From assembly GCA_019636475.1 (NCBI GenBank), contig JAHBXN010000006.1, positions 248,001 to 312,000 on the forward strand: a stretch of 64,000 bases of DNA, written 5' to 3'. Shown one piece after another: positions 1 to 64,000 of this stretch. Source of the stretch: Phycisphaerae bacterium (GTDB lineage: Bacteria; Planctomycetota; Phycisphaerae; UBA1845; UTPLA1). A program made the position numbers and the translations under genes. Each line of letters opens with the position of its first letter. The stretch's first letter is position 1. Below the pieces are notes generated by a model that had not been told where the DNA came from, did not search any database, and was given only the letters and a program-made list of their open reading frames with translations.

Positions 1-432
1 CGAATGGTTGATGTCTCGGCGAAGGCCGTGACGGCGCGACGGGCCGTCGCTTCCGCGGAGCTTCGCGTCTCGCCCGACACACTGCGTCTGATCCAGGACG
101 GCAAAATGCTTAAAGGTGACGTCGCGGCGGTCGCTCGAATCGCTGGTATTCAGGCCGCCAAGCGCACGAGCAGTCTGATTCCGTTGTGCCACCCGCTGCC
201 GATTCATGGGGTGGATGTGGAAATCAAGCTTCAGCCTCCTGATCGGATTCGCATTGTCGGCTCCGTGACGGTCGAGGCGCGCACGGGCGTCGAGATGGAG
301 GCACTCACGGCCGTTAGTGTCGCAGCGCTGACGGTGTATGACATGTGCAAAGCGGTCGATCGCGGAATCACCATCGGGCCGATCCGGCTCGACGAAAAAT
401 CCGGCGGCGGATCCGGCGAATGGCGTCGATAA
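1..432 (+). CDS. moaC: Cyclic pyranopterin monophosphate synthase MoaC, 5' end outside window
   Basis: MoaC converts the 8-oxo-GTP-derived cyclic nucleotide made with MoaA into cyclic pyranopterin monophosphate, an early step of molybdenum cofactor synthesis in the cytoplasm. The visible 143 residues carry family signatures: MVDVSAK near the start, [14 protein letters not shown] with the conserved His, [10 protein letters not shown] and the C-terminal KSGGGSGEW. The frame is open to the left edge, with an Arg codon before the first Met. MoaC proteins are usually about 160 residues, so the true start probably lies a few codons upstream of the window. The gene ends about 230 bases before the polyprenyl synthase start. 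The identification is firm; only the 5' end is missing. Confidence 0.95.
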
Positions 433-598
433 ACCGGTGATACCGATCGCGCGATTCGACGGTCGATAATCAGCCGAGGAATCGTCGGAGGGCCATGCAC
501 CTTCCTGCCCAGTCTGGATGCAACGACCGCGAAATTGACCTGAATACGCGTGCACTGTCCTCCGCGCTTTCAAAAATAATGAAACGACGCGGGCTGCA

Positions 599-628
599 TT
601 GTGAGCCGATCGGGCGGTTCCTTACAAT
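599..628 (+). promoter_or_regulatory. Possible promoter of the polyprenyl synthase gene
   Basis: TTGTGA (599-604) and TACAAT (623-628) are separated by 18 bases. Transcription would start near 635, which fits the synthase start at 666 rather than the longer reading frame from 495. Read by eye; moderate support. Confidence 0.4.
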
Positions 629-665
629 TCTGCAAGGCGACGATAGCACGGTCGCGGTGAGCGTC

Positions 666-1637
666 ATGAAATCGACGATCGATTTAGCCAGCCCAGTCTC
701 CGATTCGCTTGAACGAGTCATTGAATTATTTGATGCCGAGATTCGGTCTGATCTGCCGTTCGTCAATCGATTGACGGAACAGGTTCGACGCTATCGCGGC
801 AAGCTGCTACGGCCGAATCTCCTGCTGTTGTCGGGCGAAGCGACGGGGCGGATCGAGCACGATCATCTTGTTCTCGCGGCTGTCGTCGAAATGGTGCACA
901 TGGCGACGCTAGTGCACGATGATGTGCTCGATGAGGCTGACGTCCGCCGGCGCAATGTGACGATCAACCGGATGATCGGAAACGAAGGCGCCGTGCTGCT
1001 GGGCGATTATCTCATTTCCCATGCCTACCATCTTTGCAGTTCGCTGGGTTCGACCTGGGCGTCGCGGCGCGTGGCAGCCGTGACCAATATCGTGTGCGAA
1101 GGCGAACTGATGCAGATTGATAACCGCGGCAATCTCGAACTGACCGAAACCGAATACTATGAGATTATTCGGCGCAAGACGGCGGCACTCACGGGCCTTT
1201 GCTGCGAGTTGGGGGCGGCGGTTTCGGGAACGACCGCCGACGTGGTTGAGTGCATGACGGCCTTCGGGACCGAGCTGGGCATGGCGTTTCAGATTGTGGA
1301 CGACCTGCTCGATCTGACCGGGTCCGAGGCGGAAACCGGCAAGTCAGTCGGCCGCGATGCCGATCTCGGCAAGCTCACCCTGCCGCTCATCCGCTATCTG
1401 GAGCAGGCCGATTCGACCGGCCGCGCGGCGCTTCGGGAGATTCTCTCGTCCTCGTCAACTGACCGATCGGAGCGCATTCGGACACTCATCGCGGACTCGA
1501 ATTGCGTCGAACAGGCGCTGGATGCGGCGCGAGCGAGAATTCAATTCGCACTTGATCGACTCGCCTGCCTCCCGGAATCGACAGCGAAGGCCCGGCTCAT
1601 TGCGGCGGCCGAGTTCGTCGTGCAACGGCGGGTGTAG
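666..1637 (+). CDS. Polyprenyl diphosphate synthase
   Basis: A trans-isoprenyl diphosphate synthase of the octaprenyl/solanesyl type, extending an allylic diphosphate with isopentenyl diphosphate to make the quinone side chain or a similar polyprenyl product. Both aspartate-rich motifs are present: HDDVLDEAD at about residue 82 (FARM) and QIVDDLLDLTG at about residue 208 (SARM). GKLLRPNLLLLSGEA near the N-terminus and GKSVGRDADLGKLTLP after the second motif are also typical. The ATG at 666 is chosen because GGTGA precedes it, a possible promoter lies just upstream, and the protein (323 aa) then has normal family length. The frame is open back to 495, but those 57 residues look unlike the family. 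Chain length of the product cannot be read from the sequence. Confidence 0.9.
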   Translation: MKSTIDLASPVSDSLERVIELFDAEIRSDLPFVNRLTEQVRRYRGKLLRPNLLLLSGEATGRIEHDHLVLAAVVEMVHMATLVHDDVLDEADVRRRNVTINRMIGNEGAVLLGDYLISHAYHLCSSLGSTWASRRVAAVTNIVCEGELMQIDNRGNLELTETEYYEIIRRKTAALTGLCCELGAAVSGTTADVVECMTAFGTELGMAFQIVDDLLDLTGSEAETGKSVGRDADLGKLTLPLIRYLEQADSTGRAALREILSSSSTDRSERIRTLIADSNCVEQALDAARARIQFALDRLACLPESTAKARLIAAAEFVVQRRV

Positions 1638-1792
1638 CACGCGGCCGATGACCCGCCATGGCGGGTCCACACACCATGAGGCAAATCCCGATTGAAAGCT
1701 GATCGCAATCCAGACGGCGCGACCGAGAGTCCTCGATACAATTGCGTAGAGTTGCATCCAGTCATAGGGCTGTTGGCGAGGAAAGGCTCCGT

Positions 1793-2404
1793 ATGCGCAC
1801 GTTCATCGCAATTGATGCTTCGGAAGCGCTTCGGCTGCGTCTGTCCGAGACCCAGTCGCGCATACGGAAGGCCGTGCCGAATCTCAAGTTCGTTCCGGAC
1901 CATCAGCTTCATTTGACCTTGAAGTTTCTGGGTGACATGGATGTGGAACCGAATGGGTCGGCCTCAGGCAATGGCCCGCTTGGCGAACTGATGCGGCAGC
2001 TCGCGTCGGTTTCCCGGGGGCGCGGTCCGTTTGAAATTGTTCCGAGGGAACTCGGCACGTTCGGGCCGCGCGGCAGCGTGTCGGTGTTGTGGGCCGGCTT
2101 CAGTGATCCGAGCGGCGAACTGCATCGACTGCATTCGGATCTGGAATGGGGACTGTCTCAAATTGGTTTTCCGCCCGAGGATCGGCCGTTCAAGCCGCAT
2201 CTGACTCTGGCCCGAAACAAGAATCCAAACCTCAGCCGGCACATTCTGAAGGCATTGGCCGGCGAACCGCCGTTCAGGCTGGCTCCGATGCGCGTCACGT
2301 CGATGACGCTTTATGAATCCACACTTCGGCCGGAGGGGCCCGTCCATACCGTGCTGGCGAGCTACGAGTTTGAGGGGCAAGCTGGCAGGGGCGTTGCGAA
2401 CTGA
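1793..2404 (+). CDS. thpR: RNA 2',3'-cyclic phosphodiesterase, LigT/ThpR family
   Basis: A 2H phosphoesterase expected to hydrolyse 2',3'-cyclic phosphate RNA ends. The two defining HxT motifs are visible: HLTLKFLG at about residue 41 and HLTLARN at about residue 136, spaced as in LigT/ThpR proteins. The N-terminus MRTFIAIDAS is the standard first strand of the fold. The start at 1793 is preceded by GGCGAGGAAAGG; the frame continues 17 codons upstream to 1742, but those residues do not belong to the family. Length (203 aa) is slightly above the usual 180-190. It converges on the peptidyl-prolyl isomerase gene with 34 bases between the stops. Confidence 0.92.
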   Translation: MRTFIAIDASEALRLRLSETQSRIRKAVPNLKFVPDHQLHLTLKFLGDMDVEPNGSASGNGPLGELMRQLASVSRGRGPFEIVPRELGTFGPRGSVSVLWAGFSDPSGELHRLHSDLEWGLSQIGFPPEDRPFKPHLTLARNKNPNLSRHILKALAGEPPFRLAPMRVTSMTLYESTLRPEGPVHTVLASYEFEGQAGRGVAN

Positions 2405-2438
2405 TGGTGCGGGATTGTGATCGAATGTGCGCGCCCGA

Positions 2439-3695
2439 TCAATTTCGCCCGGGCTTCGATTCCTCGCTCGCGCGCTCGGGCGGCGGCGTGTTGGACATGA
2501 CCTGTCGCACGAACAGCTCTAGCGAGCCGATGGTCGATGTTTCCAGTTCCGATTGCAGAAACTCCGACTTCAGTCTGTGGAATCTCTCGTTGCGTAATTC
2601 CTGGACAATCTCGGGCTGCACTTCCTCGAATGATCGCACGCGCGCTTCTTCGACTTTGCCGACTTTTACGATGAAGAAGCTCTTTGACGCTTCAATGATC
2701 GGGCTGACTTCACCTTCTCTCATCTGCATGAAGTGCTCATAGGGCGTCTTCCAGCGACCCGCCATCGGTGAACGGAGCGCTCCCCAGAAGCCGCCGTCCT
2801 CCTTGTGGGGCCCGTGCGACCGCACTCTCGCGACTTCCTCGAAGTCCTTGCCGCTGTTCAACTCGCGCAGGGCGGCCTCGGCCTCGTCGCGCGCCAATTG
2901 AGCGGCAAGTCGCTCCTCCTCCGGCAGCGGAGGCCGCTTGCGCAGGAGTATGTCGCGTTCGAAGAAGGCGGCGATGGGAATATCAATAAGGTAAAGCTCT
3001 CGCGAGGCGACAATCGTGTAATCCGCGATGTGCTCCTGATAGTACTTGTATAGCTCACGTTTGCTCGGTGCGGGAATTCTGGGCAGCAGGCGTTCGCGAA
3101 GATACGAATCGACAACAATGACTCGCCGCAGTCTTTGCTTGACGCTTTCGCGCGAGGTTTTCTTCTTTTGAAGGTGATTCTCGTACTCCGTTTCCAGGCC
3201 GTGAAACTCGCGGCCGATGCGCTCGCGCTCCATCTGCTCGATTGCTTTTTTGATTGCGGGTTCCATCTCCGTGGTGATCGACTGCGACGCCCGGCGATAG
3301 ATGAGCAGGTGCGCGACGGCGTCGACGATCTGCTGTCGGACAAGCTCCAGTACGCGCCGATAGTACAGTTCCTCGGTCAGCGAAGCCGCCAGTTTGTCGA
3401 TTTCCGGTTGAATGGGTTCAAGTATGTCGTTGACCGTGATGATTTCGCTATTGACCATGAGGCCGTCGGAGAGCACGGCATGGATCGGGGCGGTCGGTGA
3501 ACCGTCGTCGTCGGCGGCCGGCTGGGCGGATTGTGAAGTGGGGGCGGAGTCATTTTGCGATCGGCGTTCGGCCCAGCGTTCCGCGACATCGCGGTTTTGG
3601 CCGTCATCCTTCTGGCAGGCGCCGAATGCGACGAACTGACACACGGCAATCGCCGTCAGAAACGACGTACGCTGGCGATCGCGATGCTTGACCAT
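2439..3695 (-). CDS. Peptidyl-prolyl cis-trans isomerase (parvulin/SurA type) lipoprotein
   Basis: An exported folding helper. The N-terminus is basic, then hydrophobic, and ends in a lipobox-like FGAC, so lipidation at about Cys 26 is likely. The middle is a charged helical region (residues about 100-240) like the SurA chaperone segment. The C-terminal half has a parvulin-like core: SGKDFEEVARVRSHGP, EDGGFWG, MREGEVSPIIEASKSFFIVKV. The ATG at 3695 was chosen because the signal peptide starts there; the 32 extra residues possible upstream look non-coding. A -10-like TACAAT ends 8 bases before this ATG with no Shine-Dalgarno in between, so the transcript may be leaderless. Divergent from the glycosyltransferase gene. 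Which clients it serves is unknown. Confidence 0.85.
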   Translation of the reverse strand: MVKHRDRQRTSFLTAIAVCQFVAFGACQKDDGQNRDVAERWAERRSQNDSAPTSQSAQPAADDDGSPTAPIHAVLSDGLMVNSEIITVNDILEPIQPEIDKLAASLTEELYYRRVLELVRQQIVDAVAHLLIYRRASQSITTEMEPAIKKAIEQMERERIGREFHGLETEYENHLQKKKTSRESVKQRLRRVIVVDSYLRERLLPRIPAPSKRELYKYYQEHIADYTIVASRELYLIDIPIAAFFERDILLRKRPPLPEEERLAAQLARDEAEAALRELNSGKDFEEVARVRSHGPHKEDGGFWGALRSPMAGRWKTPYEHFMQMREGEVSPIIEASKSFFIVKVGKVEEARVRSFEEVQPEIVQELRNERFHRLKSEFLQSELETSTIGSLELFVRQVMSNTPPPERASEESKPGRN

Positions 3696-3703
3696 ACCGC
3701 GAA

Positions 3704-3731
3704 ATTGTACCGACGCGGGCGGCGGCGTAAA
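3704..3731 (-). promoter_or_regulatory. Promoter of the ppiC-like gene, possibly leaderless
   Basis: On the minus strand TTTACG (3731-3726) and TACAAT (3709-3704) are 16 bases apart. The -10 ends 8 bases before the ATG at 3695, leaving no room for a ribosome binding site after the predicted transcription start. Confidence 0.5.
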
Positions 3732-3921
3732 TCCGTGCAAAACGAGCCCGCCGATGCCCACCGCGTTGACATCGCGCGCGGCGGCCGACAAGCTAGTGAA
3801 CAGCCTGGAACGATCCGGGTGTTCAGGTTGCAGCGCGATCGTGACTCAAGTGGGCACGGCGCGATGCTCATGGAAATTTCCGCCTCGGTGGACGAAGGGT
3901 CGCCGCAGCTTTGGACTTTGC

Positions 3922-4866
3922 ATGAATCAAGCCTCGCCGCCCAATCCGCGAATCGCCGTCCTCGTGCCATGTTTCAATGAAGCCGCCACGATCGACAAGG
4001 TCGTGCGCGATTTTCGACGCGAACTGCCGGAGGCAACCGTCTACGTTTTCGACAACAACAGCGACGACGACACCGCCGCCATCGCCGGCCGTGCGGGCGC
4101 GGTCGTCATGTACGAAAAACGGCAGGGCAAGGGCTTTGTCGTCGCTGCAATGTTCGAGAAAGTGGATGCCGATTTTTACATCATGGCCGACGGAGATGAC
4201 ACGTACCCGGCCGAGCAGGTCCGGGCGATGCTCGCACCGGTCCTCCAAGGCCGTGCGGATATGGCGGTCGGCGTGCGTCAGGCCGTGGACCAGTCGAAGG
4301 CCTATCGACGATTTCACGTGCTGGGCAACTGGCTGGTTCGTTCGCTCATCAACTTCATCTTCGGCAGCCGACTGCACGACATCATGAGCGGCTACCGCGC
4401 GTTCACACGCGAGGTGGCCAAGAGCATTCCGATCATGGCCTATGGTTTCGACATCGAAACCGAGATGACCGTGCAGTGTCTCTATCGCAAGTGGGTGATA
4501 CGCGAAGTGCCTGTCGAATATCGCGAGCGACCCGAGGGCAGCGTCTCGAAGCTGAGCACCTTTCGCGATGGCTTCAAGGTGATCCGCCGGATACTCGCTT
4601 TGTTTCGTTCTTATAAGCCGCTGACTTTCTTTGGCGGGATGGGCATTTTCTTCTTTGTACTCAGTCTTGCGAGCGGGCTTTGGGCATGGTTCGGCGGATG
4701 GAGCGACAATTCCGGCTATCGACTCTCGGTCATCATCGGGTCGGCGACGCTGATGGCGATGAGTCTGGGCGCTGTGGCCATCGGCGTGATCGTGCAACTC
4801 GTGAATTTCCGTTTCCTCGAACTCGACTCCGTGCTTCGTCGGCGGGCGAAGCGCGCGGAGCCCTGA
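3922..4866 (+). CDS. Glycosyltransferase family 2, dolichyl-phosphate-mannose-synthase-like, with two C-terminal membrane segments
   Basis: A GT-A fold glycosyltransferase of 314 aa. It opens with RIAVLVPCFNEAATID, the nucleotide-sugar-binding strand, followed by VYVFDNNSDDDT and a MADGDDTYPA segment that holds the DxD-type metal site. Further family features are SRLHDIMSGYRAFTRE, YGFDIETEMTVQCL and EVPVEYRERPEGSVSK, typical of polyprenyl-phosphate sugar transferases. Two hydrophobic helices at about residues 235-260 and 272-295 anchor the C-terminus. The ATG at 3922 sits just before the first strand, though no strong Shine-Dalgarno is seen. The likely role is charging a polyprenyl phosphate with a sugar for envelope glycans. 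The exact sugar and acceptor cannot be told. The isomerase gene follows 39 bases later. Confidence 0.85.
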   Translation: MNQASPPNPRIAVLVPCFNEAATIDKVVRDFRRELPEATVYVFDNNSDDDTAAIAGRAGAVVMYEKRQGKGFVVAAMFEKVDADFYIMADGDDTYPAEQVRAMLAPVLQGRADMAVGVRQAVDQSKAYRRFHVLGNWLVRSLINFIFGSRLHDIMSGYRAFTREVAKSIPIMAYGFDIETEMTVQCLYRKWVIREVPVEYRERPEGSVSKLSTFRDGFKVIRRILALFRSYKPLTFFGGMGIFFFVLSLASGLWAWFGGWSDNSGYRLSVIIGSATLMAMSLGAVAIGVIVQLVNFRFLELDSVLRRRAKRAEP

Positions 4867-4905
4867 TTCTGCCGCGATTAGTACCTGCCGAATGGAGTGG
4901 TAATC

Positions 4906-6540
4906 ATGGCGCAGCACGTCGATCTATCCGCTCGTCTTCTCGCGGCCGCGGACGACGCGAGCCGGCAACTTAATCAGCCCGCGATCGATGCCCGTCGCAT
5001 CGACGACGCCATCACCAACGCGATCGATCCCAGAAAGCTCATCGATAATTTTGCCGAGGCCTGGCGTACGACGAACGATATGGCCCGCGCAATACTCGAA
5101 ACCCACGGCTTCGCGACGGCTTTGTCACGTCTGGCCGTCGACGCGCGGGCGGGCGTCTGCCCGGATGAGATTGAGTCGGCGCCGCTGGCGAATACGGACC
5201 GCTATTTGCTCGCCGAGGGTCGCATCGCGGCGCGGGCATTCAGTCCGACATTCGCGGAGCCGCTCCGAGCGCCGAGGCAGGTAGCGGACGGCGTGGAGAG
5301 TGCGGTTCGTGCGTTTCTTTCCGGCGCGGAGGAAGACGCGCTTGGCGTGCTATATCGCCAGGATGTATCCGATTATATGAATCATTGGCTTGCGACCGAT
5401 GCACCGACGATCGATGGATACATCCGGCAACACTTCGGGACGGACGGTCCGAGGTACATGATCAACAGCGGTATTGGCGCGAATGAGCAGTTCAACTACT
5501 TCGTTTCCGAGGTGGCCAATTCAAGGCCTGACAGGCGTGTGACATGGCTGCTGGCCAATTCGCCGCGCGACATCCTGTATCTGCCCGCGGACGCGACTGT
5601 GCATAACACGCTGTTTGTCGAGTTTTCCCGGAGCGGCATCACGCAGGAAACCGTCAAGCAGCACGAACTGACCCCGCGCGGAGCAAAACGAATTGTCTTC
5701 GCAAACAGCGGCCCGTTGCTGGACCTCGCGAAACGCGACGGCAATCTCATTCTCGAATTACCGAGCGAGGTCTCCGGTCGATACGGACGAAACAAAACGC
5801 CGATTCTGATGGCGCCAATGTATATCTCCGGATTGGATGTCCCGGCATACTGGGCGACGATTGATACGGCTTGTCGGGCAATGCCGTTGTCGGATCCGGC
5901 TTCGTTGCCGGTTGTCGCGGCCCGCTACATTCGCACGCAGCAGCTGCGACGCGGAATCAACCACATCTATCTCGGCGCCAACGATCCACGACTGCTCCGA
6001 AGCGCCGATGAATTCTGCCAATTCTGGAACGAAGGCGTCAATCGCGATGGCAATGACATGACCATGTCGCGATACCTCGGCCTGCCGCGAGACTCCCATA
6101 TGAATCTGGAGGCGATATTGGGCACCAGCGAACACAAGCTCGCGATCTTTCTGCTGCGAACAGGTAACCCGGCGCGGCATGACGGGATGAAAGCGCCCAA
6201 CCCAATGCCAACGGGGCATCCGCTGCTTCTGGCGGGCGCCGATGCGATTGACTCGGCGCACAAGGGGCTCACGGCGGCCGATGTCGATCTCATCCTGGCG
6301 CTGGCAAACGTCAAGCGGTGCAGCGAGAAAATGCCGACCCTGCTGATCACCGTGGATGCACCGAGTCTCGAAGCATCCGCGTGGCTCGGCCAACTCTGGG
6401 CGGACATCACGCTGGTCTATTCGAGATTGATCGGCGTGGACGCCGGATCAAATCCGGAGGTTAAGGCGGTTCGCACGCGCGCCGCCCAATGGCTTGCGGA
6501 CAAGGGCGCGGCAATGAATCTGCTGAGCCAGCGATCCTGA
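4906..6540 (+). CDS. Divergent glucose-6-phosphate isomerase (SIS fold)
   Basis: A 544-residue protein with the length and layout of phosphoglucose isomerase, which interconverts glucose 6-phosphate and fructose 6-phosphate. Family-like segments include [19 protein letters not shown], the SIS phosphate-binding stretch [25 protein letters not shown] and the late [15 protein letters not shown]. The first SIS motif is recognisable, but several classical PGI signatures are weak, so substrate specificity is less certain than the fold. The start at 4906 has GGAG eight bases upstream; a GTG three codons earlier is possible. It follows the glycosyltransferase gene closely, consistent with a sugar-phosphate role. 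Another sugar isomerase with a SIS fold is the main alternative. Confidence 0.65.
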
Positions 6541-6591
6541 ATGGTCCTCATGTGCGGCGCAGGCGACCGGCGGGTTTGCGGGATTATCACA

Positions 6592-6619
6592 TTGCATGGA
6601 GGCGCGCCGGCGCTAGAAT
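6592..6619 (+). promoter_or_regulatory. Promoter of the DNA methyltransferase gene
   Basis: TTGCAT (6592-6597) and TAGAAT (6614-6619) are 16 bases apart. The -10 box covers the ATG at 6618, so that ATG is unlikely to be the start codon. Confidence 0.5.
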
Positions 6620-6656
6620 GGTCGTCGGGATTTTCGTCGGATGTGAGGGTGCGACG

Positions 6657-7808
6657 TTGAAGCCGAAGATCGGGATCGTGAATCATGGAGATTGCATCAG
6701 TGGCATGAAGATGCTTGACGCCGGATGCGTCGATCTCGTTTTTGCAGATCCCCCCTTCAATATCGGATATGAATACGACAGCTACGACGATCGGCAGGAT
6801 CGAGAAAGATATTTATCATGGTGCCGGGATTGGATGGCCGAGGTGTATCGCGTTCTGAAGCCGGACGGCACCTTCTGGCTTGCGATCGGTGATGAGTACG
6901 CTGCGGAGCTGAAGCTCATTGCCCAGAACGCGTTTCCGACCATTCCCCTGAACGCCAACTGCGGCGCACCGGACGAAGGCCGCCAATGCGCGGTGGCCCG
7001 CGAAGCCGGCGCGAGCCCCTTCCAGGTCGGCAAACGGCGCAAGCCCGTCGTGAAAGGGGGGGCTTCAAGTCAAACCGGCGGATTCCACTGCCGAAGCTGG
7101 GTCATCTGGTATTACACCTTCGGCGTGCATTGCCAGAACAAGTTCACTCGGAGCCATGCCCATCTCTTCCAACTCGTCAAGGATCCCGCGCGGTTCACTT
7201 TCAACGTCGACGCGATACGAGTGCCATCTGCGCGGCAGCTTGTCTACGGCGATAAACGCGCCAACTCCACGGGCCGCACGCCGGATGACACTTGGATCAT
7301 CCCGCCGGCCGTGACCAACCAGAAGGATGAAGCCGCGACCTCCGTGCGCGATCGATCGTCCAGCCACCTGCGAACGGCATCGACGGTGGACGGTTTCACG
7401 CTGCGGCCGCAGGATATACCCGATCGGTTCGAGGCCGATTCCGACACGTGGTATTTCTCTCGCGTCGCAGGCACCTTTAAGGAGCGCGAGGGCTGGCACG
7501 GTTGCCAGATGCCGGAGCAGTTGCTGGGGCGCATCATCCGGGCGTGCAGCAATGAAAACGAGTTGGTGCTTGATCCTTTTTCGGGAAGCGGCACGACGCT
7601 CGCCGTTGCGAGAAAGCTCGGCAGAACGCCGATCGGTTTCGAGATGTCCGAACAGTATGCCATGCACGCACAGCGACGGCTTTCCGCCGTCTCGCCGGGC
7701 GATCCTCTCGACGGGGCGGCGGATCCGCTTACCAGTGCGCCCCTCACGTCGAACGGAAGAAAGCTAAGAGATGTTCAAACGCGCGGGATTGCCCAGCGCA
7801 GGCGATAG
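6657..7808 (+). CDS. DNA methyltransferase, beta-class amino (N4-C or N6-A) type
   Basis: An S-adenosylmethionine-dependent DNA modification enzyme of 383 aa. The catalytic motif [16 protein letters not shown], comes first, and the AdoMet-binding motif [15 protein letters not shown], comes near the C-terminus. That order defines the beta class. Between them lies a long target-recognition-like section containing [21 protein letters not shown] start it at TTG 6657 because GAGGG precedes it and the upstream ATG at 6618 lies inside the promoter -10. The first residues are then [13 protein letters not shown], typical for the family. No restriction endonuclase gene is adjacent, so this looks like an orphan methyltransferase. 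The recognition sequence cannot be read. Confidence 0.88.
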
Positions 7809-7900
7809 ACCCGTCAGGCATCCCGGGTGTGGAATGCGCCGTCCCAGCTTTGAGTCGTTGGACGCATCGCGGTACGGCCGCGCCAGATAAGGGGGATCGC

Positions 7901-8905
7901 TTGGAACAGGAAGTTTACGATCGATGCCGGAATCATGCCGCGTTCGTGCGCCGCGAAACGCGCGGTCTCCTGCGAATCAGCGGCGAAGACCGCGCCGGGT
8001 GGCTCTCGAATCTTGTCACCAATGTGCTGACAACGCTCAACCCTGGAGAAGGTAACTACGCATTCGTCGTGAATGTCAAGGGTCGGACACAGTTTGATCT
8101 GAATATCCTCGTCCGGCCCGACTGCCTCTTGCTCGATATTGATCGACGCTGGATTGAATCGGCCGCGAAGTTTCTGCATCGATACATCGTTGTTGAGCGC
8201 GTCGAAATTCGCGATGAAACGAATTCGATCCGCCGTGCTGCAATCATCGGTCCCAGGGCGCACGAGGCGGTTGAAAGGCTCGGCTTGGGGAACCTCACGC
8301 CGATGGCGTGGCTGCAGAACGTCGATGCCGATTGGGACGGCTCGCCTGTCCTCATGTTCCGGCACGACTTCACCGGCCAGCCCGGAGCGGAGTTTGTCGC
8401 CTTCGGTGCCCGTGCGCCTGAAGTGATCGACCGGGTTCGAGCCGCGGTTGCCTCGATCGGCGGCATCGAAATCGACACATCCATGGCCGACACGCTGCGC
8501 ATCGAAGCCGGGATTCCGGCCAGCGTCGAAGACATAGACGAAGAGGTGATCCCGCCGGAGACAGGGCAGATCGAGCGAGGCATCAGCTATCACAAGGGCT
8601 GCTACCTGGGACAGGAGGTCATCGAGCGGATGCGCTCACATGGCGTACTCGCCCGAATGCTGGTCGGAGTGAAGTTCGATGCCGCCGCGTCAGCCGATCT
8701 CCGGCCTCTGCCGCGATCCACGCCGCTCCATGTGGGCGAGACCGAAGTGGGGAGGACGATGTCGAGCTGCATCAGTCCGGCGCTGAATCGCGCCGCGCTG
8801 TCTTTGGCATATGTCAAATCGGCTCAGGCCCGGCCGGGGACCAGGCTGACCGCTCGAACCGCCGACGGCGATATCACCGGCGAAGTCGTCAAGCTGCCGC
8901 TCTGA
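7901..8905 (+). CDS. YgfZ/GcvT-like folate-binding protein
   Basis: A protein of the YgfZ family, which uses a tetrahydrofolate-binding GcvT fold and supports repair or assembly of iron-sulfur enzymes. The diagnostic signature YHKGCYLGQEVIERM is present at about residue 231 and includes the family's conserved Cys. The N-terminal FVRRETRGLLRISGEDRAGWLSNLVTN is the standard opening. I prefer the TTG at 7901, which follows AAGGGGG by five bases and gives a 334-residue protein. A GTG at 7829 would add 24 unlikely residues. It follows the methyltransferase gene by 92 bases on the same strand. Confidence 0.88.
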   Translation: MEQEVYDRCRNHAAFVRRETRGLLRISGEDRAGWLSNLVTNVLTTLNPGEGNYAFVVNVKGRTQFDLNILVRPDCLLLDIDRRWIESAAKFLHRYIVVERVEIRDETNSIRRAAIIGPRAHEAVERLGLGNLTPMAWLQNVDADWDGSPVLMFRHDFTGQPGAEFVAFGARAPEVIDRVRAAVASIGGIEIDTSMADTLRIEAGIPASVEDIDEEVIPPETGQIERGISYHKGCYLGQEVIERMRSHGVLARMLVGVKFDAAASADLRPLPRSTPLHVGETEVGRTMSSCISPALNRAALSLAYVKSAQARPGTRLTARTADGDITGEVVKLPL

Positions 8906-8947
8906 CGCGGGTTGGATGCGCTCGTTGGAACCTGCGATCGAGGATCG

Positions 8948-9310
8948 TCACATTCGCTTGAGAGTCTGCTTCGCGCCTTTTGCGTCGGAGATTTGAAGCG
9001 TTCGCGAGAAGCTGTTGTAAGTCGCGTTGTACACGCGAGCTTCCTTTCCCGCTTGTTTCAGCTCGAGCTTGAACCCGTTGAATGCATAGCTCCCGTTGAG
9101 CACCTGCCCTTCGCTTCCGGGGCGCTTGGCGTAGGCGGTGAACGTCTTGTCGTCCTTGAAAGTGGCTCGCGCGATATGAAAGTCGGCCCCTTCGGGCATG
9201 GCGCCACCGTCGTACGCGCCGGAAATGGCGGAGCTGCATCCGCCCCCGCCAAGGCTCATCAGACTGCCGAGCAAAATGGCAACCCACGCTGAGCGTTTGA
9301 CTCGATTCAT
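8948..9310 (-). CDS. Small lipoprotein of unknown function
   Basis: A 120-residue exported protein. Residues 1-25 are a lipoprotein signal (MNRVKRSAWVAILLGSL then a glycine-rich lipobox ending in GGGC). The mature part has regularly spaced hydrophobic and charged strands (FHIARATFKDDKTFTAYA, SYAFNGFKLELKQ) like a small beta-barrel or beta-sandwich, ending at residue 120. GAGGG lies about nine bases before the ATG at 9310. It converges on the YgfZ-like gene. I do not recognise the family. Confidence 0.7.
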   Translation of the reverse strand: MNRVKRSAWVAILLGSLMSLGGGGCSSAISGAYDGGAMPEGADFHIARATFKDDKTFTAYAKRPGSEGQVLNGSYAFNGFKLELKQAGKEARVYNATYNSFSRTLQISDAKGAKQTLKRM

Positions 9311-9590
9311 GGACCACATCCCTCGAATAACGTTTAGGCCGTAGACAACCAGCCTGTTTCGAACGACGCTAACTCTGTCCTTCGTTGCTGTCAAACGCGG
9401 GGCGCTCGCCTTTCGGATTCGGCCCGCTGCATGGTGTCCGGTTCGACAAACTGGATGACAGGTGCGCGCAAATTCCGGCGGAATCGGCTACAATGGCGGT
9501 TGATGATCCGACCGCCGGTCGGTGATGGGAAGACTCATCGCCGCTTCGGGTGTCGCGACGCATGGGATTCACGCCAAACGGGAATGGAAC

Positions 9591-10157
9591 GTGGACTCTG
9601 AACTCCACCACCCCCACGATCCGGACTCGTCCGCGCCGTCGGAGCGCTCCGCCGACCAGCTGCTGCCCGAGGTGTATGACGAGCTACACGCCCTTGCGGA
9701 ACGATTTCTTTTCCGCGAACGGCCGGATCACACCCTCCAGCCCACCGCGCTGATCAACGAAGCCTACCTGCGCCTGTCCGAAAAAAATAGCGATACTTGG
9801 AACGATCGGTCTCATTTCGTCCTGATCGCCGCCCGAGCGATGCGCCAGATACTGGTGAACCATGCTGTCCACCGCGGCGCGCAAAAACGGGGCGGAAACT
9901 GGCGTGAGATCGCGCTGGACGAGGCCGTTGCTATTTTCAGCGGAACCTCGATCGACATCATTGCCCTCGACGAAGCGCTGGCCAAACTCTCGGAACTGGA
10001 CGAAATCCAGGGTCGGATTGTCGAACTTCGCTATTTTGGCGGCCTCACGACCGACGAGGCGGCCTCGGTGCTCGGCTTGTCGGTCCGCACACTGGAGCGG
10101 GAGTGGAGCATGGCGCGGGCCTGGCTTCGGCGCGAGCTGGATGACACCGGGGGTTGA
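9591..10157 (+). CDS. ECF RNA polymerase sigma factor, planctomycete type (module 1)
   Basis: A short ECF-type sigma factor. Region 2 is visible as QLLPEVYDELHALAERFL and HTLQPTALINEAYLRLS, followed by RSHFVLIAARAMRQILVNHA. Region 4 is QGRIVELRYFGGLTTDEAASVLGLSVRTLEREW, a helix-turn-helix for the -35 element. Proteins with this layout commonly sit beside Ser/Thr kinase genes in planctomycetes, and here the kinase begins 24 bases downstream. The GTG at 9591 follows GGGAATGG and gives 188 aa. GTG 9522 or ATG 9525 would add 22-23 residues and cannot be excluded. A TACAAT at 9489-9494 may be its -10. No anti-sigma factor is adjacent, so control by the kinase is an inference. Confidence 0.85.
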   Translation: MDSELHHPHDPDSSAPSERSADQLLPEVYDELHALAERFLFRERPDHTLQPTALINEAYLRLSEKNSDTWNDRSHFVLIAARAMRQILVNHAVHRGAQKRGGNWREIALDEAVAIFSGTSIDIIALDEALAKLSELDEIQGRIVELRYFGGLTTDEAASVLGLSVRTLEREWSMARAWLRRELDDTGG

Positions 10158-10181
10158 TGCGATCCTCACGAGAGATCATGC

Positions 10182-13076
10182 ATGCCCGGAACGCGATGGC
10201 GACGGACCAAGACGATCTTTCACGCGGCGATCGATCTGCCGGCCGATCGTCGCGATGAGTTTCTCTCCGGCGTTTGCAATGGGGATGCGTCGCTCCTCTC
10301 TGAGGTGCGCTCACTTCTCACGCACCATGAGCGGCAGGGCGCCGAACACGGTCCCCCCGACGCACGGTCCGTCGCGCTTGCGTTTGAACGCGCCGAGATC
10401 AACGCCCGAATCGGCTCGCGGATTGGTCCATACGAACTCGATCGGCTGATCGATGCCGGCGGCATGGGGAAGGTGTATCTCGCTCACCGGGTCGACGGCC
10501 AGTTTGAACGCTCCGTCGCCATCAAGATTATCCGCCGCGGATTCAACAACGACGAGATGCGCCGGCGCTTCCGGAACGAGCAGCGCGCGCTGGCCGCACT
10601 TGATCATCCCAATATCGCCCGCCTCATTGATGGCGGCATCACTTCGGATGATCTTTCGTATCTGGTCATGGAATATGTCGAAGGCCGGCCCATCGACGAA
10701 TACTGCAACTGGCGACGTCTTTCGGTCGAATGTCGGCTCGAGCTTTTCCGAGCGGTTTGTTCGGCCGTTCACTACGCACACCAGCGTTTGGTTATTCATC
10801 GTGATTTGAAGCCGAGCAATATTCTTGTGACGGCCGACGGCATTCCGAAACTGCTTGATTTCGGCATCGCGAAAGTCATGGATGGGCAAAACGACGGTGA
10901 CGATGCCGCATTCACCACACGCATCAACTCTGTTCCGTTTCTGACACCGGAATACGCACCGCCCGAACAGCTTCGCGGCGAGGGCATCACCACCGCCGGC
11001 GACATCTATTCGCTTGGAGTGATACTGTTTGAGCTGCTTTCAGGTCGTCGGCCGCATCTTCGCGCGGGGCGATCACAGATGGATTTCGCGGCGGAGATAT
11101 GCGAGCGAGAGCCGGAGCGCCCCAGCGCGGTCTGCGGGGCGGCGGCCCGGGACCGCGGCATGCAGCCGGCAGCATTGAGTCGAAGGCTCTCCGGCGATCT
11201 GGACAACATCTGCCTCATGGCGCTGCGCAAGGAACCGCGTCGCCGCTACGGCAGCGCCGAACAGCTTGCCGAGGACCTGCGGCGGCATCTGGACGGGCGC
11301 CCGGTCATCGCGCGGCGCGACACGTTCGGGTATCGGGCCGCGAAATTCGTTCGCAGGAATCGACTGGCCGTTCTGGTTTCGACGCTGTTCCTCGGTGCAC
11401 TGGTCGGCGGGTTGATATTCGCCGTTTACACGCTGGGTGAGGTTCGGCGCGCGCAGGATCGAACCCTGGTGATGAATCAGTTTCTGAAGCGGATGATCGC
11501 TGAGGCGGACGTCAACCAGGCCGGCCATGATCTGACGGTGCTTGAGATGCTGAACCGCGCGGGCGATCGCGTCGCACGAGATTTCAAGGAACATCCGGAT
11601 GTCGAGGCCGGATTGCACGCCGCAATCGGAAGTGCCTATCTCAGTTTGCGATTGTCCGAGGCCGAGCCGCACCTCCGAGCGGCCTATGAGATTCGCCGCC
11701 GGCTGTATGGCGATCGAAATCAGGATACGGTCGACAGCCTGCACGACCTGGCCATCATGCACTTCCAGAAGGGCGAATTGGACGAGGCCGACCGCAAGGC
11801 ATCTGCTGCTCTGGACGCACAACGATCATTGACCGGAGAAATCAACGAGTCGTTTGCGTCGAAGCTCGACGATCTGGCCGTGATTGTCCGCAACAAGGGC
11901 GAGTATCAACGTGCCGAGCCGTTGTATCGGCGTGCACTGGCTCTGAAGCGTCATCTCTTCGGCCCGTCACACGTCGAAACAGCCCAGACTTTGAATAACT
12001 ACGCACTGCTTCTCAAGCTGCGGGGCGATCTGGGCCGGGCTGAGCACATGTATCGCGAGGCCATTGACGTGCGCCGGCGCGGCGGAGGCGGCGAACATCA
12101 TGCGCTCGCCACCACGCTGAATAATCTTGCGGCGCTGCTTCATGCCAAGGGTTTTGATGACGAGGCGGAGCCGCTCTACCGGGAGTCGCTTGCTTTGCAG
12201 GAGCGACTGCTTGGCAGTGAACACCCCTCGACCGCGTTGACTGAAAATAATCTCGCGATGCTCCTTCTCTCCGCCGGTCGCCTCAAGGAAGCCGACGCGC
12301 TGTTTCACCACTCACTCAAGGCGCACCGGGAACGACTGGGCGAACGACACGCACAGGTCGCGACCCTGATATTCAATCTTGGCAGTTTGTATCAGCAGCA
12401 GGCCCGATTTGATGAAGCGGAACGACTGTATCAACAGGCGTATGAAATTCGGCGGGTCGCCCTCGGGCCCGATCATCCGGATGTCGCGACCAGCCTGGCC
12501 GGGCTGGGAAGCCTCGCAATCGATCTGAAGCGATTTGATGAGGCTCGTCGCTTCCTGACGGATGCCCTGGCCATTCGACGGCAGCGCTTCCCCGAGGGTC
12601 ACGCCAGTGTCGCCGCGGGAATTGACCAGTTGGCCCGATTGAATCTTGCGATCGGCGCGGTGGATGATGCCGAGCGGGACGCGCGCGAGGCCCTGGCGCT
12701 GAGGGAAGGCCATTTGCTCGCGGGCCATCCGGACATCGGTGCATCCCATGTGCGACTCGGGAGCGTGCTTGCAAAGCGCGGCTGCATGGCCGAAGCCCGC
12801 CGGCAGGTCATCCAGGGAATCGCGATCCTGCGGGCGCGGGTGCGGCCCGGTCATCCGGCGCTCGTTCCGGCGCTGACGGAACTTGGTCGAATCGCCTTCG
12901 TTGAAGGCGACATGCGCGTCGCGCGATCGAGCTTGGAAGAAGCGCTTCAAAATGGGCAGGCGCTCTACGGATTGCAGCACCCCGACGTTCAGGAAATAGT
13001 GGCGCAGTTGGAGAAGCTGCCGCCGATCGACTCGGCCGTGGAGAGCGAGCCGTCCCATCGCCGATTCGCCCGGTGA
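10182..13076 (+). CDS. Transmembrane Ser/Thr protein kinase with C-terminal TPR array
   Basis: A 964-residue kinase. Residues about 81-370 form the catalytic domain: glycine loop IDAGGMGKVYLA, lysine in SVAIKII, catalytic loop VIHRDLKPSNILV, metal-binding DFGIAKVM and the activation end PEYAPPEQ. A single hydrophobic helix at about 388-410 places the kinase in the cytoplasm and the rest probably outside. From about 480 to 950 there are some ten 42-residue TPR repeats of the kinesin-light-chain type (repeated NNLA and YRRALAL patterns). An N-terminal region (1-80) resembles those of other planctomycete sigma-linked kinases. It lies 24 bases after the sigma factor and is almost surely cotranscribed with it. 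The signal and substrates are unknown. Confidence 0.92.
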   Translation: MPGTRWRRTKTIFHAAIDLPADRRDEFLSGVCNGDASLLSEVRSLLTHHERQGAEHGPPDARSVALAFERAEINARIGSRIGPYELDRLIDAGGMGKVYLAHRVDGQFERSVAIKIIRRGFNNDEMRRRFRNEQRALAALDHPNIARLIDGGITSDDLSYLVMEYVEGRPIDEYCNWRRLSVECRLELFRAVCSAVHYAHQRLVIHRDLKPSNILVTADGIPKLLDFGIAKVMDGQNDGDDAAFTTRINSVPFLTPEYAPPEQLRGEGITTAGDIYSLGVILFELLSGRRPHLRAGRSQMDFAAEICEREPERPSAVCGAAARDRGMQPAALSRRLSGDLDNICLMALRKEPRRRYGSAEQLAEDLRRHLDGRPVIARRDTFGYRAAKFVRRNRLAVLVSTLFLGALVGGLIFAVYTLGEVRRAQDRTLVMNQFLKRMIAEADVNQAGHDLTVLEMLNRAGDRVARDFKEHPDVEAGLHAAIGSAYLSLRLSEAEPHLRAAYEIRRRLYGDRNQDTVDSLHDLAIMHFQKGELDEADRKASAALDAQRSLTGEINESFASKLDDLAVIVRNKGEYQRAEPLYRRALALKRHLFGPSHVETAQTLNNYALLLKLRGDLGRAEHMYREAIDVRRRGGGGEHHALATTLNNLAALLHAKGFDDEAEPLYRESLALQERLLGSEHPSTALTENNLAMLLLSAGRLKEADALFHHSLKAHRERLGERHAQVATLIFNLGSLYQQQARFDEAERLYQQAYEIRRVALGPDHPDVATSLAGLGSLAIDLKRFDEARRFLTDALAIRRQRFPEGHASVAAGIDQLARLNLAIGAVDDAERDAREALALREGHLLAGHPDIGASHVRLGSVLAKRGCMAEARRQVIQGIAILRARVRPGHPALVPALTELGRIAFVEGDMRVARSSLEEALQNGQALYGLQHPDVQEIVAQLEKLPPIDSAVESEPSHRRFAR

Positions 13077-13113
13077 ATCGGAAATGCAATCGCAGATAAA
13101 ACGCTCGAGGCGC

Positions 13114-13554
13114 TCAATCCGGCTCGCTGTCGGCCGATGTCAGCTCGGCGATGGTGACGCGGCCAAGGAATTCTCGCATGGTTTTGACCATCATGCTGTA
13201 GACCGTCTCCATGCGACCGAGTGCGTGCGGCGAAAAGAGTGTTCGATCTTCGGCGCTCGTGCTCGCCACCAGGTGCCCGTCGACCGCTTCGATCACCTCA
13301 AGGACGGAAATCTCATTGGCCGGTCGATTCAGCTTGAATCCTCCGGCTCGTCCAACCTGGCTTGCGAGTATCTGTCCGCGAACCAGTTGCTGAAGGATCT
13401 TGAGCAGATACCCGAACGGAAGTTTCCGCGCGCTGGCGATTTCGCGTCCCTGAATCGGGTGGCCATTGGATTGTTCGGCAATGTGGATCAAGGCAATCAT
13501 TGCGTAGGTTGCTGCCTTGCCGAATCCCAATTGATGTACCGCGGGAGTTGTCAT
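13114..13554 (-). CDS. Rrf2-family transcriptional regulator without Fe-S cysteines
   Basis: A winged-helix regulator of 146 aa. The family pattern is clear: LGFGKAATYAMIALIHIA, then GREIASARKLPFGYLLKILQQL as the DNA-binding helices and the wing GRAGGFKLNRP, then EISVLEVIEAVDG. IscR, NsrR and RsrR hold a Fe-S cluster through cysteines just after this point; here that loop has none, so this protein probably senses something else or responds to a partner. The ATG at 13554 gives the canonical N-terminus; upstream codons look non-coding. It faces the long gene-poor stretch to its right and has no obvious target gene nearby apart from possibly itself. Confidence 0.85.
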   Translation of the reverse strand: MTTPAVHQLGFGKAATYAMIALIHIAEQSNGHPIQGREIASARKLPFGYLLKILQQLVRGQILASQVGRAGGFKLNRPANEISVLEVIEAVDGHLVASTSAEDRTLFSPHALGRMETVYSMMVKTMREFLGRVTIAELTSADSEPD

Positions 13555-14417
13555 GGTTAGGTGCTCGTATTTGGAACACGCGGGAATTAACCGGGCCTCG
13601 TCCACCCTCCATGTTGGATCAAGTGGACAGAAGTCGGCAGTTCGACGTCGGGGATCACGCTGACGCTCCGATTTCGAGTTCTCACTGTGGTTGAATCTGC
13701 GCGCATCCACTCCTCGTCCACAGAAGCTTTCTAATCCCCAAGACGAGCCCATTTGGGTCGCTTGTCACGCTTAATGTGGGCCGGTGAGAACCCTCCGCAG
13801 CCCTCCCGGTGTAGCCGGCCACCCACGTAATAACTAACGACAAATCTCGACCAAAACTCAAGTTGATTTCGCGACATGATAAATCCATCGAATATGTCAT
13901 GTCTCACATATGGCACTCAATAAAGACTCGTGTCGGTTTCATTTAAGGAGTGTCTCACTTTCGGGGCACTCATCTCATTGTCCCATCGGAACTCGCTGAT
14001 CACGACGAGGCGTGCTTGGCAAAGCACATGCCGATACGGGATATTTCTAGTCGACCTGCCTCTTCGTACCTTCGTACATCAATCCTACGCGATCGGCGCA
14101 GCGCGGATCGTTCTGAAATTCGCCCTTGACTGATGTGTTACAAGCAGATGACGTGGGACCGACTTCGTATCTGAGTTGGCGAGCATTGAAGTAACATCTC
14201 TGGAATTCTAGTCACACTACGGGTATTCTCTTCCGCTCGGAACGGCCGGGTGTCGATGAGGTGTTCGGCGTTCAGCGCGGCACGACACGGCTCGACTGGA
14301 GAGCTATGCGGTCTTCAGCATGAACGGTGCGCGTGGCCAGCTGAAAAATGCGCAGTCAGTGCGTAAAAAGACAGGCTGATTCAAAAACTTGCAGTGGGAC
14401 ACAGGAGCAGCAGGAGC
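13555..14417. other. Gene-poor stretch of about 860 bases
   Basis: No open frame here resembles a protein; the few of 60-70 codons have no signal peptide, motif or ribosome binding site. The section from about 13800 to 14250 is richer in A and T than its surroundings. An imperfect hairpin (GACATGA at 13873-13879 and TCATGTC at 13897-13903) sits in it. I saw no tRNA, integrase or terminal repeats. It may hold promoters for the Rrf2 gene and the lipoprotein at 14418, a decayed gene or an unrecognised RNA. Confidence 0.5.
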
Positions 14418-15170
14418 ATGCGTCAGAATATATATATCCGGAGTCTATGTATCGCCTTCTTGGCTTGTCTATTCTCAGGCTGCGAAGCGATCGACGTCTG
14501 GACAGCGCCCACACCCACGCCCGAGCAATACGACAAAGGGCTGATCGTGTTCTATCCGGGCACCGCCGGACTCAACATCGAGGCCATTGGTTTCTATTAC
14601 GCCTTTCGCGAGGCGGGAATCGATCTGGCCTTTGAGGAAACGCTCTGGACCGAGTACCTCGAAACGATTCTGTCGCCGGACGGCGTGCAGGATCGAATCA
14701 CCGAGCGCTGCAAGGCCGAAGCCAACCGCATTGCCGATTACATTCGAGCCTACCCCAATCGGCCGGTGACACTCATCAGCTATTCAGGCGGCGCAATCGC
14801 GGTGATCCGCGTCGCGGAGAATATGCCGCTCGACGTGAAGCTTGATCGGCTCATCACCATGAGCCCCGGAATCTGGAAGGGCATCGATCTCACCGGCGCG
14901 CTCGACAATACCACACAAGGCATGATCAACTACTGGTCGCCGATTGAATACGGTCCGATTCTGGTTTCGCGCATCTTCGGGCTTGCCGACAGCTCCCGGC
15001 TCGATCCGGCATGTTCATTCGGTTTCGACCAGGTTGACCCGCGGTTGACTCAGGTTGCATGGTCCGAGGAACTGAGCGAATTCGACAACCGCGGCGAACA
15101 TCTCGATTTTCTCATCAACATCCCGTGGCTGAAGAAGTTCGTCGCGCCATGGATCATCACATCGAAGTGA
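14418..15170 (+). CDS. Lipoprotein with alpha/beta-hydrolase-like features
   Basis: A 250-residue exported protein. Residues 1-20 form a lipoprotein signal ending in LFSGC, so it is probably anchored to a membrane. The mature part begins with a strand-like GLIVFYPGTAGLN, then later has PVTLISYSGGAIAV, which looks like a nucleophile elbow in which the first Gly of GxSxG is replaced by Ser. A late histidine in NRGEHLDFLI could complete a triad. This suggests an esterase or lipase fold, but catalytic activity is unproven. AGGAG motifs precede the ATG at 14418. It stands alone after the gene-poor stretch and converges on the transporter gene at 15214. Confidence 0.65.
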   Translation: MRQNIYIRSLCIAFLACLFSGCEAIDVWTAPTPTPEQYDKGLIVFYPGTAGLNIEAIGFYYAFREAGIDLAFEETLWTEYLETILSPDGVQDRITERCKAEANRIADYIRAYPNRPVTLISYSGGAIAVIRVAENMPLDVKLDRLITMSPGIWKGIDLTGALDNTTQGMINYWSPIEYGPILVSRIFGLADSSRLDPACSFGFDQVDPRLTQVAWSEELSEFDNRGEHLDFLINIPWLKKFVAPWIITSK

Positions 15171-15213
15171 TTGCGGCCGGTTGGAACCCGGCGTGGTGGT
15201 AAATCCGAGCGGG

Positions 15214-15987
15214 CTAATCGGACAGCGAAAACGGCGTGAAGTTCGTCTTCGTATCGTAGTAGTCCTCGTCCTCCGCGCGCTTCAGGAAACCGATGATCGC
15301 ATAGGTGATCGGCGTAAATACGACTTCGACCGTCACCTTGAATGTCCAGTTAAACACGATCACCTTGACCATCGTGTCCGGTGCCCAGACTCCAGCGAAC
15401 GCAATCGGATAAAACAGCGCGCTGTCCACCAGCTGGCCGACTGCGGTCGATCCGATGGTTCGCGTCCACAGTGCCTTCCCCCGGGTCATGATCTTCATCT
15501 TGGCCATGACGTACGAATTAACAAAGTCTCCAGCCCAGAATGCACAGATCGATCCAAGCACGATACGCCACGTATTCCCGAACACGACCTCCAACGCCGG
15601 CTGAATGACCTTGTTGAATGGTTCGTTGGGATCGGCCGGAAAGTGAATGACGAACAGGCCCATGAGGGTTGCGAAAATCATGGCACCGAAGCCGGCCCAG
15701 ATGACTTTTCGCGTGCGGGCATAGCCGTAAACCTCCGTCAGCACGTCCCCGAAGATATAGCTGATCGGGAAGAAGAGGTTGCCCGCGCCGAACGTCAGAA
15801 AGTCCCCGATGCCTGGCAGCGAAAAAGGAAGTCGAATGCCGCACGTCTTGCCCGGACCAATCAGGTTGGAGCAAAGCAGCACCGTCACGAAGACGGCCAT
15901 GATGAGATCGTAGTACTTATAGTGACGTGTGTTCGGCAGTTCGGCGACATCTTCCGGCGATCGATTTTCGCGGCCGCGTTCGTGCAT
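15214..15987 (-). CDS. Queuosine precursor transporter, YhhQ/VUT family
   Basis: An inner-membrane protein of 257 aa with six or so hydrophobic segments. It matches the YhhQ family, which imports preQ0 or preQ1 for queuosine synthesis. Recognisable pieces are KYYDLIMAVFVTVLLCSNLI, SYIFGDVLTEVYGY (the acidic pair conserved in the family), FWAGDFVNSYVMAKMKI, and GSTAVGQLVDSALFYPIAF. The start has AGGA nine bases upstream. The DUF1801 gene ends 59 bases before it on the same strand. No queuosine biosynthesis gene and no preQ1 riboswitch was seen close by, so substrate assignment rests on the family alone. Confidence 0.9.
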   Translation of the reverse strand: MHERGRENRSPEDVAELPNTRHYKYYDLIMAVFVTVLLCSNLIGPGKTCGIRLPFSLPGIGDFLTFGAGNLFFPISYIFGDVLTEVYGYARTRKVIWAGFGAMIFATLMGLFVIHFPADPNEPFNKVIQPALEVVFGNTWRIVLGSICAFWAGDFVNSYVMAKMKIMTRGKALWTRTIGSTAVGQLVDSALFYPIAFAGVWAPDTMVKVIVFNWTFKVTVEVVFTPITYAIIGFLKRAEDEDYYDTKTNFTPFSLSD

Positions 15988-16046
15988 GCTGATCCTGGTC
16001 TCTTGTGATGGCTGTCGAGGCGTGCCCCTTGCGACGGATTCGACGG

Positions 16047-16592
16047 CTATGGTCGCTTGCTCTTTCCGGACGGCCTTTTCGAAGGCTTCGCGGATGTCTT
16101 CTTCTGAGTCTCTTTGGCTGCGCCCGATGTGCGACCGCTCCCGCTGCGCAGGGCGGCCTCCATGCGCGAAACATACACCTTGACGGGCGTCCGCCGTACG
16201 ACTTCGCCGATGAGCTCGAGCGGCAGATCATCCAGTTTCTTGAACCGAATGCAGGCCTTGCCCATATCCAGCTTCTTGCCGGTCGCTTCCCACGCTTTCC
16301 GGAACCAGTCGAACGCGTCGCTCGCGCCATACAGGCACATCAGGTACAGCGACATGTGGTTCTTCTGCGAGGCCAGCCCGCCGAACGGTAACGGTTGTTT
16401 CGGATCACAGTGATAGCCCTGCGGGTACACCCGGTGCGGCACATAATACCCGATCATTCCGTACTGCATGCCTTCTTCGTATTCGGGATCGAGGTTTTTC
16501 CGGATGACGGCTCGAACGGCCTCGATCGCGGCGCGCCGATCCTCCGGCAATTCCGCGAGGTATGCTTCGACGGTCTTCGCCTTGCTCTGCAT
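16047..16592 (-). CDS. DUF1801 (YdhG-like) protein
   Basis: A 181-residue cytoplasmic protein whose first 135 residues match the DUF1801 family: TVEAYLAELPEDRRAAIEAV, EYEEGMQYGMIGYYVP, LASQKNHMSLYLMCLY and GKACIRFKKLDDLPLELI. The family fold is known but its biochemical role is not settled. The last 40 residues are rich in Lys, Ser and Ala, a disordered basic tail that could bind nucleic acid; that is a guess. AAGGGTG precedes the ATG at 16592. It is followed by the queuosine-precursor transporter gene and preceded by the Mrp gene, all on the same strand. Confidence 0.85.
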   Translation of the reverse strand: MQSKAKTVEAYLAELPEDRRAAIEAVRAVIRKNLDPEYEEGMQYGMIGYYVPHRVYPQGYHCDPKQPLPFGGLASQKNHMSLYLMCLYGASDAFDWFRKAWEATGKKLDMGKACIRFKKLDDLPLELIGEVVRRTPVKVYVSRMEAALRSGSGRTSGAAKETQKKTSAKPSKRPSGKSKRP

Positions 16593-16662
16593 CGATTCAC
16601 CCTTCGCCAGAGCAGTATCCCGGCGGATGGCCCGCCGGCAACGGCTCGACCCCTTCACGCGT

Positions 16663-17739
16663 TCATGTGATCTTCAGTTCCAGCGGCTGATTGTCCGCCA
16701 TGTTTCGAATGCTCACCTGTCCCGCGATGTTCCGAACGAAGTGCATGATACCGTCGCGGGTGGCTGCGTCCGAACGTTCGAAGTTATCCAGCGGCGTGCC
16801 CGAATCACCCGATTCGCGAATCGAAATGTTGATGGGCACCTCGCCGAGGAAAGGCACGCCCACGCGATCGGCCGCACGCCGGGCCCCGCCTCGTCCAAAC
16901 AGGTCATATTCCTTTCCCGTATCGGGCGCGCGAAAGTAGCTCATGTTCTCGACGATGCCAAGAATGTCCACATTCAACTGCTGGTACATTCGCAGCGCCT
17001 TGAGTGCATCGAGCAGCGCGACTTCCTGCGGCGTGCAGACGATCACGGCGCCGGTCATGGGAAGCGACTGAGCGAGTGTCAATGGAACGTCACCTGTTCC
17101 CGGCGGGAGATCCACGATGAGATAATCCAGCTCGCCCCAGTCCACCTGCCGCAGGAACTGCTGTATCACGCCATGAACCATCGGCCCGCGCCACACGACC
17201 GCTTTCTCGGGCTCGACCAGAAAGCCCATCGACATGATACGGATGCCATGCGCTTCCAGCGGGACAAGCTTCTCACCGCGAACCGTCGGGCGTTCAAATT
17301 CAAGCCCCACCATTTTCGGGATGGAAGGCCCGTACACGTCCGCGTCCAGCAGGCCGACGCGCGCTCCGTCGCGGGCAAGCCCGATCGCCGTCAGAACGCT
17401 GATTGTCGACTTGCCGACACCGCCCTTGCCCGCGCCGACGGCAACGGCATTCTTAACCCCCGGCATCGCCGCGGCGAGCTTCGGTGTTTCGCGCACGCGA
17501 GCACTCCAGTTGATATCAATCTCGCGAACGCCATCGAGCTTTTTCAACTCCCGCTCAATGTCGCTCTTGATTTTGTCCTTCAGCGGGCAGCCGGGTGTCG
17601 TCAGCTCGACATCCACCCGGACGCGGCCGCCATCAATGGCAATTGCCTTGATCATGTTCAGCGTGACGAGATCTTTCCCCAATTCGGGGTCCATCACGCG
17701 GCTCAGTGCCTGTCGAATCGCTTCTGCCGTCAACGCCAT
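16663..17739 (-). CDS. Mrp/NBP35-type ATPase (ApbC) lacking the C-terminal CxxC
   Basis: A P-loop ATPase of the Mrp family, normally a carrier or scaffold for iron-sulfur clusters. Residues 1-90 form the MIP18-like domain (MDPELGKDLVTLNMI, TTPGCPLKDKI). The deviant Walker A is VGAGKGGVGKST, with LLDADVYGPSIPKM and LIVDLPPGTGDVPLTL following. In most homologues ENMSYF is followed by CxxC, which bridges a cluster between subunits; here it reads ENMSYFRAPDTGKEYDLF, so both cysteines are missing. The only cysteines are in the N-terminal domain and in IVCTPQEV. ATP binding should be intact; cluster transfer by the usual site is doubtful. Confidence 0.92.
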   Translation of the reverse strand: MALTAEAIRQALSRVMDPELGKDLVTLNMIKAIAIDGGRVRVDVELTTPGCPLKDKIKSDIERELKKLDGVREIDINWSARVRETPKLAAAMPGVKNAVAVGAGKGGVGKSTISVLTAIGLARDGARVGLLDADVYGPSIPKMVGLEFERPTVRGEKLVPLEAHGIRIMSMGFLVEPEKAVVWRGPMVHGVIQQFLRQVDWGELDYLIVDLPPGTGDVPLTLAQSLPMTGAVIVCTPQEVALLDALKALRMYQQLNVDILGIVENMSYFRAPDTGKEYDLFGRGGARRAADRVGVPFLGEVPINISIRESGDSGTPLDNFERSDAATRDGIMHFVRNIAGQVSIRNMADNQPLELKIT

Positions 17740-17942
17740 CTCGCTTCATTCCTTCCGTTACGCACGGTTCACCCTTTTCGTCGGCCTGCATCCGCCGGGC
17801 ATTCCCAGTCCACTGCCTCGGGCGAAACGTTTCGTGCGGCTCGATTCCGGTGCAGCGCCTGGCTCGGCCTGGGTTCACCGCCATCAGTGAGACGGAATCA
17901 TAGCATGTTCGGTGAGGCGGTGTCGCGGGGATCGCTGATCGG

Positions 17943-19979
17943 CTATTCGTGAGGTGTTTCCGCCGATTCCATCCGCTCCCATTCCACGCGCACGCGAAGA
18001 TGCAGCCGGTTCAGATCGCGGCCCAGCTGCTCGAACCGGATCGACTCGATCCGGCGCAACAGGACGATCAACTGCCGCATCGCGCGGATCGGCTCGATTT
18101 GATGAATTTCCGAGAGATCGAGCGGCTCCACGGGAATGCCAAATGTCACCCGCCGGCCGTTCCGCAACACAGTCACGCGAAACAGCTTCTCCGGACCGCG
18201 CTCGTTGTAGCGCCGGGCCGTTTCAGCGGCAGGTTGCGTCGTCGGCAGCGGCCGCCCGCCCGTGGCAAGAATGACATCGCCGACCTGAAGGATTCCAAGC
18301 GCCGGCGAAGCCGAGCCCAGTTCGAGGACAGTTGCGCCCCCGCGAATGGTTTCCGAATCTCTCAACCCCACGCCAAGACGCGTGCGGCTGCGAGTCCGCT
18401 CCGCGGCCCACTGCTGCCACCAGTCATCGCGAAGCGCTTTGGGATTTTGTTTACGAAGATGTGCCAGCCAGGTCATCATCATCCGCGAAACGTTCCGTCC
18501 GCGGACGAAACCCCAGCGGACGACCGGTTCGCGCTCGTCGGTCGCTGAATCGGCGCCATCTGTCCGCAGCGCGGGACCGCCACCGTCCCATGCTTTCAGG
18601 ACGGTTTGAAGCCGGGTTGCCGACGTGGCGACAAACAGCCGATTGTACGCGCCGGCCCAGCAGAGCTCGATATCCTTGAGAAACTCGAACCCGAGCCGAT
18701 CAGCCAGTGCGGTCCCGATCCGCACGCTACGAAGGGTCAGCCCCTCGAATTCTCGCCGCTCGACGAGGGAGCTTCCAGCTGGGGCGCTGGTCGGCGCGTC
18801 CGTCAGGCGGGCGACAGTCAGGACAAAATCGGCGATCACGCCGAATTGCTCCGCGACGCGCGGCGCCTCCCGTGACTGGATGATCCCGACGACCTGCGGC
18901 ACTAGGAGCATCGACGCATCAGGTCCATTCGGGTCCAGGCCGATCGCGACAGTGAAGCACGGGCCGAGCATCTCCTCGAGCTTGCCGGTTTCAATCGTCG
19001 CGCTGCTGAACATGCCCAGGAAAAGGCCGAGCGGCGAGAATTCGTTCAACGCCACGCCTGTGGCATTTCGGTGTGAGCCGAACCATGAATGCGAACTGTC
19101 CGACCACGCCGCGATTGTGTCCGCCGGAAGACGACGCACCGCCTCGGAATCACACGGAATGAGGTTGCTGGCCGCGCCGGTGCGAGCGCCGTGAATCTCG
19201 CATTTCAACTCGTCATCGCCGATCGAAAAGCCGACGGCGATCCGATCGTATCCGCCAGGTGCAAAAGGATCCCCCGCCTGCCAGGACGCATAGCCGATAC
19301 CGTCGTGCAACGATGACATCCGCGAGAAAAGTGACGCGAACTCTGATTGGCCACGAAGGTGCGCGCCGGGCCGCCCCGCCAATAGGTCAACGGTTCGACG
19401 CCAGAGATTCGTCGGGTCGTCCGCGGGCCCCAGCGCCATCAGTTGATCGAGCACCGCCATGCGCAGGCCGCCGTCAAGCAGGTAGCATTGCACCGCGCCC
19501 TCATCGGGAAGGCGTCGCGCCCCCCACAGTGTTCGCCATCGCTGAACCTCATTGGCGCCGCCAAGCTGCGCGAACAGAACGCCGCTTCGCCATTGCGACG
19601 ACATCGGCGCAAAAAGCGCGCCGCGACGACCGATCAGCAAACTGATGGCTTGTTCGTCTCCCAGGCCGGGAAGACGTGGACCCCGTGCGCCGGGTGAACG
19701 GTCCGCCGAGGCCAACTCACGCACCACGTCCCACATACCAAGCGTTTGTAAACGGCGACGCAGTCCGACGAGATCGTTTATCTCGACATAGAAGCGGACG
19801 TCTCCGGGAACGAACCGAAGCCAATCGACCGGTGTGCGCGTGGATGCCGCGGGTTGCGCCTGCGCGAAAGCGGATTGGAGCGCCGTGAGCGCCAGGAAGC
19901 ACAATGCGATCATGCAGGCATTTGTGTGCCCGCGCGGGCGGACCGACTGGCGCAGGGGATCGAGTTGTTGAAAGTGCAT
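17943..19979 (-). CDS. Exported protein with C-terminal PDZ domain, third gene of a sigma/anti-sigma operon
   Basis: A 678-residue protein with a signal peptide (hydrophobic stretch at about 22-40 ending in AFAQAQ). The large central part, about 50-520, starts VDWLRFVPGDVRFYVEIND and resembles the exported DUF3352-like proteins that open with a similar phrase. Near the C-terminus, residues about 545-630 form a PDZ domain: LGVGLRDSE, VLELGSASPALGILQVGDVILATGG, FRVTVLRNG. No catalytic Ser/His triad of an HtrA protease was seen, so it is more likely a sensor or adaptor than a protease. It starts three bases after the anti-sigma stop with no clear ribosome binding site, implying translational coupling. 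Function unknown. Confidence 0.75.
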   Translation of the reverse strand: MHFQQLDPLRQSVRPRGHTNACMIALCFLALTALQSAFAQAQPAASTRTPVDWLRFVPGDVRFYVEINDLVGLRRRLQTLGMWDVVRELASADRSPGARGPRLPGLGDEQAISLLIGRRGALFAPMSSQWRSGVLFAQLGGANEVQRWRTLWGARRLPDEGAVQCYLLDGGLRMAVLDQLMALGPADDPTNLWRRTVDLLAGRPGAHLRGQSEFASLFSRMSSLHDGIGYASWQAGDPFAPGGYDRIAVGFSIGDDELKCEIHGARTGAASNLIPCDSEAVRRLPADTIAAWSDSSHSWFGSHRNATGVALNEFSPLGLFLGMFSSATIETGKLEEMLGPCFTVAIGLDPNGPDASMLLVPQVVGIIQSREAPRVAEQFGVIADFVLTVARLTDAPTSAPAGSSLVERREFEGLTLRSVRIGTALADRLGFEFLKDIELCWAGAYNRLFVATSATRLQTVLKAWDGGGPALRTDGADSATDEREPVVRWGFVRGRNVSRMMMTWLAHLRKQNPKALRDDWWQQWAAERTRSRTRLGVGLRDSETIRGGATVLELGSASPALGILQVGDVILATGGRPLPTTQPAAETARRYNERGPEKLFRVTVLRNGRRVTFGIPVEPLDLSEIHQIEPIRAMRQLIVLLRRIESIRFEQLGRDLNRLHLRVRVEWERMESAETPHE

Positions 19980-19982
19980 GAG

Positions 19983-20663
19983 CTAGAAGCGAACCACGCC
20001 ATCGTCTTTCGGCGCGGCGTCGGCGTCATGCGGCGTGGCCGGCTCGATCGCCTCGTTGAACGGGAAAAGCAGGGCGTTCAGCAGCGTAATCTCCGGCTTT
20101 GCCGCGCCGGCGGAGTGCTTCGATTCGCCACCCGTCTGCCGGGCCTGTTCAACAATGATCTCCTGAATGCGGGAGATACTGCTTGCCGCGCGGACAGTCT
20201 CATTCACCGCACTGAGGGCGGGATCGGCAACATCGTTCACGCCCACGGCCTCTGTCGCCCGGACGCTGACGCCGGCAACCAATCCACCGGGAATCGATCG
20301 CTCATTCGTCGGCCAGATCAGGAGGGTAAGGAAAAGCATCGCGGCGGCTGCCGGAACCGCGGCACTCACCGTCAACCGCCAGAATCGCTCTCGCAACGCT
20401 CGCCGCGTATGAAGCCGGATCGGCGTTTGCGAAGATCGAGGCAGTTGGGACAACGCCGCGGTGACACGCGAAGTGAAATTGACCGGGAGCTTCGGTTCGG
20501 ATCGATCCCGGGTGATCACTTCGCCGACACAGCGATGCAGTTCGAATTGGCGCTGGCAAGCGGGGCACTGAAGCAAATGCGCGTGTACTTCGGCTGCCAG
20601 GCTCGGCGACAAATCGCCGTCCAAATGCCGATCACGAAGCTGCCCCACATGACGACACGTCAT
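19983..20663 (-). CDS. Membrane-bound zinc-finger anti-sigma factor
   Basis: A 226-residue single-pass protein. Its first 60 residues hold an anti-sigma zinc-binding domain: CRHVGQLRDRHLDGDLSP, then HAHLLQCPACQRQFELH with the HxxxCxxC pattern. A hydrophobic helix, about 100-120 (VSAAVPAAAAMLFLTLLIW), would span the membrane, leaving the C-terminal half outside the cytoplasm. It lies 39 bases after the sigma gene and 3 bases before the PDZ-protein gene, so it most likely binds and holds the sigma factor encoded beside it. The ATG at 20663 is preferred; an in-frame start five codons upstream is possible. Confidence 0.82.
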   Translation of the reverse strand: MTCRHVGQLRDRHLDGDLSPSLAAEVHAHLLQCPACQRQFELHRCVGEVITRDRSEPKLPVNFTSRVTAALSQLPRSSQTPIRLHTRRALRERFWRLTVSAAVPAAAAMLFLTLLIWPTNERSIPGGLVAGVSVRATEAVGVNDVADPALSAVNETVRAASSISRIQEIIVEQARQTGGESKHSAGAAKPEITLLNALLFPFNEAIEPATPHDADAAPKDDGVVRF

Positions 20664-20702
20664 CACCACGAAACACACTCCCTCGAGCGCACCGGCCGTG
20701 CC

Positions 20703-21341
20703 TCAGGCCGACTCGGCTTCGCCGAAGCGAACGCCGTTCCAGTCGGTGGCCAGTTGCCCTTCCAGTTTCTCTTTCAGCCTGCTCCGCGCACGGTGCAGAT
20801 GGCTCTTCACCGTTGCGGCGGGCATTTCGAGGATGTCGCCGATTTCCTGACAACTCAGCGACTCCCTGTAAAACAGTAATACAGCGGCGCGCTGATGCGG
20901 TGTCAGTTCGTCGACGGAATTCCAGATTATTTCTCGCAATCGCCGGGCTTCGTCGCTGTTCGCAATGCCGTCGAAGATGTTATCCGACTCGGGGTTGCGG
21001 CCGTCGGAGTCCGCCAACGAAAAATCCGTCTCGCCGGAGTAGTCCTTTCGGCGTCGCATGAGATTAAGGCAGAGCCGATATGCAATCGTGAACAGCCAGG
21101 TGCTGAATCGATAGGAAAAGTTGAATCCATCAAGGGATTGGAAGGCCCGCAAAAAAGCGTCCTGGCAGATTTCTTCCGCGTCGTGGTCCCGGCGGACCAT
21201 GCGCCAGACAAACGCATACAGCCGATTCTGGTGGGCCGCGATAAGCTCGTGCGCAGACTCTGCGCACCCCCGCTGGCACTGTTCAATCAGCCGCCGTTCG
21301 CGGAGCGGAGTGATGCCCTCGCTCGTCGCGCGTTCGTTCAT
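20703..21341 (-). CDS. ECF RNA polymerase sigma factor (RpoE-like)
   Basis: A 212-residue ECF sigma factor. Region 2 is HELIAAHQNRLYAFVWRMVR, DHDAEEICQDAFLRAFQSL and FSYRFSTWLFTIAYRLCLNL. Region 4 is LTPHQRAAVLLFYRESLSCQEIGDILEMPAATVKSHLHRAR. This is the classical RpoE/SigW layout, unlike the two kinase-linked sigma factors in this window. The ATG at 21341 has GGAGAGACG in front and a consensus TATAAT 15 bases upstream. Its anti-sigma gene and a PDZ-protein gene follow in the same direction, so the cue is probably sensed at the envelope. Confidence 0.93.
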   Translation of the reverse strand: MNERATSEGITPLRERRLIEQCQRGCAESAHELIAAHQNRLYAFVWRMVRRDHDAEEICQDAFLRAFQSLDGFNFSYRFSTWLFTIAYRLCLNLMRRRKDYSGETDFSLADSDGRNPESDNIFDGIANSDEARRLREIIWNSVDELTPHQRAAVLLFYRESLSCQEIGDILEMPAATVKSHLHRARSRLKEKLEGQLATDWNGVRFGEAESA

Positions 21342-21356
21342 CGTCTCTCCGTGTCT

Positions 21357-21362
21357 ATTATA
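21357..21362 (-). promoter_or_regulatory. -10 box of the sigma/anti-sigma operon
   Basis: A perfect TATAAT on the minus strand ends 15 bases before the sigma start codon. No good TTGACA is found at the usual distance; a CAACGA lies about 17 bases upstream, which could be an ECF-type -35 for autoregulation. Confidence 0.5.
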
Positions 21363-21401
21363 CATGACAGATTCATCGGTCGTTGCGTATTGTTGAGCGA
21401 A

Positions 21402-21430
21402 TTGCCCACCTGATAGGGGGGCGATAAGAT
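21402..21430 (+). promoter_or_regulatory. smpB promoter, possibly leaderless
   Basis: TTGCCC (21402-21407) and TAAGAT (21425-21430) are 17 bases apart, and the -10 ends only six bases before the smpB ATG. No Shine-Dalgarno fits between. Confidence 0.55.
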
Positions 21431-21436
21431 TTTGTC

Positions 21437-21913
21437 ATGGCGAAACAGAAAGCCAGAAAATCGACAGAAACTCCCCGGATCGTCAACCGAAAGGCGACGG
21501 CGGAATTCGAAATACTTGAGAAGATTGAGGCCGGAATCGCGCTTAAAGGCACTGAAGTCAAGAGTTTACGAAACGGCGACGCAAGCCTGACCGAGGCCTA
21601 CGCTCGAATCGACGGCCGCCAGGTCTCGTTGATCAATTTTCAGATTCAGCCCTACAAAGAGGGCGGTGTTTTCAATCATAACCCCAAGCGAATAAAAAGG
21701 TTATTGCTTCATAAGGGGGAGATAAAGCGACTGCTCTCCAAAGTCACGATCAAAGGGCAGACTTTGATACCACTTAGAGTGTATTTCAATGCCAACGGAC
21801 TGGCCAAGGTGGAGCTGGCGCTGGCTCGTGGTCGGCAGATTCATGACAAACGTCAGGTTCAGCGGAAGCGGCAGGATCTGCGCGATATCGCTCGCGTGAT
21901 GAAACGGCGATAA
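21437..21913 (+). CDS. smpB: SsrA-binding protein SmpB
   Basis: SmpB binds tmRNA and brings it to stalled ribosomes for trans-translation. The 158 residues match the family end to end: NRKATAEFEILEKIEAGIAL, GTEVKSLRNGDASLTEAYARI, NHNPKRIKRLLLHKGEI, GQTLIPLRVYFNANGLAKVELALARGR and the basic tail KRQDLRDIARVMKR. No tmRNA gene was found in this window. The start codon lies six bases after a -10-like box, so translation may begin on a leaderless mRNA. Confidence 0.98.
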   Translation: MAKQKARKSTETPRIVNRKATAEFEILEKIEAGIALKGTEVKSLRNGDASLTEAYARIDGRQVSLINFQIQPYKEGGVFNHNPKRIKRLLLHKGEIKRLLSKVTIKGQTLIPLRVYFNANGLAKVELALARGRQIHDKRQVQRKRQDLRDIARVMKRR

Positions 21914-21972
21914 TCTCATCGGAATGGCGGCGGCTTTCCCGGGCCACGGCTGCGCCGACTCGACGACTCTGT

Positions 21973-22641
21973 ATGGCACAATTCTTCAGCTTAAGACGGT
22001 CCATTGTATTCTTTCTGGTGCTGCTGGCGGTCGGTCTGGTCAGTTCGACGATCTACGTCATCTTCAACGAAGAACCCCTGTATGACCCGGATGAACTGTT
22101 CGATTCCGGCGTCATCGTGAATGCGGAGAAGCAGCCGCGATTCGTATTTCCGGAGGAGCTTCGAACCACGGATCTTTCGCTCAATCGGTTTATTGACCGT
22201 TTCTTTCGATTATGCGCGCAGGCAAAGTATCCTGACATTCGCCTGATGATTTCACAGCAGTCAAGCGAAACGCTCGCCCCAAGTCGTTTCGAGAGCATGT
22301 TCAACATCATGAAGGAGGCGCGGATCAAAGCGATCAAGAAGCTGCCGGCGATACCGAATGAACCGGGGCCGGCCTATGTGCTGGTCGCGGAGTACGATCT
22401 GGAGCCAAACGCCATGAAATCGCAGAAATCGAACAACCTGGTTCGACTGCTCATTCGCAAGGAAGAAGGGGAATGGCGGCTGGGGCCGGTGTCTCGCGAG
22501 ATCGTGGCGAAGATAGAGGCGCATGAGTCCGCGACGACGAAGCCCGCGAGCGATACGGAAAGTTCCTCGCGGCCCGCGAATGATGACGCGCCGAAGTTCA
22601 TGGCAAACCAGCCAATCAAGATCGAACCGGAAGAGGATTAA
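21973..22641 (+). CDS. Membrane-anchored protein of unknown function
   Basis: A 222-residue protein with one N-terminal membrane helix (residues about 10-31, SIVFFLVLLAVGLVSSTIYV) and a soluble remainder probably outside the cytoplasm. The middle contains LNRFIDRFFRLCAQAKYPDIR and a strand-rich segment YVLVAEYDLEP ... LVRLLIRKEEGEWRLGPVS, which looks like an NTF2-type or beta-sheet domain. The final 45 residues are low-complexity (Ser, Thr, Asp, Pro). It follows smpB by 59 bases and may share its transcript. I do not recognise the family. Confidence 0.7.
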   Translation: MAQFFSLRRSIVFFLVLLAVGLVSSTIYVIFNEEPLYDPDELFDSGVIVNAEKQPRFVFPEELRTTDLSLNRFIDRFFRLCAQAKYPDIRLMISQQSSETLAPSRFESMFNIMKEARIKAIKKLPAIPNEPGPAYVLVAEYDLEPNAMKSQKSNNLVRLLIRKEEGEWRLGPVSREIVAKIEAHESATTKPASDTESSSRPANDDAPKFMANQPIKIEPEED

Positions 22642-23024
22642 TAGACCAATTCCTGCGACCGCCTGTCGCCGGCGGGGCGTTCATCCGTTCAAGTTTGTTT
22701 GTTTATCAGCCTGAATCGGTACGTCTGGGTCCGAGTTTGGCGCCGCTGCGCGCGAAACGGCCGCGGCAATGCTGGCGATCCCGAAAAAGCGGACCTCATG
22801 CCACTCGCAGTGCCGATTGCAAGTCACGTCAGATACGAAGATTGCCGCAGAGTTGAATCTGCCGTCGACTTTTTTGGACAGATTCCTGTTATATCTTAAT
22901 TTCATCCCGTGGCTGGGCGAAGAACGCATTGGCTGCACTGATACGCGACCGAGTGCTGTTCGCAGTACTGAAAAGAAGGGTATCGGTCAACCCGTTCTCT
23001 ACCAGAAAGAAGGGAAAGAGTGCC
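22642..23024. other. Intergenic leader region of flagellin
   Basis: No convincing gene. A weak promoter-like pair, TCGACT then TTATAT about 18 bases later, lies around 22863-22893. The last 130 bases would form a leader ending with AAGGGAAAGAG before the flagellin ATG. I could not make out a sigma-28 or sigma-54 promoter with confidence. Confidence 0.35.
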
Positions 23025-24416
23025 ATGGGCCTTACAGTCACAAACGTCAACACACTGTCGATTCTGAACATCCTCAACTCCACGACGGCCGAGCAGTCGA
23101 ATTCGCTGACTCGGCTCTCGACAGGCTTTCGCGTAAACCGCGGGTCAGACGATCCCGCCGGGCTGATCGCGATTCAAAGCCTGTCGGCCGAACTGACCGG
23201 CGTTGAAGCCGCTCTCGGCAACAGCCAGCGTGCCAATTCCGTTCTGAATACGGCGGATTCGGCACTTGGCGAAGTGAGCAAACTCCTGGGCGAGATTGAA
23301 TCGCTTGCGGCGAAGAGCACCAGCGGCGGCGGCCTAAGCAATGCGGAGATTGCCGCAAATCAGGCTCAGATCGATAACGCGATCGATGCCATCAACCGAA
23401 TCGTCCAGACGACAAGCTTCAATGGCAAGCGCCTGCTCGACGGAACACAGAGCATTCGCACGACAGCCAGCGATCCGTCCAAGCTGACGGACCTGCGCGT
23501 GTTCTCGCGCCCCAGCTCGAACTCCAGTCAATCCTTTGCGGTGGAAGTGGTTACCGCGGGAACGGTTGCTTCGGCAACGCTCGCCAGCACTTCGAGCGTC
23601 AGCGCGGGCCAGTTCACGATCACCGGCGCGCTCGGAACGGCGACCATCACGATCTCCGATTCTGACACGCTCGACAACGTTCGCGACAAAATCATCGCGA
23701 CCAAGTCGGAGACCGGCGTGTCGGCCGCCACAAACAGCAACGTGCTCTCAATCCAGAGCACCGAGTATGGCAAGAACGCGTTTGTCTCCGCCAGCTACAT
23801 CAGCGGCGACGCGGACTTCCTCACTGTTTCACACACTGAGGGCACCGATGCCGTCGTTGAGGTCAACGGTCAGCGGGCGTTCGTGGACGGCGTTCGGGTC
23901 AACTTCAGTTCGAACGGCACGAGTGGTTCTTTCACGCTGACATCGACGGGGAATGCGGCCGGCAGCGCCGGAAACCTCTCGATCAGCGACGGCGGGCTCA
24001 CGTTCCAGCTCGGAACCGCCTCGAATACCCAATCGACGGTCGGCATCAACGGACTTTTCGCGCACCAGCTTGGTGACGGCGTCGTAGGGTATCTCAATAC
24101 GCTCAAGAGCGGCGGCGCGAATGCGCTCAATAACGATGCGAACAACGCCGTCCTCATCGCGAAGTCGGCGATTTCGCAGGTTTCGACGCAGCGTGGCCGA
24201 ATCGGTGGATTCCAGAAGTACCAGGTCGAGTCCTCCGTGAACTCCTTGAACGCGACGAAGGAGGCGTTGACCTCGGCTCGCGGTCTGATTCGCGACGTGG
24301 ACTACGCACTGGAGACTTCTGAATTGAGTCGTCAAAACGTTCTGCTTCAGTCGGCGATTTCGCTACTGGGCGTTGCCGGCCAGCAGTCTGCTCAGATACT
24401 GTCGCTGCTTCGCTAA
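23025..24416 (+). CDS. Flagellin
   Basis: Flagellar filament protein of 463 aa. The N-terminal D0/D1 helix is clear (LSILNILNSTTAEQSNSL, TRLSTGFRVNRGSDDPAGLI) and the C-terminal D0/D1 helices end the protein (YALETSELSRQNVLLQSAIS, LGVAGQQSAQILSLLR). The central portion, residues about 165-380, is threonine- and serine-rich beta structure with flagellin-IN-like segments (FTITGALGTATITISDSDTL, DNVRDKIIATKSETGVSA), forming the outer D2/D3 domain. The ATG at 23025 follows AAGGGAAAGAG; upstream codons in frame are not family-like. A strong terminator follows. No other flagellar gene is adjacent. Confidence 0.95.
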   Translation: MGLTVTNVNTLSILNILNSTTAEQSNSLTRLSTGFRVNRGSDDPAGLIAIQSLSAELTGVEAALGNSQRANSVLNTADSALGEVSKLLGEIESLAAKSTSGGGLSNAEIAANQAQIDNAIDAINRIVQTTSFNGKRLLDGTQSIRTTASDPSKLTDLRVFSRPSSNSSQSFAVEVVTAGTVASATLASTSSVSAGQFTITGALGTATITISDSDTLDNVRDKIIATKSETGVSAATNSNVLSIQSTEYGKNAFVSASYISGDADFLTVSHTEGTDAVVEVNGQRAFVDGVRVNFSSNGTSGSFTLTSTGNAAGSAGNLSISDGGLTFQLGTASNTQSTVGINGLFAHQLGDGVVGYLNTLKSGGANALNNDANNAVLIAKSAISQVSTQRGRIGGFQKYQVESSVNSLNATKEALTSARGLIRDVDYALETSELSRQNVLLQSAISLLGVAGQQSAQILSLLR

Positions 24417-24449
24417 CGCGCGGCAGCGGCCTCGGTCTGGTGGGGAATG

Positions 24450-24498
24450 GAGCAAGGGCGGAATCGAGGGGCACACTCGGTTCCGCCCGCTCTTTTTT
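24450..24498 (+). terminator. Rho-independent terminator of flagellin
   Basis: GGGCGGAA (24456-24463) pairs with TTCCGCCC (24481-24488). An inner CGAG/CTCG pair and outer GAGC/GCTC pair lengthen the stem, and six T residues follow at 24493-24498. Confidence 0.92.
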
Positions 24499-24514
24499 AC
24501 GGAGTGGCGATCGT

Positions 24515-24560
24515 GAAAATAAGAAAGCCGTCGCGATCGGTGCGTCGCGACGGCTTCTGG
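24515..24560 (-). terminator. Rho-independent terminator of rplL
   Basis: GCCGTCGCGA (24527-24536) and TCGCGACGGC (24545-24554) form a perfect ten-base-pair stem. On the minus strand it is followed by a T-rich run (CTTTCTTATTTTC). Confidence 0.85.
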
Positions 24561-24631
24561 TGGTTGTAGTGCATGGACGCGATCGACAAGGTGACGCGAG
24601 GTCCGCTCGTCGACGTCGCCGGGCAGGGTAA

Positions 24632-25054
24632 TTACTTGCCCTTGAGATCGACCTTGGCACCGGCCTCTTCGAGTTCCTTCTTGAGCTTGTCGGCGTCTTC
24701 CTTGCTGAGGTCGGTCTTGACCGGCTTGGGTACGGCGTCCACGAGGTCCTTGGCTTCCTTGAGTCCGAGACCCGTCGCCGCCCGGACGACCTTGATGACG
24801 TTGATCTTGCTGGCGCCGCCATCAGTGAGGATGACGTCGAAGATGCTTGGAGCGTCTTCGGCTTCGGCTGCCGCGCCGCCGCCGGCGCCCGGCATGGCGG
24901 CCATCATGACCGCGCCGCCACCGGCCGGTTCAATGCCGTAGGTGTCCTTGAGGTAGTCCGCCAGCGACTGGGCGTCCTTGACGCTCAGCGACACAATCTT
25001 GTCGCCGATCTCTTTGACGGCCGCGCTGAATTCCTTTGCAGGTGCTGTTGCCAT
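24632..25054 (-). CDS. rplL: 50S ribosomal protein L7/L12
   Basis: The flexible stalk protein that recruits GTPase translation factors. The N-terminal dimerisation domain ([20 protein letters not shown]), the Ala/Gly hinge ([15 protein letters not shown]) and the C-terminal factor-binding domain ([20 protein letters not shown]) are in the normal order, though the hinge starts with VMMAAMPG. The ATG at 25054 has AGGAG upstream. It lies 294 bases after rplJ instead of the usual short gap, and it ends the cluster: rpoB does not follow. Confidence 0.97.
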
Positions 25055-25157
25055 TTTCTTGATACTCCTGATGTTTCCGGGCGAGGCGATTCTTATTCGC
25101 GATCGTCCGCGCGAGTCCATCGCTCGCGACGCGGCTTAAGGCTGACGCCCGGCCGCT

Positions 25158-25176
25158 GGATGAGCCAAGCTCATCC
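25158..25176. other. Hairpin in the rplJ-rplL gap
   Basis: GGATGAGC (25158-25165) and GCTCATCC (25169-25176) form a perfect eight-base-pair stem with a CAA loop. It has no T run, so it may be a processing site or a regulatory element rather than a terminator. Confidence 0.6.
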
Positions 25177-25193
25177 GAACCGATCCCGGCTGC

Positions 25194-25212
25194 CGAAGTC
25201 CCGGTGACTTCG
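25194..25212. other. Second hairpin in the rplJ-rplL gap
   Basis: CGAAGTC (25194-25200) and GACTTCG (25206-25212) form a seven-base-pair stem with a five-base loop. Together with the neighbouring hairpin it makes the unusually long gap between rplJ and rplL look structured. Confidence 0.55.
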
Positions 25213-25348
25213 TTTAACCCCGGCCCGCGACATTCGCGAGTCTGCCAAGGGGGACGGCCGAGAATGACTTTTTCGTGACGAAGGGAATCGGGATTCCGAG
25301 AAGCCATCGCATGTTCTCCGCGATGCCGTTTCCGCGATGCTCCCTTGC

Positions 25349-25882
25349 TTATGCCACCTTCGTGATGGTCTCACCTTTCTCCAGCTTGTCGGCGACGGCC
25401 TTGACGCAGCCGGCGATTTTCGAACCGACCTTGATCTGGCCAGCGATCCGCCTTGCGGGTGAGAGGAAGACCATGACCACCTCGCCCTGAATCTCCGCCT
25501 TGCTGCGGCGATTGGAGAGCTCTTCGATGGTCATGATGTAGGGGTCGCCGTCGGCCATTGCCGACTTCAACTCGAGTTTCGGATAATCCTTGACCAGCCG
25601 CATGATTTCCTTGGCGGCTTCGACTGGAGCAGGTCCGGTGACGAAAGCGCAAGGGCCCTTGAGCGTCTGCGTCAGGGGCGCGAGGGGCGTGTCGGCCAGG
25701 GCGCGCCTCGCCGCGGCGTTCTTGATTACGTGGACCTCGATGCCTTTTTTGTGCAATTCGCCGCGAAGCACGTTCGCTTCGACACCAGTCAGCGGCAGCA
25801 CATTGACGACCAAGGCGCTATCGATCTTGCTGTATCGATCGCGAATGTCCTGTTCGATCAGGGATTTGACAGTGCGACTCAT
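25349..25882 (-). CDS. rplJ: 50S ribosomal protein L10
   Basis: Base of the L7/L12 stalk and rRNA anchor. The 177-residue protein reads through the family features: SLIEQDIRDRYSKIDSALVV, HKKGIEVHVIKNAAARRAL (the RNA-binding stretch), GPCAFVTGP and the C-terminal helix that binds L12 (RIAGQIKVGSKIAGCVKAVADK). It begins 15 bases after rplA, so both are one transcript. Confidence 0.96.
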   Translation of the reverse strand: MSRTVKSLIEQDIRDRYSKIDSALVVNVLPLTGVEANVLRGELHKKGIEVHVIKNAAARRALADTPLAPLTQTLKGPCAFVTGPAPVEAAKEIMRLVKDYPKLELKSAMADGDPYIMTIEELSNRRSKAEIQGEVVMVFLSPARRIAGQIKVGSKIAGCVKAVADKLEKGETITKVA

Positions 25883-25897
25883 TTGACACCCCGCTTA

Positions 25898-26806
25898 TTA
25901 CTGGGCCACTTCGAGCATAATGCCCGGCGACATCGTCCCGCTTACGCATACTTTCTTGATGTACTGCCCCTTGCTGGAGGCCGGCTTCAGTCTTCGGATG
26001 TGCTCGATGAAGGAGTTGATGTTCTCCTTCAGGTCGTGCTCCGAGAAGCTTGCCTTGCCGACAATCGCGTGAACATTTCCGCCGGTGTCATTTCGGAATT
26101 CGATCTTGCCCGCGGCGAAATCCTTCACGGCCGTCGCGACGTCCGCGGTCACCGTGCCGTTCTTCGGACTGGGCATCTTGCCGGACGGTCCGAGGACTCG
26201 ACCGAGCCGGCCGACTTTGCCCATTGTTCGTGTGTGCGCGATGGCCACGTCGAAATCCGTCCAGCCGTCGCTTACTTTCTTGATCAGATCATCGAGTCCG
26301 ACTTCAACTGCACCGGCGGCGCGGGCATCGTCCGCTTCCGGTCCGTCGATGAAGGCGATCACTCGCTTTGTCTTGCCGATGCCGCGCGGCAGCGACACCG
26401 AACCGCGAATCATCTGCTCGGCATGCTTCGGATCGATTCCGAGGAAAAGCACGATGTTGATCGTCTGATCGAATTTCGTTCCACTTGTCACGGCCTTGAG
26501 CAGCTTGATGCCGTCATCAATCGGATACGCCTTCTTCGCGTCGATCCTGGCAGCATTCGCCCGGTGACGCTTGCTCTCGCCTCGCATCGGCCGGCCGCGC
26601 TGCTTGCGCTTTCCGGTTGAGTCGGTCGAGTCGGGGGCTTTGCCCCGCGGAGCCTTTGCCGAACCCTCAGCAGCGGCTGCGTGCTCAGCGGCGCGGTCGG
26701 ACTTGGCGGCCTTGCCCTTGCCTTTTCCGGGATCAAACGCCTTGGTCTTTGTGGATGGATCTGCGGCATGCTCGGACGGAGGTCCGGCATTCTGGTCAGC
26801 GGCCAT
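25898..26806 (-). CDS. rplA: 50S ribosomal protein L1 with a long disordered N-terminal extension
   Basis: L1 forms the mobile stalk at the E site and often represses its own operon. The conserved body begins at about residue 85 (ANAARIDAKKAYPIDDGIKL) and runs to the end with SLPRGIGKTKRVIAFI, MGKVGRLGRVLGPSGKMPSPK and the closing MSPGIMLEVAQ. The first 80 residues are low-complexity, rich in Ala, Lys, Gly and Pro, and are not part of standard L1 (about 230 aa). The start at 26806 has AGGAG nine bases in front and is the best start in the frame, so the extension appears genuine. rplK is not next to it. Confidence 0.93.
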   Translation of the reverse strand: MAADQNAGPPSEHAADPSTKTKAFDPGKGKGKAAKSDRAAEHAAAAEGSAKAPRGKAPDSTDSTGKRKQRGRPMRGESKRHRANAARIDAKKAYPIDDGIKLLKAVTSGTKFDQTINIVLFLGIDPKHAEQMIRGSVSLPRGIGKTKRVIAFIDGPEADDARAAGAVEVGLDDLIKKVSDGWTDFDVAIAHTRTMGKVGRLGRVLGPSGKMPSPKNGTVTADVATAVKDFAAGKIEFRNDTGGNVHAIVGKASFSEHDLKENINSFIEHIRRLKPASSKGQYIKKVCVSGTMSPGIMLEVAQ

Positions 26807-26931
26807 GCTGACTCCTTTCTTAGCGACGCTCATGGTCTGCCACGATTTACGGCTCGTGGTCGAGCACGATCCTGATTTTCAGTTCAGTCCTGCGCCTGGA
26901 AGTACCGGGGGCGGGCCGAATCGAGCCGAGT

Positions 26932-26960
26932 AATGTAACAGGTCTTATGGTTCGCTGCAA
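26932..26960 (-). promoter_or_regulatory. Promoter of rplA-rplJ-rplL
   Basis: On the minus strand TTGCAG (26960-26955) and TACATT (26937-26932) are 17 bases apart. Transcription would begin near 26925, giving a leader of about 120 bases that could hold an L1-binding site. Confidence 0.6.
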
Positions 26961-27293
26961 GGGATGGGCCGCTTGGGGGTGGGCGACCGGGTCGGGTCGG
27001 GGGCCGTGTCGGGTCGGCGGGGAGTCGGGAGAGCGCGGGCCTGTCGGCCCGTGGCAGGCAACGGCTTGATTCTGAATGGCGAGTCATGCCGCATTGGCGG
27101 TATAAGCTTATTGATTGCAGCGTGTTAAGTCGACTTGGGTTCGTGGGATGCGGTGAAGCGGGGCGGGTGCTTATTCGGAATCGTCAGGCTCGACGTGTCT
27201 CGTCCTGCTGCGGCCAAGGGGGCAAGCGATCGCGACGCAAGTACGCGGACGACTGTGCGGTCGTGCGTACTTGCGCCGCGAGATCGCATTTCG
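26961..27293. other. Intergenic stretch between glnN and the rplA promoter
   Basis: About 330 bases with no convincing gene. It contains GC-rich, GGGTCGG-type repeats at about 26985-27030. I saw no tRNA and no clear terminator behind glnN. Confidence 0.4.
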
Positions 27294-29489
27294 CTATTTC
27301 ACAAAAAGCAGATCGCGGTAGGTCGGCAACGGCCAGATATCCGACGCGACCCGTGACTCGAGCTTGTCACCGAGCGCCCGCAGTTTCTGCATGTGCGGGA
27401 TCACGACCTCCTTCAGGTGTTTCGCGTGCTCGTAGGAGTCGTCGTCGCGGTGATCGTCGGCGGTCGCCAATTCGTCGGCCGCGTCGCTGAATTCATCCAC
27501 GAGCTTCACGAAGTCCTCGAGTTGTGCTTTCTGCTCGAAGCAGTCCACGCCTGCCGAGAGGGTTGCGGCGACCGTCTGCGCGAGCAGTGCCTGATGCTGC
27601 AGTGCGGCGGGCAGAATCATCGTCTGCGCCATGAGAACCATCTGTTCGGATTCGATGAGAATCTGCTCATTGTATCGGTGTACAAAGATGTTATAGCGGC
27701 TTTCGAGTTCGGTCGGGTTCAGCACTTTGTATCGTTTGAAGAGATCGATCTTGGTCTTGTCTCGAAGGATCGGCAGGGCCTCAACGGTGTTGGCGAGGTT
27801 TGGTAGGCCTCGTTTTGCCGCCTCGGCGTGCCATTCGGTGGAATAGTTGTCGCCGTTGAAGACGATTCTCCGGTGTTCGCGAACGACATCCTTCAGCACG
27901 GACTTGACGGACGCCTCGATCCGGGCCTCGTTGGGATTTTTGCCGGCGGCTTCTTCGAGCCGGGACGCCATGTGTTCAAGCGATTCGGCGACGATGGTAT
28001 TGAGAACGGTATTGGGCCATGCCGAAGTCGCGGATGCTCCGACCGCTCGGAATTCGAACTTGTTGCCGGTGAATGCGAACGGTGACGTCCGATTTCGGTC
28101 TCCCGAGTGGCGCGGAATCTGAGGCAGGGTCGTTGCGCCGAGATCAAGCATGCCGCCCTTGAGTGTGCGGCTGGGCTTTCCCTTCTCAAGCTGTTCGGTG
28201 ATGTCGGTGAGCATGTCACCGAGGAAGATCGAGATGATCGCCGGTGGCGCTTCGTTGGCGCCGAGGCGATGGTCGTTGGCGGCCGACGCGATCGATGCGC
28301 GCAACAGATCGGCATGGCGGTCGACGGCCCGAATCACGGCGCACAGGAAGACCAGGAACTGCATGTTCGTGTGCGTTTCCTCCTGCGGGTCGAGCAGGTT
28401 GTGGCCGTTGTCGGTCATCATGGACCAGTTGTTGTGCTTCCCCGAGCCGTTGATTCCGGCGAAGGGTTTTTCGTGGAGGATGCAGACCAGTCCGAATCTC
28501 GGCGCGACTCGTTTGAGCGTTTCCATCATGAGCATCTGGTGGTCGCACGCGATGTTGGAGGTCTCGAAGACCGGAGCGATTTCGAATTGTCCCGGCGCCA
28601 CCTCGTTGTGTCGGGTCTTTACTGGAATACCGAGCCGATAGAGTTCTCGCTCGGCCTCGGCCATGAAGGCAAGCACGCGCGGAGGGATCGAGCCGAAGTA
28701 GTGATCTTCGAGCTGCTGTCCCTTGGGCGGCCTGGAGCCGAAGAGGGTGCGATCGCACAGGACGAGGTCGGGGCGGGAATAGTACAGATGCTCGTCGACG
28801 AGGAAATATTCCTGCTCGGGGCCGACGGTGGTGTAGACGCGGTTGACGCCTTCGGCCTTGCTGAAGAATCGAAGTACGCGCAAGGCTTGTCTGGAGAGTG
28901 CCTCCATCGAACGGAGCAGCGGCGTCTTCTGATCGAGCGACTCGCCGGTCCATGAGACGAACACGGTCGGGATGCAGAGTGTCACGCAGTTGTCACTTCG
29001 CATCAGGAAGGCGGGACTGGACGCATCCCATGCGGTGTAGCCGCGGGCTTCGAAGGTTGCGCGCAGGCCGCCCGATGGGAAGCTGGAAGCGTCCGGTTCG
29101 CCCTGGCAGAGATCGGTGCCGGAGAGGGCGTAGATCACGCTGCCCTCGCCATCAGGCTGAAAGAGAGAATCGTGCTTTTCGGCGGTGAGTCCGGTCAGCG
29201 GCTGAAACCAGTGCGTGAAGTGGGTGGCGCCGCGTTCGATGGCCCAGTCCTTCATGGTGGCGGCGACGATGTCGGCGACCTCGTGATCGAGCGGTTCGCC
29301 GAGTTTGATCGTCTTTTCCAGCTTTCGATAGGCCGCCTTTGGGAGACGCTGCTGCATCGCGCGCTGGCTGAAGACATCGCAGCCGAAGTAGGCATCAACG
29401 CGTTCGTGAGCTGTCGTGGATTTGACTCGGTGTTCGCGCCAACTGATGGCGGCGGACACGGCACGATCTCGTGCGGTCTCGGATCTCAT
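27294..29489 (-). CDS. glnN: Glutamine synthetase type III
   Basis: Assimilates ammonium by ATP-dependent formation of glutamine from glutamate. At 731 residues it has the length of the large dodecameric GSIII class, not GSI (about 470). Family motifs: [18 protein letters not shown] near the N-terminus, [56 protein letters not shown] and the late [15 protein letters not shown]. The ATG at 29489 is preceded by GGGAG; 32 further codons upstream are open but not family-like. GSIII is common in Bacteroidota, cyanobacteria and some planctomycetes. No nitrogen-regulatory gene is adjacent. Confidence 0.95.
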
Positions 29490-30236
29490 TGAAACTCGTC
29501 TCCCATTGATAAGTGTCCAACCTATGCGCTGCCAGCACGCCTCGGCCGGCCACACCCGGCGGCGAAGTGAGAGCGTGGGCAGCAATTTGTGTCGGACGCC
29601 GGATGAATTGCATCATCCGGGCGTCATTAAACTCGCACTTCCGATCGCATGCCAGCAGGCATCGGCGTCATCCGAATCGCCCGGCTTTGGCATCTCTGCG
29701 CGAAGCCCAAACGCATCCGATTGAGCCAGAATGTCCTGAACGCGACTCGGATGCCGCGCGCTGGAGCCTTCGGGTTGAGCGTTGAGTTCAGTGGATGCCT
29801 GCTACGAACGATCGATGAGACTGGTTTTGCCTGGTGGTGACTTGCGATCGATTCGTGATGGGCGACGCACCGAATACCGGCGCAACTCGAAGGGGGCCGA
29901 GGGTCACTCGGCCTGTTGTTGCACCTGTTGCTGGTATCGTGCGATCATTCGACTACCAATGCGTCGTGTTGAATCTTCGCGAAATACTTCCGTACGATTA
30001 TAACTTGATCGGCTGCGAAGTCGAGCGGGGTAAAGTCCCATGCGCCGAACCTGGGTTTGCAGACTTCGGGTTATTGGCCCGTCGTCGTCGGGAACGGCGA
30101 CGACAGATTTCATCGATCTGCGCGGCAGGTCGATATTATCGATGGTGTGGGCGGCGATCGAACCTTCGAGCGGCTTTCGTCCCGATCGGCATCGCTGTGG
30201 GCGTGAGCGTGGCTTGCCTGGCAGGGCTTACTGAAC
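29490..30236. other. Long leader/intergenic region before the SLC13 transporter
   Basis: About 750 bases between divergent genes. Open frames here lack motifs or ribosome binding sites. A TATAAC at 29999-30004 with a weak TTCGCG 17 bases upstream may be the transporter promoter; it would make a leader of about 225 bases. That leader contains a GTCGTCG ... CGACGAC hairpin near 30082-30105. No riboswitch class was recognised. Confidence 0.4.
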
Positions 30237-32063
30237 ATGGGCATCGACGGCTGGATCACGCTTGCGCTTCTCGTGGCAATGATCTACGGGCTGATCCGGT
30301 ATGCACACCTTGCCGACGTTGTATTTCTAAGCGGCGTCACGCTGCTGGGTCTTTGCGGCGTCGTGACACCCCGGGAGGCGCTGTCCGGCTTCTCGAACCC
30401 CGGCATGCTGACCGTGGCGGCGCTGTTTGTCGTTGCAACCGGTTTGCGCGAAACCGGGGCATTGGATGTCATCGCGCATCATTTGCTGGGGACGGACGGC
30501 AACGAGCGGAAGGCGCTGGTCCGCCTGACCGTAAGCCTTTCGCTGGTATCGGCGTTTCTGAATAACACGACTGTCGTGGCGATGGCGATTCCGGTGGTGC
30601 TGGACTGGTGTCGCCGGCACGGGATCGCGCCGTCGAAGCTGCTGATACCGATCAGCTATGCCAGTATCGTCGGCGGATGCTGTACTCTGATTGGGACGAG
30701 CACGAATCTTGTCATACAGGGGCTGATGCTGGATAGCGGCATGCGGGGCATGACTTTTTTCGAGATCGGGGCGGTTGGTCTGCCGATCGCGCTGGTCAGC
30801 GTCATGTTCCTGGTCTTCGTGGTGCCGCGGTTGTTGCCTGTTCGTGGCGAAATTTCGGAGCGAATCGACGCGGTCCGTCGCGAGTATCTGATTGAAATGG
30901 TCGTGCAGGCGGAGTGCCCCTTCGTTGGCATGACGGTGCAGGTCGCCGGTTTGCGACAGCTTCCGGGCCTGTTCCTGTTCGAGATTCAGCGTGGTCGGCA
31001 GATTATCGCGCCTGTTGGTCCCGACGAATTGCTGAGCAGCGGGGATCGGCTGGTCTTTGCAGGCGTGGTCAGTACGATCGTTGACTTGCAGAAGATCAAG
31101 GGGCTGAGCCCGGCCGCTCATGACGACCGTGAGGACGTTCGAGATTCGGCACGATCCGGCCGGCGATACTGCGAGGCTGTGGTGAGCACGAGCAGTCCGC
31201 TCGTCAGTCGAAGTGTTCGCGATTCAAACTTCCGTACAATTTATGACGCGGCGGTGATCGGTGTGCATCGAAACGGTGAGCGGCTTGAAGGAAAAATCGG
31301 CGACATCGTACTGCGATCCGGTGATACGCTGCTGCTTCAGGCATCGGCCGGTTTCGTGCGAGTGCATCGAAACAATCCCGATTTCTTTCTCGTGAGCGAG
31401 ATCGGCGACGCCGAGCCGGTTCGACACGAAAAGTCGCGACTGGCGACGGGCATCTTGCTGGCAATGATCCTAATGATGGCTTTGCCGGACATTTGCGTTG
31501 CACTTGGTCTGCCTTCAGCGGTCCGGGAGCGAATCGAGCCGCTCCGGGTTTTGATGGCGTTTCTCGCGGCTGCTGTCATGATCGCGACACGATGCGTCAC
31601 TTCAGCGAGTGCGCGGCGTAACGTGGAGTTCCAGGTGCTCCTGGTGATTGCCGCTTCGTTTGGTATTTCCCGTGCGATCGAGAAGACAGGGCTCGCCGAA
31701 ATGGTCGCCGGAGTATTCATGCCTGTGGCGAGCGAATGGGGCGCGATCGGCGCACTGGCGGCGCTTTATTTGCTTGTGAGCGTCATGACGGAGATCGTCA
31801 CGAACAATGCGGCGGCGGCATTGATGTTTCCCATTGCCGTCGCGACGGCCAACAAGCTGGGCGTGGATGCACGGCCGTTCGTGATGGCGGTGACGATTGC
31901 AGCGTCGGCTGCATTCGCGTCACCGATCGGCTATCAGACGCACATGATGGTGTTCGGGCCCGGCGGATATCGGTTCAGCGATTTCCTGCGCACCGGCATA
32001 CCGCTCAACGTGATCTGGTTCGGCCTCGCGGTGCTGCTGATCCCGATGTGCTGGGGATTCTGA
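30237..32063 (+). CDS. SLC13/DASS-family anion transporter with two TrkA-C domains
   Basis: A 608-residue membrane protein. Hydrophobic segments with SLC13-like sequences (SGFSNPGMLTVAALFVVATG, SAFLNNTTVVAMAIPVV, GGCCTLIGTSTNLVIQGLML) occupy residues about 1-210; the second half has SVMTEIVTNNAAAALMFPIA and SAAFASPIGYQTHMMVFGPG. Between them, at about 215-290 and 310-385, lie two RCK_C (TrkA-C) domains, ending in GDRLVFAG and GDTLLLQAS. This layout is typical of bacterial sodium- or proton-coupled sulfate or dicarboxylate transporters. The substrate cannot be told from sequence. The start codon is ATG; the leader is long. Confidence 0.9.
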   Translation: MGIDGWITLALLVAMIYGLIRYAHLADVVFLSGVTLLGLCGVVTPREALSGFSNPGMLTVAALFVVATGLRETGALDVIAHHLLGTDGNERKALVRLTVSLSLVSAFLNNTTVVAMAIPVVLDWCRRHGIAPSKLLIPISYASIVGGCCTLIGTSTNLVIQGLMLDSGMRGMTFFEIGAVGLPIALVSVMFLVFVVPRLLPVRGEISERIDAVRREYLIEMVVQAECPFVGMTVQVAGLRQLPGLFLFEIQRGRQIIAPVGPDELLSSGDRLVFAGVVSTIVDLQKIKGLSPAAHDDREDVRDSARSGRRYCEAVVSTSSPLVSRSVRDSNFRTIYDAAVIGVHRNGERLEGKIGDIVLRSGDTLLLQASAGFVRVHRNNPDFFLVSEIGDAEPVRHEKSRLATGILLAMILMMALPDICVALGLPSAVRERIEPLRVLMAFLAAAVMIATRCVTSASARRNVEFQVLLVIAASFGISRAIEKTGLAEMVAGVFMPVASEWGAIGALAALYLLVSVMTEIVTNNAAAALMFPIAVATANKLGVDARPFVMAVTIAASAAFASPIGYQTHMMVFGPGGYRFSDFLRTGIPLNVIWFGLAVLLIPMCWGF

Positions 32064-32087
32064 TTCCGGCGGCGGGCGCGGTATGGC

Positions 32088-33719
32088 TCACTTTTCAACG
32101 GACATGACTTCGATCTCTATTCTTCCCAGGACCGGCATCAGCGAGGCTACCGCGTTCGCAAGGCCTTCATCGCCAAGAGGCATGATCGTCAGGGCCACGC
32201 GGTTGGGCTCACAGTCCGTCTGTCGCATGGCGGCGTCGATGTCGATCCACTTACCGCCGATGTAGACCTGCGTCCACATGTGATAGCCGAATGCACTTCC
32301 CTTTTTGTCGTGAATGTAACCGCTGGGCACTTCGATGATTCCGCTGACTCCGCGTGCCGGAAGGCCGGCAGCCCGGCACATGGCCGCGAGCAGCACGGCA
32401 TGTTCGGTACAGTCTCCACTGCGGTTGCGGGCGACGTCGGAGGCGGTGGCAAAGCCGACATCCATGTTCTTGTTGGTGATGTATTCCGTTACTTTCTCGC
32501 GAAGCGCGGCCGCGATCTCGGCGGGCGTCGACGCACCGCGCGACGCGCGTTTCGCGAGGCGGCGTATTCGCGAGTCCGCCGCGTCGCAGACATGCGATGG
32601 AGCGAGGAACGGCCGAAGCAATTCATCGATTGAATCCGGTTTCGCGGCTTTCCGCGCGGCGTCCCAATCGTTGCGGCGGATGGTGATCTCCATCTCGCGA
32701 TCGTTGATTCGCTTGCATGACTGCATCGGTGTGGCAGGCGGTTCGGGCAGGGGGCCGGGCGCGCCATCCTTGAGCCTAAATCGAAGCACGACCTTTTTCG
32801 CGCCGCGACCCACCTCGCGCTGCGTGGGCACGAAGGTTTCGAAGAACATCTCCGGCGGCGCTCCGCGCTTCATCGCATCTTCGCGGGTCGTTTCGTGCAT
32901 TTTCATCTTCATGAAGCCGACATTCATGGTCATGAGCACGGGCGTGAAGTCGTCATCGACCCAGGTATCGGATTCGACGGCCATGTTCGCGGGCACGGCG
33001 CCGGCGGGTGCGCCTGCAACCGCGAGTCCACCAAGGTTCATGACCGAGGCGACTTGCGTCAGATCGCGCTTCTCTCCGAGGACATCCTGGCGCGATCGGC
33101 CGATGACCCTGCATTGCACTTCGAGCGGCCCATCCTTGCGGTAGGCCGGCTCGTAGGACTTGATTACATAGCTCGTGTCGGGTTTGAGACCCTTGGATTT
33201 CTGCAGGAGCGACTGTCCCCACGGGAACCTGATATCCGGATCAAAGTCGTACGCGAGGCGTTCCTTGACCTGTCCATACTGTTCGGCAATGAGGTGAATG
33301 CGGCCGTCTTTAATCTCACCCTTGAGCGTTTCGGGGTCTTTGCCCAGGGATGAGACGAACTGGAATGAAAGCGGCTTGCCGTCGGGTGTTTCGCGGTAGT
33401 TCTGATCCTGCACGATCTCGATTGAGACGTCGCCACGGCGAATGCCGATTTTCATTTTCATCTGGGTGCGGACCTCGTCGTCCTCGCGCCGAATCGATGT
33501 GTGCATGTAGCCGCACTGCTGATACTGCTCGGTTCGCGGATCCTGCATCATCACGACGTACCATCGCTCTTCCCGGTCCGGTGCGGTTTTTGATTCGGGA
33601 CCGCTGGTCTCGGCGAACACGCCGGCCGGGCATAGTGAAGCGGCGATCAGGAAAAGGCGGCAGGCGAATGTCCATCTGAGCGGCGTGGATAGCTTTGAGC
33701 GATTGGGGATCAGGGTCAT
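32088..33719 (-). CDS. Exported transglutaminase-like protein
   Basis: A 543-residue protein with an N-terminal signal (LRWTFACRLFLIAASLCPAG, cut near VFAET). The C-terminal 130 residues form a transglutaminase-like cysteine domain: NRSGDCTEHAVLLAAMCRAAG (catalytic Cys), SAFGYHMWTQVYIGG (His) and WIDIDAAMRQT (Asp). The first 350 residues are a beta-rich domain of unknown role (QCGYMHTSIRR, IRFPWGQSLLQKSKG). Such proteins may act as peptidases or transamidases, but no substrate is known. GAGG is twelve bases before the ATG at 33719; the frame is open upstream. It converges on the SLC13 gene by 24 bases. Confidence 0.87.
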   Translation of the reverse strand: MTLIPNRSKLSTPLRWTFACRLFLIAASLCPAGVFAETSGPESKTAPDREERWYVVMMQDPRTEQYQQCGYMHTSIRREDDEVRTQMKMKIGIRRGDVSIEIVQDQNYRETPDGKPLSFQFVSSLGKDPETLKGEIKDGRIHLIAEQYGQVKERLAYDFDPDIRFPWGQSLLQKSKGLKPDTSYVIKSYEPAYRKDGPLEVQCRVIGRSRQDVLGEKRDLTQVASVMNLGGLAVAGAPAGAVPANMAVESDTWVDDDFTPVLMTMNVGFMKMKMHETTREDAMKRGAPPEMFFETFVPTQREVGRGAKKVVLRFRLKDGAPGPLPEPPATPMQSCKRINDREMEITIRRNDWDAARKAAKPDSIDELLRPFLAPSHVCDAADSRIRRLAKRASRGASTPAEIAAALREKVTEYITNKNMDVGFATASDVARNRSGDCTEHAVLLAAMCRAAGLPARGVSGIIEVPSGYIHDKKGSAFGYHMWTQVYIGGKWIDIDAAMRQTDCEPNRVALTIMPLGDEGLANAVASLMPVLGRIEIEVMSVEK

Positions 33720-33829
33720 GTCGTTACATTCCTCGAAAGGGTGCGCGAGTTCGGCACCGCGTACCGAGATGCGTCGGCCGATGATCTCAGCGGAAATTAA
33801 CGATGGCTGCAATCGATCATCACGCCCGT

Positions 33830-33857
33830 TTGACCGGTCGCCCGGTGCGGGTATCAT
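33830..33857 (+). promoter_or_regulatory. Promoter of the lipoprotein gene at 33868, possibly leaderless
   Basis: TTGACC (33830-33835) and TATCAT (33852-33857) are 16 bases apart. The -10 ends ten bases before the ATG at 33868, so the transcript would start at or near the codon. Confidence 0.55.
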
Positions 33858-33867
33858 CTCGCCCATC

Positions 33868-34515
33868 ATGCGGGATTCTAATCGCTGCGGATTTGCCTGC
33901 CTTCTCGGTTGCCCCCGCGATCGAGTTATTTCCGGAACGCGGGTACTTTGCGGCATGGTCGCAGTCCAGCTCACCATGCTTGTTGCCGGTTGTCAGCAAC
34001 CTGCCCAGCCCGAGGGGCCGACGGCCTCGCGTCTAGCCGACGATGAGGACCTCGAACAGCTCTGGCAAACGTCACTCGCCGTGCTTCAGAAGATGGATTT
34101 TCGGCCGGACCGGCAGGATCGGGCGATCGGCGTCATCACGACTTCCCCAACAACCTCGATGCAGTGGTACGAACCCTGGCGGCAGGATGTCGCGACAGGC
34201 TATGCGCTGCTTGAGGCTTCGATTCATTCCATTCAGCGGGTTGTCACGGTGCGTTTTGTGAAGGGTGACTCGTGGTCAATGCAGGTGCAGGTTGATGTGT
34301 TTCGCCTGAGCCGTCCTTCGGCACAGATCACGACTGCGTCGTCGGTTTTGCATGGTTTTTCGGGGGTGCTGCCGACAACGGAGGCCAATGTCGCAGACAG
34401 TCCGGTATCTGAGCATTGGGTCCATGTGGGGCGTGATGGGCCGTTGGAAGAGCGGATTCTCAATCGCATTCTGAACGAGGCCGGCGCCGCGTGGGTGCAG
34501 GATTCGGTCGAATAG
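33868..34515 (+). CDS. Lipoprotein of unknown function
   Basis: A 215-residue protein predicted to be lipidated at Cys 42 (lipobox in QLTMLVAGC). The N-terminal part is longer than usual for a signal; a second Met at 33955 would give a compact signal. The mature domain has LWQTSLAVLQKMDFRPDRQD and GVITTSPTTSMQWYEPWRQD, followed by strands RVVTVRFVKG and SMQVQVDVFRLSR. This is reminiscent of small planctomycete lipoproteins with an alpha/beta domain that degrade or sort envelope components, but no family is certain. A good promoter ends 10 bases before 33868, which supports that start. Confidence 0.65.
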   Translation: MRDSNRCGFACLLGCPRDRVISGTRVLCGMVAVQLTMLVAGCQQPAQPEGPTASRLADDEDLEQLWQTSLAVLQKMDFRPDRQDRAIGVITTSPTTSMQWYEPWRQDVATGYALLEASIHSIQRVVTVRFVKGDSWSMQVQVDVFRLSRPSAQITTASSVLHGFSGVLPTTEANVADSPVSEHWVHVGRDGPLEERILNRILNEAGAAWVQDSVE

Positions 34516-34624
34516 CCATCGGCGCCCTTGTTTTCAATCCCGATTCGCTTCTCGGATCCGTGAAGCGCCGCAGGCGCATCCGATTTCATTGAATTTGATC
34601 CGCCGGGTAACTACGCTAATTCAT

Positions 34625-35473
34625 ATGGCAGCTCGCGAGAAAATCACGCTTTCGACGCTTCAGGCGCGCAAACGGCAGGGTCGCAAGATCACGATGCTGA
34701 CTGCGTACGATTATCCCACGGCGCAGATTCTGGATCAGGAAGGCGTCGATTGCATTCTGGTGGGGGACTCGGCTGCCCAGGTCGTGCTCGGCTATGACTC
34801 CACGCTTCCGATCAAGCTCGATTTTATGATCACGATCGCGGCGGCCGTTCGGCGCGGCGCGCCGAATGCGCTGCTCATCGGTGACATGCCGTACCTTTCG
34901 TTCAATGTAAACGCGGAGGAATCGATTCGTAACGCCGGGCGATTCATGGCGGAAGCCGGCTGCGATTGCGTCAAGGTTGAGGGCGATGCCCGCATTGCCG
35001 ATACGGTGCGGCTGATGTCAGCGGCAACGATTCCTGTGATGGTGCATCTCGGCTTACGGCCGCAGGCAGTGCATCAGTTCGGCGGATATAGAGCGCAGGG
35101 TCGCGATGCACAATCGGCACAACGGCTGATCGACGATGCGCGGGTTCTGGAGGATGCGGGCGCTTGCGCGTTGCTTCTCGAGGCGGTGCCTCCGGAGCCG
35201 GCGCGAATCATTGCCGAGTCCACCCGACTGCCGGTGATTGGCTGCGGGGCCGGTCCCTATTGCGATGGGCATGTCGTTGTGTTTCACGACATGGTGGGGC
35301 TGACGAATACGCCGCTTCCCCGGTTTGTCCGAAAATATGGCGAGGCCCGAGAATATCTCCGAAACGCGGTGCAGGGCTACGTGAAGGATATCCTTTCCGG
35401 CGATTACCCGACCGGCGATCACTGCTATCAGATGGAAGCGGGCGACGCCGAAAAAATCCGGCCCGCCACATGA
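34625..35473 (+). CDS. panB: 3-methyl-2-oxobutanoate hydroxymethyltransferase
   Basis: First committed step of pantothenate synthesis: hydroxymethyl transfer from 5,10-methylene-tetrahydrofolate to alpha-ketoisovalerate. The 282-residue protein shows the family motifs KITMLTAYDYPTAQILDQEG, DCILVGDSAAQVVLGYDST, GDMPYLSFNV, MVHLGLRPQAVHQFGGYRAQG, LLLEAVPPEPARII and IGCGAGPYCDGHVVVFHDM. The ATG at 34625 lies four bases after GCTAAT, a -10-like sequence; no Shine-Dalgarno precedes it. The other pan genes are not in the window. Confidence 0.97.
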   Translation: MAAREKITLSTLQARKRQGRKITMLTAYDYPTAQILDQEGVDCILVGDSAAQVVLGYDSTLPIKLDFMITIAAAVRRGAPNALLIGDMPYLSFNVNAEESIRNAGRFMAEAGCDCVKVEGDARIADTVRLMSAATIPVMVHLGLRPQAVHQFGGYRAQGRDAQSAQRLIDDARVLEDAGACALLLEAVPPEPARIIAESTRLPVIGCGAGPYCDGHVVVFHDMVGLTNTPLPRFVRKYGEAREYLRNAVQGYVKDILSGDYPTGDHCYQMEAGDAEKIRPAT

Positions 35474-35544
35474 GCGCTCCGATGAGCGCGACGCTCGGGC
35501 AACGCATCCCATTGGAGCGGCGTTACGCGGAGTCCTTTCGCGGT

Positions 35545-35550
35545 TAGAAT
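35545..35550 (+). promoter_or_regulatory. -10 box of lepA, six bases before the ATG
   Basis: TAGAAT at 35545-35550 is followed by six bases and then the lepA ATG. A -35 at the right spacing would be GTTACG (35522-35527), which is weak. Confidence 0.4.
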
Positions 35551-35556
35551 TCGCGT

Positions 35557-37386
35557 ATGGAAATCACGCGGATTCGGAACTTCTCCATTATTGCACACAT
35601 CGACCACGGCAAGAGCACGCTGGCTGATCGGCTGCTCCTGCGCTGCGGCGCGATCACACAGCGCGAATTTCGCGATCAGATACTCGACGACATGGACCTC
35701 GAGCGCGAAATGGGCATCACGATCAAGGCCAACCGCTGTACGCTCGATTACGATTTTCCCGGTTCGGATCCGAAGCGCGCCCGGCAGCTTCCGGCCGGCC
35801 GTTACATGCTTAACCTGATCGATACGCCGGGCCACGTTGATTTCCACTACGAGGTCAGCCGGGCGCTGGCGGCGTGTGAAGGCGTGCTGCTGCTGGTGGA
35901 TGCTTCGCAGGGTATTGAGGCGCAAACGCTGGCCAATGCCTACAAGGCGATCGACGCCAACCTGACGATCATACCGGTCATCAACAAGATCGATCTGCCT
36001 TCGGCCCGCCCCGAGGACATCGCGCTGGAACTGGAACAGGTTCTTGCTCTGCCCGCGGACGAGGCGATCTTCGCATCCGCCAAGACCGGCGTCGGTGTCG
36101 ATGACATCCTCAAGGCCATCGTTGAGCAGATTCCCTCGCCGGTCGGCACGACGGGGCCGCTCAAGGCGATGATTTACGACGCCAAGTCCGATCCGCATCG
36201 CGGCGTCGTGTGCCATGTTCGCGTCGTCGATGGCACGCTCCGCAAGGGTGACAAGATCAAGCTGATGGCCGCTCAACGCACCTATCAGGTCACTGATCTG
36301 GGCGTGTTTCGGCCGAAGATGCAGAGCCGGACTGAGCTGGCGCCGGGGCAGGTGGGTTACGTCTTTGCCGGCATCAAGACCATCCATGACGTGCACATCG
36401 GCGACACCATCACGATGGACAGCGACCCCTGCGACGAAGCCCTGCCGGGTTACATGCCGCCGCAGCAGATGGTGTTCTGCGATTTTTATCCGGGCCCGGG
36501 CACGACGAGTCCGGAGCTGCGCGAAGCGATGGAGCAACTCTGGCTCAACGACTCCAGCTTCAACTTCTCGCCGGTCGCCAGCGCGGCGCTCGGCACCGGC
36601 TTCCGCTGCGGATTTCTCGGCCTGCTGCACATGAAGATCATCCAGGAACGACTCGAACGCGAGAGTGACGTCGATGTCGTGCAGACCGCGCCCACGGTCG
36701 GGTTCGAAGTGCTGCTGCGCGGCGGAAAGGTCATCACGATCGAGTCGCCGGCCGATCTGCCGGGCATGGACAAGGTGGAGGAGATTCGCGAGCCCTACGT
36801 CAAGGCCGAGATCATTACCCCCGCGAAATTCATCGGCAATGTCATGGGCCTGTCGGAAGACCGGCGCGGCATCTACAAACGCACCGAGTATCTTTCACCG
36901 GAACGCGCGCTGATCATCTACGATTTTCCCCTCGCGGAGGTCATTTACGACTATTTCGACCGGCTCAAGAGTGTCACCAGCGGCTATGCGACCATGGACT
37001 ACGAGCTCACAGGCTTTCGCCGGGATGACCTCGTCAAGCTCGACATTCTCGTGAACGGAACCGTCGTCGACGCGTTGAGCATCATCGTGCATCGCTCGCG
37101 GGCGGAGTACCGCGGCCGGAAGATGTTGATGCGCCTGCGAAAGGAAATCGACCGCCATTTGTTTGAGGTGCCGCTCCAGGCGGCGATCGGCGGAAAGATC
37201 ATCGCCCGCGAGACCATCAAGGCGCTGCGCAAGGACGTCACGGCGAAGTGCTACGGCGGTGACGTATCCCGCAAGCGCAAGCTCCTCGAAAAACAGAAGG
37301 AAGGTAAAAAGCGCATGAAGCAGATTGCGAACGTCACCATTCCGCAATCTGCATTCATGGCTGTGCTGGATTCAAGCGAAGAGTAA
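35557..37386 (+). CDS. lepA: Elongation factor 4 (LepA), ribosome-associated GTPase
   Basis: LepA binds the ribosome and affects translation and 30S biogenesis. All features are present in 609 residues: P-loop IAHIDHGKSTLADRLL, switch region EREMGITIK, DTPGHVDFHYEVSRAL, NKIDLPSARPE, domain II, GFRCGFLGLLHMKIIQERLE and the C-terminal SRKRKLLEKQKEGKKRMKQ. The ATG at 35557 matches the normal N-terminus. No Shine-Dalgarno is visible and TAGAAT ends six bases upstream, so the message may be leaderless. It converges on the 37403 gene by 16 bases. Confidence 0.98.
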   Translation: MEITRIRNFSIIAHIDHGKSTLADRLLLRCGAITQREFRDQILDDMDLEREMGITIKANRCTLDYDFPGSDPKRARQLPAGRYMLNLIDTPGHVDFHYEVSRALAACEGVLLLVDASQGIEAQTLANAYKAIDANLTIIPVINKIDLPSARPEDIALELEQVLALPADEAIFASAKTGVGVDDILKAIVEQIPSPVGTTGPLKAMIYDAKSDPHRGVVCHVRVVDGTLRKGDKIKLMAAQRTYQVTDLGVFRPKMQSRTELAPGQVGYVFAGIKTIHDVHIGDTITMDSDPCDEALPGYMPPQQMVFCDFYPGPGTTSPELREAMEQLWLNDSSFNFSPVASAALGTGFRCGFLGLLHMKIIQERLERESDVDVVQTAPTVGFEVLLRGGKVITIESPADLPGMDKVEEIREPYVKAEIITPAKFIGNVMGLSEDRRGIYKRTEYLSPERALIIYDFPLAEVIYDYFDRLKSVTSGYATMDYELTGFRRDDLVKLDILVNGTVVDALSIIVHRSRAEYRGRKMLMRLRKEIDRHLFEVPLQAAIGGKIIARETIKALRKDVTAKCYGGDVSRKRKLLEKQKEGKKRMKQIANVTIPQSAFMAVLDSSEE

Positions 37387-37402
37387 CTCCCGCCGGGCGA
37401 CG

Positions 37403-38482
37403 TTATCGCATGGGCCGGGGCAGCTCGCCCTGGGGGATTCGCATTCGAACATCCGCGGGGATGGTCAGGCCGTAAGGCTCCTGCGCTTCGAGGGCCCGGT
37501 ACTTGCTCACCAGCGAGTTCCCGAACTTCCACGCTTCGCGCACCTCCTGGCAGATGCGGTTGTACTTCTGCTTGTCGATCGGCGCGGGCGCGACGGCCTG
37601 ACGGCGAAAGCGCCGGCCGCGTGGAGGCGACACGATCGCCGGCTGCATCGCAACAGCTCGCATCGCCTGAAGCTGCCGAACCCCGGCATCAATCTGATCG
37701 TTCACGAGATTAACCTGATCGGCCAGTGCCTCCATGTGGGCACGCGCAATGGGCGGGCCTTCCCGTTCCATGTCGGCCGTTCGCACGCAATAAACTTGTT
37801 CCCAGAGTTCGGTCGTTTTGTCGGGGATCGTGTTGAGTTTCTTCCACAACCCTTTTTCGACGAGCCGGGCGCGTTCCGCGTGCGCTTTGACCAGCTCTTC
37901 ACCGCGCTGTTTTGCCGCCTGCAAGAGGTACTGTTCCCATGATTCCGGCGACTGAAGCGGAATTCTGCCCTCGACTGGCGGCCCCATGCGCTGGCAGATC
38001 GCCCAGGTGAGCTTCGCGCGCGGTACCACGGACGAGCCGTTTCGCATGCGACCCAGCGGATTCAGGTAGCTCTTCAGTGCCGATTTCGTCTGACCCGCGC
38101 GAAGCAGGCACAGGCCCAGACCAAGACGCAGTTCATTCAACGGCTCAAGATTCGCGCCCCGCGGCCATTCGGCAATGGCGGACTCCAACTTCTGAACGGC
38201 CTCTTCGAGATTTCCGGATTCAAGCAGTTCGAGGCATTCCCCGACAAGCGGTTCGTGCAGCTCAAGACCGTAAGGCTCGATTTTGAAGGACGAACCTCTC
38301 GCTCGTTCCACGCGCTTTTCGCGCGGGCGGCTCGATCGTCGTCCGCCCTGCGCGGCGACGAACTCCGGCTGGGCGATCACGAGCGAAAGCCCGCAAAGCA
38401 CCGCGAGCCGAACGACGCGCCCCGGGTTGTCCCGCCGAAGGCTCCATCGTGTTGACCTGCCTGGGTTTAATTTATCGAACAT
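37403..38482 (-). CDS. Exported helical protein of unknown function
   Basis: A 359-residue protein with a signal peptide (RVVRLAVLCGLSLVIAQPEF, cut near VAAQ) and a basic segment after it (GGRRSSRPREKRVERARG). The body includes two or three TPR-like helices at about 75-130 (CLELLESGNLEEAVQKLES, LRLGLGLCLLRAGQTKSALK) and long charged helices after 190. The C-terminus holds RICQEVREAWKFGNSLV. GAGAGG is eight bases before the ATG at 38482. It is on the same strand as the WD40 kinase gene, 193 bases further on, and may be part of the same system. I do not recognise a family. Confidence 0.65.
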   Translation of the reverse strand: MFDKLNPGRSTRWSLRRDNPGRVVRLAVLCGLSLVIAQPEFVAAQGGRRSSRPREKRVERARGSSFKIEPYGLELHEPLVGECLELLESGNLEEAVQKLESAIAEWPRGANLEPLNELRLGLGLCLLRAGQTKSALKSYLNPLGRMRNGSSVVPRAKLTWAICQRMGPPVEGRIPLQSPESWEQYLLQAAKQRGEELVKAHAERARLVEKGLWKKLNTIPDKTTELWEQVYCVRTADMEREGPPIARAHMEALADQVNLVNDQIDAGVRQLQAMRAVAMQPAIVSPPRGRRFRRQAVAPAPIDKQKYNRICQEVREAWKFGNSLVSKYRALEAQEPYGLTIPADVRMRIPQGELPRPMR

Positions 38483-38675
38483 GGATATGTCCTCTCTCGC
38501 AAGTGAATACATGCAAATGCGACTGCCGCCGCGACCGTCGCGAATCACACCCTGACTAGCGAGAAATCCGGACCGGCCGGGCAATCCGGCCTGAAAAAAA
38601 GACAAGAATTTTGCGCCCACGGCGTCGAGCCAAGGTCGAATGGGGCCGCAGTCCAAGCAGGCGCCCGGCTGCCGG

Positions 38676-41600
38676 TCAATCCTTCGATGACGCGTCGTCC
38701 GGCTGGGATGTGGCCGGCTGTGTGGCGGCCGCCTGCGCCCCGTCGGCCGGCTGGGTGGTCGCTTCGTCCTGTCTCATCCACCACGGCGGGGAATTGGGGA
38801 CCAGGGCTTCAACTTCTTTCAGGAAGGCCTGGTAATCGTCGTCCTCTGCGTTATCCGGGTCCTTCATCAGAAGGACGAGGCGTTCGCGTGCGGTTTGGGC
38901 TTCCGCAGTCCGGCCGAGTTTCATCTGGCTCATCGCAATAAACGCCCAGTTGACGGGCTCCTGCGGATCCGTCGGCGGCGCTTCGGGATTCCTGCCTTTT
39001 GCATATTGCCGCTCAGACTTCTCCAGTGCTTCGATCGCCTCGGGATAGTTACCGGCTCGATAGTGTGCCACGCCAAGCGTACTAAGGATATCGGCGTCAT
39101 CCGGCTGTTGCTTGGCGGCCTGGCCCACGGCCTCCAAGGCCGCCGCTACACGCTCGGGCGATTCGGTCGGATCACTGACAATTTCCCACGCCGCCGAATT
39201 CAGCTCATCGCCCGTGGGGGCCCACATCCCGGCTTGCACGATCAGGTCGCGATGCAGTCGAGCCGAAAAAGCGGTGAGCGTATTATGGCCGTCGCCATCC
39301 CACGCCGCGGCCGCGGCGCGGACCCGCGCCGCGATTAGGTGCTTTTTCTTAAGGGAGGCCAAGACATTGTTGGTTTTCTGGTTGATTTCCGCCACGCGTA
39401 AATCCAGTTGCTTGAGGCGCGCCAGCTTCCGTAGTGGCGAAACACCCGGCTCGCCACGTATCCGCTGTCGCAGTTCGCTCGCGGGCGGCTCCGGCTTGGC
39501 GAGCAGATCATCGACGAAAGGAGCGGCCGCGCGGAGCTCGTCGCTTCGCAGTACCCGATCGGCTCGACGCGCTTCCGGCGACCGGCTGTCGAGCACGACG
39601 GCGGTTTCATCATCAAGGCGAACAATCAGTTGGGCCCCGTCGGGCGAGAGGGACAATCCGACGGGACGTCGGTCGAGGCGAATTATCGCCAGTTCGCGGT
39701 CTTCCGGGGCAGGCAGGCTGGCCGGATTCCCGCGAAGGGCCGATTGATCCGGCAAGCGGCCGAATATCCGCAACGATTGATCCGGATTCGCGATGACCCG
39801 CCGAAGCCCGTCGGGGCTGACTGCGCTCATGGAAAAGGTTTCGGAGCCGTGAAATGCGTTCGATGTGCCGGTGCCGGGATCAGACTGCATCAGATGCGCA
39901 ATCTCAATGTCGAGGTCCAGGGCCGGAAGCGGTTTTTCGGGATCGTCTTGCAGCGGGAGGCGAAGCATGTACGACCTGGTTTGGTCATATTCTTCGGCGA
40001 AGACGAAGTTGAATGGGGCCTCTGCCTTAAGTCGAATTTCCGGACAATTTGCATCGGTAAGAGTTCGATATGTGTCCAGCAACGCGCCAGAAAGGTCCCA
40101 TGTCGATATCGTCCTATTCTCGGCCGTGATGATCTCTCCCCCATCCCTGCTGAAGACGGCGCTGTTGACCGAACGCTCGTGTCGCATGGTTTCGCCGTGC
40201 TGCCGGCCGGTGTCGGCGTCCCAGAGCTTCGCGGTCTTGTCTTCTGACCCTGTCAGCACGAGCTTGCCATCCCTGCTGAAGACGGCGCTGTTGACCGAAC
40301 GCTCGTGTCGCATGGTTTCGCCGTGCTGCCGGCCGGTGTCGGCGTCCCAGAGCTTCGCGGTTTTGTCGCTTGAGCGTGTCAGCACGAGCTTGCCATCCCT
40401 GCTGAAGACGGCGCTGTTGACCGAACGCTCGTGTCGCATGGTTTCGCCGTGCTGCCGGCCGGTGTCGGCGTCCCAGAGCTTCGCGGTCTTGTCTTCTGAC
40501 CGTGTCAGCACGAGCTTGCCATCCGGGCTGAAGACGGCGCCGGAGACCCAGCCTTCGTGTCGCATGGTTTCGCCGTGCTGCTGGCCGGTGTCGGCGTCCC
40601 AGAGCTTCGCGGTTTTGTCGCTTGAGCGTGTCAGCACGAGCTTGCCATCCGGGCTGAAGACGGCGCCGGAGACCCAGTCTTCGTGTCGCATGGTTTCGCC
40701 GTGCTGCTGGCCGGTGTCGGCGTCCCAGAGCTTCGCGGTGTCGTCGCTTGACGCAGTCAGCACGAGCTTGCCATCCGGGCTGAAGACGGCGCTGTTGACC
40801 GAACGCTCGTGTCGCATGGTTTCGCCGTGCTGCTGGCCGGTGTCGGCGTCCCAGAGCTTCGCGGTCTTGTCTTCTGACCGTGTCAGCACGAGCTTGCCAT
40901 CCGGGCTAACAGTGGGCGAGCAGCCAGGCAAGGTCAGGTGAATCACCTCCGCCTTGGACCGCAGGTAGCGCCACTCCCAGCCACGCATGTTCGGCGGGCA
41001 GGAATCCAGCCGCGCCCGCGCCTCCGGCCAGCTGTGCACGGACATGGTGAGTTGTGCCGCGCCGATTTTTGCGATGTATTCCTCGAGTTCCGCGCGCTGG
41101 CGTTCCTTTTCGAGGGAAGCCATCGCAGTCTCCGCGCGTTCAAACTCCTCGACAGCGCGGGACTCGTTCGACTTTGCGATCCTGGTCTGCTCCTCGGCCT
41201 CCCGCGCGTTTTGCCGAGCGTGGCGATACATCGCGGTCAGGCCGATCGTGGCGCCGATCAGGACCGCGCCAATCGCCGACACGGCCGTCACGGGGCCTCG
41301 GTGCTTTCGCACGAACTTGCTTGCGCGATAGGCGAGGCTCGGCGGCGCGGCGACAACCGGTTCACCGGTCAGGTGACGTTGCAGATCGGCGGCGAAGGCG
41401 CTGGCGCTTTCGTAGCGTCGGGTGCGATCCTTCTCGATCGCTTTCATCACGATCCAGTCGAGATCGCCGCGAAGTTCCCTGGTCAGTGCTCGAATGTCGG
41501 TGTCGTGGGTTTTTCGGATCGTCTCCGGCGTTGCGTTTTTCGTGCGATTGACCTTCTCCGTGGTGAGCGTCAAGAGCCGTGTACTGGGCTTGGGCGGTTC

Positions 41601-42653
41601 CTGCTCCTTGATGATGCGCGCCAGTCCATCAATGCCCGCGCCGCGCAGGGTGGCCGCGTCGAAGGGCAGTGTGCCCGTCAGTAGTTGATAGAGCAGTACA
41701 CCGAGCGAATAGATATCGGCCCGCGTGTCGATATCAAGCCCGGTGGTGCCCGCCTGCTCCGGCGCCATGTATTCCGGGGTGCCGATGAGCCGGCCCATCT
41801 CGGTGTAGAGCGAGTGCTCCGTCAGCTTGCCGATGGTGGCTTTTGCGATTCCGAAGTCGATCACCTTCGGGACCGGCTTGCCGTCCAGCAGCGTCACGAG
41901 AATGTTGCCGGGCTTCAGGTCGCGATGGATCACGCCCTTCTGATGGGCATGTTGAACGGCGCTGCAGATGTCCATGAAGAGGCCGAGGCGGTCTCGAATT
42001 TTCAATCGGGCAGAGTCGCAGTAGGTGGTGATGGGAACGCCCGGGACGAACTCCATCACGAAGTAGGGTCGGCCCGAGGCGGTCGCGCCGGCGTCGAAAA
42101 CCCGGGCGACGTTCGGATGGTCCATGACGGCCAGCGCCTGCCGCTCGGCCTCGAAGCGGGCGAGCACTTCGCGCGTGTCCATGCCGGCTTTGACGATCTT
42201 GATCGCGACTTTGCGTCGGACGGTCTTTGTCTGTTCCGCGACCCAGACGGTGCCGAATCCGCCCTCGCCGATTTTCTCCAGTAGTTTGTATCGCCCGAGA
42301 ACCTGCCCGACTTGTTCGTTGCCCGTTTGCCCTTGGGCGAGGCGGGTGGATTGGGAATCGGTGTCTGCCCCGGACGCCCGGTGACTTCCACTTCTGGCGG
42401 CTCCGGCATCAGCCCAGTCGGCCGGGGGGCGAATCCGGGCGCCGCCCCCGCCGGTGGGGGCGCTCATGAAGTCGTCGACCTGATCGAAGGCCGCGATGAG
42501 CGCGTCCACCTTTTGTCGCAGAGTGACGTTGCCGGCGCACGAGACCTCGAGGAAAGCCGCTCGCTCATCCGGCGGAAGTTTGATCGCCTCGGCGAAAATC
42601 TCCTTGGCGGATCTTTCCCGTTCGGGGTTGTCATTGGCTGTCGGCTGAGTCAT
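38676..42653 (-). CDS. Transmembrane Ser/Thr protein kinase with WD40 propeller and TPRs (module 2)
   Basis: A 1325-residue kinase. The catalytic domain (about 120-400) has EKIGEGGFGTVWVAE, lysine in KVAIKIV, HRDLKPGNILV, VIDFGIAKATIG and GTPEYMAPEQAG. A membrane helix lies at about 445-475 (VTAVSAIGAVLIGATIGLTA). Residues about 575-865 hold WD40 blades; six carry the phrase TAKLWDADTG and a seventh has degenerated (TISTWDLSG). These come from tandem 126-base DNA repeats. Beyond is an unassigned domain, then TPRs near 1190-1290 (LGVAHYRAGNYPEAIEALEKS). The ATG at 42653 overlaps the sigma gene by 23 bases, so the two are translationally coupled. Confidence 0.92.
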   Translation of the reverse strand: MTQPTANDNPERERSAKEIFAEAIKLPPDERAAFLEVSCAGNVTLRQKVDALIAAFDQVDDFMSAPTGGGGARIRPPADWADAGAARSGSHRASGADTDSQSTRLAQGQTGNEQVGQVLGRYKLLEKIGEGGFGTVWVAEQTKTVRRKVAIKIVKAGMDTREVLARFEAERQALAVMDHPNVARVFDAGATASGRPYFVMEFVPGVPITTYCDSARLKIRDRLGLFMDICSAVQHAHQKGVIHRDLKPGNILVTLLDGKPVPKVIDFGIAKATIGKLTEHSLYTEMGRLIGTPEYMAPEQAGTTGLDIDTRADIYSLGVLLYQLLTGTLPFDAATLRGAGIDGLARIIKEQEPPKPSTRLLTLTTEKVNRTKNATPETIRKTHDTDIRALTRELRGDLDWIVMKAIEKDRTRRYESASAFAADLQRHLTGEPVVAAPPSLAYRASKFVRKHRGPVTAVSAIGAVLIGATIGLTAMYRHARQNAREAEEQTRIAKSNESRAVEEFERAETAMASLEKERQRAELEEYIAKIGAAQLTMSVHSWPEARARLDSCPPNMRGWEWRYLRSKAEVIHLTLPGCSPTVSPDGKLVLTRSEDKTAKLWDADTGQQHGETMRHERSVNSAVFSPDGKLVLTASSDDTAKLWDADTGQQHGETMRHEDWVSGAVFSPDGKLVLTRSSDKTAKLWDADTGQQHGETMRHEGWVSGAVFSPDGKLVLTRSEDKTAKLWDADTGRQHGETMRHERSVNSAVFSRDGKLVLTRSSDKTAKLWDADTGRQHGETMRHERSVNSAVFSRDGKLVLTGSEDKTAKLWDADTGRQHGETMRHERSVNSAVFSRDGGEIITAENRTISTWDLSGALLDTYRTLTDANCPEIRLKAEAPFNFVFAEEYDQTRSYMLRLPLQDDPEKPLPALDLDIEIAHLMQSDPGTGTSNAFHGSETFSMSAVSPDGLRRVIANPDQSLRIFGRLPDQSALRGNPASLPAPEDRELAIIRLDRRPVGLSLSPDGAQLIVRLDDETAVVLDSRSPEARRADRVLRSDELRAAAPFVDDLLAKPEPPASELRQRIRGEPGVSPLRKLARLKQLDLRVAEINQKTNNVLASLKKKHLIAARVRAAAAAWDGDGHNTLTAFSARLHRDLIVQAGMWAPTGDELNSAAWEIVSDPTESPERVAAALEAVGQAAKQQPDDADILSTLGVAHYRAGNYPEAIEALEKSERQYAKGRNPEAPPTDPQEPVNWAFIAMSQMKLGRTAEAQTARERLVLLMKDPDNAEDDDYQAFLKEVEALVPNSPPWWMRQDEATTQPADGAQAAATQPATSQPDDASSKD
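40142..40920. repeat. Tandem 126-base repeats encoding WD40 blades
   Basis: The same landmark (CTGAAG or its start CTAAC in the last copy) recurs at 40150, 40276, 40402, 40528, 40654, 40780 and 40906, exactly 126 bases apart. The units are nearly identical, more so than selection on protein would require, which suggests recent duplication or gene conversion. Each unit encodes one 42-residue blade on the minus strand. Confidence 0.97.
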
Positions 42654-43185
42654 TCGGCGATGCCTCCCATTGGGCCTTGAGCCAGGCACGGGCGAAGTTC
42701 CAGTCGTTCTTGACCGTGCCGACGGAGACGCCGAGTGCTTCGGCGGTCTCCTCATGGCTGAGTCCCGCGAAGAATCGCATGCAGACGACGCTCGCCGCGC
42801 GGGCATCCTCTTGTTCCAAGCGCGAAATCAGGTCATCGAGTACAAGCGCGTTCGAAAGATTCTCGTCTCGTGCGAGATCGATGAGGTCGTTGAACCGGGC
42901 CGGGCGGGCGCCGCCGCCTCGCTTGATTGCGCCTCGTGCGCGGGCGTGCTCGATGAGAATGCGTCGCATGGCCTGTGCCGCCGTCGCGAAGAAGTGTGCG
43001 CGGTTGGTCACGTTTTCGGGTCCGTTTGCCCCCTGGAGCCGCATCCATGCCTCATTCACAAGTGCGGTGGGCTGAAGTGTGTGATCCTTGCGTTCCATCG
43101 CGAGCTTTCGCTGCGCAATGTGTCGAAGTTGATTGTAGACTTCGGCGAACAGGCCGTCGTTGCGGTCGAGGGGTGTATCAGGCAC
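42631..43185 (-). CDS. ECF RNA polymerase sigma factor, planctomycete type (module 2)
   Basis: A 184-residue sigma factor similar to the one at 9591. Region 2: LFAEVYNQLRHIAQRKLAM, HTLQPTALVNEAWMRLQG and RAHFFATAAQAMRRILIEHA. Region 4: RAASVVCMRFFAGLSHEETAEALGVSVGTVKNDW. It starts with GTG 43185, preceded by AGGGAG. Its 3' end overlaps the kinase gene start by 23 bases, a coupled pair. A possible -10, TATCAT, lies at 43232-43227 with no good -35. No anti-sigma factor is adjacent. Confidence 0.9.
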   Translation of the reverse strand: MPDTPLDRNDGLFAEVYNQLRHIAQRKLAMERKDHTLQPTALVNEAWMRLQGANGPENVTNRAHFFATAAQAMRRILIEHARARGAIKRGGGARPARFNDLIDLARDENLSNALVLDDLISRLEQEDARAASVVCMRFFAGLSHEETAEALGVSVGTVKNDWNFARAWLKAQWEASPNDSADSQ

Positions 43186-43340
43186 AGCGGCGCTCCCTGA
43201 TGTGGTTGCTTTGGACCCGGGCCATCATGATAGCCGATCGGCCGGGCGGAATCAGCCGGTCTGGTTGAGGTGACTCGGTACCGTCATCGCGGTGGGCGAT
43301 TGAATTGGCCGGCGCTGGAATGAATAGGGACAGGGGGAAA

Positions 43341-43431
43341 CGGAGAGGGGGGGATTCGAACCCCCGGTACGGGTTTAAGCCCGTACGACGGTTTAGCAAA
43401 CCGTTGCTTTAAGCCACTCAGCCACCTCTCC
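43341..43431 (-). tRNA. tRNA-Ser(GCU)
   Basis: A 91-base class II tRNA. On the minus strand it begins GGAGAGG (43431-43425), paired with CCTCTCC at 43348-43342, discriminator G at 43341. The D arm has GTGGCTGAGTGGCTTAAAGC, the anticodon stem-loop is ACGGT-TTGCTAA-ACCGT with anticodon GCT, the long variable arm is GTACGGGCTTAAACCCGTAC and the T loop GGTTCGAATCC. The CCA is not encoded. Confidence 0.97.
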
Positions 43432-43589
43432 GGGCTGTTCTGGTTTCCAACTTGCGACACGACCAAGGCCGGCAACCGGTGTGCGCGCCTCGGACGGGTC
43501 GAGTCGTGCTATTCTATCGGAGCGGACCGGGGGGTCAACAAAAAGGGAATTGAGTAACTTCAGGCCAGATCGTGCCTTGTCGGGGCGCC

Positions 43590-44846
43590 TCAGGCTCGCC
43601 TTCGACGGGCGAGCGGGAACACGCACATGGCAAGGAGTGCCAACGCCGCCGGCTCGGGCGCGGCGCCCGGCGGGTCAAACGCGACCATGAGAGAGCCGTC
43701 GGCATCGATGTACGCCACGGCCGGCCAACTCGTGCCGTAATCGTCGAAGGCGAGTGACGGCCGCCGCGGCAGTCCCATCGCATTGTCGAGCGAGGCGGTT
43801 GCGTCGATCAGGCTCGTCTGCCAGACGCTGCTCGCATTCATGTAGGCGAACTGAATCTGCTGTGCGAAGGGGGAAGTGACTTTCTGTTCATACGCGATTG
43901 CCGGCCGTCCGTCCGAGCGGTCGAATGCCAGGTCGATGTCCTCGAAGACGGCTGTCGTGGACGACTGGACCTGCGTTGTCACCAGCATGGTTCCGGTGGA
44001 CTTTGCGTACATGAGCCGCGAAGTGTTCGTCGTCGAATCCAGCGTGGTGTAGGCCAGCGCGATCTTCCCGTCCGTCGGACTGGTGGCGATGGCGACCCCC
44101 TTGACGTCATCAGCCGTCGCAAGAATGGATGAAGTCCATGAACCGCCGCTGATCGGTTCGGAGGCGACGATGACGGCGTTTGCTCCCGAAGTGAGACGGG
44201 CGCCCGCGATTGCATGGCGCCGGCCGGTGTGATCCGTGGTGAGCCGGAGATCAAACACATTCGAGACGCCCGGAAGGGTTCCGAGCGACCCGGTTGTGTG
44301 GCTGCCATTCGCGCCGCTGAAGCCCATCATGCCGCCGGCCGTCTGCGTGGAGTAAATGCCGCGGAGTGTGCCGGTCAGGTCGTGCGAGATAGTGAGCGCG
44401 GGGCGATTGACGTTCGCACCGGAGGCGGCGATGGTCTGAAGCGTTGTGTTGTTGAACAGTGTTTTGACGACTCCGTCACCATTGACCCATGCGACGGTGG
44501 GGCGCTCGGAGCGATCAAACGAGAGCGATGTCAAAATTCCGGCCCCCGTCGTGGCTTCGACGGTGTGGTGGGTCCAGAAACCCAATCCGGATGTGTTCGA
44601 GCGATAGACCGTGTTGCCGACGCCGGTGTTGTGGGTGACGGACCATGCGACCGAAGGCACGCCGTAATGATCAAACGCCAGCGAGGGCGATGAAATGAAC
44701 ATGTTCGCCGGAGGCGCGCCGACAGGTGAGTACAGCCACGTCGGGGTTCCATCGATTGCGCTGGCCGAGCGCTGGAAGCTCAGCGTCATAATCAGGGTGA
44801 CGACGACGAACGACAGATTGCGAACGAGACGGACCGGCTGGTGCAT
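43590..44846 (-). CDS. PEP-CTERM-sorted exported protein
   Basis: A 418-residue protein with a signal peptide (LSFVVVTLIMTLSFQRSASA) and a C-terminal PEP-CTERM anchor: Pro-Glu-Pro, hydrophobic ALALLAMCVFPLA, then four Arg (PEPAALALLAMCVFPLARRR). This sends it to an exosortase for surface sorting, usually with exopolysaccharide genes. The body consists of beta-rich repeats (PSLAFDHYGVPSVAWSVT, PTVAWVNGDG, IALAYTTLDSTT, PAIAYEQKV) like a beta-propeller. The ATG at 44846 has GGAG nine bases upstream, inside the 3' arm of a hairpin. Its function is unknown. No exosortase gene is in the window. Confidence 0.85.
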   Translation of the reverse strand: MHQPVRLVRNLSFVVVTLIMTLSFQRSASAIDGTPTWLYSPVGAPPANMFISSPSLAFDHYGVPSVAWSVTHNTGVGNTVYRSNTSGLGFWTHHTVEATTGAGILTSLSFDRSERPTVAWVNGDGVVKTLFNNTTLQTIAASGANVNRPALTISHDLTGTLRGIYSTQTAGGMMGFSGANGSHTTGSLGTLPGVSNVFDLRLTTDHTGRRHAIAGARLTSGANAVIVASEPISGGSWTSSILATADDVKGVAIATSPTDGKIALAYTTLDSTTNTSRLMYAKSTGTMLVTTQVQSSTTAVFEDIDLAFDRSDGRPAIAYEQKVTSPFAQQIQFAYMNASSVWQTSLIDATASLDNAMGLPRRPSLAFDDYGTSWPAVAYIDADGSLMVAFDPPGAAPEPAALALLAMCVFPLARRRRA

Positions 44847-44857
44847 CGTGTAGCTCT

Positions 44858-44901
44858 CCGTAGATAGGTTGCGGTGCCCGCACTGAGGCATCAATCTACG
44901 G
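44858..44901 (-). promoter_or_regulatory. Structured RNA leader of the PEP-CTERM gene, hairpin overlapping the ribosome binding site
   Basis: CCGTAGAT (44901-44894 on the minus strand) pairs with ATCTACGG (44865-44858), and within the loop TGCGG-GCA-CCGCA forms a second short stem. The outer stem includes the first bases of CTACGGAG, the ribosome binding site of the gene at 44846, so pairing could hide it. No known riboswitch class was recognised. Confidence 0.55.
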
Positions 44902-45106
44902 AAGAGGGAAGGCGAGTGTCAACCGTATCGCCAGGTGAGCATCGGGCATGGGCCGAATCTGCGGCTTCTGGTGCCGGGGCCGTCATCCCGTTCGTGTCGT
45001 TGGTCCGTTCGATGCCGCGCGGATCAAGGTTTCGGGCGTGGGCCGGTTGTATCCGGGGTGCGGGTTAGCTTCGGATGGTTCGCATGGGCCAGTGGAACGG
45101 AAAAAT

Positions 45107-45124
45107 ATTAAACCAATAGGTTGA
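45107..45124. promoter_or_regulatory. ArsR-type operator 1
   Basis: ATTAAACCAATAGGTTGA contains the AACC-N4-GGTT inverted repeat typical of one class of ArsR repressors. Its right half overlaps the TTGACA -35. Confidence 0.65.
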
Positions 45125-45148
45125 CAATAAAGTTGCGGCTGTTATATT
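45121..45148 (+). promoter_or_regulatory. Promoter of the SRPBCC gene
   Basis: Perfect TTGACA (45121-45126) and TATATT (45143-45148) with 16 bases between. It lies between and partly inside two operator-like repeats, so a bound repressor would block RNA polymerase. Confidence 0.75.
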
Positions 45149-45165
45149 AAACCAAGTGGTTTGAA
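45146..45165. promoter_or_regulatory. ArsR-type operator 2
   Basis: The second copy, ATTAAACCAAGTGGTTTGAA, has a perfect inner palindrome AAACCA-AG-TGGTTT. It overlaps the -10 and lies 39 bases from operator 1. Confidence 0.7.
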
Positions 45166-45190
45166 ATAAGTTGCTTGATTTTGAGTTGTG

Positions 45191-45207
45191 GCGCTCCTCC
45201 GGAGCGC
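45191..45207. other. Hairpin in the SRPBCC leader
   Basis: GCGCTCC (45191-45197) and GGAGCGC (45201-45207) pair around a TCC loop. There is no T run; position in the leader is about 85 bases before the start codon. Confidence 0.5.
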
Positions 45208-45290
45208 TGAGCAATAATCAGATTTGGCAATTGTTTGCGGGCGAATTCGGCAATGCGGGTTCGCTCACGATACGCGGAAGGAGTCTATGA

Positions 45291-45812
45291 ATGGAGACGG
45301 CGCACAAGTTGAAGGTGACAACCCCCACCGATCTCGAAATTGTCATGACGCGGGTATTCGATTCGCCGCGCCACCTGGTCTGGAATGCCATGACCCAGCC
45401 GGACCTGGTCCGACGCTGGATGTTCATGCCCCCGGGCTGGAATTGGGCGGAATGCGAAATGGACGTGCGCGTCGGCGGAAAGTTTCGCTGGGCGTGGAGC
45501 GGTCCGGACGGACAATTGGCATTGACGATCTGGGGCGAGCACCGCGAGGTGAGTCCGCCGGCGAAGATCGTCCACACCGAGCGCATGGAGATGGGACCGG
45601 GCGGCGGATGCGGCGCGGGCGATTCGAGCGGCGATCCGTGGGAGCTTCTGGCAACGTTGGAGTTGCTTGAACAGGGCGGGAAGACCCATTTGAAAATGAC
45701 GCTGCTTTTCCCGACGAAGGAAGGTCGTGACGGAGCGCTGGCATCAGGCATGGAACATGGCGTGGCGGCGGGCTACGACGCGCTCGATGGAATTCTTGCG
45801 AACTGCAAATGA
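45291..45812 (+). CDS. SRPBCC (START-like, AHSA1 type) protein
   Basis: A 173-residue small-molecule-binding-fold protein. It has the layout of the ArsR-linked SRPBCC group: LEIVMTRVFDSPRHLVWNAM, TQPDLVRRWMFMPPGWNWAE, CEMDVRVGGKFRWAWSGPDG, then HREVSPPAKIVHTERME and HLKMTLLFPTKEGRDGAL. These often sit downstream of an arsR gene in stress or detoxification operons. The ATG at 45291 follows AAGGAG by eight bases. The leader is about 135 bases and carries two AACC-N4-GGTT operators, but no arsR is present nearby. Ligand and function unknown. Confidence 0.85.
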   Translation: METAHKLKVTTPTDLEIVMTRVFDSPRHLVWNAMTQPDLVRRWMFMPPGWNWAECEMDVRVGGKFRWAWSGPDGQLALTIWGEHREVSPPAKIVHTERMEMGPGGGCGAGDSSGDPWELLATLELLEQGGKTHLKMTLLFPTKEGRDGALASGMEHGVAAGYDALDGILANCK

Positions 45813-45833
45813 CAGGCTCCGGGAGGCCCGGCA

Positions 45834-45884
45834 ATGAACAAGATTACGCCGTTTCTGATGTTCAACGATCAGCTTGAAGCGGCC
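45834..45884 (+). pseudogene. Truncated VOC (PhnB-like) gene remnant
   Basis: GGGAGG, then ATG and MNKITPFLMFNDQLEAA, the first strand of a glyoxalase/PhnB-like VOC protein. VOC genes often follow SRPBCC genes in ArsR-controlled operons. After about 17 codons the similarity stops and the frame reads through unrelated sequence into the antisense of the next gene. A full gene would be about 150 codons, so almost all is missing. Confidence 0.65.
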
Positions 45885-45958
45885 CGCTGGGAGGCTGACT
45901 CATCGGGCGATCACGCGGTGGAGTTTCGGGATGGTTTTCCGGGCGCGCCGGCCACCGG

Positions 45959-46996
45959 CTACCTTGTTGTGGGTTCGCCGGTGTACACGACTTCGAAGTC
46001 GCGTCCCTTCACTTCGCGCAGTCGGCCTAGTTCGTCGTCGTTCCACCGCGGATCGGGCGCTCCCGAGATGTACCAGTTCGAGCCATTATCCGCGACTATC
46101 ATGCCATATTTCTTCAATCCGCGCAGTATCACCTGCACGCTCGATGGAAAAGCGGATTCGTTGAAGTCCGACCGAAGCCTCACGCGCAGCCCCATTGGCG
46201 GATGATTCGCGTTTGTGGACGAACTGGCGAAGTGCCGTGCCGGAGACACATAGGCGCGTTGCGTCTGTGAAACGGTGAACCGAAGCGCGTGCGTCAGCTC
46301 GCCTCGAATGACAATCTCATCATAACGAGCCAGACCGGGGAAGATCGGCAATCCGGCGGCATCGGCCGACGTCCATCCCGCCGGCCGCAGGGCGTTCGAT
46401 GTCAGATCAAAGATCGCGCCGGAGCCGGCGGACCAGTTGATCCCATTTCGATGGGCATCGTACAACTCGTAAAGCAGCTTGTTTTCGGTATCAACGACGA
46501 TGATATGTCGATCACCGTCGCCGTTCGGCCCGCCCTCGATGGGAGCATCCGGCGGAATGGGATACGGCCCCGCGTCGCTTTCATCGGCATAGTCGAACGT
46601 CAACGAGACCTTCGGCTGGTTACCATCGACGACCACGAACGGAATCCCGATCGGCGCGCCCTCGTAGACTGTCCCGAAGTCGGGATGCAGGCCGGTATCA
46701 AGGCCCATCGACGCCAGAAAATTCGCCGAATTCGGATGCACAGGAAGCGTCGAAACATCCTGATTCCATGGGTTATCCGGCGGGAAAACCTGCAACGAAC
46801 CGATATCAGTATTCCCTGAACCGTTCGGGTCGGTTGTCAGGCCGCCGTTGTTATTGGCGTTTGAGGCATTTGAATTTCCAGGCAGGTCGATTAAACCGAT
46901 TGAATTCTCGCACGCGACGAACGACGACGCACCGAGTGCCGCCGCGACGAGGATGAGCGCAAAGCAACACGGGTAAGGGCCGTAGCGTGCTTCCAT
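45959..46996 (-). CDS. Exported lipoprotein of a conserved but unnamed family
   Basis: A 345-residue protein. The signal ends in a lipobox (SFVAC) at about residue 29, followed by a low-complexity Asn/Gly linker (NSNASNANNNGGLTTDPNGS). The domain beginning VFPPDNPWNQDVSTLPVHPN, with HPDFGTVYEGAPIGIPFVVV, GDRHIIVVDTENKLLYELYD, RPAGWTSADAAGLPIFPG and LKKYGMIVADNGSNWYISG, is a family I know from exported proteins of Bacteroidota and Actinomycetota; it has no assigned activity. GAGG precedes the ATG at 46996; ATG 47008 is an alternative. It converges on the VOC remnant. Confidence 0.8.
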   Translation of the reverse strand: MEARYGPYPCCFALILVAAALGASSFVACENSIGLIDLPGNSNASNANNNGGLTTDPNGSGNTDIGSLQVFPPDNPWNQDVSTLPVHPNSANFLASMGLDTGLHPDFGTVYEGAPIGIPFVVVDGNQPKVSLTFDYADESDAGPYPIPPDAPIEGGPNGDGDRHIIVVDTENKLLYELYDAHRNGINWSAGSGAIFDLTSNALRPAGWTSADAAGLPIFPGLARYDEIVIRGELTHALRFTVSQTQRAYVSPARHFASSSTNANHPPMGLRVRLRSDFNESAFPSSVQVILRGLKKYGMIVADNGSNWYISGAPDPRWNDDELGRLREVKGRDFEVVYTGEPTTR

Positions 46997-47194
46997 ACCG
47001 CGCCTCATTCGAGAAGAGTCCGGGGGAGGATATTTGTGCGGGTTTTATCTACTCTCTATATCCAATATGCCCAGGTGTCGGTCAAGAACTCTTTTTTGCG
47101 AATCGCCGCGTCCGGTAGGAACGGGGCGCCGACGACCACGGAGTGCGTGCGCCGAATAGGCGGCGCATTGTAAGGTCATCGGTCGGCCGGGGTG

Positions 47195-47707
47195 TCATGT
47201 CCCGAGTTCGAACGAAACGGTCCGAAGCGGCTGGCCTCTCGTGTCAATCTCCACCCATAGCCGAACTGTCGGTGACAAGTCCTCCGGCACTTCAACGTGG
47301 GTGTGCCAGTGCGATGGCTCCTTCGGATCCTCGATGTCCGCCTTCGCCTTCAATGCGCCTCGGGCGTCCTCGTGGCCGATCCAGAACCGAACGATGGTGT
47401 CCTTCGGTGGTCTGCCTTCCGGCAGGGTGATCCAGACATCGACCGCAGCCTCGCCGCCGGGCATGAGTTCGCCCGGATCACGCGTCGCTCGGACGGTGAG
47501 GCCATCGACAACCGTTGATCCGAGCGGAATCGATTGTACTTCATGATGGGTCTTGGAGCCTTCCGGCCGATCGGCATTCTCTAATTGGGTCGATGACTGC
47601 TGGCGCGTCCCGGGAGTCTGCGATCCGGGCGTAGCCACCGGCTTCCGGTCGCAGGAAGTGCCAGAGACAAGACATGCGACGAGGAGGCTGTAAGCGATTC
47701 GGTTCAT
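47195..47707 (-). CDS. Lipoprotein, last gene of the RND efflux operon
   Basis: A 170-residue protein with a lipobox signal (LVACLVSGTSC). After a disordered linker the domain (GLTVRATRDPGELMPGGEAA, VRFWIGHEDARGALKAKADI, PSHWHTHVEVPEDLSPTVRL) is strand-rich like an Ig- or cupredoxin-like fold. The histidines in HWHTH might bind metal. Its ATG overlaps the RND pump stop by four bases (ATGA), so it is translationally coupled and very likely part of the pump system. I do not recognise a named family. Confidence 0.75.
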   Translation of the reverse strand: MNRIAYSLLVACLVSGTSCDRKPVATPGSQTPGTRQQSSTQLENADRPEGSKTHHEVQSIPLGSTVVDGLTVRATRDPGELMPGGEAAVDVWITLPEGRPPKDTIVRFWIGHEDARGALKAKADIEDPKEPSHWHTHVEVPEDLSPTVRLWVEIDTRGQPLRTVSFELGT

Positions 47708-50700
47708 AATTTGTGATCCTCGCGTGGGTTGGAATCGGCCTCGATGCGATCGGAATGGTCCAGCGAAGCCGGAGCATCCTGCACGCCACTTTGGCCGGGC
47801 AGGCTGCGGCCGGTGAAGACCAGCGAGTAGCCCGCCGGCACGACGATCAGATTCAGGAAAGTGGACGTGATGAGTCCGCCCAGCACGACGATCGCCAGCG
47901 GAGCGAGCAGTTCGCTGCCGGGTTGGCCCATGTGCAATGCCAGTGGCACCAGTCCCAGCGCGGCACTGAGCGCCGTCATCAGAATGGGGACGAGCCGTTC
48001 CATCGAACCTCGGATCACGGCTTCATCAAGGCAGCCTGTCCCGGAGCGATTTGCGGCGGCATCCTCGTCGAGCACATGCCGGTAGTGATTCACAAGCAGG
48101 ATGCCGTTGCGCACGGCGATGCCGAAGAGCGTGACGAAGCCGACCATGCTGGCGATGGAAATGACCGGCGGCTGGTAATGCAGTTCAGACAATCCGAACA
48201 GTGCAAGCGTATTGCGCAGGGGATTCGACGTATCGGTGAGATAGACGGCCGCGATGCCGCCGATCATCGCCAACGGCAGGTTAAGCATCACGAGCAACGC
48301 GGCACGGAGCGAGCCGGTCGAGATCTGCAGGAGCATAACCATGACGACGATGACGCCCAGTCCCGCGACAACTATCGTTCTCGATGCGGACTGCTGCGCT
48401 TCGAACTGACCTCCGTAATGGACTGCGTATCCGGCCTGATGAACAATCGGGTCCACGCGCTTTCGCACCTGCTCGACGAGCTGGCCGAGGTTGAATCCGT
48501 CCGCGACGTTGCATGAAATGACGGCCTTTCGTTGGGCATTTTCGCGTGCGATGAGATTGTTTGTTCGTTCGGGGCCGATATCCGCGACTTCGGCGAGGCG
48601 TACAGTCGCGCCGCCCAGACCCCGCAATTGCAGATCGCGCACCTGTTCGACGCGTTCCCGTTCCTCTGGCGCCAGCCTCACCACCAGTTGATAGCGACGC
48701 ACTCCCTGGTTGACCTCGGCGACGGTTTCGCCGTAAAGGGCCTGCTGCACCTGCTCGGCGGCTGATGCGGGTGTCAGGCCTGCGGCGGCCAGATCATGCG
48801 GTCGGTATCGGATAGGCAGCGACGTGACCATCACTTCGCGGTTTGCGGCGATGTCGCGCGTGCCGGGAACCTGCCTGAGCTCTGATTCGATTTCACTGGC
48901 GATCCTGCGGAGCCGTGCCAGGTCATCGCCATACACGTTGATGGCGATTGCCGCCGGCGTTCCGGAGAGAATGTGCGACAGACGGTGCTCGATCGGCTGA
49001 CCGACGGTCGTGGTGATGCCTGGGACATCGCGCAGGATGTCGTCAATTTCTCGACGCACACGCGACTTGTCCGCTCCCGGATGCATGGTGACTTCAATCT
49101 CGGAATTGCTGACGGGTTCCGCATGCTCGTCGCGTTCAGCGCGGCCGGTACGTCGCGTTACGCTTTCGATGCCTTCCAGGTCGATGAGTCTTTGCTCGAT
49201 GCCGCGTGCGAGGCGGTCGCTCTCAGACAGCGACGTGCCGGGAGGCGCCATCAGAAACACGGTGAATGTTCCCTCGTTGAATGCCGGGAGAAAACTCGTT
49301 CCGTAGGTGGCGCCGAGCCCAATCGCGGCAATCGTCACCAGGAAGGCCGAACCAAGAACGCGACCGCGTTTGTGCAGGGCCCATCGGAGCGAGGGTTCAT
49401 AGAGCCGCTTGAGCCATCGCACGAGCGGACCGTCCGCATGGGTGTATCCGCCGAGACGGCCGCGCAGAAGGTACTTGCACAACGCGGGCGTGACCGTCAG
49501 CGCGATGAACAGCGACGCAAGAATGGAGACGATGTAGGTGATTCCCATGGGCCGGAAGAACCGCCCCTCAAGCCCTTGCATGAACAGAAACGGCGTGAAA
49601 ACGAGCACGATGAGAATCGTCGCGAAGACGACGGAGCTTCGGATCTCGTTGCTGGCGTCGTAAATCACCTGTACGAAGGGGCGGCGCTCCTCGGGTGATC
49701 GGTGGCCGTTCTCCCGAAGGCGTCGAAAGACGTTCTCGACGTCGATGATGGCGTCGTCGACGAGCTCGCCGATCGCGATCGCCAGCCCGCCGAGCGTCAT
49801 GACATTCACGGTCAGACCGAAGTAGTCCAATGTCAGCATGGCGACAGCCATCGAGAGCGGCAGCGCGCTGAGCGTAATGAGCGTAGTACGGATGTTGAGC
49901 AGAAACAGTACGAGTATCGCCGCGACAATGACGCTGGCCTCAATCAACAGACGCTGTAGGTTGTCGATTGATCGCTGGATGAACGCCGACTGCCGAAACA
50001 CCTTCCGGTTGAGGACGATCCCGTCCGGCATTGATTTTTCGATCTGATCCAGCGCGCGGTCGATCTGTTCAGTCAACAACAGCGTGTTGGTACCCGGCGA
50101 TTTCTGCACGCTGAGAACGACCGCGGGCCGGGCGCTGTCCGCGGCGGTACCACGAGCCGGAGCAGGTCCCAACTCAACATCGGCGACTTGTCCGATCAGC
50201 ACGGGGGAGCCATGGTGATACTTGATGAGGCTGTTGGCGATGTCACTGACCTTCTGTACGCGTGCTGCCTGACGTATCGGAAGTTCCTGACGATCGACAT
50301 TCGGCAGGTAGCCGGCGGCCGCGGTGCTGTGGGCGCCGCGCGCCGCCTCGACGACATCGTGGACGGTTAGCCCGTACAGCGACAGCCGGTCCTGATGCAC
50401 GTTGACCTGATACTCAGGCAGTTCGCCTCCGATGGGGACGACCTGGGCGACGCCGGGAACGGCCATCAGGCGATTTCGCAGGTCGAATTCGGCGTAGGCG
50501 CGAAGCTCCAGCCTGCTGACCTTGTTTCCCGGCGAAGACAATGCGAGCAGCATGATCTCGCCGGTGATGGACGTGATGGGAGTGATTTCCGCATGGGCGT
50601 TCTCCGGAAGCGCCTCGCGGACGGCGGAGAGCCGTTCGGTTACTAGCTGGCGGGCGCGGAAAATGTCGGTGCCCCAGTCGAACTCAGCCCAAACGAGAGA

Positions 50701-50970
50701 CAGTCCGATGGCACTCGAACTCCGGACTCGGCGCACACCCGGCAGGCCGTTGACCGACGATTCAATTGGAAAAGTGACATACTGTTCGACTTCATCGGCG
50801 GCCAGGCCGCCCGCTTCGGTCAGGACAACGACCGTGGGAGCGTTGAGTTCCGGGAAGACGTCCACGGGAATCTGTGGCACGCGGTAGACTGCATAGCCGA
50901 GAAACAGCACGGCGGCGCCGATGACCAGCGCGGATCGCTCGAGTGAGAATGCGATCAGCCTTTTGAGCAT
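47704..50970 (-). CDS. Heavy-metal efflux RND permease, CzcA/CusA family
   Basis: The 1088-residue inner-membrane pump of a tripartite metal exporter, driven by the proton motive force. Features: N-terminal MLKRLIAFSLERSALVIGAA, then IPVDVFPELNAPTVVV typical of the heavy-metal branch, TM4 region GELVDDAIIDVENVFRRL with the acidic residues required for proton flow, and GLVPLALHMGQPGSELLAP near the C-terminus. The ATG at 50970 is taken over the longer frame to 51261 because it gives the normal N-terminus. Its 3' end overlaps the lipoprotein gene. Substrate (Cu/Ag versus Co/Zn/Cd) cannot be fixed from the motifs seen. Confidence 0.95.
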   Translation of the reverse strand: MLKRLIAFSLERSALVIGAAVLFLGYAVYRVPQIPVDVFPELNAPTVVVLTEAGGLAADEVEQYVTFPIESSVNGLPGVRRVRSSSAIGLSLVWAEFDWGTDIFRARQLVTERLSAVREALPENAHAEITPITSITGEIMLLALSSPGNKVSRLELRAYAEFDLRNRLMAVPGVAQVVPIGGELPEYQVNVHQDRLSLYGLTVHDVVEAARGAHSTAAAGYLPNVDRQELPIRQAARVQKVSDIANSLIKYHHGSPVLIGQVADVELGPAPARGTAADSARPAVVLSVQKSPGTNTLLLTEQIDRALDQIEKSMPDGIVLNRKVFRQSAFIQRSIDNLQRLLIEASVIVAAILVLFLLNIRTTLITLSALPLSMAVAMLTLDYFGLTVNVMTLGGLAIAIGELVDDAIIDVENVFRRLRENGHRSPEERRPFVQVIYDASNEIRSSVVFATILIVLVFTPFLFMQGLEGRFFRPMGITYIVSILASLFIALTVTPALCKYLLRGRLGGYTHADGPLVRWLKRLYEPSLRWALHKRGRVLGSAFLVTIAAIGLGATYGTSFLPAFNEGTFTVFLMAPPGTSLSESDRLARGIEQRLIDLEGIESVTRRTGRAERDEHAEPVSNSEIEVTMHPGADKSRVRREIDDILRDVPGITTTVGQPIEHRLSHILSGTPAAIAINVYGDDLARLRRIASEIESELRQVPGTRDIAANREVMVTSLPIRYRPHDLAAAGLTPASAAEQVQQALYGETVAEVNQGVRRYQLVVRLAPEERERVEQVRDLQLRGLGGATVRLAEVADIGPERTNNLIARENAQRKAVISCNVADGFNLGQLVEQVRKRVDPIVHQAGYAVHYGGQFEAQQSASRTIVVAGLGVIVVMVMLLQISTGSLRAALLVMLNLPLAMIGGIAAVYLTDTSNPLRNTLALFGLSELHYQPPVISIASMVGFVTLFGIAVRNGILLVNHYRHVLDEDAAANRSGTGCLDEAVIRGSMERLVPILMTALSAALGLVPLALHMGQPGSELLAPLAIVVLGGLITSTFLNLIVVPAGYSLVFTGRSLPGQSGVQDAPASLDHSDRIEADSNPREDHKL

Positions 50971-50974
50971 AGGG

Positions 50975-52534
50975 TCAGTCCTTTTCCTGGTGGAAGGTGC
51001 CGTCCGCGTGGAAGTGACCGCCCTTTTGCGCGCCGCCCGACGTGGCCAGCATGAGCTGATATGCGCCGTCGACGACCACTTCATCTCCTTCCCTGACTCC
51101 GCTGCGAACGACGACCCAGCGGCCGTCGTCCGGCCCGAGATCGGCTTCGACCTTGAGCACCTCGTCGGAATCATTCGGATTGCGGCGGAAGAAGATCGTC
51201 TGAATGCCGTCGTGAATGGTCGCGGCGAGCGGGATGGCCAGTTCCTCGCGGCCGTCCGCATTTGTGATTATTTCAAGATGAGCGGACACGCCGGGCCGCG
51301 CCCAGGAATGAACCGTCGTCGGCGTCATTAGAACCTCGACGGTTCGCTCGTCGGCATCGGCAGCGACACCGAGCATGATCGTGCCGGACATGGTTTGATC
51401 GGCCGGGATCGAACCGCCCCTTGGCGGCACGATGGATGCCGGTAGCCCGTCATGAAGACGCCCGAGGTCACTTTGCAACCCCCTCGCCCGGAATCGGAGC
51501 ATTTCCGGCTGGACGGTCGAAAGCACGATGTCGGATTCAGAGGCCCACGCGCCGTTGGTAAGGGCGAGCGTTTCGACGACGCCGGAAGTCGTTGCCTTTA
51601 CCTCGACGACGCCCATCTCGCGCCAGTAGGGATGCCGGTGCGGATCGGGGTCGGTGTCAATTGCATGGCGTTCCATGCCGGGGCCTGCCGGTCCGATCAG
51701 TTCCTCGCGCGAAATGCCGACGAGAGAGCTTGCGTTCAATAGTAACAGTTGAAACCGTTCGCGGGCCGCGGCCAGTTCGGAGCGCATTTCCGCATTTCGG
51801 GCTTCAAGTTCAGCTTCCTTTTCGAGGACCTCCGATAGCTCCGCCCGGGCGACGGCAAGCGCGGCGCGAACCTGCGCGAACTCCTGCGCCGAGATGATCC
51901 CCGGCTCGCCGGACTGTTCCAGTTGCTCGAGTCGCCGGGTCCATATCTCGACGCTTACCTGAAGATTCTCTTCGTGGCGTCGATGAGCCTGCATCAGCGG
52001 TTCGACGGATGCGACGCGCGCCTCGGCACGCTGAATGCTGGACTCCGTGTCACTCAGACGCTGCTGCAACTCTCGCCACGCTGGAGAATCCAGCATGTAG
52101 AGTGTTGTTCCCGGCTCGACGTGCTGGTATTGAGCGACCTTCAGCTCGACACGGCCGCCCAGCATTGTGCGATATTCTCTCCGTGCCTGCGGCTGAAACT
52201 CGAAACGCCCCGGCATTCGCAGCGTCCGGGTCACGGATCGCCGTTCCACTTTGGCGAAAGTGATACCGAGGTTGCGCCGGACCGTCTCCGGAATATCGAC
52301 ATGATCGGACTGCTCCGTCTCATCGTGGGCTTTGTGTTCGATGGACTTTTCCTCGCGCGACCCATCCTTCTCGGAACGGCAGCCAACGGGAATCAAGAGC
52401 AAAAACAAGACCGACAGGAGCATTCTTGTGACCGAAGTCTCATGCACCGATGAACCCACCTTCAGGATTCTCAGGTCTGAAGCGCCGGCGGTGAATCGGT
52501 CGACGGATCTTGCGCGTTTGTTTAGCGGACTCAT
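50975..52534 (-). CDS. RND efflux periplasmic adaptor, CusB/CzcB type
   Basis: The 519-residue membrane-fusion protein of the pump. It has a lipobox (LLIPVGC), a barrel-sandwich start (GGRVELKVAQYQHVEPGTTL), a long coiled-coil hairpin (about 150-290, rich in Glu, Ala, Leu and Arg) and beta-barrel and membrane-proximal domains (VVEVKATTSGVVETLALTNG, WARPGVSAHLEIIT). The tail has GGHFHADGTFHQ, a His-rich stretch that may bind metal. The ATG at 52534 overlaps the stop of the outer-membrane gene as TGATG, and the pump gene begins four bases after its stop. An internal ATG at 52423 would give a shorter signal peptide. Confidence 0.92.
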   Translation of the reverse strand: MSPLNKRARSVDRFTAGASDLRILKVGSSVHETSVTRMLLSVLFLLLIPVGCRSEKDGSREEKSIEHKAHDETEQSDHVDIPETVRRNLGITFAKVERRSVTRTLRMPGRFEFQPQARREYRTMLGGRVELKVAQYQHVEPGTTLYMLDSPAWRELQQRLSDTESSIQRAEARVASVEPLMQAHRRHEENLQVSVEIWTRRLEQLEQSGEPGIISAQEFAQVRAALAVARAELSEVLEKEAELEARNAEMRSELAAARERFQLLLLNASSLVGISREELIGPAGPGMERHAIDTDPDPHRHPYWREMGVVEVKATTSGVVETLALTNGAWASESDIVLSTVQPEMLRFRARGLQSDLGRLHDGLPASIVPPRGGSIPADQTMSGTIMLGVAADADERTVEVLMTPTTVHSWARPGVSAHLEIITNADGREELAIPLAATIHDGIQTIFFRRNPNDSDEVLKVEADLGPDDGRWVVVRSGVREGDEVVVDGAYQLMLATSGGAQKGGHFHADGTFHQEKD

Positions 52535-54099
52535 CAGCGCGGCCCTCCTGTATCGGGCACCGACCTCGACTCGTCTGCGTCGTCGGGCCGATTGGTCGTT
52601 TCGGGGTTGGGTTCCGCAGCGGCGAGTATTGCCTCAAGCGGCCTGCCGGTACTTAACTCCAGATCGGCCAGCGCGGCGGCCGCGCTCTGTTCGGCGAGCA
52701 CACCCGAACGCCGTGCGGCGAGTAGAATTCGCTGTGCATCGAGTACGACAATGAGGCTTGTTCGGCCCGCGCGGTATGTTTCCTGCGAGAGTTCGAGGTT
52801 GCGGTCGGCCTGTGGTGTCAGGTCCGTTGCATAGAATCGCGCGAGGTGGCAAGCCGTCTGCGCCTGATCGACGCGCTGTCGGACCTCCTGGACGATCGCA
52901 CGATCGATCGCCTCCAGCTGTTTTTGAGCCTTCTCAAGCTCGATCTCCGCTTTCGCGATCTGGGCCTGGTTCTGATCGAAGATCGGCAGCGTGATGGAGA
53001 TCGAAGGCCCCAGAATGGCATTGATCTCCTGTCGTCGCTCCAGATTCCGCTCGCCGCGCGATTGAATCGCCGGAATCGTCGGCGTGCCGGCAGCGATGGA
53101 CGCGCGGGCCGCATCGGCAAATGGCTTTCGGCCGCCCAGCGCGCGGCGTTCCGATCGTTCAAGGAACGGGCCGATCGAGATTTCGGGAAATATTTTGAGG
53201 TATTCAAGGTGCAATCGGGCGGCGGCGGAATCGGCTTGGCGGCGCGCCGCGCTCAGGTCAAGCCGGTTGGCCTTTGCCATCGCGACGACGGCGTCAGCGT
53301 TGATCCTGAGCGTTTTGGGCGTCGTAAGCGAATCGGTCAGTTCGAGCGATTCGGCCGCCAACGTCAGCCCGAGCAGCGTCGCAAGCCGTCGGCGTTCGGA
53401 GTGCGCGGCGAGGCGGGCCTGTTGCAGTTCCAATTTGGCTTCGAGCGTCGTACCACGGGCGAGGTTCAGGTCGAGTTCTCCGACATTGCCCGCGTCCTTG
53501 CGTGCCTGCACGACAGCGAGCAGTCGATCGGCGACCGCGACGTTTTTCCGGGCGATCTCATGCACGGCGTCAGCCGAGAGTGCCGCGTAATAGGCACGTC
53601 GGACTTCGGTTGTCAGTTCGGCCGCCTGCCGGGCCAGATCGAGTATGGCGGCGTCAAGTTCCTTCTCCGCGGCCTTGCGCCGAACGGGAATCTGCCAGAG
53701 TTCCACGATGTTCTGAGCGAGGCTGGCCTGAATGTTGGAGCGGCCGCCGGCTTCGGGAAACTGTATCGAAAGCCCGAGTGATGGATTGGCGAGCAAACCG
53801 GATTGGACCACATCGGCGCATGCGATTCCGACATTGCGATACGCCGCTTGCAGCGTCGGATTGTTCAGCAGGGCGAGCTCGACTGCGCCGCTTGCTGACA
53901 ATCCTGAAGCCAGCAGGGCTTCCACGCGCTTGCTTGCAGCGGCTTCATCAGCCGGGTTATAGGATGCGTCCTGCCCCGTTACATCGGCAATGTACCGGTT
54001 CGCCCGTTCGTAGTCGGCGCGTGGCTCCACCGTTGCGCAACCCGATAGGGCAAGCGCGGCGGATAAGCAGATTGCGAGCCGGCGTTTTTGATCATTCAT
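52534..54099 (-). CDS. Outer-membrane efflux lipoprotein, TolC/CusC type
   Basis: The 521-residue outer-membrane channel of the pump. Signal with lipobox (LALSGC) at about residue 20. Two OEP repeats follow: the first with ASGLSASGAVELALLNNPTL and a long helix (EVRRAYYAALSADAVHEIAR), the second with GPSISITLPIFDQNQAQIAK and VRQRVDQAQTACHLARFYAT, ending in SLIVVLDAQRILLAARR. The ATG at 54099 fits the signal; 17 extra upstream codons are possible. Its last base forms TGATG with the adaptor start. Confidence 0.93.
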   Translation of the reverse strand: MNDQKRRLAICLSAALALSGCATVEPRADYERANRYIADVTGQDASYNPADEAAASKRVEALLASGLSASGAVELALLNNPTLQAAYRNVGIACADVVQSGLLANPSLGLSIQFPEAGGRSNIQASLAQNIVELWQIPVRRKAAEKELDAAILDLARQAAELTTEVRRAYYAALSADAVHEIARKNVAVADRLLAVVQARKDAGNVGELDLNLARGTTLEAKLELQQARLAAHSERRRLATLLGLTLAAESLELTDSLTTPKTLRINADAVVAMAKANRLDLSAARRQADSAAARLHLEYLKIFPEISIGPFLERSERRALGGRKPFADAARASIAAGTPTIPAIQSRGERNLERRQEINAILGPSISITLPIFDQNQAQIAKAEIELEKAQKQLEAIDRAIVQEVRQRVDQAQTACHLARFYATDLTPQADRNLELSQETYRAGRTSLIVVLDAQRILLAARRSGVLAEQSAAAALADLELSTGRPLEAILAAAEPNPETTNRPDDADESRSVPDTGGPR

Positions 54100-54227
54100 C
54101 TGAATAACTCGCTGGCGTTCATGTTCCGTTGTAGACAATCTCACGACCACGACACGGCCGTGTCATGGTGCGATCGCGTGGCGCGACGGGCCCAACGCGC
54201 GGAGCAGTGGCGGATACGGACGGCGAA

Positions 54228-54611
54228 TCAAATCAGAAGGGGAACGCAGGTAGGCAGGCCGATGAGTTCGTGAAAGCTCCGATCCATCGTCAGGATGCGA
54301 TCAGTCGGCCTTATTTCATCGATGCCCGTGGAGTAACACTCCGAAGTGGCATTGCAAAGCTCCATTGGCGGGGCTTCGATCGGCTTGGGCGCCCGTGCGG
54401 CAGCGGTGCAGATACAATCATGCGGCGAGCATGGCGCGCCGCGCTCCTGTTGCTGCTCCGCAGCGCAGTCTCCCGAGTGATGATGGGAAGCGTGGCGGGA
54501 TTCCGGCTGTGAATGTTCCCGCGCATGAGCGGCCGTCTCCGCACCGCAAATCAGCGGGCAGAATGCAATCATCCAGCATACAAGGATGTTGACGAGCATT
54601 CGCGGAAACAT
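54228..54611 (-). CDS. Small exported Cys/His-rich protein, first gene of the RND operon
   Basis: A 127-residue protein. The N-terminal hydrophobic segment (MLVNILVCWMIAFCPLICGA) looks like a signal. The middle has HASHHHSGDC and CSPHDCICTAAA, a cluster of His and Cys that could bind a metal. The C-terminal half (RPTDRILTMDRSFHELIGLP) is more ordered. It is 128 bases before the outer-membrane gene and right behind the operon promoter, so it is probably a metal-binding partner of the pump. I do not recognise a family. The start is either 54611 or the Met four codons later; a -10 ends nine bases before 54611. Confidence 0.65.
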   Translation of the reverse strand: MFPRMLVNILVCWMIAFCPLICGAETAAHAREHSQPESRHASHHHSGDCAAEQQQERGAPCSPHDCICTAAARAPKPIEAPPMELCNATSECYSTGIDEIRPTDRILTMDRSFHELIGLPTCVPLLI

Positions 54612-54620
54612 ACTTAGTAA

Positions 54621-54648
54621 ATCCTATCGGCTGGATTGTCCCGGTCAA
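54621..54648 (-). promoter_or_regulatory. Promoter of the RND efflux operon
   Basis: On the minus strand TTGACC (54648-54643) and TAGGAT (54626-54621) are 16 bases apart. The same -35 and spacing occur before the lipoprotein gene at 33868. Spacing is too short for a MerR-type metal-responsive promoter. Confidence 0.55.
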
Positions 54649-54753
54649 TTATCAATACGAATTTAACTGTCCCTGTTCGCCGACGGCACGGCGCGCTTGC
54701 GTCCGATAGGGCAATGCGGTGTTCGCGTTCGCGGTTTTTTCACATTATTGAGC

Positions 54754-57297
54754 CTATAAACCCAGGACTGCCGCCGTAAACAGAGGGATATCGTCAACGT
54801 TGAGCAGGCCGTCGCCGTTCTGGTCAGCCACACAGAGAACCTCGGGAGGGACGGAGGGTGAGATGAGTGCGACGGTGAAGGGCCAGATATCGTTGCCGTC
54901 CAGCAACCCGTCGCCGTTGAGATCGCCGGTGATGCCGGTTGCCTGGCATGCCGGTACGTTTGCCGAGATAACGACGTTGTCAACCTGCCAGCCCAGTTGC
55001 TCGTTGCCGAATGCGTCGATCGTATCGAATCGCCATTCGATCGTTACAGCCTGTCCGGCAAAACCAGTGAGATTCACGACCCGCTGCTGCCACGGCGACG
55101 ACGCCAGATTGCCCGACGCCGGCTCGTCAACGACCGCGCCGTTGACTCGCACCGACGGCCAGTCCAGCGTGCCGAACGCCTCGCGTTGAAACGTGGAGCA
55201 ATACTTCAGCGTGATCTGATCGCTGTCGGGCAGTGTAATCGGGGCTGTGGTCAACCGGCTGTCCGTCGCGCCGGCGTCGTAATTACAGGTCGCGTCAATC
55301 CCGCAGTAGGCCCATGCCGCCCCGTCGCACGGCGAAGGCACGGTACACGCTTCGCTGACGTGCCAGAGCTGAGTCGCTGTCCAATCGGGCGGCAGGCCGT
55401 CTTCGAAATCCTCCGAATAGATATCCTGCAGTTGAAGCACGCCAATCGACAGATTCCGGGGAGTCCCCGGGGCCGTTGACGGAAAATAGACGGTCTGTCC
55501 GATTGTCGTCTGAGCGGAGATGTAGTAGCTCGCTTCTGTTCCGCAGGTTGCTGCGGGCAACTCCCCTCGATGCAGCGTGGCGCTAAGCGCGATCAGCGGG
55601 GCGCTTCCTGACGCCGAGCCATATTGATAGTGGAGAACCGCGGTTCCGGGTTGGAACTCATCGGCGCAATCCCGGATGTCCACTTCGAAGCTGATCGGTT
55701 CGCATGGCGGAAGCAGGTTGGGTGCGGGCTGGCCGCCATTGAAGTCGAATCGCAAAGGCGCAGGCGGCGTGACGTAGAACTGCTGCGGCTCGCCGACGGC
55801 GATATTGCCTGCCCAGTCCTTGGCCTGAACGTAATAGGAAATTGTCCCGCCACAAGGCTGCCCCGGGATGACGCCGCGATATATCTGGCCGCCGCTGTAT
55901 CGCATCGGGACACGCGCGGGGGGGTGTCCGTTCACTGAGAAATTCAGAAAGATGCCTTTGTCGAAAAAGTTCCGATCGGACGTCATTCCGTCGAGAATGG
56001 CGGCGCGAACAACGTACGGGCCGGTCGTATCGTCGGTATCGCTGAGCTGCTCCAGCTTTACGATGCGCGGCGGGATCGTGTCGGCCGGCCCAAAGTTGGT
56101 GTAGATGCGGTTCGCGAAGTTTCCGGATTCGCCCTGCGCAGTCACGATATCGAGGCGGCCGTTGTTATTAAGGTCCCCCACCTTCACATCGAGCGATGAA
56201 TCGCTGACGGCCGTAATGATCCCGGCGGCCTGGCTGAAAATGCCGTTCCCGTCGTTGGTGTAGATTCGTTCGGATGTCCCGCCGAGCGCGGCGATGATTA
56301 TGTCGAGATCGCCGTCATTGTCGTAGTCGAAGAACTTGCTGTCGTTGTCGTCAACCGTCGGATTGGTCTGCAACTGGCTGCTGACGTTCGTGAATCCGCC
56401 GAGGCCGTCGTTCAGCAGAAGGAGCTCGGTATTGTTCGGCCCGGCATTTGCTCCGAGCAGGTCGAGATGCCCGTCGCCGTTCATGTCGCCGAAGTCGTAG
56501 GAATAGCAGGTGCTGTCTGCCGGTACGCCCGCGACCAGCGTGAAGACGCCGTTGCCGTTATTTCGCAGCAGCTTGCTGTTATTGGTTCCGCGGCCGGCGG
56601 TTCGGATGTCGAGATCAAAATCTCCGTCGATGTCACCGAATATACAGTCCATGGGTTCACAGAAATTCTCGATCGGGTGCCGTGAGGCTGTCTCGTCCGT
56701 GAAGAATCCGAATCCGTTGTTGATATAGACGCGCGATTGCCCACAGCCAAACCGGCTTGCGCCGCCGCTGACGAAGTACAGATCGAGATCGCCGTCGTTA
56801 TCGATGTCGGCCATCCCGACGCGCGAGCTACTGAGGTTCAGGGCCGGAAGCCGGGCGGCCGTCACATTCGTGAAAAAACCATTGCCGTCGTTAAGAAACA
56901 ACGCGGGCCTTCGATTGAAATCCTGGGCAAAGACCAGATCGAGATCTCCATCGTTGTCGATATCGCCCAGTTCAACGCCACGGCAGATGCCGCTGAAGTT
57001 CAGGCGCGCGACTGATTGATCGGTAAATGTGCCGCTTCCGTTGTTGATGAAGATACGCTGAACCTGCGGCGTTTCGGCCGAGGTGAATCCGGCGCCATTG
57101 GCGAAGATGATGTCCAGGTCGCCGTCGTTGTCGATGTCGCCGATGGTCAACTGGTTTGTGTACTCGGCCGGATTCGGAAATGGAAACTGCGAGTTGGTGC
57201 TGTCGATGAATTGCTGTGCGATCGCCGTCGCCGGTACGACCGTGCAGCCGATCAGGGCCATGAAGAGCCCGAGTGCGCGACAAGCGCGTAAGTGCAT
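54754..57297 (-). CDS. Exported FG-GAP/VCBS repeat protein with dockerin-like C-terminus
   Basis: An 847-residue exported protein. The signal is at residues 1-29 (GLFMALIGCTVVPATAIAQQ). Residues about 45-420 are FG-GAP-type repeats: at least eight copies of a phrase like GDIDNDGDLDLVFA or GDMNGDGHLDLLGA, each a calcium-binding loop of a beta-propeller. Then beta-sandwich domains follow. The last 55 residues are a dockerin/EF-hand-like pair (GDLNGDGLLDGNDIWPFTVA and DQNGDGLLNVDDIPLFTAAV). The Asp-rich loops imply calcium binding and adhesive or surface use. GGAAGG precedes the ATG at 57297. No cohesin was found near it. Confidence 0.87.
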   Translation of the reverse strand: MHLRACRALGLFMALIGCTVVPATAIAQQFIDSTNSQFPFPNPAEYTNQLTIGDIDNDGDLDIIFANGAGFTSAETPQVQRIFINNGSGTFTDQSVARLNFSGICRGVELGDIDNDGDLDLVFAQDFNRRPALFLNDGNGFFTNVTAARLPALNLSSSRVGMADIDNDGDLDLYFVSGGASRFGCGQSRVYINNGFGFFTDETASRHPIENFCEPMDCIFGDIDGDFDLDIRTAGRGTNNSKLLRNNGNGVFTLVAGVPADSTCYSYDFGDMNGDGHLDLLGANAGPNNTELLLLNDGLGGFTNVSSQLQTNPTVDDNDSKFFDYDNDGDLDIIIAALGGTSERIYTNDGNGIFSQAAGIITAVSDSSLDVKVGDLNNNGRLDIVTAQGESGNFANRIYTNFGPADTIPPRIVKLEQLSDTDDTTGPYVVRAAILDGMTSDRNFFDKGIFLNFSVNGHPPARVPMRYSGGQIYRGVIPGQPCGGTISYYVQAKDWAGNIAVGEPQQFYVTPPAPLRFDFNGGQPAPNLLPPCEPISFEVDIRDCADEFQPGTAVLHYQYGSASGSAPLIALSATLHRGELPAATCGTEASYYISAQTTIGQTVYFPSTAPGTPRNLSIGVLQLQDIYSEDFEDGLPPDWTATQLWHVSEACTVPSPCDGAAWAYCGIDATCNYDAGATDSRLTTAPITLPDSDQITLKYCSTFQREAFGTLDWPSVRVNGAVVDEPASGNLASSPWQQRVVNLTGFAGQAVTIEWRFDTIDAFGNEQLGWQVDNVVISANVPACQATGITGDLNGDGLLDGNDIWPFTVALISPSVPPEVLCVADQNGDGLLNVDDIPLFTAAVLGL

Positions 57298-57385
57298 TGC
57301 CAAACCTTCCGTTGATGCGATGGACGTAAGCTGCCGCGCGAGCCTGCCAATTTGCCCTTCCCCTTCGCGGCCTCTGCAAGCCCAT

Positions 57386-57414
57386 ATCATAGCAGAATCC
57401 GCGGTGCGAATTCA
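57386..57414 (-). promoter_or_regulatory. Promoter of the FG-GAP protein gene
   Basis: On the minus strand TGAATT (57414-57409) and TATGAT (57391-57386) are 17 bases apart, with a TG one base before the -10 (extended -10). It would give a leader of about 80 bases. Confidence 0.45.
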
Positions 57415-57421
57415 CCGATTC

Positions 57422-59212
57422 TTATCGGCCATTTTGGGGCGATTTGTCCCCGTTCCACGAGATAACCCGTGTCGGCTCGGTCGTGTTCGAGGTTTGTGCG
57501 ACACGCCGGCCAGCCACGAAAGTCTCGCCCCGGAACCGGTTGATCTTGGCCGGATCGATCGTGAAGGGATCGAAATCGAGAATAAGGAAATCCGCAAGCA
57601 GCCCCTCGCGGATCATTCCGAGCGTTGCAACGTCGCCGGCCGCGCACGCTGCATTGCGAGTGTAGCAGATCAGCGCCTCGTCCACGGTGATGTTCTGTTC
57701 CGGCACAAACAGCCTGCGGTCGAGTGACAAGCCAGTGACAGCCGCGCGAACACCGGAAAATGGGTCGAGTGAAACGACCGGCCAGTCACTGCCGAACGCA
57801 ACGACCGCGCCGGCGTCGATGAGTGAGCGAAACGCATAGCTCGTCTTGCAGCGGTCGACACCGATGGCCTTTTCCGCATATCGGGCGTCATCGGCTTTGT
57901 GAAGCGGTTGCATCGAAGCGACCACACCGTACGCCGCAAATTCCGGGATCGACTCCGGCAACAGATGCTGGGCATGTTCTATTCGGGGCATCGGTGGCGG
58001 CCCGCCGACCGAGCCCGTGTCTCGAACCTGTCGCAGTGCGGTCGAATAGGTCCGGAGGATGGCCGCATTGGCTTCGTCACCAATGGCATGAATGGCCGGC
58101 GCGAACGAATGTCTCATGATCTCGACGCATGCGCTGGTGAGCGCCGCGGAATCACCGAGGGCGATCACGAGTCCGCGCCAGTCCGGTCGCTCCGCGGAAT
58201 TATCGGCGTACGGCGATTTCATGAATGCGGTTCGCGATCCGAGCGAGCCATCGGCATATGCCTTGAAACCAGCCACTCGCACCCAATCGTCGTTTCGGTG
58301 CGCCTTCGCACGACCGATGAAATCCTGCCATTGATCCTCGCTGATGTACTGACGTATTCGCAGCGTCAGGGCGCCACGCTCCCGCGCCCGGTCGAATACC
58401 GCCAGGTGCGAAAACCCTGACATCGTGTGCACGCAGGTGATGCCGTGCTCGTTTGCGTGTTTCATGGCGGCAACGAGCCCCGCATCCAGCTCGGTGTCAG
58501 TGAGTTCCGGAATCTGGCGCCGCACCAATTCGATTGCTGTGTCTTTCAGAATGCCTGTTGGCTCGCCGGTCGCCGGGTCTCGTTCGATCTGTCCGCCCGG
58601 TGGATCCTCAGGGCCGTGCAGGTCGATGCCCGCCTTATCCAGCGCGATGCGATTGGCCAGCGCTGCGTGGCCGTCCATTCGAGAAAGCAGCGCGGGGTTG
58701 TCCGGCGTGACTGCGTCAATCCACTCCTTATTGGGTTGGGTCGGGTCCGGCCAGCTTTCGGTTGACCAGCGCCCACCCTGAATCCATCGGCCCGGGGGCG
58801 TTTCGGTCGCGCGCCGTCTGACCGCCTCGATAAAGGCTGGCCGATCAGGTACGTCACGCAGGTTGAGCCTGGACAGTTGAAGGCCGCCGTCGATCAGATG
58901 AAGGTGCGAATCAATGAGGCCGGGAATCACGATCCGGCCGCCTGCATCGATGATCCGCGCTCCCTGCCGCGTTTTGGAGCGGGCGGAAGATTCGTCGCCG
59001 ACATGGATGAAGACGCCTTCGCGGACAAGCATTGCAGTGGCGGACTTTTGCAATTCGTCGGCGGTCCAGATTCTTGCGTTGATGACCAGCAAATCACCGT
59101 CCGGGTCTGCGATAGCTCCGCTCTCAGGGTGGTAATCCGGGCGCGGCGAACAGCCGCTCGGCATGATTAGACCGACAAGTGTGATGATTGCGGCGCGCGA
59201 GGGCGTTTTCAT
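57422..59212 (-). CDS. Amidohydrolase lipoprotein, YtcJ-like (amidohydrolase 3)
   Basis: A 596-residue metal-dependent hydrolase of the amidohydrolase superfamily. A lipobox ending in GC at about residue 21 suggests surface or periplasmic anchoring. The first strand has the metal-binding HxH pattern in IVIPGLIDSHLHLIDGG; later GHAALANRIAL, HTMSGFSHLAV and the metal-site histidines in HAIGDEANAAI and RIEHAQHLLP follow. The late GSDWPVVSLDPFSGVRAAVT has the catalytic Asp. The family splits amides, N-acyl groups or similar bonds. GAGG is about ten bases before the ATG. It is close to the FG-GAP gene on the same strand. Confidence 0.87.
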   Translation of the reverse strand: MKTPSRAAIITLVGLIMPSGCSPRPDYHPESGAIADPDGDLLVINARIWTADELQKSATAMLVREGVFIHVGDESSARSKTRQGARIIDAGGRIVIPGLIDSHLHLIDGGLQLSRLNLRDVPDRPAFIEAVRRRATETPPGRWIQGGRWSTESWPDPTQPNKEWIDAVTPDNPALLSRMDGHAALANRIALDKAGIDLHGPEDPPGGQIERDPATGEPTGILKDTAIELVRRQIPELTDTELDAGLVAAMKHANEHGITCVHTMSGFSHLAVFDRARERGALTLRIRQYISEDQWQDFIGRAKAHRNDDWVRVAGFKAYADGSLGSRTAFMKSPYADNSAERPDWRGLVIALGDSAALTSACVEIMRHSFAPAIHAIGDEANAAILRTYSTALRQVRDTGSVGGPPPMPRIEHAQHLLPESIPEFAAYGVVASMQPLHKADDARYAEKAIGVDRCKTSYAFRSLIDAGAVVAFGSDWPVVSLDPFSGVRAAVTGLSLDRRLFVPEQNITVDEALICYTRNAACAAGDVATLGMIREGLLADFLILDFDPFTIDPAKINRFRGETFVAGRRVAQTSNTTEPTRVISWNGDKSPQNGR

Positions 59213-59271
59213 TTAAGGAGTCCTCGTGACAGTCGATTTCTCGTTGAGTCTGCGGGGCAGTGTAGCGGTGG

Positions 59272-60315
59272 ATGCTGTCGTTGTGCTACAGTTTTGCGTC
59301 TGACCATGAACCGAGGAGTGGATCGGCCGTCGCCTGGCGGATCGGCGATGGACTTCCATCAGCGCGCCGAAACTCCGTACAGCATGTTGGAGCCGTCCAA
59401 CTGAGCACAGACAACCATATTGTCGAAACTGAGAAGTTGACCAAACGGTACGGCGCGCACCGTGCGCTGGACGAACTGGCGCTTCGAGTGACTGCCGGAT
59501 CCATGTTCGGTTTTCTTGGTCCCAACGGCGCAGGCAAGACGACCTCTCTGAGAATTCTTGTCGGCCTGCTCCGCGCATCCAGCGGAAAGGCGCGGGTGTT
59601 CGGATTGGATGCGTGGCGGGCGTCTACAAAAATTTGCGAGCGCGTCGGATATCTTCCGGGCGACGTGCGGTTTCCGCAGCACATGACCGGTGCGGCCTTT
59701 CTCAATTTCTGCAATGCAATGCGCGGCGGACACTGCACCGCGGAGATCGAGCGGCTGCGTGGTCGATTCGAATTGAATCTGAACCGCCGCATCCGGGAGT
59801 ATTCGCGCGGCATGAAGCAGAAGCTCGGTCTGATCCAGGCAATGATGCACGGGCCCGAACTTCTCATCCTTGACGAGCCGACAACCGGCCTCGATCCGCT
59901 CATGCAGCAAGCGCTTTACGACGAGCTGCGCGCGGTGACTTCGCAAGGGCGGACGGTGCTCTTTTCCAGCCATACGCTGAGCGAAGTGGAGGAATTGTGC
60001 GATCGCGTGGCCATCATTAGATCGGGTCGATTGATTGAAGATAGTACGATTGACATGCTGAAGGCCCGGGCGTTGCGACATGTGGAATTGCGGCTGAAAG
60101 CGGGCGGCAAGTCGGCGGATCTCGTCGCGCCGCCGGGCGGCCTGGGTAAGCTGGTCTGGCGGAATGGCTCAGCGACGGGAACATGGCAGGGCGAAATTCA
60201 GCCGCTGCTCAGCTGGCTATCGGCGATCGGGGTTGCCGATGTGACCATTGGGGCGCCCGATCTGGAAGACCTCTTCGCCGCCTATTATCGCGACGATTTG
60301 ATTCAGTCCCAATGA
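59272..60315 (+). CDS. ABC-2 type transporter ATP-binding protein
   Basis: An ATPase of about 300 aa that powers the ABC-2 permease at 61091. It has Walker A GPNGAGKTTSLRILVG, Q-loop area, signature YSRGMKQKLGLIQAM, Walker B LLILDEPTTGLDPL and the H-loop LFSSHTLSEVEEL. The N-terminal 43 residues are unlike the family. A CTG at 59401, eight bases after GGAG, is another possible start and would give 304 aa with a normal N-terminus (LSTDNHIVETEKLTKRYG). I give the ATG because CTG starts are rare. Confidence 0.85.
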   Translation: MLSLCYSFASDHEPRSGSAVAWRIGDGLPSARRNSVQHVGAVQLSTDNHIVETEKLTKRYGAHRALDELALRVTAGSMFGFLGPNGAGKTTSLRILVGLLRASSGKARVFGLDAWRASTKICERVGYLPGDVRFPQHMTGAAFLNFCNAMRGGHCTAEIERLRGRFELNLNRRIREYSRGMKQKLGLIQAMMHGPELLILDEPTTGLDPLMQQALYDELRAVTSQGRTVLFSSHTLSEVEELCDRVAIIRSGRLIEDSTIDMLKARALRHVELRLKAGGKSADLVAPPGGLGKLVWRNGSATGTWQGEIQPLLSWLSAIGVADVTIGAPDLEDLFAAYYRDDLIQSQ

Positions 60316-60362
60316 GATCAGCCCGCCGCGTCCCGGCGCTATGTCGAGAGCGGCCCGGCGAT

Positions 60363-60368
60363 TAGAAT
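60363..60368 (+). promoter_or_regulatory. -10 box of the methyltransferase gene, seven bases before the ATG
   Basis: TAGAAT at 60363-60368 is followed by seven bases and the ATG at 60376. No convincing -35 was found, so support is limited. Confidence 0.4.
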
Positions 60369-60375
60369 ATGCGGC

Positions 60376-61068
60376 ATGCTTTCAAAGATTCGCAATCTCA
60401 GTGCGCTCTATCGCAGCAAGGGCTTCGCGGCGACGCGAAACTATGTCTGGGAGCGCGTCGCCAGCGCGTGGAACGAACGTCATCTGGGCATCGAAACGAC
60501 CCGTATCGTCGAAAAAGCCGAGATGAACATCGACAACGCGGAGTTCGCTCATTACATCCCGATGACCTTCGGCAGCCTGCGGCGGTGCCTGGCCCGCGTG
60601 ACCATTCGGCCGGACGAAGACGTGTTCATCGACTATGGCTGCGGAAAAGGGCGCATCGTGGTCGTGGCGGCCACGATGCCGTTTCGGCGCGTGCTTGGCG
60701 TCGAGATCAGCCCGCAGTTGGCAAAGATTGCCGAACGAAACGTCTCATCGGCGGCTCGGCGGCTGGCGTGTCGTGACGTGCGAATCATTGTCCATGACGC
60801 GACAACCTACGAAGTCCCGGATGAACTGACTTTTGCGTTTTTCTTCAATCCGTTCACCGAGGGTCTATTCTCACAGGTTCTGGCCCGGTTGCGTGAATCG
60901 CTGGACCGTCGTCCTCGCCGGTTCACGCTTATCTACGGAAACGCCAACGACGGCGTCAGGCAACTGCTCCATGCCACGCCGTGGCTCATTCCGCGAGAAG
61001 AGTACTTCGACTGGGCAATGCCGGCGACGTGGTCTCGTATGATGATCCTCGAAAACAAGACGAATTGA
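60376..61068 (+). CDS. Class I SAM-dependent methyltransferase
   Basis: A 230-residue methyltransferase. Motif I is DVFIDYGCGKGRIVVVAA, followed by VLGVEISPQLAKIAERNV (the acidic residue that holds the ribose) and LTFAFFFNPFTEGLFSQVL. The N-terminal helices (LSALYRSKGFAATRNYVWERV) may bind the substrate. It lies between the ABC ATPase and permease genes but faces the same way and has its own -10-like box. The substrate is unknown; a related group acts on polysaccharide or small molecules. Confidence 0.85.
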   Translation: MLSKIRNLSALYRSKGFAATRNYVWERVASAWNERHLGIETTRIVEKAEMNIDNAEFAHYIPMTFGSLRRCLARVTIRPDEDVFIDYGCGKGRIVVVAATMPFRRVLGVEISPQLAKIAERNVSSAARRLACRDVRIIVHDATTYEVPDELTFAFFFNPFTEGLFSQVLARLRESLDRRPRRFTLIYGNANDGVRQLLHATPWLIPREEYFDWAMPATWSRMMILENKTN

Positions 61069-61090
61069 GCCGACACCCTCTGGCGCGTTC

Positions 61091-61906
61091 ATGAATTTCA
61101 TTCTCATCAGACGCACGCTCCGCGATTATTTTCCACTTGCCGTCGGCGCGACGGTTCTGCTCTTCGTGTTCGCGGTACTCTTCGTGTTCGCGACGAATTC
61201 GATTCCGCTGGAAGAAGGGCGGCAGTGGCTGAAGCTTGAATGGGTTCGCCGATTGGTCAATGCGATGGTTGGCGGTGATTTGGCCGAAGCGCTGACGCCG
61301 ACGGGCGTATCCAGCTTCATTTTCACCCATCCTCTGACGTGGGTGCTCGTCGTGGGGTTTGTCTTCACCATCTCGACGGGCGTGCTATCCGCCGAAATGG
61401 ATCGCGGCACGATGGATCTGCTCGCGACTCTGCCGGTTTCGCGAGCCACGTTGTATTCCTCCGTCAGCGTCGTTGTTCTGATCTTGGGTGTGCCGTTGAT
61501 GATCGCGCCGTGGTTGGGCGTGTGGGTCGGCGCGAGAATCGTCGGTGTGATTCATCTTGCCCAGATGGGCAGACTGGCGGTCGTCGCAGTCAATCTTTAC
61601 GCGGCCTATATCCTGATCTCCGGCCTGTCGATCTGCCTCTCGGCGGTATTCGAACGACGGACCTCGGCGCTGATCGCCTGCTTTGTGATTGTGTTCTATT
61701 CGGCTGTGCTCAATCTGCTTGTCGCATTCTGGCCTGCCGCGCAGAAAATTGCCTTCACAGGCTTCTTCTATTACTTCGCGCCCCTGCGAGTGGTGCTCAA
61801 TTCGACTTTTCCGGCAGGTGACATTTCCGTGCTTTGCTGCGCCGGCCTGCTTTTCTGGTTGACCGGGCTGGTCTGCTTCTGTCGCAGGGACATTCATGTG
61901 ACCTGA
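61091..61906 (+). CDS. ABC-2 type transporter permease
   Basis: A 271-residue inner-membrane protein with six hydrophobic segments. Segments include LAVGATVLLFVFAVLFVFAT, LTWVLVVGFVFTISTGVLSA, a conserved EMDRGTMDLLATLPVSRATL and YSSVSVVVLILGVPLMIAPW. It is the partner of the ATPase gene at 59272, from which it is separated by a methyltransferase gene. Likely to export an antibiotic, lipid or polysaccharide precursor; the cargo is unknown. Confidence 0.85.
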   Translation: MNFILIRRTLRDYFPLAVGATVLLFVFAVLFVFATNSIPLEEGRQWLKLEWVRRLVNAMVGGDLAEALTPTGVSSFIFTHPLTWVLVVGFVFTISTGVLSAEMDRGTMDLLATLPVSRATLYSSVSVVVLILGVPLMIAPWLGVWVGARIVGVIHLAQMGRLAVVAVNLYAAYILISGLSICLSAVFERRTSALIACFVIVFYSAVLNLLVAFWPAAQKIAFTGFFYYFAPLRVVLNSTFPAGDISVLCCAGLLFWLTGLVCFCRRDIHVT

Positions 61907-61932
61907 TCGCAAGGAGTCGTCGCTTGGCGGCG

Positions 61933-62844
61933 TCACATCGCGGGCTGCGATGACAACTCCCTCATCAATTCCGGCATCATCGACTTGAACAGCGGAATCA
62001 GCGAAAAGTTGATTCCATTGAAGAGCGCGTGCGCGAGGATCGCAGGCCAGATGGTCCGTGTCCAGAGTGCCACCAACGAGAACACCAGCCCGAGCCCCGC
62101 CGTTTGAAAAATCGAAATCGTTCCCTGATAGCTGTGCAGAAGTCCGAACACCGCCGCACAAAGAATCACGCCGGCCGTTCGTGATCGAAACAGCGCGATG
62201 AATCTCGGCATCGCGAATCCGCGAAACAGCAACTCTTCATGAATGCCCGTGAACAAGCCGAAGAGTGCGAACGTTGCGAGCGTTGGGCTTGGCGCCATCG
62301 CGAAGAATTCCTCTCGTTCGGCTGCAATCTCCTCGATGCTCAATCCGCCTCCGATCGAATGTGAGACGACCGCATAGAGCAAAGCCATCAGGATCATCGC
62401 AATATAGCAGGCCGGAATGGCCGCGAGCCATGCACCGATGATCAGCCCGGGTGACGCGGATCGGATGCCGATGCTGCTCAACGATTGCTTTCGAATCAGC
62501 AGGATGATTCCGATGATCAGCAGCGACGCCACGCCGAGCGCCGTGTTGATTAACAGAATGCCTTGATCCGGCCAGCGATTGACAAGCCAGTCAACGGCGC
62601 GACCGACAAAAGATTCGGCCAGCAGCAGGGCCAGCGTCACCAGCAACAGGTCCAGGGCCGCATCGTAGGCTCTCATGCGAACAATCGGATAGCAGGACGA
62701 TTCGGCGCGTGGCGTGGCTGTCGGCAGCGCGATGGCGGTCGGGGCGGGGCTGAGCGTGATATCTTGGGCGGACGACATCGGCGCCGAATCGCTTTGCGAT
62801 TCATGGTCGCTGCCGCGGCCCGGAGAGGGTGTGTCGAGAGTCAT
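61933..62844 (-). CDS. CPBP-family intramembrane metalloprotease
   Basis: A 303-residue membrane protein of the CAAX protease/bacteriocin-immunity family. The catalytic motifs are present: GIHEELLFRGFAMPRFIALF (EExxxR), VFGLLHSYQGTISIF (second histidine) and ILAHALFNGINFSLI (HxxxN/D). An N-terminal cytoplasmic tail of about 60 residues precedes the eight hydrophobic segments. It cleaves or matures membrane proteins or lipopeptides in other bacteria; no substrate is evident here. It is 69 bases after the ABC transporter gene on the same strand. Confidence 0.88.
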   Translation of the reverse strand: MTLDTPSPGRGSDHESQSDSAPMSSAQDITLSPAPTAIALPTATPRAESSCYPIVRMRAYDAALDLLLVTLALLLAESFVGRAVDWLVNRWPDQGILLINTALGVASLLIIGIILLIRKQSLSSIGIRSASPGLIIGAWLAAIPACYIAMILMALLYAVVSHSIGGGLSIEEIAAEREEFFAMAPSPTLATFALFGLFTGIHEELLFRGFAMPRFIALFRSRTAGVILCAAVFGLLHSYQGTISIFQTAGLGLVFSLVALWTRTIWPAILAHALFNGINFSLIPLFKSMMPELMRELSSQPAM

Positions 62845-62913
62845 GTCGGCCCCTTTCGATTCGGCGTTCGAGCAGGAGCGTACGATGATCTGAGGTGGCC
62901 GACAACCTGGGAA

Positions 62914-64000
62914 TCATCCCAGCCATGCCTCAGATTCAGTCGTTTGAAGTTTCAACTGCCGTTCAACCATCTCGCGGTATCGATCTTCGTTTGACATGAG
63001 TTCGGCATGCGTACCTGTCTCGACGATTCGTCCGTCCTCAATCACAACGATGACATCGGCATGCTTCACGGTGGAGAGCCGATGTGCGATCACGAAGGTC
63101 GTTCGATCAGCGATCAGGTCCTCCATCCCCGCTTGAATCAGTTCTTCGCTCTCTGTGTCGAGGCTGCTGGTCGCCTCATCCAGAATCAGAATCTGCGGAT
63201 CGGCCAGAAACGCCCGCGCCAGGCTCACGCGCTGTGCCTGTCCGCCGGAGAGCTTGACGCCTCGCTCGCCCACAATGGTCTCAAAGCCGTCAGGAAGCTG
63301 TGTAATGAAGTCATGCGCGTTGGCTCGGCGTGCGGCGTTGATGATTTGCCCGTGTGTAAAGTCGTGTCGCCCAAAAGCGATGTTCTCCGCGACCGTACCG
63401 TCGAACAGAAAGACATCCTGCGTGACAATTCCGAGCAGCCGGCGATATGACTCCAGCTTGATTTCCCGCAGGTCAATGCCGTTAAGGCGAATGACGCCCG
63501 AAGTTGGATCGTGGAACCTCGCCACCAGGTTCGTGAGGGTCGTCTTTCCCGCGCCGCTGGGGCCGACCAGCGCGATCATCTGCCCGGCGCGCACCCGCAG
63601 GTTGATGCCGCGAAGAATGGGCCGATCGGCGCGATAGTGGAAATGCACGTCCTCGAATTCCAGTGTGCACACCGGCCGCGTCGCCTCCTTCGCTTCCGGG
63701 CGGTCGGGCTTGTCGATCGGTTTCCGCAATGTGTCGAACACGCGTTCCATGGCGGCAAGCGCCTGCTGCGTCTGACCATACGATTCCACAATCGCCGATA
63801 CCGGCTGAAGAATCATCGCCAGGTACATCTGAAAGGCGATGATGCCGCCGATCGTCACCTTTCCCGCAAGATATTGCGTCCCGCCGTACCAGATGACAAT
63901 CAGACTCATCGCCGGAATGAGCAAGCCCCAGCCGAGACTGACGACCAGTTCGAACATCCGTGCGAGGAGCTGCTTGCGGATGACCGAGTGGTGACCAACC
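62914..64000 (-). CDS. MsbA-type ABC exporter, 5' end outside window
   Basis: The C-terminal 362 residues of a fused membrane/ATPase exporter. The last transmembrane segments are at the right (WGLLIPAMSLIVIWYGGTQY, IAFQMYLAMILQPVSAIVES). The nucleotide-binding domain has Walker A IALVGPSGAGKTTLTNLV, signature GVKLSGGQAQRVSLARAF, Walker B ILILDEATSSLDTES and H-loop VIAHRLSTVKHADVIVVIED. The frame is open to the right edge (beginning VGHHSVIRKQLLAR). The full protein would be near 600 residues, so roughly 240 are missing. Lipid A-core, a peptide or a drug are possible cargo. Confidence 0.93.
   Translation of the reverse strand, partial: VGHHSVIRKQLLARMFELVVSLGWGLLIPAMSLIVIWYGGTQYLAGKVTIGGIIAFQMYLAMILQPVSAIVESYGQTQQALAAMERVFDTLRKPIDKPDRPEAKEATRPVCTLEFEDVHFHYRADRPILRGINLRVRAGQMIALVGPSGAGKTTLTNLVARFHDPTSGVIRLNGIDLREIKLESYRRLLGIVTQDVFLFDGTVAENIAFGRHDFTHGQIINAARRANAHDFITQLPDGFETIVGERGVKLSGGQAQRVSLARAFLADPQILILDEATSSLDTESEELIQAGMEDLIADRTTFVIAHRLSTVKHADVIVVIEDGRIVETGTHAELMSNEDRYREMVERQLKLQTTESEAWLG

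Follow-up and report, generated by a model that had tools for sequence, protein, structure and literature searches.

A conserved five-gene RND pump operon of Planctomycetota with a leader-like first gene and a predicted metal-binding lipoprotein

The window, the whole 64,000-nucleotide stretch of Phycisphaerae DNA analyzed here, encodes a five-gene RND pump operon that is real and is conserved in Planctomycetota. Taken as a whole, it is best explained, with a probability of about 0.55, as a nie-type exporter with an accessory metal-binding lipoprotein and a leader of the CutF/CruR/SilD type. A preliminary description of the window had proposed a five-gene RND metal pump operon with an extra gene at each end, and all five genes were found at the positions it gave, all on the minus strand, in the order P0001, TolC, adaptor, pump (P0005), and lipoprotein (P0002). 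Since the lipoprotein is kept behind pumps of one clade and a His/Cys open reading frame (ORF) is kept ahead of tolC, the arrangement is beyond chance. A literature search by titles and abstract openings found none describing this planctomycete operon.

Gene order and the pump

The features of the operon are as follows, in the order of transcription.

54621..54648, minus strand: promoter-like site TTGACC-16-TAGGAT directly ahead of the operon; one found against 1.8 expected, no more than chance would give over the scanned stretch
54228..54611, minus strand: P0001, 127 aa, proposed export-coupled metal-sensing leader, with an N-terminal hydrophobic segment, a His/Cys-rich center, and the C-terminus ...TCVPLLI at the stop codon
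54231..54242, minus strand: PLLI at the C-terminus of P0001, stop anchored and kept by relatives despite varied codons
54100..54227, minus strand: 128-nt gap from the leader stop to the tolC start; stem-loop in the window not significant (z −0.12)
52534..54099, minus strand: TolC-family outer membrane channel, 521 aa; the chosen ATG gives a lipoprotein-like signal (LALSGC)
50975..52534, minus strand: periplasmic adaptor ORF, 519 aa; likelier start at the ATG at 52423 (MLLSVLFLLLIPVGC)
47704..50970, minus strand: RND permease P0005, 1088 aa, nie/HME5-like, with H616, H662, and H666 at the putative proximal metal site
49123..49125, minus strand: codon of pump His616, the His of DEHAEPVS
48973..48987, minus strand: codons of pump His662 to His666 (HRLSH), with His666 at the place of CusA Met672
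47195..47707, minus strand: lipoprotein P0002, 170 aa, with an Ig-like domain (residues 60 to 170) of CrdA-like predicted fold
47297..47311, minus strand: HWHTH of P0002 (residues 133 to 137), within the predicted strand 130 to 139

The junctions carry the letters described previously, namely, TGATG where TolC meets the adaptor ORF, a four-base gap between adaptor and pump, and ATGA between pump and lipoprotein. The TGATG start adds a 37-residue extension to the adaptor, ahead of MLLSVLFLLLIPVGC. Because the ATG at 52423 is the likelier adaptor start, the proposed TolC-adaptor coupling may not be real.

P0005 matched the Pfam RND permease model PF00873 over residues 6 to 1051 with 807.4 bits (curated cutoff, 28 bits). 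The heavy-metal efflux model TIGR00914 (CusA/CzcA) gave 696.3 bits, 5 under its curated cutoff of 701.45, and was still the best NCBIfam model. On its sequence, P0005 was filed as an RND permease that would work like an HME pump. The CusA residues Met573, Met623, and Met672 align with Phe, Asn, and His, so that the methionines of the CusA-type Cu/Ag criterion are absent; the first of these positions was Met in 6/92 clade pumps. H616 and H662 were each present in 92/92 aligned clade pumps and H666 in 91/92, and the three histidines were common to 26/26 sister or outside pumps and to three plasmid nie-like pumps while absent from the aligned CzcA and SilA. Pumps of the nie type (HME5, proposed class 6) are reported to carry proximal-site histidines in the motifs HAEGVH and HRLDH (PMC7060636); in P0005 the HAE histidine and the two of HRLxH are present, with Ser in place of the second His of HAEGVH. 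The earlier assignment to an RND metal pump is supported. The three histidines take the place of the copper methionines of CusA, as they do in the proposed nickel pump NieA. The 26 sister or outside pumps have the same histidines, which therefore do not account for the lipoprotein.

The terminal lipoprotein

When loci were fetched by the pump alone, the lipoprotein was found directly behind 52/53 clade pumps (by domain coordinates), and likewise behind 73/77 clade pumps among the matches listed. Behind sister or outside pumps it was detected in 1/26, weakly. Conversely, a clade pump stood ahead of the lipoprotein at all 23 lipoprotein loci in the genome collection. Of 100 lipoprotein family matches, counted without the 16 weakest (E 3.5e-10 to 1e-6), 21 did not follow a clade pump among the matches listed. 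At two sister pumps (L207 and L209), this place is taken by a different lipoprotein, which carries an HGG motif and has a His-rich linker. P0002 was not accepted as a homolog of the HGG proteins from nie-like proteobacterial operons (hhalign probability of 51% over 24 columns only). Lipoprotein starts were chosen to include a lipobox-like motif, and relatives without such a start were excluded from the reference list; the lipobox in all aligned relatives is therefore there by construction.

The preliminary description assigned the end proteins to no recognized family, and neither P0001 nor P0002 matched a Pfam or NCBIfam model at E values up to 1. Scattered weak matches, none convincing, were obtained for 54 relatives of P0002. 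The YtkA-like model PF13115 matched 2 of them (best E 0.0038) and the zinc protein model ZrgA (NF047873; cutoff, 185 bits) matched 8 (best E 1.6e-5); P0002 itself matched neither. A ZrgA identity was rejected, as the two relatives inspected scored 21 to 25 bits over residues 10 to 69, comprising the signal and a His/Asp linker. Neither P0002 nor A2, used as queries against PDB sequences, found a convincing relative for the C-terminal domain, and P0002 had no match in plasmids. The family is a near-obligate partner of one pump clade and is represented by no model in the searched copies of Pfam and NCBIfam.

The AlphaFold model of P0002 is an Ig-like sandwich with a mean pLDDT of at least 90 in every 10-residue block from residue 61 to 170. 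The best solved Foldseek match of this domain was CrdA of Helicobacter pylori (E 5.6e-5), and two CrdA structures were the only matches below E 0.001. By VIA, the domain aligned to CrdA with Z 10.6 and an rmsd of 3.0 over 101 residues, FetP being tied at 10.3. The fold neighbors (CrdA, FetP, P19, HftA, and FtrA) include, by their titles, copper-bound or silver-bound structures. HWHTH is not invariant in the family; alternate positions of its strand (columns 135, 137, and 139) keep ligand-type residues. Columns 135 and 137 were each His, Asp, or Glu in 51/54 relatives, against 0 to 1 of 54 at the positions alternating with them. From the CrdA fold match and these ligand-type columns, P0002 is probably a periplasmic metal-binding partner lipoprotein, in line with the preliminary description. 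The family offers a specific, mutable candidate ligand site.

The leader-like first gene

A small, putatively exported His/Cys ORF preceded tolC in 68 of 73 clade operons, whereas three controls gave 9, 1, and 0 of 73, in keeping with the small exported protein with a His/Cys center described previously at the head of the operon. The leader count covers 73 operons: from 94 in the clade, 14 were missed by the TolC finder and 6 had too little room, and a stricter room limit then reduced the set to 73. Together with the lipoprotein counts, this gives linkage to RND pumps in other genomes for both end genes, the check that the preliminary description had proposed. Only eight sister or outside operons had a located TolC; four of these also have a His/Cys leader ORF, which means that the leader is not peculiar to the pump clade.

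Twelve leader pairs gave dN/dS values of 0.18 to 0.56, indicating purifying selection at the protein level. In the model of P0001, only the N-terminal helix (predicted helix 2 to 33) is confident, the rest being mostly unordered. Its C-terminal motif is fixed at the stop codon, and many relatives have a stop-anchored end of the L-L-I type. After removal of four candidates that were miscalls or other proteins (L140, L164, L160, and L166), Pro-Pro was found in the last 15 residues of 35/69 positional relatives and in the last 45 of 58/69, and R[AG]PP lay near the end in 8/69. A motif of the latter kind is reported to arrest translation in CruR (PMC9426467). P0001 itself, ending ...HELIGLPTCVPLLI, has no Pro-Pro in its last 45 residues.

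Matches of 57 P0001 relatives to Pfam and NCBIfam models were only scattered and weak. DUF2946/CruR (PF11162) matched 2 of them (best E 0.0017) and did not match P0001; the CzcI model NF045614 matched neither P0001 (E up to 1) nor appeared among the families listed for the 57 relatives. Homology of the leader to CzcI/SilD-type proteins was rejected, as profile comparison aligned the signal peptide region only.

The filters described for CutF-like leaders are size, a signal peptide, and Pro-Pro in the last 15 residues (PMC9973294). P0001, with 127 aa and tolC 128 nt downstream, lies within the size and position limits (<150 aa, same-strand downstream gene within 1000 nt) and has a hydrophobic N-terminus; the Pro-Pro filter would not retain it. 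A CutF-type stem-loop shielding the tolC Shine-Dalgarno sequence was not supported, since tests across 19 operons were negative: the mean z was −0.93 over 19 regions, and long-range pairing gave a combined p of 0.94. Compared with pump sites, the tolC sites were not less open (p 0.83), though compared with lipoprotein sites they were (p 0.001). RNA models of the single operons L221, L225, and L229 paired the region of the leader stop with the stretch before tolC.

CutF and CruR are reported to sense metal as nascent chains (PMC9973294 and PMC9426467). Because its layout and position match the CutF/CruR/SilD leader class, P0001 is probably regulatory rather than metal delivering, and it resembles these leader sensors more closely than it does a chaperone. 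By this analogy, the earlier proposal that the first gene is a metal-delivering partner is probably wrong. The distribution suggests that leaders sensing metal during export are widespread in Planctomycetota, outside the three main phyla of the published survey.

Interpretation and comparison with known systems

In the favored model, a nie-type (HME5-like) tripartite RND exporter would export a transition metal from the cell envelope by way of P0005, P0004, and P0003. P0002 would be a membrane-anchored Ig-like domain holding metal at an H/D-x-H-x-E strand site, with the His/Asp-rich linker of many relatives aiding binding; it would probably buffer metal or pass it to the adaptor and pump, as proposed for CrdA with copper. 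The His/Cys stretch of P0001 would meet periplasmic metal during export. The output of the downstream operon would then depend on the state of that nascent chain, as read at the conserved C-terminal end. Such a system would make the supply and setting of RND metal pumps by periplasmic metal testable outside Pseudomonadota.

The view of the preliminary description, that both end proteins are chaperones delivering metal to the pump, draws on their being predicted to be exported, His bearing, kept with the pump, and conserved at the protein level. It appears unlikely, given that the P0001 model is not confident past the N-terminal helix, that the conserved end of P0001 is anchored at the stop codon, and that CutF and CruR, which resemble P0001 in layout and position, are reported to act as leaders (PMC9973294 and PMC9426467). 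About equally improbable is that P0001 is a periplasmic pump inhibitor as proposed for CzcI, preventing overexport of an essential metal: CzcI heads czcICBA and is reported to quench CzcCBA for Zn and Co (PMC10127602), and P0001 shares its position and a similar layout, but P0001 did not match the CzcI model, the families listed for 57 relatives do not include it, and the profile alignment to CzcI-type proteins stops at the signal region. A strictly terminal tail, with the last three residues all in LIVTFRQ in 54/68 leaders against 1/34 lipoproteins, could also be a tag for a periplasmic PDZ protease, making P0001 a degradable signal of metal stress rather than an arrest peptide. Non-polar C-termini can be read by PDZ proteases; the frequency of Pro-Pro in the last 45 residues nonetheless fits an arrest peptide better, and the protease tail seems very doubtful. 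The C-terminal motif could instead be a different arrest signal. More speculatively, and with rather low confidence, the leader may be a new export-coupled metal-sensing arrest peptide in which the stop-anchored hydrophobic motif (PLLI, TTRLLI, or LRTVILLT ends) either stands in for the Pro-Pro motif or adds to it, causing the ribosome to pause at termination. The leader would then control the whole exporter along with a dedicated lipoprotein of CrdA fold, which mostly accompanies this pump clade.

The exported metal is most likely divalent (Ni, Co, Zn, or Cd). CDF exporter genes lay in 6/93 clade loci; these are usually not copper exporters, and their presence is a weak pointer to a divalent metal. 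P-type ATPases lay in 5/93 clade loci, two scoring better with a Cu-type query and three with CzcP. A copper/silver system, in which the pump exports Cu, P0002 is a CrdA-like Cu chaperone, and P0001 is a Cu-sensing leader, is a possible but less probable alternative. It agrees with the two ATPases that score better with the Cu-type query, with the copper-bound and silver-bound fold neighbors of P0002, with the report that cysteine-bearing CutF-like leaders mostly precede copper genes (PMC9973294), and with the linking of the cyanobacterial HME5 pump CopA to copper (PMC7060636). The CDF genes argue against it, as do the lack of a CrdA-like Met-rich motif in P0002 and the loss of all three CusA methionines from P0005, tempered by the few clade pumps with Met at the first.

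The operon is less undescribed than had been thought, since known pumps have a small first gene or an extra periplasmic metal protein: czcICBA, silDCBA, crdAB-czcBA, and nieIC-cep-nieBA. CzcI of Cupriavidus metallidurans resembles P0001 in position, putative signal peptide, and His/Cys center; it differs in ending RAPDRPQWQRLA, and P0001 has no family model match. The CutF, CruR, SilD, CusD, and CopL leaders are likewise small, exported, rich in metal ligands, and first before metal genes, often an outer membrane efflux gene, with SilD similar in layout. They differ from P0001 in their Pro-Pro, although about half of the planctomycete relatives have it within 15 residues of the end; many relatives have the stop-anchored ends described above, and no CutF-type stem-loop was found.

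The H. pylori copper efflux gene set crdA-crdB-czcB-czcA (HP1326 to HP1329) also joins RND metal pump genes to a periplasmic metal protein. CrdA is the best Foldseek match of the P0002 domain, yet the two are 13 to 17% identical. CrdA is described as the first of four genes, Met rich, and without His (PMC9182242 and PMC12319023), whereas P0002 is encoded last and has an H-x-H and no Met motif; the reported CrdA motif MMXEMPGMXXMXEM (PMC9182242) was absent from P0002 and from an alignment of 34 family members.

The nieIC-cep-nieBA operon of Cupriavidus neocaledonicus STM 6070 is described as RND-HME5, proposed class 6 (PMC7060636). It differs in having cep between channel and adaptor, a gene absent from the window operon, and in the second His of HAEGVH, and plasmid relatives end in an HGG-type protein without convincing profile homology to P0002. 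Alike are the small first gene I followed by channel, adaptor, and pump, and the HAE and HRLxH histidines, which correspond to those of DEHAEPVS and HRLSH in P0005; the three nie-like plasmid pumps compared are 40.5 to 41.6% identical to P0005.

Gene order and linkage of the end genes to the pump

The operon comprises five genes read from 54611 to 47195 of the window:

First gene, minus strand: P0001, exported His/Cys protein, 127 aa
Genes 2 to 4, minus strand: TolC channel, then adaptor, then RND permease (P0005)
Fifth gene, minus strand: P0002, lipoprotein, 170 aa

A long, secreted-looking repeat protein is encoded directly upstream on the same strand (54754-57390). The gene junctions were as read in the preliminary description, except that the adaptor start probably lies inside the ORF, at 52423, since the adaptor's lipoprotein signal begins at residue 38. 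Both end proteins had been described as belonging to no recognized family, and neither P0001 nor P0002 matched Pfam or NCBIfam at E values up to 1.

When 392 genomes of the phylum were queried with P0005, the matches listed, from which the counts are taken, formed a clade of close pumps (∼52 to 74% identity) and a sister group (near 41 to 48%). A comparison across planctomycetes had been proposed for the end genes, and for the lipoprotein the linkage to RND pumps in other genomes was borne out from both sides. From the pump side, a P0002-family gene was found behind 52/53 clade pumps that were fetched by the pump alone and had at least 1 kb beyond it; these were drawn from 59 clade pumps at ≥50% identity, excluding pumps previously fetched via P0002. 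The corresponding figure for sister and outside pumps (22 of the phylum and 4 from plasmids) was 1/26, a weak match. From the lipoprotein side, a P0005 match lay just ahead in 23/23 loci that a search with the lipoprotein identified in the genome collection, labeled as planctomycetes (20), uncultured bacterium (2), and Bacteroidia (1). Among the matches listed, the lipoprotein was present at 73/77 clade pumps; three of the other four were incomplete or lay at the edge of a contig; the fourth, in genome G008, had no lipoprotein in the stretch seen. Likewise, 79 of 100 lipoprotein-family matches (E < 1e-11, 392 genomes) lay directly behind clade pumps among the matches listed. Of the 21 found elsewhere, 5 start <1.1 kb from the contig start, so that a pump could not be seen, and some represent separate copies; one in G032, for example, lies 30 kb from a pump. 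In the window's class, P0002 matches occurred in 37/198 genomes, the window's own included.

Lipoprotein-family copies apart from a clade pump were noted at G032:C1:1150996, G013:C1:456022, G003:C19:222779 (genome:contig:position), and locus L081, where the copy adjoins an RND pump only 28.8% identical to P0005. Tandem lipoprotein genes follow the pump in G090:C6, G119:C74, G262:C20, G367:C56, G379:C9, and G399:C165, and among the matches listed, G426:C25 and G373:C30 each carry a closely spaced pair of clade pump genes.

For the first gene, leader-like ORFs were defined by a length of 80 to 240 aa, an end near tolC, a hydrophobic N terminus, and at least 8 His+Cys after residue 25. Of the 73 clade operons in which TolC could be placed and the available sequence was long enough, 68 contained such an ORF, compared with 9/73 on the reverse strand, 1/73 in shuffled sequence, and 0/73 in the pump-gene interior, upholding its linkage to RND pumps elsewhere; it also occurred in 4/8 sister or outside operons. 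A dN/dS of 0.18 to 0.56 (twelve close pairs, simple count) argues that the leader protein matters. Apart from its end, its sequence is very variable (mean column identity of 14%, 57 sequences), and the predicted P0001 structure is confident only in helix 2-33. The last three residues were all in LIVTFRQ in 54/68 leaders versus 1/34 lipoproteins, and were encoded by differing codons. In L160 and L166, the candidate at the leader's expected place upstream of tolC was a lipoprotein of 222 to 236 aa with a CCWTGC motif.

The lipoprotein and the HGG proteins

P0002 has a lipobox-like GTSC at Cys19, followed by a linker, frequently enriched for His and acidic residues in relatives (at least 4 His in 38/54; only 2 in P0002 itself), and a domain with a conserved R-x-W-x-G and a later Trp. 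The AlphaFold2 model was essentially all beta, with a mean pLDDT of ≥90 in every block of residues 61 to 170. Two CrdA structures (CrdA being a Helicobacter pylori copper protein) headed the Foldseek results with E values of 5.6e-5 and 3.4e-4, the only matches below 0.001. With VIA, CrdA (Z 10.6) and FetP (10.3) tied, ahead of HftA (9.5) and P19, FtrA, and Tp34 (near 8.5); amid these were two proteins of unknown function, DUF4426 (8.9) and DUF4785 (8.7), and antibody-type Ig domains came later (near 6).

In the strand containing HWHTH (residues 133 to 137), H/D/E was found in 51/54 members at residue 135 and in 51/54 at residue 137 (His in 46), with E or D at residue 139 in 34/54; counts at residues 134, 136, 138, and 140 were 0, 1, 0, and 0. 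Alternate positions of a strand face one side, and residues 135, 137, and 139 are therefore a plausible candidate ligand site.

Exported ORFs containing 8 or more His lay behind 61/88 clade pumps versus 3/26 sister or outside pumps. Two of those three, at the planctomycete sister pumps L207 and L209, are His-rich HGG-type lipoproteins at P0002's place; thus, this place can be taken by a lipoprotein that is unrelated or only very distantly related. The two may form a link between the HGG and P0002 families. The HGG protein, small and periplasmic, closes plasmid operons (L098:9181-9558, L213:8926-9312, L215:8941-9318, L217:6923-7321) that resemble nie, a proposed nickel RND pump operon of Cupriavidus neocaledonicus; its family was found in 29 plasmid records, and section 18 of PMC7060636, on the nie operon, does not mention it. 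In Thauera pTX1 (L218:3325-3666), a gene annotated as a P-II family regulator sits between adaptor and CzcA.

The pump and its metal

P0005 scored 696.3 against the NCBIfam CusA/CzcA model (cut-off, 701.45) and is therefore not filed as a formal member; it nevertheless probably works like a pump of the CusA/CzcA family. The closest solved pumps were CusA and ZneA. CusA has three copper methionines, whereas P0005 has F, N, and H at the same places. Clade pumps keep H616 (92/92), H662 (92/92), and H666 (91/92), and all three occur in 26/26 sister or outside pumps and in three plasmid nie-like pumps, whereas CzcA and SilA of C. metallidurans lack them. Being shared with sister pumps, these histidines do not explain the lipoprotein. 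Nickel export by nie was proposed partly from the motifs HAEGVH and HRLDH, as reported in PMC7060636. On these grounds, a divalent metal is favored here as the probable substrate of P0005; CDF genes, present in 6/93 clade loci, back this weakly. P-type ATPases occurred in 5/93 (by score, 2 Cu-type and 3 CzcP-type).

Proposed working and comparison with known systems

The anatomy and conservation of the operon are observed, and it probably works as follows. The leader would meet periplasmic metal during its own export, and this contact would alter how far expression runs into the rest of the operon, from tolC through adaptor and pump to the lipoprotein gene. P0002 would gather metal at the membrane and offer it to adaptor and pump, and the pump would expel it by means of its histidine site.

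Two small exported proteins, CutF and CruR, are encoded first in metal operons; their nascent chains are reported to sense metal, and a Pro-rich or RAPP motif at the C terminus to provide the readout (PMC9973294, PMC9426467); the CruR route involves a 162-nt gap and Rho (PMC9426467). A survey of CutF-like proteins, restricted to those of <150 aa that carry a signal peptide and have PP among their 15 C-terminal residues, found outer-membrane efflux genes to be the most frequent neighbors and placed SilD, CusD, and CopL within its network (PMC9973294). In the positional leader family, PP lies within 15 residues of the end in 35/69 and within 45 in 58/69, and 8 of the 69 have RAPP/RGPP ends, all from genomes outside the window's class. 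P0001, whose last 45 residues contain no PP, falls outside the survey filter and is therefore termed leader-like rather than CutF-like. No CutF-type stem-loop emerged from the RNA tests; the leader may act by the CruR route. A similar layout is seen in SilD of C. metallidurans, which ends in PRPPPRPLAILHCCFRI. Tripartite metal pumps have been described with a leader and, separately, with a CrdA-type protein. As far as searches of Pfam, NCBIfam, and the literature show, the novelty lies in the combination of leader and CrdA-type lipoprotein, in the lipoprotein family itself, and in a leader end anchored at the stop codon.
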